This document shows positions 1 to 47,937 of a stretch of 47,937 bases of DNA, piece by piece. Position 1 is the stretch's first letter. Each line of letters opens with the position of its first letter. The notes beneath the pieces are model-generated. The model was not told the DNA's origin. It saw only the letters and a list, made by a program, of their open reading frames with translations, and made no database searches. Origin of the DNA: an uncultured Microbacteriaceae bacterium (GTDB taxonomy: Bacteria; Actinomycetota; Actinomycetes; Actinomycetales; Microbacteriaceae); NCBI GenBank assembly GCA_903940225.1, contig CAJAKC010000014.1, positions 1-47,937 of the forward strand. Reading direction: 5' to 3'. The position numbers and the translations under genes were made by a program.

Positions 1-210
1 CAGCGCGTAGGGGTGGTTCTGGACTCCGCCGAGAAGACCCCACAGGAAGATCGCCGAAATGATGACGACCAGCAGGTAACCGGGCGCCTCGACATCGATG
101 GGGGCTGACGCGAGTCCGATACTCAGCCAGACGGCAACCGCCAGCAGTGTCGCGGTGATGGCCGCGCCGAATCGCGGACCACGAGGGTCGATTCCGGATG
201 TGGTGCTCAT
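1..210 (-). CDS. DUF4395 family membrane protein (5' part only)
   Basis: This is the N-terminal 70 codons of a gene that runs off the left edge. The protein begins MSTTSGIDPRGPRFGAAITA; the IDPRGPRFGA stretch is typical of the DUF4395 family, small membrane proteins of unknown function. Two hydrophobic segments can be seen (about residues 16-35 and 47-62). Its ATG overlaps the stop of the thioredoxin-like gene by 4 bases (ATGA), so the two are translationally coupled. DUF4395 proteins often sit next to thioredoxin-like genes in Actinobacteria, which suggests a role in membrane thiol-disulfide chemistry; that role is inference. Confidence 0.8.
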   Translation of the reverse strand, partial: MSTTSGIDPRGPRFGAAITATLLAVAVWLSIGLASAPIDVEAPGYLLVVIISAIFLWGLLGGVQNHPYAL

Positions 211-626
211 ATGCTGATCTCCTCTGATTTCGTGACGGTCTTTCCGTCGATGGCGTTGATGAAAACTTCGGCGGCGGCGACACCGTTGATGCGGGCGCGA
301 ATGTGTCCGTCCGGGTCGACGATGAACGTAGTCGGAGTGGACCGCACCGACAGACTGTTTGCCAAGTCAAGGTGCTCGACGGCGTCGACAACCACGTGCG
401 CGACGTCACTGCGAAACAGCGCAATCTTTTCGAGTCGTGGTTTCAGCTGGGCACACGGCGCGCACATTTCGGTCGTGAACTGTAACAGCGTCGTCTTTCC
501 GGCGGCGCGATAGTTCAGCGAAATCGTTTGACCAGAGACGCCGACAACGCGGCCTTGACCGCGTTTCCACACCAGTCCAAAAATCGTCGCGACCGCGACG
601 AGGCCAGCAAGAACAGCGAACTCCAT
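207..626 (-). CDS. Membrane-anchored thioredoxin-like protein
   Basis: A 139-residue protein with one N-terminal membrane segment (about residues 3-19) followed by a thioredoxin fold. The active-site motif is CAPC (in TTEMCAPCAQLKP), replacing the usual CGPC, and the cis-proline loop is in RSTPTTFIVD. It should act outside the membrane as a thiol-disulfide oxidoreductase; the substrate is unknown. It is the first gene of a two-gene unit with the DUF4395 gene. On its strand a TACCGT hexamer ends 6 bases before the ATG, the leaderless arrangement seen across this window. It is divergent from thyX. Confidence 0.87.
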   Translation of the reverse strand: MEFAVLAGLVAVATIFGLVWKRGQGRVVGVSGQTISLNYRAAGKTTLLQFTTEMCAPCAQLKPRLEKIALFRSDVAHVVVDAVEHLDLANSLSVRSTPTTFIVDPDGHIRARINGVAAAEVFINAIDGKTVTKSEEISI

Positions 627-732
627 GTTTCCACGGTAGGTGTCGCCGTCGCCGGGCGCACATTTCGTTTCGCTGTGTTACAGCCCGTGCGCCCCTGCGA
701 AGGAGAGGGGGTGAATCGGTAGGCTGGTGCAC

Positions 733-1452
733 ATGACCGAAGTTGAGTTCCGCAGCGATGTGACCGTCGAACTGGTTCGGTCGTCTGCCCATGACAGCGA
801 CGTTCTGTTTGCCGCCCGCGTGTCGACGCAGGGCGAGCAGTCACTCGCCGGTGCCGAAGCGGAAGCCGGCGAGCGCGACAGAGGGCTCATCAACTACCTC
901 ATGCGCGACCGCCACGGCTCGCCGTTCGAACACAACTCGATGACGTTCTATGTGCAGGCACCGATCTTCGTATTCCGCGAGTTCATGCGCCACCGCATGG
1001 CGTCCTACAACGAAGAGTCGGGCCGCTATCGGGAATTGCGTCCCGTGTTTTATGTGCCCAACACCGACCGCAACCTTGTGCAAATCGGAAAGACCGGACA
1101 CTACGAGTTCATCCCCGGCTCACCGGAACAATATGAACTGGTCGATCGCGAAGTCCGCCAGTCGTGCGAAAACGCCTACGAGTCTTACCAACGCATGCTC
1201 GAGGCCGGAATCGCCCGCGAGGTCGCGCGCGTTGTTCTGCCCGTCACCATCTATTCCTCGATGTACGTCACGATGAACGCCCGCGCACTGATGAACTTCT
1301 TGTCGCTGCGGACCATGCGCGAAGGAACACACTTTCCGTCGTTCCCGCAGCGCGAAATCGAAATGGTCGCCGAAAAGATGGAAAAGTTCTGGGAAGAACT
1401 CATGCCGATGACGGCCGAGACGTTCAACGCCAACGGTCGCGTAGCCCCCTAG
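733..1452 (+). CDS. thyX: Flavin-dependent thymidylate synthase ThyX
   Basis: ThyX methylates dUMP to dTMP using methylene-tetrahydrofolate, with FAD and NADPH as reductants. The signature RHRxxSxNEESGRY is complete in FMRHRMASYNEESGRY (about residues 90-105), and the length, 239 residues, is normal. I chose ATG 733 over GTG 727 because a TAGGCT hexamer at 720-725 ends 7 bases before it, fitting leaderless transcription, and leaves no room for GTG 727. In many Actinobacteria dapB or dapA flank thyX; here a thioredoxin gene lies upstream and rnj follows 15 bases downstream, so dapA is missing from this slot. Confidence 0.96.
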   Translation: MTEVEFRSDVTVELVRSSAHDSDVLFAARVSTQGEQSLAGAEAEAGERDRGLINYLMRDRHGSPFEHNSMTFYVQAPIFVFREFMRHRMASYNEESGRYRELRPVFYVPNTDRNLVQIGKTGHYEFIPGSPEQYELVDREVRQSCENAYESYQRMLEAGIAREVARVVLPVTIYSSMYVTMNARALMNFLSLRTMREGTHFPSFPQREIEMVAEKMEKFWEELMPMTAETFNANGRVAP

Positions 1453-1467
1453 CCAGAAGGAGGCGCC

Positions 1468-3144
1468 ATGCCTCGATTCATCAGTGAACCTCGCCCGCTC
1501 GAATCGGGCTCACTGCGTATCATCCCGCTCGGCGGACTCGGCGAGATCGGTCGCAACATGACCGTGTTCGAGTTCGACGGTCGGCTCCTCATCGTCGACT
1601 GTGGCGTGCTGTTCCCCGAAGAAACACAGCCCGGCGTCGACCTCATCCTCCCCGACTTCACTCCGATCAAGGACCGACTCGATGACATCGTCGGTATCGT
1701 CCTGACCCACGGCCACGAAGACCACATCGGTGCGGTGCCGTACCTTTTGCGTCTGCGCAGCGACATCACGCTGTACGGCTCACGCCTGACTCTCGCCCTG
1801 ATCGAGGCGAAATTGGCTGAGCACAAGATTCGCCCCGACCTCAAACACGTCGAGGGCGGTCAGCGACTGAACGTCGGCCCGTTTGATCTCGAATTCATCG
1901 CCGTCAACCACTCCATCCCGGATGCGCTGGCCGTCGCGATTCGCACCCCGGCCGGGCTTGTCATCGGAACCGGTGACTTCAAGATGGACCAGTTGCCCAT
2001 GGATGGCCGCCTGACCGACCTCCGCGCTTTTGCACGCCTCGGCGAAGAGGGTGTCGACGTCTTCATGACCGACTCGACCAATGCCGACGTCCCCGGCTTC
2101 ACACCGCTGGAAAAAGACATCGGTCCCGTCATCGAACAGGTCATGCACCGCACCAAGGGCAAGGTCGTTGTCGCGTCCTTCGCCAGTCACGTTCACCGGG
2201 TGCAACAGGTCATCGATGCGGCGGTCGCCAACGGCCGTCACGTCGTGTTCGTCGGGCGTTCGATGGTGCGCAACATGGGCATCGCGAAAGAGCTCGGATA
2301 CCTGACCATCCCCGACGGCGCGATCGTCGACCTCAAACAAGCACTCGAAATGCCCGACGACCGCGTTGTGTACATGTCGACCGGTTCACAGGGCGAGCCG
2401 ATGGCCGTGCTTTCCCGAATCGCCAACAAGGAACACCAGATCGAAATCGGCGAGAGCGACACCGTCATCCTCGCGTCGTCGCTGATTCCCGGGAACGAGA
2501 ACGCGGTGTACCGCGTGATCAACGGACTCATCGCCATCGGTGCGCACGTCGTCCACAAGGGCAACGCCAAGGTGCACGTCTCCGGTCACGCCGCAGCGGG
2601 GGAGTTGCTGTACTGCTACAACATCGTCAAACCGCGCAACGTCTTCCCGATTCACGGAGAAACCCGCCACCTTTACGCAAACGCCGAACTGGCGATGCAG
2701 ACCGGGGTTCCCCGACAGAACACGATCATCGCTGAAAACGGAACGGTGGTCGACCTTGCGGGCGGAGTGATGACGGTCGCCGGTCAACTCGACCTGGGAT
2801 TCGTTTACGTTGACGGGTCCAGTGTTGGCGAAATCACCGAGGCCGACCTCAAAGACCGGCTCATCCTCGCCGAAGAAGGATTCATCTCCATCTTTCTCGC
2901 GGTCGACAAGAACACGGGGGCCGTTGTGGTCGGCCCCGAAGTTCACGCCCGCGGATTCGCCGAAGACGATTCGGTGTTCGATGACGTCAAACCGCAGATC
3001 GTGCAGGCTCTCGCCGAGGCGGCCGCCAGCGGAGTGCGGGACACCCACGAGTACCAGCAAGCGGTTCGCCGAGTCGTCGGGCGCTGGGTCAACACGCAAC
3101 ACCGTCGACGCCCCATGATCGTGCCGGTCGTCATCGAAGCGTAG
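1468..3144 (+). CDS. rnj: Ribonuclease J
   Basis: A 558-residue metallo-beta-lactamase/beta-CASP nuclease that degrades and matures RNA by 5'-3' exonuclease and endonuclease activity. The metal site HGHEDHIGA is visible (about residues 81-89), with GTGDFKMD and the beta-CASP motif SGHAAAGELLY further on, and the C-terminal dimer/RNA-binding domain is present. The start has a strong Shine-Dalgarno AGAAGGAGG at 1455-1463. It follows thyX closely and precedes ftsK, as in other Actinobacteria, except that dapA normally lies between thyX and rnj. Confidence 0.96.
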   Translation: MPRFISEPRPLESGSLRIIPLGGLGEIGRNMTVFEFDGRLLIVDCGVLFPEETQPGVDLILPDFTPIKDRLDDIVGIVLTHGHEDHIGAVPYLLRLRSDITLYGSRLTLALIEAKLAEHKIRPDLKHVEGGQRLNVGPFDLEFIAVNHSIPDALAVAIRTPAGLVIGTGDFKMDQLPMDGRLTDLRAFARLGEEGVDVFMTDSTNADVPGFTPLEKDIGPVIEQVMHRTKGKVVVASFASHVHRVQQVIDAAVANGRHVVFVGRSMVRNMGIAKELGYLTIPDGAIVDLKQALEMPDDRVVYMSTGSQGEPMAVLSRIANKEHQIEIGESDTVILASSLIPGNENAVYRVINGLIAIGAHVVHKGNAKVHVSGHAAAGELLYCYNIVKPRNVFPIHGETRHLYANAELAMQTGVPRQNTIIAENGTVVDLAGGVMTVAGQLDLGFVYVDGSSVGEITEADLKDRLILAEEGFISIFLAVDKNTGAVVVGPEVHARGFAEDDSVFDDVKPQIVQALAEAAASGVRDTHEYQQAVRRVVGRWVNTQHRRRPMIVPVVIEA

Positions 3145-3219
3145 GTTCGCCCGCCCCAAAGAGGCGTAACACCTGTGTCGCGCCGTATTGGCGGGGTAGT
3201 TCGCGGGTAATCTCGGGGC

Positions 3220-5976
3220 ATGGCTCGTCCAACGCGCCCCAAGGCGGGTAATTCGAGAGGCTCTGGCGGAACACGCCCGATGCCTCGCGTTTCGGCGAAC
3301 CCGAAGCCCCGCGGACCGAGCATTCTTTCGCGCATGTGGATGGGCCTGGCCCACGGAGCGGGCGCAACTTTCCGAATTTTCATGACCAACACGGTTGCCC
3401 CCGACGAGCGACGCGACGGGCTGCCGTTCGCACTCATTGTGTTCGCCATCGTCGGTGCCCTGACCGAATGGTTTATGCCCGCCGTCGAATGGCTGCAGAC
3501 GGTCGAGAACTACACCATCGGCGGATTCCTCGGTCGAATCGCGTTCGGCATGCCCATCCTGCTCGTGCTGTTGGCCGCGCGGTTGTTCCGCCACCCGGTC
3601 GAGGAAGTCGACAATCGGCGGATCGCGCTGGGCCTCAGCGTCTTCGTGTTGTCGGCGTCAGCGCTGGCACACATTGCCGGCTCCACGCCTCAACCGTCTG
3701 ACGGAGCGAAGGCGCTCGCCGGAGCGGGAGGTCTGCTCGGCTGGGTTGCCGCCGATTGGGTTACGAACGCGGCCACCTCGTGGACAAGCGTCCCGCTGTT
3801 TGTGCTGCTCATCGGTTTGGCCGCCCTGATTGTGACCAAGACTCCGCCGTCGCGCATTGTCGACCGCATCCGCGAATTGTGGGCGCACCTGTTCCCACAC
3901 CAACCGCGTCCAGAACCCGCAACCGCATCGACGAGCGATCTGTCGGGAATGTCGAGCCACAGCGATTTGGGTGACGCCAAGCCGTGGTGGACGATTCGCA
4001 AGAACAAGGACAAGCCTTTTGATTCTGCGGTCGAGGACGAAAAGTCGGACAAATCGGCGACGGGAATCATCGCGGACATGTTCCGCGCCGAAGAGGCCGC
4101 CCGCCAGTTCAACGGAACCGGCGATGTGCCCGACGACGAAGCGCCGACCGAGGTCATCGCGCCGGCCGCGACGGAACCCGGCAACGATGTTGCCACCGGC
4201 ACGCGCGTCACCCCGATCCGCACCGGTCGCCCTTACGCGCTTCCCAAAGATTCGATTCTTGGCAAGGGCGCACCGCCCAAAGCGTCCTCGCCCGTCAACG
4301 ACACGGTCATCGCCGCCATCACCGAAGTCCTCAAACAGTTCGAGGTCAACGCGGCCGTGACCGGTTTCACGCGCGGTCCGTCGGTCACGCGTTACGAGGT
4401 AGAACTCGCCCCCGGCGTCAAGGTTGAACGCGTCACGGCGTTGACCCGAAACATCGAGTACGCGGTCGCGTCGAACGAGGTCACGTTCCTGACCCCCATC
4501 CCGGGCAAGTCGGCCATCGGAATTGAAATCCCCAACATCGACCGCGACATCGTCACGCTCGGTGACGTTCTGCGGTCGCCCGCCGCCATCGCGGCAACCC
4601 ACCCGATGTCGATCGGCGTCGGTAAAGATGTTGAGGGTCAGTTCGTTGTCGCCAACCTTGCCAAGATGCCCCACCTGTTGGTCGCGGGTGCGACGGGCGC
4701 GGGAAAGTCGTCGTTCGTCAACTCGATGATCACGTCCATCCTCATGCGGTCGACCCCCGCCGAGGTGCGCCTGATCCTCGTCGACCCCAAGCGCGTCGAG
4801 CTCTCGGCGTATCAGGGTGTCCCGCACCTCATCACGCCGATCATCACGAACGCCAAGAAGGCCGCCGAAGCGTTGCAGTGGGTCGTCAAAGAGATGGACA
4901 TGCGGTACGACGACCTGCACTCGTTCGGGTTCAAGCACGTCGACGACTTCAACAAGGGCGTTGTCGACGGAACCCTCAAGCCGCTTCCCGGCTCCGAGCG
5001 CGTTCTTCGCGCCTACCCCTACCTCCTCGTCGTCGTTGACGAGCTCGCCGACCTCATGATGGTCGCGCCGCGTGACGTCGAAGAATCCGTTGTCCGCATC
5101 ACACAGCTCGCCCGCGCGGCCGGTATCCACCTGGTGCTCGCTACGCAGCGCCCCTCCGTCGATGTCGTCACTGGGCTGATCAAGGCGAACGTGCCATCAC
5201 GGCTCGCGTTCGCGGTGTCGTCGATGACCGACTCGCGCGTCATCCTCGATACGCAAGGCGCCGAGAAGCTCATCGGTCAGGGTGACGGACTGTTCCTGCC
5301 GATGGGTGCGGCAAAGCCGATTCGCGTCCAGGGCGCGTGGGTTTCGGAAGCCGAGATTCGTACCGTTGTCGAACACGTCAAGAAGCAAGCCGACCCCGAC
5401 TATCGCGACGACGTGCAGGCCACTGTCGCCAAGCGTGAGGTGGACGCCGACATCGGTGACGACCTCGACATCCTGTTGCAGGCCGTCGAGTTGGTCGTCG
5501 GCAGCCAGTTCGGTTCGACTTCGATGCTGCAGCGCAAACTGCGTGTCGGCTTTGCGAAGGCCGGGCGCTTGATGGACCTCATGGAATCCCGGGACATCGT
5601 TGGCCCGTCCGAAGGGTCGAAGGCGCGCGAGGTGCTCGTCTCGGCCGATCAGTTGGCGACCGTCCTTGGTTCGCTCCGCGGCGATGTCGTGGCGGCCCCA
5701 CCCACCCCCGAACCTGCGGTCCGATTCGAGGAACCGGAAGACAACCAGCCAAAGGTTTCGTTTGGCGACGAGGACGACCTTCCCGCTCCGAAGCGCGCAA
5801 ACGAAAACGCCAATTACGATCACGACTTCACCATCCACGTTGATGACACACCGACAAAGCGGACGAAGCGAACCAGCAAGAAGGTCGACGACCCCATCGA
5901 GTCTCAAACGGATGGGTATCCTGAGGTTGAAGGCGAATCCGACGAGGACGCCTGGAACCTGACCGACCGGGAGTAA
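3220..5976 (+). CDS. ftsK: DNA translocase FtsK/SpoIIIE
   Basis: A 918-residue septal DNA pump that clears the chromosome from the closing septum and promotes dimer resolution. N-terminal membrane segments lie at about residues 70-205, followed by a linker, the motor domain with Walker [10 protein letters not shown] (about residue 490) and Walker [13 protein letters not shown], and the gamma winged helix near residues 750-815 ([22 protein letters not shown] family pattern, split here by position). About 100 acidic and basic low-complexity residues follow the gamma domain. TAATCT at 3208-3213 ends 6 bases before ATG 3220, so the mRNA is probably leaderless. pgsA follows after 3 bases. Confidence 0.95.
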
Positions 5977-5979
5977 ACC

Positions 5980-6561
5980 GTGACCGAATCGCGCCGAGTG
6001 GCTCGCCCCGGCGATTCGCTCGTTTCGCCCTGGAACATCGCGAATCTCATCACGATTGGTCGAATCCTGTTCGCGCCGATTTTCGTGTGGTTGATTGTGA
6101 TGGACCCGAGCGGGCCGTGGCGTTGGCTGGCGCTCATCCTGTTCATCGCGGCGACCGCGCTCGACGGACTCGACGGGTATCTCGCACGGTCCCGAAATCT
6201 CGGCACGCCACTCGGTGTCTTGCTGGACCCCATCGCCGACAAGCTGCTCATCGGTTCCGGACTCGTCGTTCTTTCCGTCATCGGTGAATTGCCGTGGTGG
6301 GTCACCGTCGTCATCCTCGTTCGGGAATTCGGCATCACGGTGTATCGAATGGTGATCGTGCGCCGCGAGGTTCTCGGGGCTTCGTGGCTGGGCAAGACGA
6401 AGACATTCGTGCAATCGTTCGCCGTTGCGTTTGCCATGGCGCCGTTCGCACCGCTCGTCGGCGACTGGATCAACTGGGTCAACATCACCCTCATGGCGAG
6501 TGCGTTTGTGCTGACGGTGTGGAGCGGAATCGAGTACGTCTGGAAAGCGATTCGGTCGTGA
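5980..6561 (+). CDS. pgsA: CDP-diacylglycerol-glycerol-3-phosphate 3-phosphatidyltransferase
   Basis: A 193-residue membrane enzyme making phosphatidylglycerol phosphate from CDP-diacylglycerol and glycerol-3-phosphate. The CDP-alcohol phosphotransferase signature is complete: DGLDGYLAR, then GVLLDPIADK, giving the D-x2-DG-x2-AR-x8-9-G-x3-D-x3-D pattern. Several hydrophobic helices span the rest. The GTG start lies 3 bases after the ftsK stop, and the stop overlaps the GTG of cinA by 4 bases (GTGA), so ftsK-pgsA-cinA form one transcription unit. Confidence 0.93.
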   Translation: MTESRRVARPGDSLVSPWNIANLITIGRILFAPIFVWLIVMDPSGPWRWLALILFIAATALDGLDGYLARSRNLGTPLGVLLDPIADKLLIGSGLVVLSVIGELPWWVTVVILVREFGITVYRMVIVRREVLGASWLGKTKTFVQSFAVAFAMAPFAPLVGDWINWVNITLMASAFVLTVWSGIEYVWKAIRS

Positions 6562-7043
6562 CCGAGTCGACCGGCCTCTCTGCGGAGGCAGTCGCCGATT
6601 TGCTCGATCGGCTCGCGGCCGAGGGCGAGACGGTCGCCGTTGCCGAATCGTTGACCGGTGGGTTGGTGTGCTCGACGCTCATCACGCCACCCGGGGCGTC
6701 TCGTGTCATCGTCGGCGGAATCGTCGCCTATCAAACCGACGTCAAGGCAACCGTTCTCGGGGTATCCGAATCGCTGTTGGCCGAGCGCGGCGCCGTCGAC
6801 TCCGACGTGGCTGTCGCGATGGCCCGTCAGGTGCGCGCGAAATTCGGCGCGACCATCGGATTGGCCACCACCGGGGTCGCCGGCCCCGATCAGCAGGACG
6901 GCGTTTCGGTCGGCACGGTCTTTGTCGCCCTGGTCAGCGACCGCGACGACGTGGTGCAGAAGTTCGAGTTCGACGGCACACGCGACGAGATTCGACAGCG
7001 CACGGTGGCCGCCGCACTGAGACTTCTTGAGAATTCCATGTGA
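6558..7043 (+). CDS. cinA: CinA C-terminal-domain protein, nicotinamide-nucleotide amidohydrolase
   Basis: A 161-residue protein consisting only of the CinA C-terminal (PncC) domain, which deamidates NMN to nicotinate mononucleotide in pyridine nucleotide recycling. Motifs seen are VAVAESLTGGLV, the GGIVAYQTDVK stretch and TTGVAGPD(Q)QDGVSVGTVF. The GTG start overlaps the pgsA stop; a longer in-frame reading upstream lies inside pgsA and is not credible. The pgsA-cinA-HTH regulator order is conserved in Actinobacteria. Confidence 0.93.
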   Translation: MTESTGLSAEAVADLLDRLAAEGETVAVAESLTGGLVCSTLITPPGASRVIVGGIVAYQTDVKATVLGVSESLLAERGAVDSDVAVAMARQVRAKFGATIGLATTGVAGPDQQDGVSVGTVFVALVSDRDDVVQKFEFDGTRDEIRQRTVAAALRLLENSM

Positions 7044-7060
7044 AAGGAATAAAACCAGTG

Positions 7061-7109
7061 TTGCGCGAGTTAGGACAGTTGTACACTAAACATCCAAGAG
7101 GAAAGGAGT
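7061..7109 (+). promoter_or_regulatory. Promoter and ribosome binding site of the ClgR-like gene
   Basis: A TACACT -10 hexamer lies at 7082-7087, with a possible -35 TTGCGC at 7061-7066 (15-base spacer, so weak). GAAAGGAGT at 7101-7109 sits 7 bases before ATG 7117. Unlike most genes here this one has a leader of roughly 25 bases with a strong Shine-Dalgarno. I did not find a clear CGC-N5-GCG ClgR operator. Confidence 0.5.
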
Positions 7110-7116
7110 CCCACTT

Positions 7117-7542
7117 ATGTTGATTCGTGAACAGCTTGGCGGAGTCCTTCGTGATATCCGCACCAGCCTCGGCATGACCCTCGGCGACGTCCGTGATGGC
7201 GCCCGAGTTTCCCCGGCACACCTCTCCGAACTCGAACGCGGAAAGACCGAGCCGTCGAGCGAAATCATTCGCACGCTCGCCAACTTCTATCAGATCTCGC
7301 AGGCGGCTCTCTTCGCCGAAGTGGGAACCCGCATGGCCGCCAGTGATTCGGTTCACGGCATCAAGTCCAAGCGCGATCTCGAAACGGTCCTCTTTGGTGA
7401 CGACTACGTCATCGCTGGTGCGGCTGGCTCTATGTCGGACCAGATGCCCGATATTCGCCACGTCATGCCCGTCGTGCCCGACCACGTGCCAGACGACATT
7501 TTCGAAAACCGTTCCGTCGACGCCGATCACAACGCTCAGTAA
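7117..7542 (+). CDS. clgR: XRE-type helix-turn-helix regulator, ClgR-like
   Basis: A 141-residue protein with an N-terminal XRE helix-turn-helix (about residues 8-65: LRDIRTSLGMTLGDVRDGAR, then SPAHLSELERGKTEPSSEII). In Actinobacteria the regulator next to pgsA/cinA and upstream of recA is ClgR, an activator of Clp protease and some repair genes; the assignment rests on domain and position. The C-terminal half is acidic and has no recognised domain. It has its own promoter (see 7061-7109). Confidence 0.75.
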   Translation: MLIREQLGGVLRDIRTSLGMTLGDVRDGARVSPAHLSELERGKTEPSSEIIRTLANFYQISQAALFAEVGTRMAASDSVHGIKSKRDLETVLFGDDYVIAGAAGSMSDQMPDIRHVMPVVPDHVPDDIFENRSVDADHNAQ

Positions 7543-7575
7543 CGCGGCGTCTTCTCGGGCGTTACGCTCGACGGT

Positions 7576-7797
7576 ATGAAGCACTCCGAGTTCGCGCGCG
7601 CGATTGAGGGCGAATTCGGTCAGGCGATGGGCCAAGCCCTCGTCCGCGATCTCGTGCTCGACGTTTTCGATCTGACGGCCGCCGACGCGCTGAAGTCGGG
7701 TGTGCGCCCGCGCGAAGTGTGGGTCGCCCTGTGCCAGGCGATGGACGTTCCCGAGTCGCGCATTCACGGCGCGGGCCTTCGCGACCCTAAAGAATAG
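7576..7797 (+). CDS. DUF3046 family small protein
   Basis: A 73-residue protein of the DUF3046 family, whose genes lie just upstream of recA across Actinobacteria. Typical features are the MKHSEFARAIEGEFGQA start, the middle LVLDVFDLTAADALKSG and the VPESRIHG end. The function is unknown; constant linkage to recA suggests a repair-related role (inference). TACGCT at 7563-7568 ends 7 bases before the ATG, again a leaderless arrangement. Confidence 0.88.
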   Translation: MKHSEFARAIEGEFGQAMGQALVRDLVLDVFDLTAADALKSGVRPREVWVALCQAMDVPESRIHGAGLRDPKE

Positions 7798-7821
7798 CCC
7801 GACACGCCGTGCGACCCGCTA

Positions 7822-7850
7822 TCGAACAAACGTTCGAACAGCGGTAGAGT
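7822..7850 (+). promoter_or_regulatory. recA promoter with a perfect SOS (LexA) box
   Basis: TCGAACAAACGTTCGA at 7822-7837 matches the actinobacterial LexA box TCGAAC-N4-GTTCGA without mismatch. A -10 TAGAGT lies at 7845-7850; a 17-base spacer puts the -35 exactly on the left half-site (7822-7827). LexA bound here would cover the -35 element, which explains SOS induction of recA. Confidence 0.88.
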
Positions 7851-7860
7851 CTCCCCATAA

Positions 7861-7976
7861 GAACTGAAAAGAGCGTTATCCACGGTCGGGGCGAACCTCG
7901 GCAATCATGTCGCAGCTCACACCTACCGTGGAAAGCAATCACAGTTCAGCCTTGTCGAGAGGCTGCGGGCCCAGCA
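7861..7976 (+). ncRNA. Structured 5' leader of recA (candidate cis-acting RNA)
   Basis: The recA transcript should carry a leader of about 180 bases, which folds well by eye. GAACTG 7861-7866 pairs with CAGTTC 7942-7947. Inside it, TCCACGGT 7879-7886 pairs with ACCGTGGA 7925-7932. Inside that, CGGGG 7887-7891 pairs with CCTCG 7896-7900 around a CGAA loop. A separate hairpin GCTG 7962-7965/CAGC 7972-7975 follows. The recA Shine-Dalgarno (8025-8033) lies downstream of all of these. No known leader family was recognised. Confidence 0.45.
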
Positions 7977-8037
7977 TCACCGGCTCACAGCGGATCGACA
8001 GTCGATAGGCAGCAACCCACCTAGAAAAGGAGACATC

Positions 8038-9153
8038 GTGGCCAGTACAGCTGATCGCGAAAAAGCGCTGGAAACAGCGCTCGCACAAATCGACCGTCAA
8101 TTCGGTAAAGGTGCAATCATGCGCCTCGGATCGGAAGAACGCGCCAAAGTGGCCGTCATTCCGACCGGTTCCATCGCCCTCGATGTCGCCCTTGGCGTCG
8201 GTGGGCTGCCCCGAGGTCGCATCATCGAAATCTATGGCCCGGAATCATCGGGTAAGACGACCCTCACACTTCACGCCATCGCCAATGTTCAGTCGGCCGG
8301 CGGAACCGCCGCGTTTATCGACGCGGAACACGCTCTCGACCCCGAATATGCCGCAAAGCTCGGTGTCGACATCGACCAGCTCCTCGTCTCGCAGCCCGAC
8401 ACGGGTGAACAGGCCCTCGAAATCGCCGACATGCTCGTGCGGTCCGGTTCGATCGACCTCATCGTCATCGACTCGGTTGCCGCGCTGGTGCCTCGCGCCG
8501 AAATCGAAGGCGAGATGGGTGACGCCCACGTCGGACTCCAGGCCAGGCTCATGTCACAGGCACTTCGCAAGCTGACCGGTGGGTTGAACCAGACCGGAAC
8601 AACTATGATCTTCATCAACCAGTTGCGCGAAAAGATCGGTGTCTTCTTCGGAAGCCCCGAAACCACCTCCGGTGGAAAGGCGCTCAAGTTCTACGCGTCG
8701 GTTCGCCTCGACATCCGTCGCATCGAGACCCTCAAAGAGGGGTCCGACGCCGTCGGAAACCGAACCCGCGTCAAGGTCGTCAAGAACAAGATGGCGCCAC
8801 CCTTCAAGCAGGCGGAATTCGACATCCTGTTCGGAACCGGCATCTCGCGCGAGGGCAGCCTGCTCGACTTCGGTGTCGAACACAACATCGTTCGCAAATC
8901 CGGCGCCTGGTACACCTACGAGGGTGACCAGCTGGGTCAGGGCAAGGAAAACTCGCGCAAGTACCTGATTGAACACGCGCACCTCGCCGACGAAATCGAA
9001 CAGCGAATCCTCGTTGCGCTCAAGATCGTCGACGGCGTCGAAGAGGTTGTGGCCGCGACCGGAACCGACGGTGCACCCGTCGACTCCATCGAGCCAAAGC
9101 TCGCGGCACGCAAGGCAGAAGCCGAAGCCCCCACAACCACGAACGCCGAATAA
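8038..9153 (+). CDS. recA: Recombinase RecA
   Basis: A 371-residue RecA, which forms filaments on single-stranded DNA, pairs homologous strands and triggers LexA self-cleavage. Walker [10 protein letters not shown] (about residues 64-72), Walker [11 protein letters not shown] and the [20 protein letters not shown]2-region stretch (split by position) are intact, and no intein interrupts the gene. The GTG start has AAAAGGAGA at 8025-8033. recX follows after 3 bases. Expression should be SOS-controlled through the box at 7822-7837. Confidence 0.97.
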
Positions 9154-9156
9154 CAC

Positions 9157-9783
9157 ATGTCACTCGAACGCTCGGGGGAGTGGCTGGCTCCGGTCACGCC
9201 ACTCCACCGAGGGTCCGTCGAATCGGCCGACGACTCTGACGATGTCGGGTTCGACTCCGACGACAGTAACGACGTCGACGTCCAGACCATCGCCGTCCGA
9301 GCTCTCGCCCGCAAGGGCATGTCGGTGCGCGAGATGGAAAAGCTGTTGCGCGAGCGCGATGCCAATCCCGACGACATCGCCACCGAGGTTGCACGACTCG
9401 AATCGGTCGGTCTTCTCAACGACGACGAACTCGCAATCGATCTCGCCGAGCGCCTCCAGCGCCGCAAGGGCATGGGGGCCAACGCCATCAAGTCGGAACT
9501 AGGCAAGCGGCTCATTCGCCCCAGCGCGATCGAACAGGCAATCGAAACCCTTCCCGGGGAACAAGAGGACCTGTGCATGGAACAGGCCCGTCAGCGACTC
9601 GAACGCCTCCGCGGGCTCGATCGTGAGGTTCAATACCGACGTCTGCAGTCGTACCTCGCCCGACGTGGATTTCGCGGTTCCGACATCACGGCAGCGCTGC
9701 GCGAAGTCCTCGGAAATTCACGCGGCGGCAGTGCCCCAACGGCCGACAATGTCATCACCGTCTCCTTTCGCGACGCCGACTGA
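9157..9783 (+). CDS. recX: Regulatory protein RecX
   Basis: A 208-residue RecX, which modulates RecA filament growth. The helical repeats are visible from about residue 45 (ALARKGMSVREMEKLLRER, VGLLNDDELAIDLAERL, KGMGANAIKSELGKRLI, YRRLQSYLARRGFRGSDI). The first 45 residues are acidic and unrelated to the core. It lies 3 bases after recA and is probably cotranscribed with it. Confidence 0.92.
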   Translation: MSLERSGEWLAPVTPLHRGSVESADDSDDVGFDSDDSNDVDVQTIAVRALARKGMSVREMEKLLRERDANPDDIATEVARLESVGLLNDDELAIDLAERLQRRKGMGANAIKSELGKRLIRPSAIEQAIETLPGEQEDLCMEQARQRLERLRGLDREVQYRRLQSYLARRGFRGSDITAALREVLGNSRGGSAPTADNVITVSFRDAD

Positions 9784-9807
9784 CTTTCCGCGGTAAAATC
9801 GAACGCT

Positions 9808-11313
9808 ATGAGCGTTGTGAACGATATCCCGCGCACCTACGAGGTGCGCACCTTGGGGTGTCAGATGAACGTTCACGATTCCGAGCGCCTCTCGGGCAGT
9901 CTCGAAGCCGCGGGTTACGTGCCGTTCGAGGCCGGGACCGATGCCGACGTGGTCGTCATCAACACCTGTGCCGTTCGTGAAAACGCGGGTAACCGCCTCT
10001 ATGGCACGCTCGGCCACCTCGCTTCTATCAAGCGCGAACGCGACGGAATGCAGATTGCCGTCGGCGGATGTCTCGCCCAGAAAGACAAGGGCGTCATCAT
10101 CGAGAAAGCGCCATGGGTCGACGTCGTTTTCGGCACGCACAACATGGGGTCCCTGCCTGCGCTGCTAGAACGCGCGCGTCACAACGGTCACGCCGAAATG
10201 GAAATCCTCGAATCACTCGAAGTCTTCCCCTCGACACTTCCCACCAAGCGCGAGTCAACCTATTCGGGTTGGGTCTCCATCTCCGTCGGCTGCAACAACA
10301 CCTGCACGTTCTGTATCGTCCCCAGCCTGCGCGGCAAAGAAAAAGACCGCCGTCCCGGCGAGGTCCTCGGCGAAATCGAAGCACTCGTCGCCGACGGCGC
10401 CATCGAGGTCACCCTGCTGGGGCAAAACGTCAACACCTACGGGGTCGAGTTTGGTGACAAGCTCGCGTTCGGCAAACTGCTGCGCGCCGCGGGTCAGATC
10501 GAGGGACTTGAGCGCATTCGCTTCACCAGCCCGCACCCCGCCGCCTTCACCGACGACGTCATCGACGCGATGGCCGAGACTCCTGCGGTGATGCCCAGCC
10601 TGCACATGCCCCTGCAGTCGGGCTCTAACACAATTCTCAAGGCGATGCGCAGGTCGTATCGCAGCGACAAGTACCTGGGAATCCTTGACCGGGTCCGCGA
10701 AAAGATGCCGACGGCCGCAATCACGACCGACATCATCGTCGGATTCCCCGGCGAGACCGAAGAAGACTTCCAGGAAACGCTCCGCGTAGTCGAGGCCGCG
10801 CGTTTCGGCACCGCGTTCACCTTCCAGTACTCGATTCGACCCGGAACGCCCGCCGCCGATATGCCGAACCAGGTCCCCAAGGACGTTGTTCAGGAACGAT
10901 ACGTGCGCTTGACCGAATTACAGAACCGAATCTCGCTGGAAGAGAACCAGAGGCAGATTGGCCGTGAGGTGAACGTGCTCGTGTCTGTCGGTGAAGGCCG
11001 GAAGAACGAGGCCACCCAGCGCTTGTCGGGTCGCGCCGAAGACAACCGACTCGTCCACTTCGACGTGCCTGCCGGTTCGGCCGTGCCGCGACCCGGTGAC
11101 GTCGTGACCGTGACGGTCACCGCGGCAGCTCCGTTCCACCTCATCGCCGATTCACTCGATGCAGCCCCGTTGCAGATTCGTCGCACCCGCGCGGGGGATG
11201 CCTGGGACCGCGCCGAAGAGGAATCCTGTGCGGCACCCGGTGCCGAGGGCCACGTCGGCGACGGCACCGTTCTTCTCGGGCTCCCGGGAATCCGCACGAG
11301 TCTGCTGAGCTAG
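9808..11313 (+). CDS. miaB: tRNA-2-methylthio-N6-dimethylallyladenosine synthase MiaB
   Basis: A 501-residue radical-SAM methylthiotransferase that adds the 2-methylthio group to i6A37 of tRNA. The N-terminal iron-sulfur cysteines lie in [15 protein letters not shown] and VGGCLAQ; the radical-SAM CxxxCxxC is in [18 protein letters not shown] domain follows, and a short Pro/Ala-rich C-terminal tail is typical of actinobacterial MiaB. TAAAAT at 9794-9799 ends 8 bases before the ATG, so a leaderless mRNA is likely. miaA follows after 2 bases. Confidence 0.95.
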
Positions 11314-11315
11314 TC

Positions 11316-12236
11316 GTGATCGCGGCCATCGTCGGCGCGACGGGCACCGGCAAGTCCGATCTAGCACTCGACCTCGCCGAACTTCTCATCGCGCAGGGCC
11401 AGCCCGCCGAAATTGTCAACGCCGACGCGAGCCAGCTGTATCGGGGGATGGACATCGGCACGGCGAAGGTTCCGCTGGCGGATCGCCGCGGAATCCCGCA
11501 TCACCTGTTCGATGTGCTCGATGTGACCGAGGACGCCTCCGTTGCGCGCTACCAGACCGAGGCCCGCGCCGTCATCGACGACATCGAATCCCGTGGAGCA
11601 ACGGCCCTCCTGGTCGGTGGCTCGGGGCTGTATGTGTGGTCGGTTCTGTTCGATTTCGAGTTCCCCGGCACCGATCCCGCGATTCGGGAACGACTTGAAC
11701 AACGGCTCGAGACCGAGGGCACCGGTGCTCTCGCGGCCGAGTTGCGCGAGAAAGACCCCGAGGCGTTTGAGGGCATCGACGTGCGCAACGGTCGCCGGCT
11801 CATCCGCGCGCTAGAGGTCATCGAGATGACGGGCAAGCCGTTCGGTGCGGGGCTCGGTGCCGAGGACCGTCCGTGGCGCGAACACGTCATGATTGGGCTG
11901 CAGGTTCCCCGCGACGAGCTGACGGAACGACTGGATGCTCGCGCCCGCGCGATGTTCGACAACGGGCTCGTCGACGAGGTTCGTGGGCTGATCCCGCTGG
12001 GAATTGAGCAGGGCACAACCGCTGCCCGTTCCATCGGCTATTCCCAAGCACTCGACGTCATCAACGGAACGGCCACCGTCGACGAGGCCATCGACGAGAC
12101 CGCCGCTCTCACCCGTCGGTTCGCCCGGCGACAGGTGTCGTGGTTCACCCGCAACCCAACTATCCACTGGTTTGACGCGCCAGCAGACCCCGCCGTCGTC
12201 CTAGCAAGGTTGACAGAGCGGATTCATCGAGTTTGA
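11316..12236 (+). CDS. miaA: tRNA dimethylallyltransferase MiaA
   Basis: A 306-residue enzyme that transfers the dimethylallyl group to A37 of tRNA, the step before MiaB. The P-loop [12 protein letters not shown] (residues 7-18), [17 protein letters not shown] and the [15 protein letters not shown] region are intact. It starts with GTG 2 bases after miaB. In related genomes dapF usually follows directly; here about 3.1 kb is inserted. Confidence 0.95.
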
Positions 12237-12261
12237 CTAATTAGAAACAAATGTATGTACA

Positions 12262-12294
12262 CAATTTGTGTAATTGCAATTTGTGTGGTAAAAT
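12262..12294 (+). promoter_or_regulatory. Promoter with repeated operator-like motif ahead of the NYN gene
   Basis: The block 12240-12300 is much more AT-rich than its surroundings. CAATTTGTGT occurs twice, at 12262-12271 and 12277-12286, a 15-bp period. The first copy lies in the inverted repeat ACACA-ATT-TGTGT (12259-12271). TTGTGT 12266-12271 and TAAAAT 12289-12294 form a promoter with a 17-base spacer, and the -10 ends 6 bases before ATG 12301. The repeats cover the -35 and spacer, as expected for a repressor site. Confidence 0.65.
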
Positions 12295-12300
12295 GTTCAC

Positions 12301-12792
12301 ATGGAAACATTCACAGCAACTCCCAGTCGCTTTACTATCACCCGCACTCTGCACTGCATCGACGCAGAGAACCTCTCTGGAGCATCCTTTGTTTCGGCTC
12401 AGCGCCTCGCTGCTATGTATGTCAGCTATCGAGAGCACGTAAATGTCGGACCGATGGACCAGACGATCGTCTCAACCAGCCACTTCAACGCGCTAACGGT
12501 AGGGATGGCCTGGCCCGAAGGTCGTTATCGTTGGCGTTCGGGTGAGAACGGTGCAGACCTAGAACTGATTGCGGCTGTGAAGGATCAGGTCCGGCAATCA
12601 AAGTTTGATCATGTAGTGATCGCGTCAGGAGATGGGATCTTCGACGAGCTCCTGATTTGGTTGAAGGTTCGGGGCATTCGCGTGACTGTAGTCGGAATCG
12701 CGAATTCGATTTCCCATAAGCTGAGGTTTTTGGCTGACAATGTGGTTGTCTTGGACGGTACCACGACGCGCACCTTTGGAATGGGGGCCTAG
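12301..12792 (+). CDS. NYN domain protein (putative PIN-like RNase)
   Basis: A 163-residue protein made of one NYN domain, a PIN-like fold that usually cuts RNA with a cluster of acidic residues. The candidates are visible: D21 in CIDAEN, D86 in NGADLELIAAVKD, and D111 and D115 in VIASGDGIFDELL, followed by a typical GIRVTVVG strand. It probably acts as a cytoplasmic nuclease. Its stop is 2 bases from the next ATG, so it is cotranscribed with the methyltransferase-like gene. Transcription is likely leaderless. The base composition differs from flanking core genes, suggesting transfer. Confidence 0.8.
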   Translation: METFTATPSRFTITRTLHCIDAENLSGASFVSAQRLAAMYVSYREHVNVGPMDQTIVSTSHFNALTVGMAWPEGRYRWRSGENGADLELIAAVKDQVRQSKFDHVVIASGDGIFDELLIWLKVRGIRVTVVGIANSISHKLRFLADNVVVLDGTTTRTFGMGA

Positions 12793-12794
12793 CA

Positions 12795-14975
12795 ATGAGC
12801 GACTTTGAGCCAGAAGACCTCATCAGTTCCGCTGATATCTCGAGACTTACCCGAGCCACTCCACAGGCAATCAGCAACTGGCGGGCTCGAAGCACTGATT
12901 TTCCAACTGCGGTTGCGGGCACAGAGAAGCGCCCTCTTTTCATCTACGGTCAGGTGTTGGAGTGGTTACAGCAAAACGGAAAACTGGAGAACGTAGAATC
13001 TCCTGAGCAAAATCAAATGGAGCGCTTGATTCGTGCAATTGTTTCGAAGTCGACGCCTATCGAGATGTTTGCTGCCGGAGCATTTTCGCTCGCAATACTA
13101 AAGATTTGCAAGCAAATCGAGTTGGAAAATTTTGACGCAATTGACGGACTCTCCGGAAACAAGTCAGTGTTGCAGAGTGCGGCACGCGATGGAATATCGG
13201 AAATAGTCAAGGGGTCAGACTCTCTGACAGTGTTTGAGGAGATCCTGATGAATACCGAGGGACAATTCGGTCAACACTTCAGGAATTTTGCGTCGACTAA
13301 AGCTTGGCGTTCAACGCGAACGGACTTTGTCCGGTACTTCTCAACTGCGAAAGATTTTCAGGAGTCGTATTCGCAGTTCGCTGTTGCATTTGATTCCCGT
13401 TTTCCACGAGATAGTTTTTCCACTTCGACACCTGTCGAGCTCGCGGAGGAACTGGCGCTTCAAATTGGCAAGGCGGAAGTACCAGCTGAAAGCGTTATCG
13501 ACGTTTGTGCCGGAGTTGGTAATGCGTTGTTTGCGTTTGCCAAAATGCTTCCTTCTAGCCCCCGGGTGGTGGCTATAGAAATTGATTCATTGCTTTGTGG
13601 TGTGCTCGCGGCGAGATCTGTTATTGAAGATATCCGCCTGGAAATACACGTTGGAGACGTGGCTGAGATTCTGAGCAACAACGTTAAGGTCTCCTCGCAA
13701 TTTGATGTCGTACTGTGCGATCCTCCAGCAGCGGGACCTTTTTCTAAATCGCAAATTGATCGACTTGGACTGTCTGGCGCGCGCGTATTCGGCGGAGAGG
13801 CATCTGAGTTGATATGGACGGAGATTGCACGTGCGTTGACGAGTCCGGCCGGCAGGGCTTTCGTTCTGTTGAGCGAGAGTTCACTCGGAAGTCAGGCGAG
13901 TGCAGATGTGAATGCCAGAGTCCATCTTCTGCAAACGCAACAGGTCCTGAGCCTATTGGAATTGCCTTCTGGGATCTTTAGCGGAGTTTCATCGAGCAGA
14001 TCGTGGTCCCTGCTCGTACTAGTTGGTGTCCTAATCCCCACGGACGATACAGTGTGGTTTGTGAGTCACGACGAGGGGCTTACTGGCGCACCTGTAACCC
14101 TCCGGGAATCACTTTCGTCCGGACTTGAGAGTGTTCTGGAACCGGGGTTGCGTGATCAGCACGTCAACAAAGTACATATTTCAGAGATCATTACCGAACG
14201 AGGACAACTGATTCACCGATTCTTCGGATCCGGTGATGTCGAAGAGGAATTAGCGGATGACATCCGACCTGCCGACGCTTGGTCAGGGTTGTTGGAACTG
14301 CTTCGCAAAAAGACAGATTTAGCAAATCTGGTGCTAACTTTTGACGACCAGCCGGGCTCTGTTCGCGTTGATGAGGCGGTCAAAAACAAAATGCTTAAGG
14401 TTTTCTCGGGGCGTTCGCTGGCGGCAAAAAACGGAGAACCGAACTCTGGAGTCCTTCACATCGGAAGGTCGACACTGACGCCTGGAGGTCGGCGAAGAGT
14501 GCCTGAGTATTCGGCAGTGTCAAACTCTAAATTCCTCCTTCAACCCGGAGACGTATTGCTTTTCACCTCCGAGAAAAGAATTGAAACCACCGTGTGGACT
14601 GGAACTGCCAAGGCTGCCCCGGGCGTGGGAATTTCGGTCCTTCGAATCGTCTCACCTTCGATCAATCCAACGCACTTGGCGTGGGCTCTCCGGGGAAGAG
14701 GGAATGTGGCCCTCCTAAGCGACGATGGTCGGATGCGTTTCGGGGTCATGGATCGGTTCGAGTTTTCAATCCCACCGATTGGGCAGCAAACACTGTTTGC
14801 CGAGAAACTCAATGAGATAGAGGAAGTCGAGTCTGCTTTGTACAACGCCATTTCTGAGCTGGATGAAATACGCCAAAGGATCTCTACAAATCTAGCAATC
14901 TGTGGGATGACGTTTGCCGAGGCGCCCGAGGAAGAAATTTCGTTGGAAATACTCGGATTTGACCCGAGGGAATAA
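12795..14975 (+). CDS. N-6 DNA methyltransferase-like protein fused to an HsdS-like C-terminus
   Basis: A 726-residue protein. Residues 8-60 look like a small helix-turn-helix (ADISRLTRATPQAISNWRAR). A helical segment follows, then an HsdM-type domain: STPVELAEELALQI (about 214-227), motif I as VIDVCAGVGNAL (234-245, where HsdM has DPACGSG) and motif IV as CDPPAA (D309-P-P-A312). Active N-6 methylases have an aromatic residue after PP; Ala312 suggests lost or altered catalysis. Residues about 540-700 resemble a specificity-subunit target-recognition domain (GDVLLFTSEKR, IPPIGQQTLFAEKLNEIEEVE) ending in a coiled coil. I infer a DNA-sensing protein paired with the NYN nuclease, possibly a phage-defence module. 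Confidence 0.72.
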   Translation: MSDFEPEDLISSADISRLTRATPQAISNWRARSTDFPTAVAGTEKRPLFIYGQVLEWLQQNGKLENVESPEQNQMERLIRAIVSKSTPIEMFAAGAFSLAILKICKQIELENFDAIDGLSGNKSVLQSAARDGISEIVKGSDSLTVFEEILMNTEGQFGQHFRNFASTKAWRSTRTDFVRYFSTAKDFQESYSQFAVAFDSRFPRDSFSTSTPVELAEELALQIGKAEVPAESVIDVCAGVGNALFAFAKMLPSSPRVVAIEIDSLLCGVLAARSVIEDIRLEIHVGDVAEILSNNVKVSSQFDVVLCDPPAAGPFSKSQIDRLGLSGARVFGGEASELIWTEIARALTSPAGRAFVLLSESSLGSQASADVNARVHLLQTQQVLSLLELPSGIFSGVSSSRSWSLLVLVGVLIPTDDTVWFVSHDEGLTGAPVTLRESLSSGLESVLEPGLRDQHVNKVHISEIITERGQLIHRFFGSGDVEEELADDIRPADAWSGLLELLRKKTDLANLVLTFDDQPGSVRVDEAVKNKMLKVFSGRSLAAKNGEPNSGVLHIGRSTLTPGGRRRVPEYSAVSNSKFLLQPGDVLLFTSEKRIETTVWTGTAKAAPGVGISVLRIVSPSINPTHLAWALRGRGNVALLSDDGRMRFGVMDRFEFSIPPIGQQTLFAEKLNEIEEVESALYNAISELDEIRQRISTNLAICGMTFAEAPEEEISLEILGFDPRE

Positions 14976-15006
14976 TGTCGGTGCGTGCGCACATGATGAA
15001 ATCGAG

Positions 15007-15390
15007 ATGACAGACAGAACAACCCTTCCCGCGTTTTTCACCAAATATCACCGCCGAAACATTCATATGGTTTACGAATGGGTTCCGGGCAGATCTGGCA
15101 ATGCGGCAATCTGTGTTTGTGGCGCTGTCGGTCGGTCGGGTGAGTCCGAAAAAGAATTTCTCGAATCGGACGTCCACCACGATGTCGGTCTCGGCGGTAC
15201 TTCTCGCGCGTACGTGATTCAATTTCGCGGCGACAAGACCCAACGAAAGCTCCGGATTCGGTGCCAGGCGTGCAAAGAGACGCTCGATTTTGGCGGTTGG
15301 AGCGGCACTGCGCGGTACAACCCCCAATTTGACCGTGCTCGAGTCTCCCAGCACCTTGCGAAATGTCAGGCGGAATCGGACGCCGAATAG
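15007..15390 (+). CDS. Small Cys/His-rich protein of unknown function
   Basis: A 127-residue protein that I do not recognise. Possible metal ligands are CVCG (about residues 36-39), CQAC near residue 87 and HLAKC near the C-terminus, which would suit a zinc-binding fold. ATG 15007 is chosen because an earlier in-frame reading runs inside the upstream gene; the ribosome binding site is weak. It lies 31 bases after the methyltransferase-like gene and just before dapF, so it may be a third member of the insertion, but its GC-rich codon use is closer to the host genes. Confidence 0.5.
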   Translation: MTDRTTLPAFFTKYHRRNIHMVYEWVPGRSGNAAICVCGAVGRSGESEKEFLESDVHHDVGLGGTSRAYVIQFRGDKTQRKLRIRCQACKETLDFGGWSGTARYNPQFDRARVSQHLAKCQAESDAE

Positions 15391-15399
15391 TCTTGATGC

Positions 15400-16296
15400 A
15401 TGACGCAGGCACTGAAGTTCACCAAGGGTCACGGGACGGGCAACGACTTCGTTCTCATCAGTGACCACGACGGTGAACTCGACTTGTCGCCGAACGACTA
15501 CGCATTTCTCGCGGATCGCCACGTCGGCGTCGGTGGTGACGGCGTGATTCGGGCGGTCAAGACCGTGCACGTTCCCGAATGGTCGCACCTCCTGGATGCC
15601 GACCCCGACGCCGAATGGTTCCTGGACAATCGCAACGCCGACGGGTCGGACGGCGGATTGTGTGGAAACGGCATTCGCGTCTACCTTGCATTCCTGCTCG
15701 CCGAAGGTCTGGTGTCGCTGAAACAGGGCGACCGGATCGCCATCGGAACACGGGCGGGAGTCAAGGACGTGCAGCTCGGAGCGAATGGAATGTTCCGAGT
15801 CGACCTCGGGCGCTGGTCGATGGGCGACGGAACGGCGGCGCCAGCAGAAGCCGACGTCAGCGCACGTGGGCTAGACGTCTCGCGCCCTTCTCTCGGCATC
15901 TCGGTTGGTACCCCGCACGCGGTTGTCGCTCTCGCGAACACCGACGAACTCGCGGCGCTGGACCTGTCGGCCGCCCCCGTGCTCGACCCGCCCTTAGCGC
16001 CGGGTGCGAACGTCGAATTCGTCGTGCCGGCCGACCCGCTCGTCGACGACGGTATCGGTCGCATCTCAGTGCGGGTTCATGAGCGCGGACTCGGCGAAAC
16101 ATTGTCGAGCGGAACGGGTGCCGCCGCGGCGGCTCTCGCCACTCGCCACTGGGCCGGTCCGACCGCGCCACACAACTGGCGGGTCGAGATGCCCGGCGGA
16201 TCGCTGGGTGTTCAGATGTTTCCGACGGAAGAGGGCGAGCACGTTTCGCTCAGTGGTCCCGCCGAACTCGTATACAGCGGAATCATCGCGGTCTGA
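15400..16296 (+). CDS. dapF: Diaminopimelate epimerase DapF with an altered second catalytic residue
   Basis: A 298-residue DapF, which converts LL- to meso-diaminopimelate for lysine and, in many bacteria, peptidoglycan. The substrate and first-cysteine motif is intact ([13 protein letters not shown], Cys88). The second motif reads [11 protein letters not shown] where the family has a catalytic Cys (SCGTG): codon 237 at 16108-16110 is AGC (Ser), one base from TGC (Cys). The usual two-cysteine racemisation would be lost or greatly reduced. TAGTCT at 15388-15393 ends 6 bases before the ATG. It is convergent with the methyltransferase gene with no gap. Confidence 0.9.
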
Positions 16297-16887
16297 TCAC
16301 GCCGCGACGAGCTCGACAACCCAGAAACCTTTGGAAGTCTCTGCCTTTGAGACAGTCGCCGCCGGCCAGGTTTCGCGCAACCACTTCATCAGAGAATCCG
16401 CCCCGAGGTGTTTGGCAACAACGAGCCACGCCGATCCGCCCGATCTCAGGCGCGGAATCCAGGCCTCGAGAATCGCGTGAAGTTCGGCCTTGCCGACGCG
16501 AATCGGCGGGTTCGACCAAATCGCGTCGAATTCGACGCCGGCGGGAACCGCATCGGGCGTCGCAACGTGCACGTTACTTAAACCGTGACGCTCGGCGTTA
16601 CGCCGGGTCAACTCACGCGCACGAGCATTCACATCAATCGCCCACACCTCGGCTTCGGGGTTCTGCATCGCCGCCTCCAGCGCAATCGGTCCCCACCCGC
16701 AGCCGACATCCAGAATCCTGCCCGCGGCCGGTTCGACGGTGTCCAACAGGACTCGTGTGCCCAGGTCTACGTGCTCGGGGCTAAACGTTCCGCCGGCGGT
16801 TTCGACGATGACATCTCGCCCAGCCAACCGAACCGTGATTTCGCGCGAAGCCCACTCGCCGTCACCGGGGTCGAAGTAGTGGTTCAT
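16297..16887 (-). CDS. Class I SAM-dependent methyltransferase, RsmC-like
   Basis: A 196-residue methyltransferase of the MTS/RsmC type, which modify guanines in rRNA. The SAM-binding motif is ILDVGCGWGPIALEAA (about residues 58-73) and the catalytic motif is SNPPIRVGK (about 127-135), the form typical of RsmC-like rRNA m2G methyltransferases. It starts directly after the stop of the lipoprotein gene, so the two probably share an mRNA. The exact target base cannot be told from sequence. Confidence 0.88.
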   Translation of the reverse strand: MNHYFDPGDGEWASREITVRLAGRDVIVETAGGTFSPEHVDLGTRVLLDTVEPAAGRILDVGCGWGPIALEAAMQNPEAEVWAIDVNARARELTRRNAERHGLSNVHVATPDAVPAGVEFDAIWSNPPIRVGKAELHAILEAWIPRLRSGGSAWLVVAKHLGADSLMKWLRETWPAATVSKAETSKGFWVVELVAA

Positions 16888-17325
16888 CTACTTGGTGCCG
16901 AGAACACCGGAGACGTCGACACCGATCGTCGTGCACGTGGCGACGAGTGTGCTGACGGCGGCCAACGACTCTTGGATGCGCTCATTGGTGGCACCGGCGA
17001 GGTCGTAGTACACGGCTGAATCGTTTGAGATTCCGGTTTCGAGTGCCGCCTTGAGGTCTTTGCTCGTCGCGACCTTTTTCGCTTGGTCGTACGCGGCGAG
17101 CAGTTCGTTGCGTTTGGTGTTGAACTCTGCGACGACGTCATTGGTCATCGCTGCGGGGTCCTTGGCAAGCTCGACGATGATGGCAACCGTCTGAACCATG
17201 GCCTGTTCCGCCTTCGACCACATTTCACAGGCTTTTTGGTCGCCGGGGTCGGCCGCTGTGACTCCGGCGCACCCCGCAAGTGCAACAACGGAGGCGAGGG
17301 AAAGGGTCGTGAGGATCGAACGCAT
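16888..17325 (-). CDS. Lipoprotein of unknown function
   Basis: A 145-residue protein with a lipoprotein signal peptide and a clear lipobox, VALAGC, with Cys19 as the lipidated residue. The mature part is mostly helical and contains no domain I recognise. It should be anchored to the outer face of the membrane. TAATCT (plus-strand 17332-17337 read on the minus strand) ends 6 bases before the ATG, a leaderless arrangement. The methyltransferase gene follows without a gap. Confidence 0.85.
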   Translation of the reverse strand: MRSILTTLSLASVVALAGCAGVTAADPGDQKACEMWSKAEQAMVQTVAIIVELAKDPAAMTNDVVAEFNTKRNELLAAYDQAKKVATSKDLKAALETGISNDSAVYYDLAGATNERIQESLAAVSTLVATCTTIGVDVSGVLGTK

Positions 17326-17375
17326 ATCACTAGATTATTGCCGAATTGTGATCGGCGACACCGCCCGCTCTCGGC

Positions 17376-17393
17376 TATACTGAATTCAGTTCA
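17376..17393 (+). promoter_or_regulatory. Operator A: 18-bp palindrome over the -10 of the giant surface protein gene
   Basis: TATACTGAATTCAGTTCA at 17376-17393 matches the ideal palindrome TGAACTGAATTCAGTTCA at 16 of 18 positions; its core ACTGAATTCAGT is perfectly symmetrical. The first six bases are also the -10 hexamer TATACT, so a bound repressor would block transcription. Related copies lie at 24866-24883 and 24912-24929; all three share the 12-mer GAATTCAGTTCA. Confidence 0.78.
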
Positions 17394-17405
17394 ATCGGGG
17401 GAAAG

Positions 17406-20400
17406 ATGGTTCGATCGCGCACAACGGCCGGCAGAAGACCGCCCGTTAAGCCGTCGCACGCGAAAAACCGTCGCTCCGGTTCCCGAACGGCAATCGCTAG
17501 CGCTCTTGCAATCTCGGCCGCCGCTTTTGGTCTGGGATTAACCGCAATCGCGACGCAAACGACGATCGTCGTAGACCTTCCGACCGTCACGTCCATCACG
17601 GGCTCATCTCGAGACATGGACTTCTCGGATCGCGTTTCGCTACCGACCGCCTGGGCAACTTCCCAGTGGATCGTCGCCGAGATCGCGGTCACGCTCCAAG
17701 ACTCCGACAGCGCCGATGTTTATCGTGGTCCTGACAACTGCATCGTCGACCTCAAGGACAATGTCACGTCCTCGACGGTTCTCGCTTACGGTGACACCGC
17801 GCCGAACGCGTTACGCGCGCTTCCGGGGCTGGCCAGCGACATCTTCATCATGAACGACCGCTCGCCGCAAATGTCACTGTCGGGGCCGGCCAATGCCGTC
17901 AAACAGGCGCTTGCCAACGTGCGCGTGAGTTGCGCGACGGCCGCGGGGCTGGCCGGAAAGTATGTTCGGGTCGGCGCGGTGCCAACGGAATCTCCCGCGA
18001 CAATTGACGGTTCCACTGCGAACGGCGCTTTGTTTTACGTGTTCTCAACCAACCACTACTACCGATACTGGAAGGACACCACGACGACAATCGCGTCAAA
18101 CTACACGCGTATCGGCGAAATGATCGACTATGCGGCGACCCAAACGATTACCGTCAACGGGAGCGATGTCAACGTTTCCGGTGCGGCCAGGCCAGCAGGA
18201 TGGGTGGCGACGCTGGAGGAACGAGACGAAATCCTGCTGACGAACGCGGTTGGAGTTGCCGCCAACGGCCCGATGATTGGCCTGACCGATGTCGGTACCG
18301 ATTCCGCAAACCAGGGCGCTTATCTGTCGGGTGGAACATATCGCGTGCAGACGAACGGCAAGAGTTGGGCGTGGAACGCCGCCTGGGGAACAGCGCCAAC
18401 CGGTACGTCTAACTGCACGACGCTCGAGGGCAACTACCGCTGGATTGGACCAGACGCCTGGTGCAAGCGTGTGCCGACGCTGAACACGTTTGACGCGACG
18501 ACAAAGTCGAACACGAGATTTTGGGGCTACAACACCGGCACCGCGCAGTGGGAACCGTGGGTGGACGTGCCCGAGTACACGGTCGCCTCGGCCGCGATTT
18601 CGTCGAATGTCGTCACCGTGACGACGACAGCTGCTCACGGATACGCAGCGAATGATCAGGTGCGCGTTTCGGGGGTCGCCGATTCGGTGAATGGCTGGCG
18701 TACGGTGCTCGCCACTCCGTCCTCGACAACCTTCACGTTCGCTGCCACAGCCGCCGATGCATCCGTCACTCCGTCTGCTGGTCAGGTCACAAAGCAGATT
18801 ACGAACGCCTCCGAGCTGGACATGACGTCCAACAACGTCACCCAAGGGGCGAGCGATTTCAATGGCAGCGCAGTGTGGCATTCGTGGCACATTGCCAGCA
18901 ACTACATCGATGAACCCAACGTGTCCGGCGACTTCGTTTATATGGGGTACGGCGGGGCGTATTGGGATGATGCCCTCCCCGCTGACGGCGTCGAGCGTGA
19001 CGGCCAGCGCCTGGGGAACCAGACGCGTCGGTACATGTTCATTGAATTTTGTTCGGGCCGATCAACCGAATTCACCTGTGCACCGCCGGATTCGGCTGTT
19101 GCATCAACTCTGTTGGCATACGGGCAGACCATTACCTTCGCCAATCCCGGGAACCACACGGCATCGTTCACGATTTCACCAGCACCCTCGACGACGTCGG
19201 GACTGCCGGTCACCCTCACGTCAACGACTCCCTCGGTCTGCATGCTTTCAGGACTGACGGTGACCAAGGTCACGAACGGAAAATGCACACTGGTGGCAAC
19301 ACAGGCGGGGAACGGCACATACCTGGCTGCCCCGCCTGTGACGCGAAGTATCGCGTTCACCAACAACTTCACCCTCAACGTGACCAACGGGCTTGTCCAG
19401 AACTACACCAGTTCGTTGGCTAGTTTCAACGTGGGCCCGGTGACTTTCGTGAATCCGCCCGTCAACGTAACCGTCGATGTGACTCTGACGGACACGGCGG
19501 ATGTCGCTGTCGCCGCCTCGGACGCCTTCCGTCTCGATGTTGGCACGTGGGACACCGCGAATTCGGTTGTCAACGCAGGCACGGCAACCGAGGTCCAGAT
19601 AACCGGCGACAGGTCAACCCAGGTTTCCCTCACCGGCCCTCAGGCGGCGGTGCAGGCAGTTTTGGAGTCGGTACGCATCTATCGCAACGGACAATCGACA
19701 CTCGGGGTCAACGGAGTAACCCGACAAATCAAGGTCACGGGCACGGAGGGTGTTCCGGGTGTCGTGTGGTCCGCCGAACTTAAGCACTATTACCGACTAG
19801 CGACTCGAACGACCAGCGACGGGCTGGGCAGCGTCAACGATTGTTCGTCGTCACCGTGCCAAACGCGGCACTTCGTGAGATGGTCAACTGCCCGCATCGA
19901 TGCAGCTTCAGCCTCGAACAACATCACCGTCAACGGTGCAACCTACAAGGGGTATCTAGCCGCAATCACGACGAAGGCGGAATTTGATTTCATCCGAACA
20001 AAGGTCGCTCAAATTGGTGGCGTCTTGCGACCGGCGTGGGTTGGCGGGTCTGACTTCGAGACGGAGGGCATCTGGAAGTGGGTGGCGGGGCCCGAGGCGT
20101 TAGCGCAAGGTGGCGACCAAGCCTTCACCACGAACGATCGGCTCGACGTCACGAAGTACGACGGCGCGCAATTCTTTGGACCGGTCTTTGACGGTCCGTC
20201 GGTGAACTCGGGTTCAGTTTCGCTGGGGGATACCTCGGCAAGTTTGCGCCGAGACGTGTGTCGCGACCGGGGCGCTCGTGGCACCTGCGACACATCGACT
20301 ACATACGTCCGTTGGTCTCCCGGTAACGCGAGTTATCGCTATGACTGGGACGGTTCGGGTACGGAGATCAGCGGAGCACAGGGTGGCGACGGTGCCTATG

Positions 20401-22415
20401 CACCTCAACCCGACAACTGGGGTGCCTCGAACGATGAAACCGACGGATCCATTGGTGAAGACGGACTGATTATGAACTGGTGTGCCAGCAGTTCGTCCAG
20501 CCTGAATGCCGCCATTACCCCCGTTGATCTCTACGGGACTGGCTCCGCGAATCATTACTGCACGCCAGGCTGGAATGACCTCGCCCACAACAACGTCGAC
20601 ACCTCGACGGACATGTCGGATTGGGCGCTGACCCAGGGAACCACTCAGTATTTGATTGAGTACTGCGGGTACGACGACGATGTGCCGTGTGATGCGCCAT
20701 CGAACGCGGTCGCGACCGTCTCGTTCCAAGTTCAAGACGATTCGACGCAATTGCAGTGGACAATCGCTGGACGCCAGTCGGCGGTGCCGACGGCCGGTGG
20801 AGTCGCCGACGCATCATGCACCACCGGTACCGCAGCAGTCCGCGAAGATTCCCGATACCGAATTCTTACCCTGACGGCACCGGCGAGCGGTAACGGTTCG
20901 TGCACGTGGACCGCCCCCTCGGGTGTCACACAGGTCGAGGTTCTCGCCGTCGGTGGTGGTGGTGGCGGCGGCTACGACGCGGGCGGTGGTGGTGGTGGCG
21001 GGGCAACCGCGTACCACTCGAGCCTCACCGAGTCCTCCCTGTCGATTACGGTCGGTGGTGGCGGTGGTGTCAGTTCCTCCGGAGCGACGTGGGCCGCGAA
21101 GCGCGGCACGGCCGGCACGACAACCACCGTGGCTTCCGGTTCCGTGACGATGTCCGCCGGTGGTGGCGCTGGCGGCAACGGTTGCTCGTGGTCGGGTAAC
21201 CCCGCGCAGTTCTGCGGATCCGGTGGCAATTCGAACACCGGTGGTGCCGGTGGTACGGCAACAGGCGGGACAAGGAACGGTTCGGGCGGAACGGGCGGAA
21301 ATGGCGTCTGGACGAGCGGATCGGTAGCGTCCAACAACCGTACACTGCCGACAAACGGCGCAGATGGTCGTCAAAATCAAATCATCTACGCACTCAATTC
21401 CTATGGCGGTGGCGGTGGCGGTTCGGGGGCCAGCCTCACGCCCGGCAGTGGTGGCGCGGGCGGCGGTGCCGCGGGAACGACATCTAACGGAGCTCCGGCC
21501 GCTGCAACGGCATCCACCGGTGGCGGTGGCGGTGGCGGAAACGGCCCTGGCTCGAGTGGTGGTTCTGGCGTCGTCATCCTGCGCTATTCGACGGACCTCA
21601 TCGCGCAAGCGGGAGCAACAACGGTCAACGTCTCGTTCACCGGAGCAAACTCAGTCAATAACGTCGGCACCCTCAAGCGTCAATGGGCAAGTTTGACCGA
21701 CTCCACCTGCGGAACAACGTGGACCACCGAAGCCGCGAACATCAACTCACTGCCCGATAACTCCAGCCTGACCGGCGGGCGCTGTTACCGCTGGACGTAT
21801 GATTCCGGACTTGCAACAGGCGCGATCGCCCCGACAGATACGGCAAGCTTCTCACCGACGGCGAACCTTACGTCGCCCGTCCTGAAAGTCCCGTTGCAAC
21901 CGTCGCTGATTGCACCCGACACGATTTTGGTCGACCCCCGCACGTCAGCTGTTCCGTTATCAGGGATCACGGTTTCCGGACCGGAACGCGTGCGATTCTG
22001 TGTCTATGAATCGAGCGAATCGACGTTGTCGGGAATCGGTACACCAGCATCAAACACCCGAGTGACCTTTGACGCCGGAACGGTCGGATCGGCAGATTCC
22101 ACCTTCACGCTCACGGGTTCCAGCGCTGATGTGACGGGTGATTTATCGGACGTCATCACGATTCAGGGTTCGCGCGCCATTGCACAAAGCGCACTGAACT
22201 CGATAATCGTGCACCGCACCGTTGGACGCTTTGGAACATCCTCCTACCTGCTGATTCGCGCAATTCCGGTGATAGACGGAGCCAGCTCGATGTGCACGGC
22301 AAACCCCAACGGTCTCGCGCCCGCGGCCTCCAGCACGGTCATGGTGAGGGTCAAACCCGTTGGAATTGAGTTGCGCGAAACGCTGACCATCACACTGGTC
22401 GCGGGTAGACTTTGA
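17406..22415 (+). CDS. Giant secreted surface protein with C-type-lectin-like and Gly-rich domains
   Basis: A 1669-residue protein. Residues 1-27 are very basic and 28-52 hydrophobic, an export signal or anchor. A beta-rich module with the pattern SLSGPANAVKQALANVRV (near 160) recurs as SLTGPQAAVQAVLESVRI (near 740) and more weakly near 1560-1615. Each of the first two precedes a C-type-lectin-like region (about 210-565 and 795-1105) ending in FIEFC or LIEYC; the first holds an inserted small domain (about 385-460). An Ig-like stretch lies near 575-650. Residues 1138-1398 are Gly-rich with runs of seven Gly. No LPXTG sorting signal is seen, so the final location is unclear. Shine-Dalgarno-like GGGGGAAAG lies just before ATG 17406. 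Function unknown; adhesion or matrix is inferred. Confidence 0.82.
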   Translation: MVRSRTTAGRRPPVKPSHAKNRRSGSRTAIASALAISAAAFGLGLTAIATQTTIVVDLPTVTSITGSSRDMDFSDRVSLPTAWATSQWIVAEIAVTLQDSDSADVYRGPDNCIVDLKDNVTSSTVLAYGDTAPNALRALPGLASDIFIMNDRSPQMSLSGPANAVKQALANVRVSCATAAGLAGKYVRVGAVPTESPATIDGSTANGALFYVFSTNHYYRYWKDTTTTIASNYTRIGEMIDYAATQTITVNGSDVNVSGAARPAGWVATLEERDEILLTNAVGVAANGPMIGLTDVGTDSANQGAYLSGGTYRVQTNGKSWAWNAAWGTAPTGTSNCTTLEGNYRWIGPDAWCKRVPTLNTFDATTKSNTRFWGYNTGTAQWEPWVDVPEYTVASAAISSNVVTVTTTAAHGYAANDQVRVSGVADSVNGWRTVLATPSSTTFTFAATAADASVTPSAGQVTKQITNASELDMTSNNVTQGASDFNGSAVWHSWHIASNYIDEPNVSGDFVYMGYGGAYWDDALPADGVERDGQRLGNQTRRYMFIEFCSGRSTEFTCAPPDSAVASTLLAYGQTITFANPGNHTASFTISPAPSTTSGLPVTLTSTTPSVCMLSGLTVTKVTNGKCTLVATQAGNGTYLAAPPVTRSIAFTNNFTLNVTNGLVQNYTSSLASFNVGPVTFVNPPVNVTVDVTLTDTADVAVAASDAFRLDVGTWDTANSVVNAGTATEVQITGDRSTQVSLTGPQAAVQAVLESVRIYRNGQSTLGVNGVTRQIKVTGTEGVPGVVWSAELKHYYRLATRTTSDGLGSVNDCSSSPCQTRHFVRWSTARIDAASASNNITVNGATYKGYLAAITTKAEFDFIRTKVAQIGGVLRPAWVGGSDFETEGIWKWVAGPEALAQGGDQAFTTNDRLDVTKYDGAQFFGPVFDGPSVNSGSVSLGDTSASLRRDVCRDRGARGTCDTSTTYVRWSPGNASYRYDWDGSGTEISGAQGGDGAYAPQPDNWGASNDETDGSIGEDGLIMNWCASSSSSLNAAITPVDLYGTGSANHYCTPGWNDLAHNNVDTSTDMSDWALTQGTTQYLIEYCGYDDDVPCDAPSNAVATVSFQVQDDSTQLQWTIAGRQSAVPTAGGVADASCTTGTAAVREDSRYRILTLTAPASGNGSCTWTAPSGVTQVEVLAVGGGGGGGYDAGGGGGGGATAYHSSLTESSLSITVGGGGGVSSSGATWAAKRGTAGTTTTVASGSVTMSAGGGAGGNGCSWSGNPAQFCGSGGNSNTGGAGGTATGGTRNGSGGTGGNGVWTSGSVASNNRTLPTNGADGRQNQIIYALNSYGGGGGGSGASLTPGSGGAGGGAAGTTSNGAPAAATASTGGGGGGGNGPGSSGGSGVVILRYSTDLIAQAGATTVNVSFTGANSVNNVGTLKRQWASLTDSTCGTTWTTEAANINSLPDNSSLTGGRCYRWTYDSGLATGAIAPTDTASFSPTANLTSPVLKVPLQPSLIAPDTILVDPRTSAVPLSGITVSGPERVRFCVYESSESTLSGIGTPASNTRVTFDAGTVGSADSTFTLTGSSADVTGDLSDVITIQGSRAIAQSALNSIIVHRTVGRFGTSSYLLIRAIPVIDGASSMCTANPNGLAPAASSTVMVRVKPVGIELRETLTITLVAGRL

Positions 22416-22417
22416 CT

Positions 22418-23137
22418 GTGCCACATCGGAATCCACCCTCGATTACGGATGATCTCGCTGATGAGATGTCGCGTTATGACAAGATCATCGAATTAACGAT
22501 TCAGAAAGTCGCGTCGCTGGGTGTGGCCAGTTTTAGCGTCAAAGACGTCTGCGACGAGTTGGGCGTATCGCACAGCCTCATCAACCACCATTACGGTGGA
22601 AAGCACGGGCTGGTCGCAGCCGCTTTGCCGATCGTGTACGCCCGCCATGTCGCCGGCTCGTGGCGTTTGGTCGATGAGTCGAAACGGTCACCCGAAGAAG
22701 CCATTGAAACGTGGATTCGCGTTACCACCCAGTGGAATGTTGCGAACCCCGGTTGGGCCGTCATGCTCAATTACCCGACGGCGTCTCTGGAAACGACGAA
22801 CGCGAGTACACCGGAACAGGCCGACATCCTTTCGCGATGGGGCCAGTACAACCTCGTACGTCTGTTGGGCCTCGTCGTTGACCTGCGTCACAATCGCGCG
22901 ACCGTGACTCCGTATGACAAGGACCGTGGCACGATTGACGACATTGGCGCAACCCAGGTGGAAATTGACGTCGCTGCGACAATCGCGTTCTCGGCCCTGG
23001 GCGTTTACGTCTGGTCAGTCGGCCGACACTTACCCTCGAAAGACCTCCCTCAGGTGCACGAATTGGGCAAGCATGCCGTCGATTTTCACATCAAATACAT
23101 CATTCGCCATGCAAAGAACTTTGACGGGACGCTTTAG
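22418..23137 (+). CDS. TetR-type transcriptional regulator
   Basis: A 239-residue protein with an N-terminal TetR DNA-binding domain (about residues 20-65: IIELTIQKVASLGVASFSVK, then DVCDELGVSHSLINHHYGGK) and a helical ligand/dimer domain. GTG 22418 is favoured because TAGACT at 22406-22411 ends 6 bases before it; a TTG at 22412 overlapping the giant gene's stop is the alternative. It lies between the giant gene and the SipW operon, both preceded by the same palindrome, so it is the best candidate for their regulator (inference). It converges on the collagen-like gene with a 4-base overlap. Confidence 0.85.
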   Translation: MPHRNPPSITDDLADEMSRYDKIIELTIQKVASLGVASFSVKDVCDELGVSHSLINHHYGGKHGLVAAALPIVYARHVAGSWRLVDESKRSPEEAIETWIRVTTQWNVANPGWAVMLNYPTASLETTNASTPEQADILSRWGQYNLVRLLGLVVDLRHNRATVTPYDKDRGTIDDIGATQVEIDVAATIAFSALGVYVWSVGRHLPSKDLPQVHELGKHAVDFHIKYIIRHAKNFDGTL

Positions 23138-23847
23138 TACGCCATTTCAATAATGATCTGGTTGAGGTCACGTGATGCGATGGTGTGCAGTACCGGGTAT
23201 TGCTCTGCCAACAGAGTCAGCGAGTTATCGGAGACAGTGACGGGGCCTGTCTCTAGGACGGTCAGCACCGAGTCGTCATTGTCAATCAGGTAAAGAGCAA
23301 GCGACTGTCCGTTGCAGGCATCACTCAAGTCGTCGATGATGATTCGTCCCAGGATGAGTTCGCCGCCGATGTAGTCGGACCGCAACCGGATGGTGATGTC
23401 CGAATCGCAGGCCTCGACGGTGCCCGCGCCGTTGCCGATGGAGATTGGAGTGCTGTCACCCTGAGGGCCCTGCGGCCCGGTTTGGCCGGCCGGACCTTGC
23501 GCACCAGTCATGCCGTCTCGTCCTGGGGCGCCGTCGGAACCTTCAGATCCGGGGAGTCCATTGGCACCCTCCGAACCGGGCAACCCCCGTGTTCCGGGAT
23601 TCCCGTCTAACCCGTTCGATCCGTTTGTTCCGTTCGCCCCAGCGGGGTAACCGCCCATGTCGGTTATCGCCCACTTCACCGCGTACTTGACCGCAAAGGG
23701 TGTGGTTATCGCAAACAGCAAAATGGCGATGATTATCGCGATGGCACGGAGAGTCCGGCGATGGTCACGCCTACGAATCGCGGCTGCCGCGGTGGCGGCG
23801 AACTCGCCAGCCCGAAAGGCGCCCGAAGGGGGATCGGCGACTGTCAT
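23134..23847 (-). CDS. Collagen-like membrane protein with a C-terminal two-cysteine domain
   Basis: A 237-residue protein. A basic cytoplasmic N-terminus is followed by a membrane helix (about 34-52), then 21 uninterrupted Gly-X-Y triplets (residues 70-132), a collagen-like stalk outside the cell. The last about 100 residues form a beta-rich domain with Cys in EACDSDITIR and DACNGQSLALYL. That domain matches the C-terminus of the SipW substrate at 24367-24843 in spacing and motif. ATG 23847 overlaps the signal peptidase stop (ATGA), fixing the start and showing one operon. Confidence 0.85.
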   Translation of the reverse strand: MTVADPPSGAFRAGEFAATAAAAIRRRDHRRTLRAIAIIIAILLFAITTPFAVKYAVKWAITDMGGYPAGANGTNGSNGLDGNPGTRGLPGSEGANGLPGSEGSDGAPGRDGMTGAQGPAGQTGPQGPQGDSTPISIGNGAGTVEACDSDITIRLRSDYIGGELILGRIIIDDLSDACNGQSLALYLIDNDDSVLTVLETGPVTVSDNSLTLLAEQYPVLHTIASRDLNQIIIEMAY

Positions 23848-24299
23848 CGCGAACGACGCTGGGGCCAGAACCACCAGACGAGGAAGACGACTAGTCCGGC
23901 ACCCAGGCCGTAGAGGCCGAGGCTCCAGTCGAGTGAGTTGATGCCGGGAATTCGGAACACAGCAACGCCCAACACGTCTTCGGCGGTGGGGTGCTGGACA
24001 TCGGCAATTGGGTTTGCATCACCTTTTACGACCCAGCCGTCCGCGGCAGTGTCGACGATTCGGTGAGTGAAGTTGGCGATCGGTTCGCCGTCGAAACTCG
24101 TGCCCTGGTAAATGACGACATCACCAACGACGGGGGAGCGGTACTCGTCGTTGATCGTTACCACGAGGTCACCCGCGTTGATGGCCGGTTCCATCGAACC
24201 CGTCATGACATAGCTGACGCGAGCGACATCGAAAGCGGCAAGACTAGCGAAACCAGCGACAATAAGCCCCAGGAAGACGAGCCAGATCGTATTTTTCAT
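23844..24299 (-). CDS. sipW: SipW-type signal peptidase I
   Basis: A 151-residue membrane serine protease of the archaeal/ER type. The catalytic Ser35 lies in MTGSMEP and the partner is His79 in NFTHRIV instead of the Lys of ordinary bacterial signal peptidases; VKGDANPIAD completes the site. Membrane segments lie at both ends (about 5-23 and 126-144). SipW enzymes process a special class of exported matrix proteins such as TasA. Here the probable substrate is encoded just upstream and a collagen-like protein just downstream, all on one strand. Confidence 0.92.
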   Translation of the reverse strand: MKNTIWLVFLGLIVAGFASLAAFDVARVSYVMTGSMEPAINAGDLVVTINDEYRSPVVGDVVIYQGTSFDGEPIANFTHRIVDTAADGWVVKGDANPIADVQHPTAEDVLGVAVFRIPGINSLDWSLGLYGLGAGLVVFLVWWFWPQRRSR

Positions 24300-24316
24300 T
24301 GCGTTCCTCTATGTGA

Positions 24317-24353
24317 ACGAATCCCGAGAATGGTCGCCATCCTCGGGATTCGT
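24317..24353 (-). promoter_or_regulatory. Strong intercistronic hairpin between the matrix gene and sipW
   Basis: ACGAATCCCGAG at 24317-24328 is the exact complement of CTCGGGATTCGT at 24342-24353. Inside, ATGG 24330-24333 pairs with CCAT 24337-24340 around a TCG loop, so the stem is about 16 bp with one mismatch. No T-tract follows on the transcribed strand. This is likely a partial attenuator, RNase-processing site or 3' stabiliser that would let the upstream gene be expressed above the peptidase. Confidence 0.72.
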
Positions 24354-24366
24354 GTCGCAGGGGTGG

Positions 24367-24843
24367 TTATCGAACTTCGAGAGCGAAGCCTGCAACCTCG
24401 GAAGCGAGCACCGTGCCTTCGACCTCGACCACGACGTCGTCGGCGCCAGCGACCGCATTGTCGGAGTCTGTGATCGTGACGGCAGTCGTGGTGATGTCGT
24501 TCTCAGATCCTGTGAGCTTGATGACGAGCTGAACCGATTCACCCGCACAGGCTTCGTCGATCGACGAGAGGGTCACCGTGTTCAACAGGAACGTCCCGGA
24601 CGATTCGCTGTAGTTCGATGCGGGGGTGATGTCGATTGTTGCGTCGCAGGTAGCAGTTCCCTGGCTACCCTGTGCAAACTGGATGTCGGTGTCACTGTTG
24701 AGTGAGATGTTTGCAGCGTAGGTCGAACCGATGATCGGTACGAGTGCGGCGACAGCGATACCGGCAATGATGGGCGCAACTCCGCGCTTGCGGCGCGACT
24801 CTGCTGCTCGCTTGTCCTTGCGGGACTGGAGTTCGTTTTCCAT
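24367..24843 (-). CDS. SipW-dependent exported matrix-type protein
   Basis: A 158-residue protein with a SipW-type signal: a basic start (MENELQSRKDKRAAESRRKR), a hydrophobic segment (about 21-38) and a likely cut near STYA-AN. The mature part is a beta-rich domain with Cys in ATCDATIDI and EACAGESVQLVI, the same pattern as the collagen-like protein of this operon. TasA and camelysin are the known SipW substrates; this one is smaller and not clearly TasA. AAAAGGATAAACACC precedes the ATG. Operators B and C lie upstream. Confidence 0.82.
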   Translation of the reverse strand: MENELQSRKDKRAAESRRKRGVAPIIAGIAVAALVPIIGSTYAANISLNSDTDIQFAQGSQGTATCDATIDITPASNYSESSGTFLLNTVTLSSIDEACAGESVQLVIKLTGSENDITTTAVTITDSDNAVAGADDVVVEVEGTVLASEVAGFALEVR

Positions 24844-24865
24844 GGTGTTTATCCTTTTGTAGAAG

Positions 24866-24883
24866 TGAACTGAATTCGATTCA
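24866..24883 (-). promoter_or_regulatory. Operator B of the SipW operon
   Basis: TGAACTGAATTCGATTCA on the plus strand matches the palindrome TGAACTGAATTCAGTTCA at 16 of 18 positions. It lies 23 bases before the ATG of the matrix-type gene, close to where transcription should start. I could not assign the -10 hexamer with confidence. Confidence 0.72.
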
Positions 24884-24911
24884 GCAGTAAAAAACTAGCA
24901 CAAAATTGTCC

Positions 24912-24929
24912 TAAATGGAATTCAGTTCA
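24912..24929 (-). promoter_or_regulatory. Operator C of the SipW operon
   Basis: TAAATGGAATTCAGTTCA on the plus strand matches the palindrome at 15 of 18 positions and shares GAATTCAGTTCA exactly with operator A. It is centred 46 bp from operator B, so two dimers could bind the same promoter region. Confidence 0.65.
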
Positions 24930-24995
24930 GTAATATTTTCTGGTCGGCGTGTCGGGGCTTGAAGGCCACTCTTGACTGACGGGTAATCTGGGAAT

Positions 24996-25787
24996 ATGTC
25001 TGCCGCCACAACACACTCCACCGCACGCCGTGTACTCGTCACCGGTGCATCCAGTGGAATCGGTGCGGCGACCGCGCGACTGCTCGCACAGCGCGGGTTC
25101 GAGGTCGTCGCCGTTGCTCGCCGACTTGACCGTTTGCAAGCACTCGCGAAGGAAACCGGGATCACCGTCCGCCAGCTCGACGTCACGGACCACGAGGCGA
25201 TTCGCGCCCTCGCCGACGAACTTAAGGCCGACGGAATTGACGCGATTCTCAACATTGCAGGAGGCGCCACCGACGCATCGCCCGTCGAAAGCGCTGACCC
25301 CGATTCATGGCGGCGCATGTTCGAGGTCAACGTCCTCGGCGTTCAGCAAATGATTGCCCACTTCATCCCGTTACTGCGGGATGCCGCCCGCGCGCACGGT
25401 TCGGCCGACATTCTCACGGTCACCTCGACGGCAGGATCGGTCGCGTACGAAACGGGTGGTGGCTACAACGTTGCCAAGTTCGGTGCACAGGCACTGATGG
25501 ATGTTCTGCGCCTGGAACTTTCCGGTGAACCGATTCGTGTTATCGATATCGCACCCGGGCAGGTCAAAACCGAAGAGTTCGCGCTTGGTCGATTCGGTGG
25601 AGACCAGTCACGGGTCGACGCGCTCTATAAAGATGTGCAAAATCCGCTCAGCGCCGAGGACGTTGCCGAGGTGATCGTGCACGCACTTGAAGTGCCGTCG
25701 CACGTCAACTTTGATCGAATCGTCGTGCGACCCGTTGCCCAGGCCGCCCAGCACAAGTTGCACCGCGGGAAACTCGAAGTTCGCTAG
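24996..25787 (+). CDS. Short-chain dehydrogenase/reductase
   Basis: A 263-residue classical SDR. The cofactor motif is LVTGASSGIGAA (about residues 14-25), the NAG-like motif is NIAGGA, the catalytic Ser lies in TVTSTAGS and the Tyr/Lys pair in GGGYNVAKFG. It resembles YdfG-type NADP-dependent serine/3-hydroxy acid dehydrogenases, but the substrate cannot be fixed. TAATCT at 24984-24989 ends 6 bases before the ATG, and TTGAAG 24959-24964 is a possible -35. Confidence 0.9.
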   Translation: MSAATTHSTARRVLVTGASSGIGAATARLLAQRGFEVVAVARRLDRLQALAKETGITVRQLDVTDHEAIRALADELKADGIDAILNIAGGATDASPVESADPDSWRRMFEVNVLGVQQMIAHFIPLLRDAARAHGSADILTVTSTAGSVAYETGGGYNVAKFGAQALMDVLRLELSGEPIRVIDIAPGQVKTEEFALGRFGGDQSRVDALYKDVQNPLSAEDVAEVIVHALEVPSHVNFDRIVVRPVAQAAQHKLHRGKLEVR

Positions 25788-25797
25788 GCTCGACACC

Positions 25798-26649
25798 GTG
25801 GCGGACACTATCGACGAGTATGCGGGCGAGCACGGTCTCCGCCGTATCGGCACTCGACCGCGGCTCGGGAACTACATCGCCGAAGCGTGGCGCAGACGCG
25901 AATTCTCCTGGACAATGGCGTTACTCTCCCGCCGGTCCAGGCACGCGCGAACTCGGCTCGGTGTGTGGTGGTCGGTGCTTCTTCCACTTCTGCAGTCCAT
26001 GGTTTACGGTCTTATCTTCGGTGTTTTGCTCGGATCACACCGCTCTCCCGACTTCATCCCCTTCCTCGTCACGGGCGTGTTCCTCTTCACTTTTGTTTCC
26101 GGCTCCTTTTCTGCGGGCGCTTTGTCAATTTCGGCCAATGCTGGTCTTTTAAGGTCCATCAACTTCCCGCGCATCGTGTTGCCCGTTTCTGCGGTGGTCG
26201 AGCAACTCTTGAATCTGTTGGGAACTCTGCCTATTTTGTTCGTCGTCGCTTTGGCTTTCGACCTTTCGGTCAAGGTCGAGTTCTTGTTGTTCCCTCTCGT
26301 CATCGCGCTACTTGCCCTATTCGGTCTGGGCGTCGCGCTTATCGCATCACGCTTGACGGTCGACGTCCGCGACTTGTCAAAACTAATCCCGTTCGTGACA
26401 CGAATCCTGTTCTATGTTTCAGGGGTGTTTTACAACCCTGAAAGATTGGGTATCGACAATCCGATTATTGTTGGCGCAATGGAACTCAACCCCGTCTACG
26501 CGTTCCTCTCTCTCGCACGCGGAACGTTGATTGCCGGCTCCGAGGTCACCATATTCCATTGGATTGTTGCGGGCAGCTGGACGCTCGTGCTTCTCGTTCT
26601 CGGGACTGTCTATTTCTGGCGCGCCGAGGAGCGTTATGGCAATGACTAA
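25798..26649 (+). CDS. ABC-2 type polysaccharide/teichoic acid exporter, permease
   Basis: A 283-residue permease with six hydrophobic helices of the ABC-2 (Wzm/TagG) family; the stretch RTRLGVWWSVLLPLLQSMVY is typical. With the next gene it should move a lipid-linked cell-wall glycopolymer across the membrane. GTG 25798 is chosen because TAGGCT at 25785-25790 ends 7 bases before it; the TAG of that hexamer is also the stop of the SDR gene. The ATPase start overlaps its end. Confidence 0.9.
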   Translation: MADTIDEYAGEHGLRRIGTRPRLGNYIAEAWRRREFSWTMALLSRRSRHARTRLGVWWSVLLPLLQSMVYGLIFGVLLGSHRSPDFIPFLVTGVFLFTFVSGSFSAGALSISANAGLLRSINFPRIVLPVSAVVEQLLNLLGTLPILFVVALAFDLSVKVEFLLFPLVIALLALFGLGVALIASRLTVDVRDLSKLIPFVTRILFYVSGVFYNPERLGIDNPIIVGAMELNPVYAFLSLARGTLIAGSEVTIFHWIVAGSWTLVLLVLGTVYFWRAEERYGND

Positions 26650-27418
26650 GCGGGACATGCGGAAGCCAGTCGTCATTGTCGACGACGTCAGTGTGACTTA
26701 TACCGTCTACGCGACGGGCAAGCGTGCCCGCGGGCGCTTAGGTAAAGACGGCCTGGTAGCCAAAAAGTCGAGTCTTCGCAAAATTCGGGCCGTTGAAAAC
26801 GTTTCGTTCACGGTGTACGAAGGTGAAACGATTGGCGTTATCGGTTCTAACGGTTCGGGCAAGTCGACGCTGATGCGTTCAATCGCCGGGCTGCTGGAAG
26901 TGGAGTCGGGGCGTGTTTTTGCCTCGTCGCGACCAACACTGCTCGCAGTGGGTGCCGCCTTGATGCCGAACCTGTCGGGCGAGCAAAACATTATGTTGGG
27001 TGGGATGGCCCTCGGCTACACGCGTGCCAGCATGACGAACTCAGTCGATACCATTGCACAGTTTGCTGGCCTCGAAGAGTTCATCGATCTCCCGATGAGA
27101 ACATACTCATCGGGAATGGCTGCTCGCCTTCGATTCGCGATCGCGCAGCACAAGGACCATGACATTCTCATCATCGACGAAGCTCTTGCCGTCGGCGACA
27201 AGCAGTTCCGGAATCGGTCCGAAGCGCGCCTGCGCGAAATGCGAGCACAAGCGGGAACGGTATTCCTTGTCAGCCACTCGATCGCCTCAATCCGAGAAAC
27301 GTGCAACCGAGTGATTTGGCTTGATAAGGGAAAGATTCGCATGGACGGTGACCCGATCAAGGTCACTCAGGCATACAAAGAATACATGGACTCTATTTCC
27401 ACTAGTCCGGAACACTAG
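26636..27418 (+). CDS. ABC transporter ATPase for polysaccharide/teichoic acid export
   Basis: A 260-residue ATPase of the Wzt/TagH family. Walker A GSNGSGKST, signature YSSGMAARLRFAIA, Walker B ILIIDEAL and the switch His in VSHSIASI are present. It has no C-terminal carbohydrate-binding domain, as in TagH-like or short Wzt forms. It starts inside the end of the permease gene; GAGGAG at 26626-26631 can serve ATG 26636 or ATG 26642. Its neighbours are glycopolymer genes, which supports the assignment. Confidence 0.92.
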   Translation: MAMTKRDMRKPVVIVDDVSVTYTVYATGKRARGRLGKDGLVAKKSSLRKIRAVENVSFTVYEGETIGVIGSNGSGKSTLMRSIAGLLEVESGRVFASSRPTLLAVGAALMPNLSGEQNIMLGGMALGYTRASMTNSVDTIAQFAGLEEFIDLPMRTYSSGMAARLRFAIAQHKDHDILIIDEALAVGDKQFRNRSEARLREMRAQAGTVFLVSHSIASIRETCNRVIWLDKGKIRMDGDPIKVTQAYKEYMDSISTSPEH

Positions 27419-27456
27419 ATGCGCACGAAGGTGGACTCCCACCTGTTTGCTCTTGG

Positions 27457-27478
27457 CACGTTAACTGCAGTTAACGTG
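27457..27478 (+). promoter_or_regulatory. Perfect 22-bp palindrome over the promoter of the decayed acyltransferase gene
   Basis: CACGTTAACTG at 27457-27467 is followed directly by its exact reverse complement CAGTTAACGTG at 27468-27478. The right arm contains TAACGT (27472-27477), which ends 6 bases before GTG 27484 and so can serve as the -10. The arrangement looks like an operator over a promoter. A separate small hairpin, AGGTGG/CCACCT at 27429-27444, follows the ATPase gene but has no T-tract. Confidence 0.68.
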
Positions 27479-27483
27479 ACCGA

Positions 27484-28058
27484 GTGAGAAGAGACATTCA
27501 GTTTCTGCGGGCTGTCCCTTGATGACGTACGTCCTGCCAGGGGCTGGCCAGAAGACACAGAATTGCAACAACTGGAACCAAGATTTGATTCGAGAACTCG
27601 ACTCGATCGCCCCATTCGACATTGTTGTCGTGACGGCAAACCACTCCAACGAGCGTTGGGCAGGGGTAAGCGATCCTGAAAGATACTTCGTTGACGCGTG
27701 GCTTCCGTTGGTCGAGAACGGGGCCCGTCTCGTTGTTATCCGGGACGTTCCAGGGCACATGGACGGTGCACTCGAATGCGTTACGAAGTTTCCCGACGAT
27801 CCCGACCGGTGCTCCACCGAGCGTGAATCGTCTTTAGGTTACGACCCGCTTGTTCGCGCAGCTGAACAGATTCCCAACAGCGTTCTTGTGGACCTGACCG
27901 ATTACATCTGTGATTCGTCTCGTTGCTTAATCGCAATAGGCGGGGTCGTGACATACCGTGACTCGCACCACCTCACCGCAACGTTTGCGCATACGCTTAT
28001 GACGCCAATCGAATACCAATTAGAGCGGGTTGGACTGATACCTTTCGTCACGCGATAG
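27484..28058 (+). pseudogene. Acyltransferase-3/SGNH gene with a large internal deletion
   Basis: The first codons from GTG 27484 read VRRDIQFLRAVP and then stop at 27520-27522; RDIQFLRAV is the start of OafA-like acyltransferase-3 membrane proteins. In another frame, from about 27519, follows an open C-terminal SGNH-type domain of about 179 residues (FDIVVVTANHS, LVVIRDVPGH, GGVVTYRDSHHLTATFA). Full-length members have over 600 residues, so the membrane acyltransferase part has been deleted with a frame change. The gene probably once O-acetylated the glycopolymer of this locus. The SGNH part could still be translated from ATG 27522. Confidence 0.82.
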
Positions 28059-28127
28059 GCGCACGATTCGAGGAGCGCGGTTCGGTGTATCACGCCGTCG
28101 CGACAGCAGATGAGATAGAATCGAACA

Positions 28128-30458
28128 ATGATGTATTACAACGTCACCGACCTTAAAGACCTGGCAACTGATGAGCAACACAAGGCGCTGTTGCTCGAAA
28201 TGCTCATCGAGTTTGATAAGTTCTGTGTTGAAAACGGGTTGACGTACTACCTTTCCGGAGGGACACTTCTCGGGGCAATCAGGCACAAAGGTTTTATCCC
28301 GTGGGATGACGACATCGACATCAACATGCCCCGCCCCGATTGCGAAAAGTTGATGGAGCTGTCGGGCGGAGTAATTGGCCGTTTTCAATTGGTGCCGCCG
28401 AATCCGTCACGGAACTTTTATGCATATCACTGGAAACTTTTCGGCGATGATATCCTCGTCGCGAAGCGACTACCGGGGGCAATCGGAACTAAAATTTATC
28501 CCGTTTTCATGGACATTTTCCCCATTGACGGATTGCCTGACACGGAATACCGCAATGATGACCACTATCGCGAGATCATCAAAAGAAAAGAGTTAGCCAA
28601 CCGCGTTCGTCGATTGCGAATCTATCGCGGGCGAAACCCGCTATACGTTGCCTACAGAACGATTAGACGCAATAACAAGCGTGCCCTCGTTGAAAGGGCC
28701 GAGTCGAACGACAATTCGATTAGCGGAATCTATGAAAATGTCTTGGACGCTCTGTTCTCCAGGTTCGGCACCAAGAGGTTTTTCGATCGAGTGATCGATT
28801 GGGCCACGTCGATACGCTATGAAGATTCGGAATTCGTTGGAGTCATGATGACGAACGTGCACACGACGGAAGAGCGCGTGCGCAAATCTGAGTACAGCCC
28901 GGTGATTCGAGTGGAATTCGAGGGGCACAAGTTCTCTGCGCCGGAAGGCTACGACACCTATCTGCGACAACTTTATGGCGAAAATTACATGGAGTGGCTC
29001 CCCGTCCACCAGCGCATACCGCGTCATAACCTTCAACCATTTGTGCGCTTCCCCGACCTCGAGAGGGCTCTCACCAGCGAAGACATTGTGGCTCTCACCG
29101 AAGATGATGAGTGGGATACCGACGAGATGGAAAATGGTCTTGATCAATTGCGCCCCTCGGGCTCGACGGGAAAAACCGGCACGATGAAAATTGCAATGTG
29201 CGGGCTGGTCAAAAGTGAAAACCTCGGCGAAATGTTTATTGCCCGAAGCCTCGAATACTTGATTGAAAAGGAACTTCGCGCGGCCGATCCGTCAATTGTC
29301 GTCGACTATGTCGAGGTAGACCTGCTCGGTCGAAACGACCAGATTTTTGAAATCCCGGATGCTCGTGAACGCCGTTTGAGGAATTACTACGGTTACAGCA
29401 AGCGAGGCCGACTGCTCGAGAAGTTATTCCTTCAACTTCAAGGCATGGGGAGGCGATCCCAGAACAAAACGGTTCAAAACCTCATCAGCAGGGTTCGTCA
29501 CGTCATCTGGACATACGGCCGAAACTATCGACGCAGACTGTGGAACTACTTTGAAATGAAGTTTGATGGCGTCGACTACATCGTGATCGATGGCGCCGGC
29601 CTCCTCGAATACAGCTACAACGAATATCACTGGTCGTTGCTGCTTGTTAGCGAATACGCGGAAAAACACGGCAAAGAGGTCGTGTATAACGCCATAGGCC
29701 GCGCAGGAGCGTTCGACGAGCGTGATTTCGGCAGCACAATCCTTAAACGCGCGCTTCAATCACCTGCCGTGACGTATGTGTCGGCCCGCGACAATCTCGA
29801 CGCGGTTCAAGCCTGCGCCGGAGCAGAGCATTCTGTGAAATTACTGGCCGACTCTGCGTTTTGGATGCGCGAAGCGTATCGAGCCAAGGTCAAATCTGGC
29901 AAGCAGAAGATCGGTATCGGTCTCATTCGCGGTAGCTCACTGACCGGCTACGGCAGCGATTTTCGTGGAAAAGACTGGATTGCGCTTTTTGCCGCAATCG
30001 CTACAGAGCTACACAATCGCGGATATCAATTCGAATTCTTCACCAACGGGTTACCGGGTGACACGAGAGTTGGCAAGCAGGTCCTCAAGCGCCTCCGACT
30101 GGATGATTCATATCTTGTGGAACGGCCCGTGGATGACCGTGTGCTCGTCTCGACGATCAATTCCTATCGTGCAATCGTCACCTGCCGCATGCATTCCTCC
30201 ATTGCGGCGTTCACGCTTGGGGTTCCTTCTGTGATTCTCTCGTGGAACGACAAGGTCGAAAAGTTGATGGAGATTATCGGATACCCCGAGCGCGCGATTC
30301 GCCGAGAAAACTTTTCGGCACAGTTCATCGTTGACGCAATGGAACGAGCGCTCGACGAGGGTATCGACCGTCGCAAGCTTGATTCGATGAAGGCCAAGGC
30401 GCTCGAGAGCGTCACCGACTACGTTCCACGTATTCTCAACGTACAAACCACATCCTGA
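28128..30458 (+). CDS. LicD-family protein fused to polysaccharide pyruvyltransferase
   Basis: A 776-residue two-domain protein. Residues 1-330 are a LicD nucleotidyltransferase-fold domain, with YYLSGGTLLGAIRHKG and PWDDDIDINMP as the hallmark; LicD proteins transfer phosphocholine or other phospho-groups to glycans. Residues 353-770 are a polysaccharide pyruvyltransferase domain (CGLVKSENLGEMFIARSLEYL, and CRMHSSIAAFTLGVPSVILSW near 685-705, split by position). The fusion suggests two decorations of the same cell-wall glycopolymer. TAGAAT at 28116-28121 ends 6 bases before ATG 28128. Confidence 0.88.
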   Translation: MMYYNVTDLKDLATDEQHKALLLEMLIEFDKFCVENGLTYYLSGGTLLGAIRHKGFIPWDDDIDINMPRPDCEKLMELSGGVIGRFQLVPPNPSRNFYAYHWKLFGDDILVAKRLPGAIGTKIYPVFMDIFPIDGLPDTEYRNDDHYREIIKRKELANRVRRLRIYRGRNPLYVAYRTIRRNNKRALVERAESNDNSISGIYENVLDALFSRFGTKRFFDRVIDWATSIRYEDSEFVGVMMTNVHTTEERVRKSEYSPVIRVEFEGHKFSAPEGYDTYLRQLYGENYMEWLPVHQRIPRHNLQPFVRFPDLERALTSEDIVALTEDDEWDTDEMENGLDQLRPSGSTGKTGTMKIAMCGLVKSENLGEMFIARSLEYLIEKELRAADPSIVVDYVEVDLLGRNDQIFEIPDARERRLRNYYGYSKRGRLLEKLFLQLQGMGRRSQNKTVQNLISRVRHVIWTYGRNYRRRLWNYFEMKFDGVDYIVIDGAGLLEYSYNEYHWSLLLVSEYAEKHGKEVVYNAIGRAGAFDERDFGSTILKRALQSPAVTYVSARDNLDAVQACAGAEHSVKLLADSAFWMREAYRAKVKSGKQKIGIGLIRGSSLTGYGSDFRGKDWIALFAAIATELHNRGYQFEFFTNGLPGDTRVGKQVLKRLRLDDSYLVERPVDDRVLVSTINSYRAIVTCRMHSSIAAFTLGVPSVILSWNDKVEKLMEIIGYPERAIRRENFSAQFIVDAMERALDEGIDRRKLDSMKAKALESVTDYVPRILNVQTTS

Positions 30459-30468
30459 GGAGCCACAC

Positions 30469-31179
30469 ATGGTGACAGCGCTTTTGACCGCAGCTGGAGT
30501 CGGTTCCAGGATGAACCTTGACATCCCCAAGCAGTTCATCGACGTCAAAGACAAGCCGCTCATTGTCTACACTCTCGAGGCTTTTCAGAATCACCCCGCC
30601 ATCGATTCGATCGTTCTCGTGACACTTGAGTCGTGGATAGAAATTGCGGAGTCATACGCGAAACAGTTCAACATCACGAAGCTCAAAGCGATAGTCCCCG
30701 GTGGAGAAACAGGTCAGGACTCCATTCACAATGGTCTCGTCGCCATTTCGGACATGGACTTCGGACCAGAGCACATCGTGATGATTCACGACGGAAACCG
30801 TTGCTTGGTGTCTGCGGAAATCATTTCGGACAGTATTGCGGGTTTCCATGCGAACGGCAGCGCCGTCGCCGCAATTCCATGTGTTGAAGCCGTATTCAGG
30901 AGTCAAAACAGCGGTGTTTCGTCGAACGAGTCGATTCCGCGCGAACAGTTGTTCCGAACCCAAACCCCTCACACTTATTCGCTCGCAAAGCTTTTGTGGG
31001 CGCACGAACAGGCGTCAGACAAGGGACTTTCGAACACGGCGGCGTCGTGTGTGCTCATGCACGAGCTCGGTGAGCAGGTCTACTTCTCGGCGGGGTCCGA
31101 ACAAAACCTCAAAATCACGACGATGGACGACCTCTACATCTTTGAAGCTATTCTTGATGCCCGAAAATCGTCGCGATAG
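30469..31179 (+). CDS. IspD/TarI-family cytidylyltransferase, probably ribitol-5-phosphate type
   Basis: A 236-residue CTP-dependent nucleotidyltransferase. The nucleotide motif LLTAAGVGSRMNLDIPKQF, PGGETGQDSIHNGL and MIHDGNRCLVS fit the IspD/TarI family; HDGNR instead of the HDAAR of IspD leans to TarI. TarI makes CDP-ribitol for teichoic-acid-like polymers, consistent with the exporter and LicD genes next to it, but IspD cannot be excluded. It starts 10 bases after the LicD fusion gene. Confidence 0.82.
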   Translation: MVTALLTAAGVGSRMNLDIPKQFIDVKDKPLIVYTLEAFQNHPAIDSIVLVTLESWIEIAESYAKQFNITKLKAIVPGGETGQDSIHNGLVAISDMDFGPEHIVMIHDGNRCLVSAEIISDSIAGFHANGSAVAAIPCVEAVFRSQNSGVSSNESIPREQLFRTQTPHTYSLAKLLWAHEQASDKGLSNTAASCVLMHELGEQVYFSAGSEQNLKITTMDDLYIFEAILDARKSSR

Positions 31180-31183
31180 CACG

Positions 31184-32236
31184 ATGCTGAACAATTCGCT
31201 CTACCTCGAGGACCTTCGGGAAGCGGTCACAAGTATCCCCGACGTGACGCGGCTGTTCGGAAAGCGCATCGTGGTCACGGGAGCGACGGGTATGTTGTGT
31301 TCGCCGGTGGTTGATTTGCTTTTGCTGATGAACCGTGAGATGGCCGCACAAATCACGATCGTCGTCGCGGGTCGAAGTAAAGTCGGTGCCGAGGCACGAT
31401 TTGGCGAATTTACACCTGACGGCGGGCTGCAGTACGTCGAATACGATGCGACGTCGACAGCCGCAATCGCCGTGGACGGCCCTATTGACTACATAATCCA
31501 CGGTGCGAGCAACGCAAACCCCTCTCTGTATGCAGAGCAACCTGTGGATACCATGTTGGCAAATATCCTTGGACTCACGCAGATGCTCGAGTTAGCCAAA
31601 GTTTCCAAAGCGGAACGTCTTCTTTATGTCTCGTCCAGCGAAATCTACGGGCGAAACGACTCCACTGAACCGTTTTCTGAGGGTGACTACGGTTACCTCG
31701 ACATCCTCGATCGACGAGCCGGGTACCCATCGTCAAAACGTGCGGGGGAGTCCCTCTGCGTCGCCTACGGGATTGAACACGGAGTCGACTCGGTGATTGT
31801 CCGACCAGGACACATTTACGGACCAACAACCAAGGAAAGTGACAATCGGGCATCGGCACAGTTCACTCGAACGGCACTGGCCGGCAACGACGTCGTACTT
31901 CGCAGCACCGGAGCGCAAATGCGGTCGTATTGTTACGTCCTTGATTGTGCGTCGGCAATACTCGCGGTCCTCGTGCATGGCGCCCCGTCCAACTCGTACA
32001 ACATTTCAAACCCCAACTCAATATGTTCGATTAGCGACATAGCGAACCAGATTGCGCAAGCGGCCGGGGTTGCGGTTAGGTTCGATCTAGAGCCCGGGGA
32101 CGCGCCGGTTCAGCACAACCTGATGGACAACTCTTCGCTCAACTCGGGGAAGTTGGAATCGCTGGGGTGGAAGCCCAAGTTTGACCTCGGCAAAGGCGTT
32201 TCGCGAATGGTCGAGATTCTGCGTACCGAGGGCTGA
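31184..32236 (+). CDS. NAD-dependent epimerase/dehydratase (extended SDR)
   Basis: A 350-residue extended SDR. The NAD motif is VVTGATGMLCSPVV, the catalytic Ser is in YVSSSEIYG and the Tyr/Lys pair in YPSSKRAGES; RPGHIYGP is typical of nucleotide-sugar epimerases and dehydratases. It lies 4 bases after the cytidylyltransferase, an arrangement reminiscent of cytidylyltransferase-SDR pairs that make CDP-ribitol, so it may supply or modify the activated sugar. The substrate is not resolved. Confidence 0.85.
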   Translation: MLNNSLYLEDLREAVTSIPDVTRLFGKRIVVTGATGMLCSPVVDLLLLMNREMAAQITIVVAGRSKVGAEARFGEFTPDGGLQYVEYDATSTAAIAVDGPIDYIIHGASNANPSLYAEQPVDTMLANILGLTQMLELAKVSKAERLLYVSSSEIYGRNDSTEPFSEGDYGYLDILDRRAGYPSSKRAGESLCVAYGIEHGVDSVIVRPGHIYGPTTKESDNRASAQFTRTALAGNDVVLRSTGAQMRSYCYVLDCASAILAVLVHGAPSNSYNISNPNSICSISDIANQIAQAAGVAVRFDLEPGDAPVQHNLMDNSSLNSGKLESLGWKPKFDLGKGVSRMVEILRTEG

Positions 32237-32269
32237 AGGGCGCACCGGCAGGCGCGATAGGTTGGTGTC

Positions 32270-32653
32270 GTGCGCACTCTTGGTCCGGCAACCCTCATCT
32301 TCGACGGGGATTGCGGTTTCTGCACGTCGGCGGCGAATTTCGTTGTGCGGCGATCTGCGGTACCGGTCGTCGCTCACGCCTGGCAGTTGACCGATGTTTC
32401 GCGGTTTGGGTTGACCGAGGCGCAAACGGCCGAGCGTGTCTACTTCGTCCTCGGCGGCGAAACCTTCGGCGGGCACCTCGCCTTCGCCTACCTGCTCTTC
32501 ATCCAACGCAATTGGGCGCTCAAAGCTCTCGGTTGGTTGATGACGGTTCCGCCACTCTGCTGGCTCGCGTCAATTGGCTATGCGCTCGTCGCGCGCTTTC
32601 GCCACCGTTTGCCCGGTGGCACGCCCGCCTGCAAACTTCCACCCGCTGGGTAG
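32270..32653 (+). CDS. DUF393 (DCC family) thiol-disulfide oxidoreductase-like protein
   Basis: A 127-residue member of the DCC family: LIFDGDCGFCTSAANFV carries the DGxCxxC hallmark (about residues 12-17). It has a hydrophobic C-terminal part (about 80-107), so it may be membrane-associated. Thioredoxin-like redox activity is predicted for the family. TAGGTT at 32258-32263 ends 6 bases before GTG 32270. Confidence 0.88.
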   Translation: MRTLGPATLIFDGDCGFCTSAANFVVRRSAVPVVAHAWQLTDVSRFGLTEAQTAERVYFVLGGETFGGHLAFAYLLFIQRNWALKALGWLMTVPPLCWLASIGYALVARFRHRLPGGTPACKLPPAG

Positions 32654-32662
32654 GGTTTAACC

Positions 32663-34387
32663 GTGAGCGAGTTCTTTCCCGTCGTCGAGAAGACCATCGC
32701 TCAATTGCGGGCGGCGCTGGAATCGGGGGAGACGACCTCGGTCGACCTGGTGCGGTCGTATCTGCACCGAATCGATGTTTACGACCGTGGGGGAATCCGG
32801 CTGAATTCGGTCATCGAACTGAACCCGAACGCGCTGGCCGAGGCGGAGGCGTCGGATCGGCGCCGCGCGGCGGGCAAAGCGCTCGGCCCGCTCGACGGCA
32901 TCCCCTACACCGCCAAGGATTCCTACATGGTCGAGGGCATGACGGTCGCCGCTGGTTCGCCCGCGTTTAAGGACCTCGTCGCCACCCGCGACGCCTTTTC
33001 GATTCACGCGCTGCGCGAGGCGGGGTGCGTATTCATCGGACTGACCAACATGCCGCCCATGGCGAACGGCGGAATGCAGCGCGGGTTGTATGGCCGCGCC
33101 GAATCACCGTATAACGCCGATTTTCTGACCTCGGCGTGGGGTTCGGGTTCGTCGAACGGTTCGGGCACCGCGACCGCCGCCAGTTTCGCCGCGTTCGGGC
33201 TGGGCGAGGAAACGTGGTCCAGCGGCCGCGCCCCGGCTTCGTGTAACGCCCTGTGCGCGTACACGCCGTCGCGCGGGCTGATCTCGATTCGCGGCAATTG
33301 GCCGCTCGTGCCGACGATGGACGTCGTTGTTCCCCACACCCGCTCCATGGCGGACATGTGCGACGTGCTCGATGTGCTCGTCGCCGCCGATGCTGACCCG
33401 TCCGGAGATTTCTGGCGACTGCAGCCGTGGATCGACCTGCCCGCCCCGGCGGACGTTCGCCCCGAATCGTTCGCCGCCCTGTATTCCGACGTGCGCGCGG
33501 CCGACAATCCTCTCGCCGGCAAACGATTCGCCGCGCCCCGCATGTTTATCGATAAAGACCCCGACCAGGGAACGGGCGAGGGGATGGGCGCGTCGACGGG
33601 CAAGCGCATCGACGCCCGCCCGTCGATGATCGCGCTGTGGGAATCGGCCCGTGCCGACCTCGAGGCCGCCGGTGCCGAGGTCATCGAGACCGATTTCCCC
33701 GTCGTTACGAATTACGAGGCCGACCGGGCTGGTGCACCGAGTGTGCTGACCCGTGGAATCGTTCCGAACGAATTCATCAACGTCGAGGAATGGGAACTGT
33801 CGATGTGGGGGTGGGATACGTTCTTGGCGCTCAACGGTCAAGCGGGTCTCGATCGGCTTGCGCAGGTTGACGGCCCGAACATTTTCCCCCGCCACCCCGA
33901 CGACACCCTTGACCAATTGACGACGGAAATCGACGTCGACATTGCCGAGTACGTCACCCGCGCCCAGACCGACGGTGTACCTGACCCGTTCACGAGTGAA
34001 ATCGCGCCCGTGGTTCGTGCGGGGCTCGAGGGGCTCGAAGAAACGCGGCGCATCGACATGGACGACTGGTTGCGCGACAACAACTTTGACGCCGCCATTT
34101 TCCCGACGCTGTCCGACATCGCGCCCTCCGACGCCGACGGGAATCCGGCGTCCTCCCAGATTGCCTGGCGCAACGGTGTGTGGGTCGCGACCGGTAACCT
34201 CGCGATTCGTCACCTGGGAATCCCGACCGTCACCGTGCCGATGGGCACCGCCGCCGATATTCACATGCCGTTCGGCCTGACCTTCGCGGGCGCTGCCTAT
34301 TCCGACAGCACCCTCATTCGCCTGGCCACCGCGTTCGAAGCGCTTCGTCCCCGTCGCACGGTTCCGCCCCGCACGCCCGAGCTTTAG
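32663..34387 (+). CDS. Amidase signature family protein
   Basis: A 574-residue amidase. The catalytic Lys is in PYTAKDSYM, the cis-Ser in GSGSSNGSGTA, and the nucleophile region reads EETWSSGRAPAS, where the usual DTGGSIR is changed but the Ser and Arg are kept. Family members hydrolyse a wide range of amides and the substrate here is unknown. It is not GatA: no gatB or gatC lies nearby and the nucleophile motif diverges. TAGGGT at 32651-32656 ends 6 bases before GTG 32663. It converges on the carotenoid genes. Confidence 0.88.
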   Translation: MSEFFPVVEKTIAQLRAALESGETTSVDLVRSYLHRIDVYDRGGIRLNSVIELNPNALAEAEASDRRRAAGKALGPLDGIPYTAKDSYMVEGMTVAAGSPAFKDLVATRDAFSIHALREAGCVFIGLTNMPPMANGGMQRGLYGRAESPYNADFLTSAWGSGSSNGSGTATAASFAAFGLGEETWSSGRAPASCNALCAYTPSRGLISIRGNWPLVPTMDVVVPHTRSMADMCDVLDVLVAADADPSGDFWRLQPWIDLPAPADVRPESFAALYSDVRAADNPLAGKRFAAPRMFIDKDPDQGTGEGMGASTGKRIDARPSMIALWESARADLEAAGAEVIETDFPVVTNYEADRAGAPSVLTRGIVPNEFINVEEWELSMWGWDTFLALNGQAGLDRLAQVDGPNIFPRHPDDTLDQLTTEIDVDIAEYVTRAQTDGVPDPFTSEIAPVVRAGLEGLEETRRIDMDDWLRDNNFDAAIFPTLSDIAPSDADGNPASSQIAWRNGVWVATGNLAIRHLGIPTVTVPMGTAADIHMPFGLTFAGAAYSDSTLIRLATAFEALRPRRTVPPRTPEL

Positions 34388-35790
34388 CCCAGACGAGCCA
34401 GCAGGCGCTTGGTCGAACTGAGCGCCCCGCCGAGAACCGCGGGGATTCCGCCGCCGGGGTGAACCGACGCGCCGACGCGCCACAGCCACGGCCGCAAAGG
34501 GTTGTTGTACGCGGGGGAGTGGAACGGGCCGGAACGCCAGGCGGGGTGGGTGGCGCCGTACAGCGCACCGCCCAGGCCGCCCCACGAACCAAAATATTCT
34601 GGGTCCAGCACGATGTGGTCGGTGAACAACTCGTCGATGGGCCGGTCGAGCCCGATGGCGGCGGAGACCCGATCGAGTTCGCCGCGCACCCACGGTGAAT
34701 CGATGTCGTACCGTTTGCCGTCGGCGGGGGCGGTCAACAGCACCGCAACCGTCGCCTTGGTGTTCGGGTAGATATGCCCGGCCGGGTAATAGTTGACGAA
34801 CGCCATCGTCTGTTTCGGGATTCGCCCCGCGCCGATCGCCGCGTACAGGTCGTCGACGTCGTCGGGCATGACGACCGAGTGGGTGACGACACGGTCGGGT
34901 AACGGCTGGCGCAGCACGCCGTAGATGGCAACGCCCGAGCACGACCGTTTGGTCCAGCGCGCGGGCTTGCCCGTCATCAACTGGCGCAGCACCCCGGGGT
35001 CGAGGCTGCTGACAATGTAATCGGCGGCGTATTCACCCGACTCGGTCGTGACGCGACGAGCCGACACTTTGGTTACGCGCTCATTCAGGCGAATCTCCGC
35101 CCCCGCCCGCGTCGCCAGCCGCGCGAGTGTCTGGGGAATCTCGTTGACCCCGCCCTCGGGCACGCGAATGCCGTCGACCGCCATCACCGCGGTCATCGCG
35201 GCGAACAGCGCCAGGGTGTCTTTCGGGGAAACCCCCGCGTTCAGCGTGTGAATCGCGATGACGTCGCGCAACTCTTTCGGCATCCACGTCATCGCCTCGA
35301 CATAGGAATGGGTGGTGATGTGACGGCCGAACCGCGAGAGGATTCGCTGAACCGCGGGCAGGGTTTCGGGCGATGCCGGGTCCATCGTCAGCAGGTCGGT
35401 AATCGGCGCGGCCAGGTCGGCATTGCGGTCGGCGAACCGAGTCCACGGCTCGAACCATTCGTGGCCGGAGGCGACGGGCAACATCGTGCGGGTGTCGCGA
35501 TAGAAATACTCGCCCAGTTCGGGCAGACGCTGCAGGTGCAGGTCGGTTTCGGCGGCCGTCGCCGGCGCACCGAGGCGGTTGTATTCCCGCACGAACGCCT
35601 CCCACACTCCCGGGAATGTCACCAGGGCTGGGCCGGTGTCCATCCGTTGCCCGTCGACGACGACCCGGCGACTCTTTCCGCCCACCCAATCGTGGCGTTC
35701 CAGAACGGTGACGTCGTGCCCGGCTTGAGCCAGCAGCGCCGCCGACGCCAACCCGCTGATTCCCGCACCGAGAACGACGACGCGGGCCAC
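34384..35790 (-). CDS. crtI: Phytoene desaturase-type FAD oxidoreductase (CrtI family)
   Basis: A 468-residue flavoprotein. The FAD-binding motif VVVLGAGISGLASAALL with VLERHDWVGGKSR starts the protein, and the carotenoid-desaturase C-terminal signature is GASVHPGGGIP. CrtI enzymes desaturate phytoene to neurosporene or lycopene; some relatives act on other carotenoids. The GTG start lies 1 base after the prenyltransferase stop, so the two form an operon. No crtE or crtB is in the window. Confidence 0.88.
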   Translation of the reverse strand: MARVVVLGAGISGLASAALLAQAGHDVTVLERHDWVGGKSRRVVVDGQRMDTGPALVTFPGVWEAFVREYNRLGAPATAAETDLHLQRLPELGEYFYRDTRTMLPVASGHEWFEPWTRFADRNADLAAPITDLLTMDPASPETLPAVQRILSRFGRHITTHSYVEAMTWMPKELRDVIAIHTLNAGVSPKDTLALFAAMTAVMAVDGIRVPEGGVNEIPQTLARLATRAGAEIRLNERVTKVSARRVTTESGEYAADYIVSSLDPGVLRQLMTGKPARWTKRSCSGVAIYGVLRQPLPDRVVTHSVVMPDDVDDLYAAIGAGRIPKQTMAFVNYYPAGHIYPNTKATVAVLLTAPADGKRYDIDSPWVRGELDRVSAAIGLDRPIDELFTDHIVLDPEYFGSWGGLGGALYGATHPAWRSGPFHSPAYNNPLRPWLWRVGASVHPGGGIPAVLGGALSSTKRLLARLG

Positions 35791-35791
35791 G

Positions 35792-36634
35792 TTAGTTCCA
35801 GAAACCGAAGGTCAGCCCAACAACCAGCTGAACACCGGCGACCGCCCCGGCCACATACGGGAACGCGATCGAATACTTGTACATCGCGTGGGCGCCGGCC
35901 GGTGTTGGGTTCTTGAAGACTCCCGCCACCAAGATTCCCGCGATGATCGCGTTGGCAATGGCGACGGGGATGTTGACCAGCGCGAAGCACGCCGTCGACA
36001 CCGCCCACCAGAACGTCGACCACCACGCGGTGCCCTTGGCGCCCAGGTGCACGGCGGTCGTGATGATGCCCGTGTCGGAATCCTGCGGAATGTCTTGAAT
36101 CGCATCATACGCGTGCTTGGCGATCGACCATGCCATGAGTCCGATGACGGCAAGCCAAACGGGCTCGGCACCCAGCGCCAACGGCACGAACGCCAGCGGG
36201 AAGGCGTAGTCGGTGTTCGAGAACGCGTCGAGGTATTTGCGTGCTTTGAACCGCAGCGGCGGCATCGAATAGAACCAGAAGAACGCGGAGTACGCCACCA
36301 TCCACCAGAAGGCGGCCGGCGGCACGGTGAACCAGAAATAGACGAGGAACGGCAGGTTCGTGGCGACGACCGCGACCCAGATGGGCACGACCTCGTTGGG
36401 GAAAATCTTCGCGCCCTCATACCCGCCCTTGCGCGCGTTGATGTTGTCGGTTTCCTGATCGAAGATGTCGTTGATGCCGTAAATCAGGATGTTGAACGGG
36501 AACGTTACCCAGATGAGGATCGGCAGAATCTCCCACGTCCACAAGTGCCCCGCCAGCCACATCCCGACGACGGTGGTTCCGATGGTGTTCACCCACAGGA
36601 CCGGCCGCGAGATGATGAGCAGGCGTTTCAGCAC
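35792..36634 (-). CDS. crtEb: UbiA-family prenyltransferase, lycopene elongase-like
   Basis: A 280-residue polytopic membrane prenyltransferase. The two Asp-rich motifs of the UbiA family are YGINDIFDQETD (about 53-64) and YDAIQDIPQDSD (about 180-191). Coupled to crtI, it most likely adds C5 units to lycopene, as CrtEb does on the way to C50 carotenoids in Actinobacteria; the exact product is inference. On its strand TAGTCT (plus 36641-36646) ends 6 bases before the GTG start. Confidence 0.83.
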   Translation of the reverse strand: MLKRLLIISRPVLWVNTIGTTVVGMWLAGHLWTWEILPILIWVTFPFNILIYGINDIFDQETDNINARKGGYEGAKIFPNEVVPIWVAVVATNLPFLVYFWFTVPPAAFWWMVAYSAFFWFYSMPPLRFKARKYLDAFSNTDYAFPLAFVPLALGAEPVWLAVIGLMAWSIAKHAYDAIQDIPQDSDTGIITTAVHLGAKGTAWWSTFWWAVSTACFALVNIPVAIANAIIAGILVAGVFKNPTPAGAHAMYKYSIAFPYVAGAVAGVQLVVGLTFGFWN

Positions 36635-36724
36635 GTCTTCAGACTATCGGCGGTTCGGGCAGCCCCGTGAGCCCGGGCGCCCTGCGCCGTGGGAACTTGT
36701 CAACAGATTTCGGAATTCTCTCCG

Positions 36725-36754
36725 TTCTGAACATGTTCTGAAGTACACTAGGAT
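36725..36754 (+). promoter_or_regulatory. Promoter and operator-like palindrome of the toxin-antitoxin pair
   Basis: TTCTGAACATGTTCTGAA at 36725-36742 is a palindrome except for one T/T pair, with a perfect core GAACATGTTC. It abuts TACACT 36744-36749, which ends 6 bases before ATG 36756. Such sites are expected where an antitoxin represses its own promoter. Confidence 0.65.
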
Positions 36755-36755
36755 T

Positions 36756-37208
36756 ATGAGCCGAACCCTTAAACACTTCCAATCCTCCGAACTCAGCCGA
36801 AACTCCCTCAAGGTCTTCTCGGCGGCCGAGATCTCTCCTGTGCTCGTCACCCGCCGCGACGGTGAATCACTCATCCTCATGAGCGAAAAAGAGGCCGACG
36901 CCCAGAGCGAACTGTTCGAGTTTGCCGCTCAATTGATTGCCGTCACGACTGATGACGATGGTTCTTTGGAGGAACGGATGGCGAACCGCTTTCCGTGGAT
37001 GCTCGCGCTCAAGAAGGAAAGCAGGAAGCAGTGCGCGGATGACCTCGTCACCGCGGCGCGTGCGGCACTATCTACAGGCCAAGCGCACCTTGCAATCGCC
37101 GAACTGACATCGTGGCGTGAAACTGCAATCGCTTTGGCCGCTGGGTGGAACACCATCGAGCCCGAATGGCTGGATGAACCAATTCGTGTTGAGCGCCCAG
37201 TCGCCTAG
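36756..37208 (+). CDS. Antitoxin-like protein, prevent-host-death (Phd/YefM) type
   Basis: A 150-residue protein. The first 50 residues resemble the Phd/YefM antitoxin DNA-binding fold (QSSELSRNSLKVFSAAE, then SPVLVTRRDGESLILMSEKEA). The remaining 100 residues are longer than usual and unrecognised. It is directly followed by the 113-residue gene at 37209 (no gap) and preceded by a palindromic promoter, the layout of an autoregulated toxin-antitoxin unit. Confidence 0.75.
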   Translation: MSRTLKHFQSSELSRNSLKVFSAAEISPVLVTRRDGESLILMSEKEADAQSELFEFAAQLIAVTTDDDGSLEERMANRFPWMLALKKESRKQCADDLVTAARAALSTGQAHLAIAELTSWRETAIALAAGWNTIEPEWLDEPIRVERPVA

Positions 37209-37550
37209 ATGGTTTCGCAAGAACCCGTTCCCCGCCCGGCCAGGAAAACCGATTTCACAATTGTCTTTGATTCTCGTGATGCCGAAGTCGGTTGGCGCGA
37301 TCTGCTCGCCGTCCGGCGAAACGCGCTGGCCGATGCGTGGGACTTTCTGACGGCAACGCCACTACTCAGTACGCCGCTGAATTACCGTTTACGCGATGAC
37401 CTTGCGTTTGTGGTCCGTGCCGGCGAGCGCTTCGAGAGGTGGCAATTGAAACTCAACCACCGAGACGGCGCACGCATCTGGTTCTACGTGGTTGGGAACG
37501 AGGTGCGGCTGGAGCTCATCTTCACTGGCCACCCGAATGAAACGAAATAG
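37209..37550 (+). CDS. Probable toxin partner of the Phd-like protein
   Basis: A 113-residue basic protein with no certain family match. The pattern of a central FERWQLKL followed by ARIWFYVVGNEVRLELIFTG and a His-Pro-Asn C-terminus is compatible with a small RelE/ParE-like toxin fold. Its ATG follows the antitoxin stop without a gap. The toxin role rests mainly on gene context. Confidence 0.55.
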   Translation: MVSQEPVPRPARKTDFTIVFDSRDAEVGWRDLLAVRRNALADAWDFLTATPLLSTPLNYRLRDDLAFVVRAGERFERWQLKLNHRDGARIWFYVVGNEVRLELIFTGHPNETK

Positions 37551-37631
37551 CTACTCTCTGCTTTTGGTTACGGGCGGGCACTGACAGGAAATGGCTCGTT
37601 GATTCGAGTCCGAAGGGCGTATCGTGAAGCC

Positions 37632-37886
37632 ATGGAATCCCTCGCGCTGGTCGTTTCGCTCATGTTGTTGGCCGAACTGGTTTTCGGGCTCGCCACCATC
37701 ACCTTCGCCGCTCTGGCACGGTTCCGCGGCCGTTTCCGTCGCACCGCGATCGTTCTCTTGGTTCTGCTGGCGGTCGAGACCGTGTGGGCGCTGACGATTC
37801 TGCCCGCGTTCGGTTTCCCCCCGCTGATCGCCCTCGGCATTGCGGCGGTGCTGTTCTGGTGGCCGCGCCGGCGAACGTCGTCGTGA
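37632..37886 (+). CDS. Small membrane protein of unknown function
   Basis: An 84-residue protein with three hydrophobic segments (about 4-26, 37-54 and 58-77) and Arg-rich loops. No family is recognised. TATCGT at 37620-37625 ends 6 bases before ATG 37632. Its stop overlaps the GTG of the next gene by 4 bases, so the two are coupled. Confidence 0.65.
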   Translation: MESLALVVSLMLLAELVFGLATITFAALARFRGRFRRTAIVLLVLLAVETVWALTILPAFGFPPLIALGIAAVLFWWPRRRTSS

Positions 37887-38089
37887 CCGCACCACCCGAC
37901 GCCGAATGGGTCAAGATCGGCCTGGGCGGTGCCGCCCGCCGAGCCCTCGTCGGCGCAAAACTCTATCGGGTCTCCGACCTGCGCCACGTCTCGCAGGCTG
38001 AGCTTGCCGCCATACCCGGGATGGGCAAGTCAACCATCGCGCGCCTGAGGCAGATTATGGACGCCAAGAAGATGCAGTTCCGCGGTTAG
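37883..38089 (+). CDS. Small helix-hairpin-helix protein
   Basis: A 68-residue protein with one helix-hairpin-helix motif near its centre (AELAAIPGMGKSTIARLRQI), a non-specific DNA-binding element. It overlaps the small membrane protein gene by GTGA and precedes hflX. The role is unknown. Confidence 0.68.
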   Translation: MTAPPDAEWVKIGLGGAARRALVGAKLYRVSDLRHVSQAELAAIPGMGKSTIARLRQIMDAKKMQFRG

Positions 38090-38203
38090 CGACCGCGCTC
38101 ATGCTGTTGTGGGCCAACCGTCTGATCCGTAGTTAGACGGTTGACGTTCGCGGTCACCGAAACCCCACCGTCGTTGCCGCCCACAGCGCTAACCTTGAAA
38201 CAC

Positions 38204-39604
38204 ATGACGAATGAATATGACGAGTTCGACGGCCCCACCGTCGGCCAGATGGACCTTGAGGACCGGACGACCCTCAAGCGCGTAGACGGGTTGCGAACCG
38301 AACTCGAGGACATCACCGAAGTCGAGTATCGCCAGGTGCGTCTTGAGAAAGTCGTCATCATCGGGGTTTATCCGCGAGGGCAAGAGAAGGATGCCGAGAA
38401 TTCGCTGAAAGAACTCGCCGCGCTGTGTGAGACTGCGGGCGCACAGGTCCTCGAAGGACTTCTGCAACGTAAACCACACCCCGACCCTGCAACGTATTTG
38501 GGGCGTGGAAAGGTTGAAGAGCTGGCTGCCATCGTTCGCGCCGAAGGCGCGGACACGGTCGTGGCCGATACAGAACTTGCCCCCAGCCAACGACGTGCCC
38601 TGGAAGACGCCATCAAGGTAAAGGTCATCGACCGCACCGCCGTGATCCTCGATATCTTTGCCCAGCACGCGAAGTCGCGCGAGGGTAAAGCTCAGGTAGA
38701 ACTGGCCCAACTGCAATACCTGCTGCCACGACTTCGCGGTTGGGGTGACTCGATGTCCCGCCAGGCCGGTGGCCAGGTCGGTGGACAGGGTGCCGGCATG
38801 GGTTCGCGTGGCCCAGGTGAAACGAAGATCGAGATCGACCGTCGCCGCATCCGCACCCAGATGTCGAAACTTCGCACGCAGATTAAAGGTTTCGAGCCCG
38901 CCCGCGAGGCCAAGCGCGCGAACCGTATCCGTAGCGCTATTCCGTCGGTTGCCATCATGGGCTACACCAACGCGGGCAAATCCTCACTGTTGAACCGAAT
39001 CACCAAGGCCGGCGTGCTGGTCGAGAATGCGCTCTTCGCCACGCTTGACCCGACCGTCCGTAAGACGTCAACGCCGGATGGCCGCCCCTACACGCTCGCT
39101 GACACTGTCGGTTTTGTTCGCCAGCTGCCGCACCAATTGGTCGAGGCGTTCCGTTCGACATTCGAAGAAGTCACCATGAGCGACGTCATCGTTCACGTTG
39201 TCGATGCGGCCCACGAAGACCCTGCGCAGCAGATAAAGACTGTTCGCGAAGTGGTCGAAGAGGTCGATGCCCGCGGTATTCCGGAAATCGTCGTCTTCAA
39301 TAAGGCTGACCTGATCGACAAAGACCGGCGAATGGTGCTGCGAATCATGGAGCCGGACGGCGTGTTTGTATCGGCCAAGACGGGGGAGGGGATCGACGAA
39401 CTTCAGCAGCTCATCGCCGACACAATCCCGGAGCCCGACGTTGAAGTCACCGCGGTCATTCCCTACGAACACGGAGAACTAATCAGCATGATTCACAAGT
39501 CCGGCCATGTGCTGGACACTGACTACGTGGAGTCAGGAACCCGCATTCACGCCCGTGTGTCAGTCGAGATGGCCGCCCGAATCGGACAGTTCATCGAGCA
39601 CTAG
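38204..39604 (+). CDS. hflX: GTPase HflX
   Basis: A 466-residue ribosome-associated GTPase that splits stalled or hibernating ribosomes. The Gly-rich linker GGQVGGQGAGMGSRGPGETK, G1 GYTNAGKSSLLNRI, G3 DTVGFVRQLP and G4 NKADLID are intact. ATG 38204 is chosen because TAACCT at 38190-38195 ends 8 bases before it. In most Actinobacteria hflX lies close to dapF; here they are 22 kb apart because of the accessory block. It converges on the helicase gene, sharing a CTAG. Confidence 0.95.
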   Translation: MTNEYDEFDGPTVGQMDLEDRTTLKRVDGLRTELEDITEVEYRQVRLEKVVIIGVYPRGQEKDAENSLKELAALCETAGAQVLEGLLQRKPHPDPATYLGRGKVEELAAIVRAEGADTVVADTELAPSQRRALEDAIKVKVIDRTAVILDIFAQHAKSREGKAQVELAQLQYLLPRLRGWGDSMSRQAGGQVGGQGAGMGSRGPGETKIEIDRRRIRTQMSKLRTQIKGFEPAREAKRANRIRSAIPSVAIMGYTNAGKSSLLNRITKAGVLVENALFATLDPTVRKTSTPDGRPYTLADTVGFVRQLPHQLVEAFRSTFEEVTMSDVIVHVVDAAHEDPAQQIKTVREVVEEVDARGIPEIVVFNKADLIDKDRRMVLRIMEPDGVFVSAKTGEGIDELQQLIADTIPEPDVEVTAVIPYEHGELISMIHKSGHVLDTDYVESGTRIHARVSVEMAARIGQFIEH

Positions 39605-41340
39605 CTAAAGAATCGTTTCATGTAGTCGCGTAAGTCCCTGTCGCAGATGTAGACGTAGGTCCCCTTGATCCCTCTGGTCAGCAGGACACGGTAAATGTTC
39701 TTGACGAACTCCATGATTTCGGCGTCGGAATAGGAAATCCCAAGTCTCGGATTGTTCTCGACTCCCTTTTTGTCAAAATAGTTCGCTCGCGAGAACTTGA
39801 TTTTTTGCGCGCTCGCGTCGAACTGCAAATCCAATCCGATGATGACACCTGCATAGTTCAAGTCGTAGCCCTGGACGGTGTGAATCGACCCGACTTCTTC
39901 TAGAGCGGTTGGTGAACTGACCCAGTCGACCAGTTTCCTGTTCCACGGCATCGCAAAGTCGCCGATCACGATATCGGGGATATGTTCAAACCCTTTTTTA
40001 CGACTAGTCCAGTCCCACGCGTAACCCGCCACCATTCGGGCTAGACCGGCCTCCTCGTCTCGCTTGATGATTTCAGCCCGCATCTCATCAGGATTATCGA
40101 AAATCCGGAAGTCATAGTTGCCGAACGATTTTGGTTGCGTGGCAACTCCACCGAGCACCGCGCCAATGTGCTCAATGTAATCATTTCCGCCCTCGACTCG
40201 CATCTGTGAGGACAATCGGAAAAGTACTTCGTTGCGATCGGCCTTATCGACCAGTTCACCGGTGACCGCTTTGGGCAAATCACCTGGCTTCACCGACTGT
40301 GCGATATCAATGAGGAGCAATTGGTGCTTGCTTTTTGCCTGAATCCAGTCCAACTGGGTGAAGGAGTCATCGTCGCGGCCGAATAGCCGCTCATTTATAT
40401 CCCCGAATTTGATGTTGAGACTTGCCGATGATTGGTTTGCGCGCTGACCAAGACGGTGCGCTTCGTCAACAATCAAGAGGTCAAAGGTGCCCTCGCTGAG
40501 CCCGACATCAAATTGACTCATGACCATCGCCTTATCAAGCCCCGGTGTCTTTGAGAAGACTTTTCTAATACTTTCGCGCAAGGCGCCCTGGGGAATTACA
40601 ATGCCGAGTTTGAGATCCGCAAAAAGTGCCTGATATTCGGGTTGGAAAAAGTCGGAGAAAATCGAATCTCGATCCAGTTCATCATCCAAATTCGCGTGTC
40701 CGATGTCGCTGAGTAGCTTCATTAGGTAGACGGCGACAATTGTCTTGCCAGTGCCCGGGTCACCTTGAACGACCATTGGTACATCGGACGTTCTCGCAAA
40801 CTTTTCAAAAAGCGTTTCCACGATTCCTTCGACAGCTATCGCTTGTTCAGGGTTGATTGCTTTGAAGGGCGAGTATTTGAAAAGGTCACTATTGACGATG
40901 TCGGGAATCGAACGGGTAAGTAATCCGGTTGCGGTGAGTTCACGAAACACTTCGTCGAAGCGCTTGCGGTATTTCTCGCGATCAAAATAGTCCGCATCCG
41001 TAATGCCGTGGTTTCCATTCGTCACACGGAACTGGCCATCTGCTGCGAAGTAGCGAATTAAATGTGATTCCAGGTCCAAACAAACGGACTTGTTGTATGA
41101 ATCGTCAATGATGACTTTGACATGCGTGAGTTCGCGTTTTCGGGGGTCCTCAAGATGCTGGCGAATTCTCTTGAGTGCACTGGTGGTCTCACCCACATAA
41201 ATCTCACGGTCATTGTTTATTGTGTACACAATCGGCCAGTTTTGATGTTTTTCATCGGCGGTTGCCCACACGGTGATAGCTCCGCCGTCGAAAGGGATTG
41301 GCAGAATCCTAGAGGTCGGTGTACTTCGTGCTTCGTCCAC
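39601..41340 (-). CDS. GIY-YIG nuclease fused to a DUF2075-type SF1 helicase
   Basis: A 579-residue protein. Residues 32-100 form a GIY-YIG-like domain (WPIVYTINNDREIYVGETT, then LKRIRQHL). From about residue 185 comes an SF1/DUF2075 ATPase: Walker A VQGDPGTGKTIVAVYL, Walker B LLIVDEAHRL, SSQMRVEGG, the QG motif IHTVQGYDLNYAGVIIG and the late motif RVLLTRGIKGTYVYI. Such fusions are found in genomic islands and are suspected defence or DNA-processing factors. Its start overlaps the MazG-like gene by 32 bases, so the two form an operon. Confidence 0.85.
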   Translation of the reverse strand: MDEARSTPTSRILPIPFDGGAITVWATADEKHQNWPIVYTINNDREIYVGETTSALKRIRQHLEDPRKRELTHVKVIIDDSYNKSVCLDLESHLIRYFAADGQFRVTNGNHGITDADYFDREKYRKRFDEVFRELTATGLLTRSIPDIVNSDLFKYSPFKAINPEQAIAVEGIVETLFEKFARTSDVPMVVQGDPGTGKTIVAVYLMKLLSDIGHANLDDELDRDSIFSDFFQPEYQALFADLKLGIVIPQGALRESIRKVFSKTPGLDKAMVMSQFDVGLSEGTFDLLIVDEAHRLGQRANQSSASLNIKFGDINERLFGRDDDSFTQLDWIQAKSKHQLLLIDIAQSVKPGDLPKAVTGELVDKADRNEVLFRLSSQMRVEGGNDYIEHIGAVLGGVATQPKSFGNYDFRIFDNPDEMRAEIIKRDEEAGLARMVAGYAWDWTSRKKGFEHIPDIVIGDFAMPWNRKLVDWVSSPTALEEVGSIHTVQGYDLNYAGVIIGLDLQFDASAQKIKFSRANYFDKKGVENNPRLGISYSDAEIMEFVKNIYRVLLTRGIKGTYVYICDRDLRDYMKRFFS

Positions 41341-41629
41341 GTGACTTCCCCACCGGGTATTTGGCCTTCGTCTTTTCGAGTTTCTCGAGGATGAGACTTT
41401 CGGGCGAGGCGCCGACCCTATCGGCTAGTAAGAAGCAATAGGTCAGCACATCGCCCAGTTCGTCACGGACTCGTTCATCGTTTGTGTTTGCATCCCATTG
41501 GAAGCACTCAAGCAGCTCTGCCGATTCAATTGAGATGCTCTTCGCCAAGTTCTCCGGCGTATGGAACTGTTCCCATTCGCGTTCAGCGACGAACTCGCGC
41601 AACTGTTCGATTATCGAGGGATTGTTCAT
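41309..41629 (-). CDS. MazG-like nucleotide pyrophosphohydrolase
   Basis: A 106-residue all-alpha NTP pyrophosphatase of the MazG/RS21-C6 type. The metal-binding ExxE and ExxD residues are seen in SIESAELLECF and RDELGDVLTY. Family members hydrolyse (d)NTPs to NMPs and are known in phage-response settings. On its strand TATCGT (plus 41636-41641) ends 6 bases before the ATG. The GIY-YIG/helicase gene overlaps its 3' end. Confidence 0.88.
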   Translation of the reverse strand: MNNPSIIEQLREFVAEREWEQFHTPENLAKSISIESAELLECFQWDANTNDERVRDELGDVLTYCFLLADRVGASPESLILEKLEKTKAKYPVGKSRGRSTKYTDL

Positions 41630-41667
41630 GGTGCAACGATACCGTTGCGCACCCCAAGGAACGCGGG

Positions 41668-42309
41668 CTACGCGACGGAACGAATCACCGCAACAACCTT
41701 GCCCATGACCTCGGCGAACGCGCCGTCGATGGGTTCATAGGCCGAGTTGCGAGGAAGCAGCCAGGTATTGCCGTCGCGCTGCTTGAAGACCTTGACGGTC
41801 GCTTCGTGGTCGAGCATGGCGGCGACGATGTCACCGTTCTCGGCGGTCTTTTGTTCGCGCACGACGACATAGTCTCCGTCGCAAATGGCGGCGTCGATCA
41901 TCGAATCGCCCTGTACCTTCAACATGAACACGTTGCCTTGGCCCACCATCTGGCGGGGGAGGGCGAACATGTCGTCGACGTTCTGTTCGGCGGTGATGGG
42001 AACACCGGCAGCAATGCGCCCGACCAGCGGCACATACACAATGTCGTCCTCGCGCACGCGCACCGCGTCGGGGCTGGCGTCACCGAGCTCGACCAAAATT
42101 TCGATGGCCCGGTTGAGGTTGGGGTCACGGCGAATGAATCCGCGCAATTCCAGCTGGGTCAGCTGGTGGCTGACGGAGGAGATGGACGAGAGCCCGACCA
42201 GGTCACCGATCTCGCGCAGGCTAGGCGGATAGCCCGTGCGGGTGATCGCCTCGTTGATGCACGCCAGAATCTGACGTTGCTTGTCACTGAGTGAATCGAG
42301 GTTGCTCAT
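41668..42309 (-). CDS. lexA: SOS repressor LexA
   Basis: A 213-residue LexA. It has an N-terminal winged helix ([20 protein letters not shown]), the Ala-Gly cleavage site in RIAAGVPI, catalytic Ser in [11 protein letters not shown] and Lys in ATVKVF. It represses recA and other SOS genes and cuts itself when RecA is activated. A ribosome binding site (GGGAGG) precedes the ATG. It is divergent from the LysM gene, with three SOS-type boxes between them. Confidence 0.96.
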
Positions 42310-42351
42310 CGCGCCTCCCGGGTTTCGTGTCCGACCTGTGCCGTAGACATT

Positions 42352-42409
42352 TCGTATGGATGTTCGAAAGGTTACCAGCCAAAACGGCGTTCATCAAACA
42401 TTTGTTCGA
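42352..42409. promoter_or_regulatory. Two LexA boxes proximal to lexA
   Basis: TCAAACATTTGTTCGA at 42394-42409 differs from TCGAAC-N4-GTTCGA by one base. TCGTATGGATGTTCGA at 42352-42367 has a perfect right half and a 4/6 left half. They lie in the lexA upstream region and would give autorepression. I could not assign the lexA -10 element. Confidence 0.72.
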
Positions 42410-42451
42410 ATCGTGTCGCGAAAACTGGCCGGAATTCGTGTCGTGAAGAAC

Positions 42452-42483
42452 TTGACAGAAAGGTAAATCGAATGTATGTTCGA
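42452..42483 (+). promoter_or_regulatory. SOS-controlled promoter of the LysM gene
   Basis: TTGACA 42452-42457 and TATGTT 42475-42480 with a 17-base spacer form the clearest promoter in the window. The LexA box TCGAATGTATGTTCGA at 42468-42483 (one mismatch) covers the -10. Confidence 0.85.
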
Positions 42484-42552
42484 AACAAAGATGCGAGCCC
42501 GGCCCTCCCGGCCGAGGGTCGGACTCCCATCCCACACACCGAAGGAGACACC

Positions 42553-42924
42553 ATGAGCACCATCGCAATCCACCCCACCGTGGCTTTCTCGCGTAATGCT
42601 GCGGCAACCCGCCCCGCCCCGATGCGTTTGACGCGTCGCGGTCGCATCCTCGTCGGAACACTTGTCGCGCTGCCGATCATCGTCGGGGCGTACTTCATCG
42701 GACTGGGCTCGTCGTCCGCCGGTGCCGATTCGGTTCAGTCGACCGTCTCGTTCGAAACCGTCACGGTCATGCCCGGCGACACGCTGTGGTCGATCGCTCA
42801 GAGCGTCGCCCCCAACGCCGACGCCCAGGCCGTCATCGCGGCAATCGAAGAACTGAACCAGCTCGAGACGCTCACGGTGCAGCCGGGGCAGAAGCTGGCT
42901 ATTCCTGCCGACTTCTCGAACTAG
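42553..42924 (+). CDS. LysM peptidoglycan-binding protein, SOS-induced (ChiZ/DivS position)
   Basis: A 123-residue protein with one membrane helix (about 40-58) and a C-terminal LysM domain (about 74-118: TVMPGDTLWSIAQSVAP through VQPGQKLAIP). ATG 42553 has GAAGGAGA in front. In other Actinobacteria the small gene divergent from lexA encodes an SOS-induced division inhibitor or cell-wall protein (Rv2719c/ChiZ, DivS); this gene shares its position, layout and an SOS box, so a division-delay role is likely. Confidence 0.88.
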   Translation: MSTIAIHPTVAFSRNAAATRPAPMRLTRRGRILVGTLVALPIIVGAYFIGLGSSSAGADSVQSTVSFETVTVMPGDTLWSIAQSVAPNADAQAVIAAIEELNQLETLTVQPGQKLAIPADFSN

Positions 42925-42992
42925 GTTCGCCTCGAACTCCTGTGGTGCGGCCTAATCGAGGGTTAGCAAGAGCACTCGCCTAAACTCGACAC

Positions 42993-43625
42993 ATGCCGAC
43001 CACCTCGCCAGTAATCGCAATCCTTGACCTTGGGTCGGATGACAGTGCGGCACTGACGACGGCGCTAGAGACCGCGGGCGCAACCGTTTCGCAGGGCGTG
43101 GACCGCGACAGCGTCATGAACGCCGATGGGTTGATTGTGGTTGGCGAGGGCAGCGTGTCGGCATCGATGGCACGCCTGCGCGAGTTGCGCGGCGACGAAC
43201 TCATCGAACGCCGATTGTCGGGCGGGCGACCCGTCTGGGGCGTTGGCAACGGCATGCACATCCTGTTCGACGCGATTGAGCAAGACGGTGTCCCTACCGA
43301 AGGGCTGGGCCAGTGGCCGGGTGTCGTGCGTGACGGGTTGCTTTCCGAGACACCCGACTGGGTGGCCGTTGACACCGCAGCCTATTCGGTGCTCTTCGCC
43401 GGGGTTGAGGGTGAGCAATTCCACGTTGACAGCGCGATGGCCGCAACGGAGTGGACACTCGAGGTTTATGGCGCATTCCAACCACCGGTGGTCACGTGGG
43501 CGACCCACGGCCGGCGATTCGCTGCCGCGGTCGAGAACGGCCCGCTGTGGGCGACACAGTTTCACCCGGAACGTTCGGGCGAAGCTGGCGCGCGATTACT
43601 GCGAAACTGGTTGGGCACCCTCTAG
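42993..43625 (+). CDS. hisH: HisH-like glutaminase subunit lacking the catalytic cysteine
   Basis: A 210-residue class I glutamine amidotransferase of the HisH type, normally the ammonia-supplying half of imidazole glycerol phosphate synthase. The nucleophile loop reads [10 protein letters not shown] where HisH has GxCxGMQ: residue 85 (43245-43247, GGC) is Gly instead of Cys. The early GSGN motif is GSDD. The His and Glu of the triad remain in QFHPERSG. Glutaminase activity should be lost. hisC and hisB, common neighbours here, are absent. TAAACT at 42981-42986 ends 6 bases before the ATG. Confidence 0.82.
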
Positions 43626-43639
43626 CCCCCGAAAGCGTG

Positions 43640-44368
43640 ATGAGCACTCTGATCCTGTTGCCTGCCGTCGATGTTGCCGACGGTCAGGCCGTTCGCCTGT
43701 CACAGGGCGATGCGAGCAGCCAGACGTCGTTCGGCGACCCACTGGAGGCGGCTCACTCATTCGTGGAACAGGGAGCCGACTGGTTGCACCTCGTGGACCT
43801 GGATGCGGCGTTTGGCCGTGGTGAGAACACTGCTGTCCTGCGCCGAGTCGTCGATGCGCTGGCCGGGCGAATCAACATTGAACTGTCGGGTGGTATCCGT
43901 GACGAGGAAAGCCTGAATCGTGCGCTCGATACGGGTGCCCACCGAGTGAACCTGGGAACCGCTGCTCTCGCCGACATGGACTGGGTGACACGGGCGATCA
44001 GGCAACACGGCGACAAGGTTGTCGTTGGGTTAGATGTGAGGGGGACGACACTCACGGCCCGCGGTGGCGCGGGAACCTTCGGTGAACTGTTCGAGTTACT
44101 GCCACAACTCGGCGCGGCTGCCCGGTTCATCGTCACCGACGTCGACACCGACGGCATGATGACCGGTCCCAACCTGCAGCTCCTCAGAGACGTGTGTGCC
44201 CGCACGGACACTCCCGTGATCGCATCCGGCGGAATCTCGACCCTCGACGACATCGCGGCCATTCGCGAGCTCGTCCCGCTTGGCGTCGAAGGCGCCATCC
44301 TGGGTAAGGCGCTGTATGAGGGCGCCTTCACCCTGCGCGAGGCGCTCGCGGTCGCGAACGGGCAGTAA
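43640..44368 (+). CDS. priA: PriA-type phosphoribosyl isomerase (HisA/TrpF family)
   Basis: A 242-residue TIM barrel. In Actinobacteria PriA serves both histidine (HisA) and tryptophan (TrpF) synthesis. The catalytic Asp in PAVDVADG, Arg in AVRLSQG and the second Asp in VTDVDTDGM are present. The mobile loop reads [12 protein letters not shown] where Mycobacterium PriA has RGW: the Arg (143) is kept but Trp145, which stacks on the histidine substrate, is Gly. This favours TrpF-only activity. It lies 14 bases after hisH and its stop overlaps the next ATG (TAATG). Confidence 0.88.
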
Positions 44369-45126
44369 TGGCGCACGACCACAGCGCCGATTCATCCGGC
44401 ATCCCCTGGGAGGGCCGCGAATTTCAGCCCAACGCCCACGCGGGGGATGACGGAACAACGCCCGAGACCGTTGCGGCGGCAATCGTCGCGTTCCGCGACG
44501 GATCGGCGACACTGACCAAACTGGCGGCGGCGCTCGCCGACTCGCGCGCACTCATCCCACTGATCACCCGAGCGGGAGACGACTTTGACGCTGACAACCC
44601 CGTGATGGAAGACAAAGTCCAGGAACTGGCGGTGGTCACGGTGGCGGGGCCGAACGGCACGACCGCGTATCCCGCTTTCACGTCGGTCGACGCCATGCGC
44701 GCGTGGAACTCCGACGCCCGCCCGATCCCCATCGAACTGCGGCGAGTCTGCCTCGCCGCCGCAGGGGAGGGCGCCGACCGTGTCGTCATCAACCCCGGCA
44801 CCGACCAGATTGTGTTGCGCAGGCCCGCTGTGTGGGCGATTGCGCAGGGACACCCAGTTGTCGGTGCGTGGGAATCGGCGGACCTGCTCACCGAACTAAC
44901 CACGGCGCTCGCCGACACCGACACCGTTCTGGGTCTGGCGCTCGCCGCGGGAGACCCGACCGCAACCGGCGACGGCCCCGATCTGCGAATCGTCATCACT
45001 CTGCCCGCCGGGCTCGACGAAAACGAACTCACTGCAGCACTAGCAAAGGTTCAGCACCACGTCGCCGCGAGCGAAACGCTGAATGCCGCGACCGACTCGG
45101 TCGAAATCCAACTGCGACCTAGCTGA
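44368..45126 (+). CDS. SseB family protein
   Basis: A 252-residue protein with an SseB N-terminal-type domain (RALIPLITRAGD, LAVVTVAGPNGTTAYPAFTS, AMRAWNSDARPIPIE). The function of actinobacterial members is unknown. The priA-SseB-DUF1844-infC order is conserved in the family. Its ATG overlaps the priA stop. It converges on DUF1844 with an 8-base overlap. Confidence 0.85.
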   Translation: MAHDHSADSSGIPWEGREFQPNAHAGDDGTTPETVAAAIVAFRDGSATLTKLAAALADSRALIPLITRAGDDFDADNPVMEDKVQELAVVTVAGPNGTTAYPAFTSVDAMRAWNSDARPIPIELRRVCLAAAGEGADRVVINPGTDQIVLRRPAVWAIAQGHPVVGAWESADLLTELTTALADTDTVLGLALAAGDPTATGDGPDLRIVITLPAGLDENELTAALAKVQHHVAASETLNAATDSVEIQLRPS

Positions 45127-45445
45127 CGGGACCGGTCCACTTTTCGCCGGGACCAGCGCCGTGCTCGTCGGGAATCATCGATGCTTCACGGAACGCCAAC
45201 TGCAGCGACCGCAACCCGTCACGCAACGGGCGGGCGTGGTGGTCGCCCAGTTCCGGGGCGGCGGCCGTCATGAAACCGGCCAGCGCGTTAATCAGCATTC
45301 GTGCCTCGGCGAGGTCGGGTTCGACGTCCTCGGCCAAGCCCACCTTGACGGCGGCGGCGGACATCAGGTGCACGGCGACGCCCTGCAACACCTCAACCGC
45401 GGGCACATCGGCGATATCCATCGCGGCGTCGTGAGAGTCGTTCAT
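45119..45445 (-). CDS. DUF1844 family protein
   Basis: A 108-residue helical protein of the DUF1844 family, always near infC in Actinobacteria. The conserved start region DVPAVEVLQGVAVHLMSAAAV is present. ATG 45445 is chosen because GAAGGACT lies just before it. Function unknown. Confidence 0.85.
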   Translation of the reverse strand: MNDSHDAAMDIADVPAVEVLQGVAVHLMSAAAVKVGLAEDVEPDLAEARMLINALAGFMTAAAPELGDHHARPLRDGLRSLQLAFREASMIPDEHGAGPGEKWTGPVS

Positions 45446-45489
45446 ACACAGTCCTTCGGGCTCGGGTCGCGCGACCGCGCGTTCCCTGC

Positions 45490-45656
45490 TATTCTGATGG
45501 AGGTTTCGAGGTAACTCGAACAAGGAAGTGGAGAAATCCCACCTGTCAATCGTAAGAGGGTTGTCGGGTCGTTGTACTCCACCGGGAAACCGGTAGCGAA
45601 AGGGTGCGTCCCCGTCAGGGGTTTGGTTTCTGTGTTTCCTTGGGGCGATGCTCGCC
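45490..45656 (+). promoter_or_regulatory. Promoter and structured leader of infC-rpmI-rplT
   Basis: TATTCT at 45490-45495 is a likely -10. The leader of about 200 bases contains ACCGG 45581-45585/CCGGT 45590-45594 closed by a GAAA tetraloop, CCCC 45610-45613/GGGG 45618-45621 followed by a T-rich run, and GGCGA 45644-45648/TCGCC 45652-45656. Such leaders commonly carry L20- or IF3-dependent control; which one applies here is not resolved. Confidence 0.6.
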
Positions 45657-45699
45657 GCGACCGGTCCGCCGGGCGCTAGCAGAACACAAGGAGATCAAC

Positions 45700-46272
45700 A
45701 TCACAGAACCGCGAATTAATGAGCGCATCCGCGTTCCCGAGGTCCGACTCATTGGGCCGGTAGGAGAACAGGTTGGCGTCGTCACGCTCGAGGTGGCACA
45801 GCGTCTTGCACGCGAAGCAGACCTTGATCTTGTCGAAGTAGCTCCGGAGGCGAAGCCTCCTGTGGTCAAGATTATGGACTACGGGAAATTCAAATACGAA
45901 GCCGCTCAGAAAGCGAAGGAAGCGCGCCGCAACCAGGTGCAGACGGTCCTCAAAGAGGTCCGCTTCCGTTTGAAGATTGACGTCCACGATTACGAAACGA
46001 AGCTCAAGCACGCGATCACGTTCCTCAAGGGGGGCGACAAGGTCAAGGCCATGATTCAGTTCCGAGGTCGTGAACAGTCTCGTCCCGAGGCCGGCGTCCG
46101 TCTCTTGCAGAAATTCGCGGAGGCAGTTGCCGAATACGGAAGTGTCGAACACTCACCGACCGTCGACGGCCGAAATATGACGATGGTCATCGCCCCTATG
46201 AAAAACAAGTCAGAGGCAAAAGCGGAAGCCGCAACGGCCACAACCGCCCCAGCCGAATCAGAGAAGGAATAA
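45700..46272 (+). CDS. infC: Translation initiation factor IF-3, ATC start
   Basis: A 190-residue IF-3 that controls start-codon fidelity and subunit dissociation. It begins at ATC 45700: AAGGAG at 45688-45693 lies 6 bases before it, and the protein then starts [19 protein letters not shown], the usual IF-3 N-terminus. Rare AUU/AUC starts on infC allow IF-3 to limit its own synthesis. Longer upstream readings would be inside the structured leader. The C-terminal Ala/Glu/Lys tail is variable in the family. Confidence 0.94.
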
Positions 46273-46274
46273 CC

Positions 46275-46469
46275 ATGCCGAAGCAAAAGACCCACTCGGG
46301 TGCGAAAAAGCGCTTCAAGATCACCGGTAGCGGAAAGATCAAGAAGCAGGGTGCTGGAATGCGCCACAACCTCGAAGTCAAGAGCAGCGGCGTCAAGCGC
46401 AGCATGAACAAGGACCGCGTTCTTGCTCCCGCAGACGCCAAGGTCATCAAGAAGCTTCTCGGTAAGTAA
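46275..46469 (+). CDS. rpmI: 50S ribosomal protein L35
   Basis: A 64-residue L35 of normal length ([20 protein letters not shown]), 2 bases after infC. GAAGGAATAACC precedes the ATG and overlaps the infC end. It is part of the infC-rpmI-rplT operon. Confidence 0.97.
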
Positions 46470-46494
46470 CCCGAGCTCGAATTAAGGAACTGAA

Positions 46495-46875
46495 ATGGCA
46501 CGTGTAAAGAACGCAGTCAACGCGGCGAAGAAGCGCCGCACCACACTCGAGCGCGCTGAGGGTTACCGCGGCCAGCGCTCGCGTCTGTACCGGAAGGCGA
46601 AAGAGCAGGTCGTACACTCGCTCAACTACGCCTACCGCGACCGTCGCGCAAAGAAGGGTGAATTCCGCCGCCTGTGGATCCAGCGCATCAACGCCGCTGC
46701 ACGCCTCAACGGCATCACCTACAACCGTCTCATCCAGGGCCTTGCTCTGGCGGGGATTGAGGTTGACCGTCGCATGCTCGCTGACCTCGCGGTCAACGAC
46801 GCCGCCACCTTCGCGACCATTGCGAAGGCCGCCAAGGCCGCCCTGCCGAAAGACACCTCGGCGCCCAAGGCGTAA
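46495..46875 (+). CDS. rplT: 50S ribosomal protein L20
   Basis: A 126-residue L20 ([20 protein letters not shown]), an early 23S rRNA assembly protein and in many bacteria the repressor of its own operon. AAGGAACTGAA precedes the ATG. A strong terminator follows at 46895-46925. Confidence 0.97.
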
Positions 46876-46894
46876 TCACGCTTTCACCAGAGAG

Positions 46895-46925
46895 GCCCTC
46901 GCTGACGCGGGGGCTTTTCTGTTTT
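46895..46925 (+). terminator. Intrinsic terminator of infC-rpmI-rplT
   Basis: GCCCTCGC 46895-46902 pairs with GCGGGGGC 46907-46914 (8 bp, one G-T pair) around a TGAC loop, followed by TTTTCTGTTTT. It lies 20 bases after the rplT stop. Confidence 0.93.
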
Positions 46926-46945
46926 AGGCGTGGGACAATCGAGTC

Positions 46946-47443
46946 ATGACCGAACAACAGAAATACGACGTCGTCGAACGGATTGGCCGAGTCGAGATTC
47001 GTCGATACCACCCGTGCGTGATGGCGGATGTCGACGTCAATGCCGACTATTCCACGGCCGGCAGCATCGGGTTCGGGCCGTTGGTGCGCTACATCTCGCA
47101 AAACAACATTGCGATGACGGCACCGGTTGTGCAGGAACCGAGCGCTCGTGGTTCGTGGATGGTGTCGTTCGTCATGCCCGACGGCATGTCACTCGAATCG
47201 ATGCCGCGACCGGCCGGTTCCAGTGTCTCGCTGCGTGAATCGCCCGAATTCATGGCGGCTGCCCTGCGATTCTCGGGGACCACCTCGACCTCAAACGTCA
47301 CCGACAAGGAAAAGGAATTGCGTGCTGTCCTTGCCGAAAAGGGCATCGCCGTCACCGGCACGATGCGCATCGCGCGATTCGATCCGCCCTGGAAACCGGG
47401 CTTCCTGCGGCACAACGAAGTCGTTTTACCCATCGCTCGGTAA
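46946..47443 (+). CDS. SOUL family heme-binding protein
   Basis: A 165-residue SOUL/HBP-type protein. The conserved start KYDVVERIGRVEIRRYHPCV, the NNIAMTAPVVQE motif and the C-terminal MRIARFDPPWKPGFLRHNEV are clear. Family members bind tetrapyrroles; the bacterial role is poorly defined. GACAAT at 46934-46939 ends 6 bases before the ATG, a weak -10 in the leaderless position. Confidence 0.93.
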   Translation: MTEQQKYDVVERIGRVEIRRYHPCVMADVDVNADYSTAGSIGFGPLVRYISQNNIAMTAPVVQEPSARGSWMVSFVMPDGMSLESMPRPAGSSVSLRESPEFMAAALRFSGTTSTSNVTDKEKELRAVLAEKGIAVTGTMRIARFDPPWKPGFLRHNEVVLPIAR

Positions 47444-47554
47444 AGATTCGTCCAAGTCCCGTACAAGGGACGTCAAAGTCGCTGGAAACCGCTGTTTATC
47501 CGTCCTAATTTCGGAATGAGCCCAACACGGGGCTTCACCGAAAGGACAGGAAAC

Positions 47555-47937
47555 ATGAACAGAGTCCAGAAAGCCCTTGCGATCGTCGCAGCGGCCAGCG
47601 TTATCGGGTTCGGAGGTTTCGTCTCGACGTCAGCGAATGCGGCGACGACCGACGAGATCACGAACTACCTCACATCCGCCGTTGCAACCCAACTGGGATT
47701 GGCGGATTCGACAACTCTTCACACCGTCGTCCTTGAGGCGATCAACAACGGACTCATCCAAGCGTCCGTCACCGACGCGGCGGCCGCAGCCGTCGATGGC
47801 ACCGGCACCCTGACGCCGGAAGAACTCGCGGCGCTGTTCGACGCCAACCTGACCCAGCAACTCGGAGCAATCGAACAGCAGCTCATCGACCTCGGCGTTC
47901 TGCCCGACCCGAACGTGACGACCCCGCCGGTCGACCC
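47555..47937 (+). CDS. Secreted protein of unknown function (3' end cut by window)
   Basis: The first 127 codons of a gene that runs off the right edge. A Sec signal peptide (MNRVQKALAIVAAASVIGFG onward) should be cut at SANA-AT. The mature part so far is helical and acidic, turning Pro/Thr-rich at the edge (VTTPPVD). GAAAGGACAGGAAAC precedes the ATG; TAATTT at 47506-47511 is a possible -10. Small hairpins at 47456-47471 and 47519-47534 lie upstream. Confidence 0.78.
   Translation, partial: MNRVQKALAIVAAASVIGFGGFVSTSANAATTDEITNYLTSAVATQLGLADSTTLHTVVLEAINNGLIQASVTDAAAAAVDGTGTLTPEELAALFDANLTQQLGAIEQQLIDLGVLPDPNVTTPPVD

Follow-up and report, generated by a model that had tools for sequence, protein, structure and literature searches.

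Organization of the locus

The DNA analysed here is a stretch of 47,937 nt from an uncultured Microbacteriaceae bacterium, referred to throughout as the window. It carries a giant gene followed on the same strand by a TetR-family gene, an operon on the opposite strand that encodes a SipW-type signal peptidase, and three candidate operator sites, for which mismatches are counted against the 18-mer consensus TGAACTGAATTCAGTTCA:

17376..17393, plus strand: candidate operator site 1 (TATACTGAATTCAGTTCA); 2 mismatches; ends 12 nt before the giant gene start codon and includes TATACT
17406..22415, plus strand: giant protein gene, 1669 aa, presumed secreted; open reading frame and domain matches
22412..23137, plus strand: TetR-family regulator P0002, 241 aa, TTG start; TetR_N PF00440 at 26.7 bits (cut-off 24)
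23134..23874, minus strand: collagen-like protein; PF01391 at 38.3 bits (cut-off 27.2), Gly-X-Y repeats
23844..24299, minus strand: SipW/ER-type signal peptidase P0004; TIGR02228 at 62.5 bits (cut-off 51.85)
24367..24843, minus strand: small exported protein of 158 aa, encoded first in the operon; presumed substrate of SipW, with position as the sole ground for the name 'TasA-like'
24866..24883, minus strand: candidate operator site 2 (minus strand TGAATCGAATTCAGTTCA); 2 mismatches; 22 nt before the small exported protein start
24912..24929, minus strand: candidate operator site 3 (minus strand TGAACTGAATTCCATTTA); 3 mismatches; centre 46 bp upstream of site 2

As in the preliminary description of this DNA, a SipW operon is present; it runs on the minus strand from 24843 to 23134 in the order small exported protein, SipW/ER-type peptidase and collagen-like protein, and its peptidase scores above the TIGR02228 cut-off. 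SipW/ER-type signal peptidases are defined by a Ser-His catalytic pair instead of Ser-Lys, and Ser35 and His79 of P0004 are invariant in 8 aligned sequences; the equivalog for Bacillus SipW itself, NF046067, is matched at 30.2 bits and its cut-off of 190 is not reached. In its C-terminal part, at 23143-23454, the collagen-like protein shows a relationship to the small exported protein (profile E 4.9e-10), and profile searches recovered the same kinship in six other genomes (G006, G014, G060, G107, G130 and G308); on this evidence, the two proteins may both enter one structure. A TasA identity for the small exported protein was looked for by family, sequence and fold and was not found: there was no match in Pfam or NCBIfam at E 0.01, no relative among PDB sequences (a viral fusion protein was the one match, at E 0.066) and no match in a fold search (best E 0.3), which used a model of moderate confidence (pLDDT 65.6).

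The giant protein contains two copies of a lectin-like region, from about residues 216 and 792, a Gly_rich_2 domain at residues 1163-1394 (61.3 bits, cut-off 24.3) and, from about residue 1499, a C-terminal 'VDPR' domain (window 21900-22412). Its open reading frame of 1669 residues stands as described earlier. The label 'lectin-like' is weakly supported by a Lectin_C match in copy 2 (15 bits against a cut-off of 22.6, E 0.044), with none in copy 1; a single-sequence structure model of the copies had a pLDDT of 32. Six loci (window, L063, L064, L065, L075 and L049) each encode, next to the operon, one large protein with the 'VDPR' domain, which perhaps serves in anchoring or assembly. The domain has two conserved cysteines, and the large proteins that carry it differ in their N-terminal make-up.

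Between these two sets of genes, where a TetR-type gene had been noted, P0002 occupies 22412-23137 with a TetR_N match above the cut-off and a recognition helix that reads VSHSLINHHYG; the TetR_N scores of several relatives lie just under the cut-off of 24 (L063, 21.8; L075, 21.9; L033, 22.4; L127, 23.6 bits). The best PDB profile match to P0002 is 3e7q (E 5.4e-10), covering the N-terminal part only (profile 26-112 of 244). The start of the TetR gene overlaps the stop of the giant gene by 4 nt on the same strand, so the two genes probably share one transcript, in which case site 1 would control the TetR gene as well. In the same genome and in G003, paralogous TetR genes also adjoin genes for presumed secreted proteins (L040:8496-10444 and L039:1045-2860), hinting that a habit of sitting beside secreted-protein genes is wider in this TetR group than the present cluster.

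Three palindromic sites in the window and its genome

Scanning the window for TGAACTGAATTCAGTTCA with up to 3 mismatches returned exactly three matches, sites 1, 2 and 3. As had been reported for them, they fit the 18-mer at 16, 16 and 15 of 18 positions and share GAATTCAGTTCA; site 2 carries it on its minus strand. Shuffled versions of the window gave a mean of 0.02 matches, and three matches were reached in 0 of 100 shuffles. The sites are also unique in their genome: in G000 (1,371,322 bases, 49 contigs, 94% complete) the same scan, which had been proposed as a check, found only the three window sites in 1.37 Mb, and the reversed control pattern gave 0. Many unrelated copies, which would count against a dedicated operator, are thus not seen in the organism's own genome.

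One could still read the similarity of the sites as chance, or as a short local duplication with no regulatory role. The consensus was derived from the window's own three sites, and scaling up the window shuffle background (0.02 per 48 kb) gives a chance expectation of about 0.6 matches per genome at 3 mismatches. The signal therefore goes beyond rarity and lies in the placement of three sites at two promoters, 7.5 kb from each other, and since the consensus was made from these same sites, the outside test has to come from other genomes.

The position of site 1 bears on how a bound protein would act. The preliminary description placed this site over the -10 of the giant gene; a possible -10, TATACT at 17376-17381, does lie inside it (the -10 remarks were made by eye), whereas a sigma-70-type scan recognised a promoter neither at site 1 nor before the SipW operon. 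The lack of a recognised promoter before either unit would suit a TetR-family protein that works as an activator, for instance by acting at weak promoters. Against this reading, site 1 takes in the possible -10 and stops 12 nt short of the start codon, where a bound protein should act as a block, and most TetR proteins are repressors. We regard activation as distinctly improbable here and repression as the preferred mode of action.

Recurrence of the palindrome in related clusters

Related operons were sought by a protein search of 299 genomes of the family (6 with matches), by scanning titled genome contigs (12 loci) and by running a profile against 398 family genomes (matches in 9). Weak family matches in two larger genomes, G116 and G160, turned out to be small SipW loci without the cluster and were set aside. 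Four further clusters were obtained: L063 (genome G060), L064 (G130), L075 (G308) and L049 (G014). Each contains one or more small exported proteins, a SipW-type peptidase, a collagen-like protein and an adjoining giant or large presumed secreted protein. A TetR gene is linked to the cluster in L063, L064 and L075; L049 is an 8.4 kb contig without one; its genome, G014, belongs to the window's genus and encodes its TetR of this group on a contig separate from the operon. L063, L064 and L075 were found by protein alone, while L049 was first noticed through the motif and later also by protein. G308 appears to belong to a family other than the window's (43 and 398 genomes, respectively, in the family searches, with the rest of the 43 all new to the analysis).

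The comparison of upstream regions of orthologous clusters, which had been suggested as a check on the operator, bore it out: the 18-mer is conserved in all four. With the pattern held fixed, the best upstream matches have 3 (L063), 2 (L064), 2 (L075) and 1 (L049) mismatches, and for each cluster 0 of 2000 dinucleotide shuffles equalled them, the upstream regions for this test having been drawn from gene starts after the sites were already known. In L063 (3 mismatches) and L064 (2 mismatches) the best site precedes the second small exported protein; in L049 (1 mismatch) it precedes the only one, and in L075 (2 mismatches) it lies in the gap that separates the first small exported protein from a divergently oriented secreted gene. 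Weaker matches, with 4 mismatches each, occur in the giant-side gap of L063 and before the second small-protein gene of L075, and the giant-side gaps of L064 and L049 have no clear site (best 5 and 6 mismatches). The pattern expected from the earlier proposal, that one palindrome links the giant gene to the SipW operon, is thus seen in the window and in the divergent gaps of L063 (4 mismatches) and L075 (2 mismatches), but not clearly in L064 (5) or L049 (6). A site that would serve both units is clear in the window and fair in L063 and L075 (shared divergent gap). For the SipW operon the putative shared operator has good support, for the giant gene fair support.

We additionally ranked all 198 18-mers of the window's two upstream regions by their best matches in the other clusters, a test in which no pattern is specified. 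The top 35 of the 198 overlap the sites by at least 10 bases, the first with no overlap at all appearing at rank 54; the baseline is 51 of 198 18-mers that overlap the sites by 10 bases or more. When only the three protein-found clusters were used, the top 41 overlap the sites to that extent and the first 18-mer with no overlap is at rank 53. The most conserved 18-mers upstream in the window are those of the sites, and four other clusters carry the fixed pattern upstream (equalled by 0 of 2000 shuffles in each case); together these results make chance or local duplication a very remote explanation. The site is instead probably a real shared control switch.

The pattern is confined to a subset of the related operons. 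In 13 upstream regions of eight other loci (L065, L066, L067, L073, L074, L076, L078 and L079) the best matches have 7 to 10 mismatches and were equalled by 49 to 291 of 300 shuffles; the contigs of L065, L066, L073 and L078 are shorter than 10 kb, and a linked TetR may lie beyond their ends. Two loci were left out of this set. L077 starts inside a gene and offers no upstream region, and nothing within 5 mismatches was found across the whole locus; L171 was scanned solely for CTGAA/TTCAG spacings, of which there were none.

Nine aligned sites suggest a putative operator in the form of a palindrome of about 20 bp, CTRAACTGAATTCAGTTYAG, in which positions 5, 8 and 9 and their partners are invariant. 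A shorter operator, CTGAA-N5-TTCAG, was also considered; it is exact in several sites, yet it is not above the reversed control in most of 14 genomes, and for this reason the 20-bp palindrome is preferred. Upstream of the G130 TetR gene there are two wider-spaced CTGAA/TTCAG palindromes (CTGAATGTAAATTCAG and CTGAATTATCGTTCAG; L064:13301-13357). The genes around the G130 cluster (L064) match, by eye, those around a second TetR of G060 (L132) where no cluster is present, suggesting a move of the SipW cluster.

Association of the site with the TetR clade

In a phylogenetic tree of 41 rows, the TetRs encoded beside site-bearing clusters, together with the G014 TetR, fall within one set of 15 (support 99/98), which also includes TetRs without sites. 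The branch leading to the window TetR is long (1.83), and this protein shares no more than 37% identity with any other row. The cluster-linked TetRs and that of G014 have recognition helices close to VSxSLINHHFG (ISMALINYHFG in L075), and in many TetR paralogues of the same genera the helix differs.

All four clusters with a linked TetR of this clade (window, L063, L064 and L075) carry the palindrome. Counting by genome, those that have a cluster and such a TetR carry the site at the cluster in 5 of 7 cases (G000, G014, G060, G130 and G308, not G107 or G168), and those that have a cluster and a readable upstream region without such a TetR carry it in 0 of 3 (G006, which has no TetR of this helix, and G309 and G311, which have no TetR match at all). 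G310, also without such a TetR, was not counted as its contig starts inside a gene.

G107 and G168 have related operons and, on other contigs, TetRs with the helix SLINHHFG. There is no site within 3 mismatches anywhere in either genome, and the operon upstream regions give chance-level matches only. Loss of the palindrome with retention of the TetR gene, the observation that the preliminary description had named as damaging to the pairing, is therefore absent where the TetR is linked (4 of 4 clusters keep the site) and partly seen in these two genomes, where it is unlinked. By eye, the genes next to their TetRs look thioesterase-like and ABC-type. G007 has such a TetR and neither site nor small exported protein, and for the second TetR of the set in G060 (G060:C4) nothing under 5 mismatches was found in the surrounding 20 kb. 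The same holds for the stretches around the unlinked same-helix TetRs (L127-L130, L132, L033 and L034), with one match each at 5 mismatches in L127 and L132. Given the site-less cases in G107, G168, G007 and the second TetR of G060, a matching helix is not enough to predict the site; the regulators concerned may recognise an operator that has drifted, or serve other targets.

Across the family, 7 of 398 genomes match the 18-mer within 2 mismatches and 2 match the reversed control. Three of the seven have the match at the cluster (G000, G014 and G130), and in the other four (G206, G295, G296 and G379) none has a cluster gene within 1.5 kb; G060 is missing from this count because its site has 3 mismatches. 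In G308 the scan at up to 3 mismatches gave three matches (control, 1), of which a single one is at the cluster.

The same-helix TetRs without nearby sites (G107, G168, G007 and G060:C4), and the presence of the site in G014 with no TetR on the same contig, lend some weight to another reading, in which the palindrome is a real conserved operator bound by a regulator encoded elsewhere and the linked TetR recognises other DNA or is a passenger. This reading sits poorly with the linkage itself, in that the clade TetR is accompanied by the site in 4 of 4 clusters, window included, and with the G006 operon described below, where a different linked TetR goes with a different palindrome that also stands 7 nt before that TetR gene. 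We consider it unlikely, if less so than activation, and take the window TetR as the likely binder of the palindrome.

Apparent exchange of regulator and operator in G006

G006 is of the same genus as the window. Two other TetR-family genes (TetR_N 44.1 and 59.6 bits) border its operon, L067, and one of them encodes a quite different recognition helix. L067 lacks the window palindrome and has a different one, CATCTAACAATGTTAGATG, 31 nt before the small exported protein; a further copy, with 2 mismatches, precedes one of the TetR genes by 7 nt, both distances being counted from mechanically called starts. The two sites are at L067:4312-4330 and 5587-5605, and 0 of 200 shuffles gave as many matches. 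G006 has two distant TetR paralogues (E 1.8e-45 and 4.3e-38) with helices of other types, and elsewhere in its genome there is one match to the window motif within 3 mismatches. From these positions, regulator and operator appear to have been exchanged together in G006. In G280, the genes for a related TetR and for a 1193-aa fibronectin-III protein are divergently oriented, and the gap between them (L139:8930-9038) contains CTGAAATAACTTCAG and CTGAAATGATTTCAG.

A model for coordinated control of the surface-protein genes

The mechanism that we propose, and hold to be probable, is a small regulon of surface proteins coordinated by a TetR repressor whose own gene is under the same control. A dimer of P0002 (22412-23137) would bind the palindrome of about 20 bp, CTRAACTGAATTCAGTTYAG. 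Occupation of site 1 would switch off the regulator's own transcription unit, comprising the giant protein and the TetR, and thereby amount to autorepression, while occupation of sites 2 and 3 would switch off the SipW operon. Binding of a small ligand to the TetR would then release both units, and the cell would make the giant and collagen-like proteins together with the SipW-type peptidase and its presumed small exported substrate; the products would assemble into a surface fibre or matrix. That these products act together is suggested by the domain shared by the collagen-like and small exported proteins and by the 'VDPR' domain common to six loci. The matrix and the possible switch envisaged in the preliminary description are, at this stage, conjecture.

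More tentatively, and with more doubt than confidence, the locus could represent a modular surface-fibre system of aquatic actinobacteria from at least two families. The TetR, its operators and the SipW/collagen/giant cluster would then form one unit in which the TetR and palindrome have been swapped in some relatives, and the giant and collagen-like proteins would be co-expressed in one ligand-controlled structure. Judging from its relatives, the window organism is presumably a freshwater actinobacterium, a group described as ubiquitous and abundant in the portion of the source drawn on here (PMC11577799). The same source reports that genomes have been edited in Rhodoluna lacicola and Aurantimicrobium photophilum. 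If the model is correct, small-genome and mostly uncultured actinobacteria would gain a defined regulator of surface proteins, with a 20-bp operator and a small regulon.

Comparison with known systems

Other loci in actinobacterial metagenome-assembled genomes (L073, L074 and L076-L079) encode related small exported proteins, with SipW-type and collagen-like proteins in L074 and L077. No site within 4 mismatches occurs anywhere in these loci, and no clade TetR was found in the three genomes searched from this group (G309-G311); the contigs of L073, L077 and L078 are shorter than 6 kb, too short to judge TetR linkage. In the open-licence literature, surveyed by titles and abstract openings, we found no description of such a SipW/TetR system.

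On the side of the regulator, the closest likeness is to TetR autoregulatory repressors, which also have a TetR_N helix-turn-helix and a palindrome of about 20 bp before their own unit and before a second target. The present system differs from them in that its putative targets are surface-protein genes and in that the regulator has no close solved relative.

On the side of the operon, the likeness is to tapA-sipW-tasA of Bacillus and sipW-calY of B. cereus, in which a SipW-type peptidase is likewise encoded with small exported proteins. Several relatives of the window operon have two small exported proteins in tandem. Unlike the Bacillus operons, the window cluster adds a collagen-like and a giant protein. 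Bacillus sipW operons are under SinR control, and in the window a putative TetR palindrome is found instead. SinR is a repressor of biofilm genes, according to the part of the article used (PMC3163267). The resemblance of the window operon to Bacillus sipW operons, including the sipW-calY1-calY2 arrangement of B. cereus (PMC10151520), is drawn from portions of two reports (PMC10151520, PMC13082335). If our reading is right, the window would provide an example of a SipW-type operon under TetR control.
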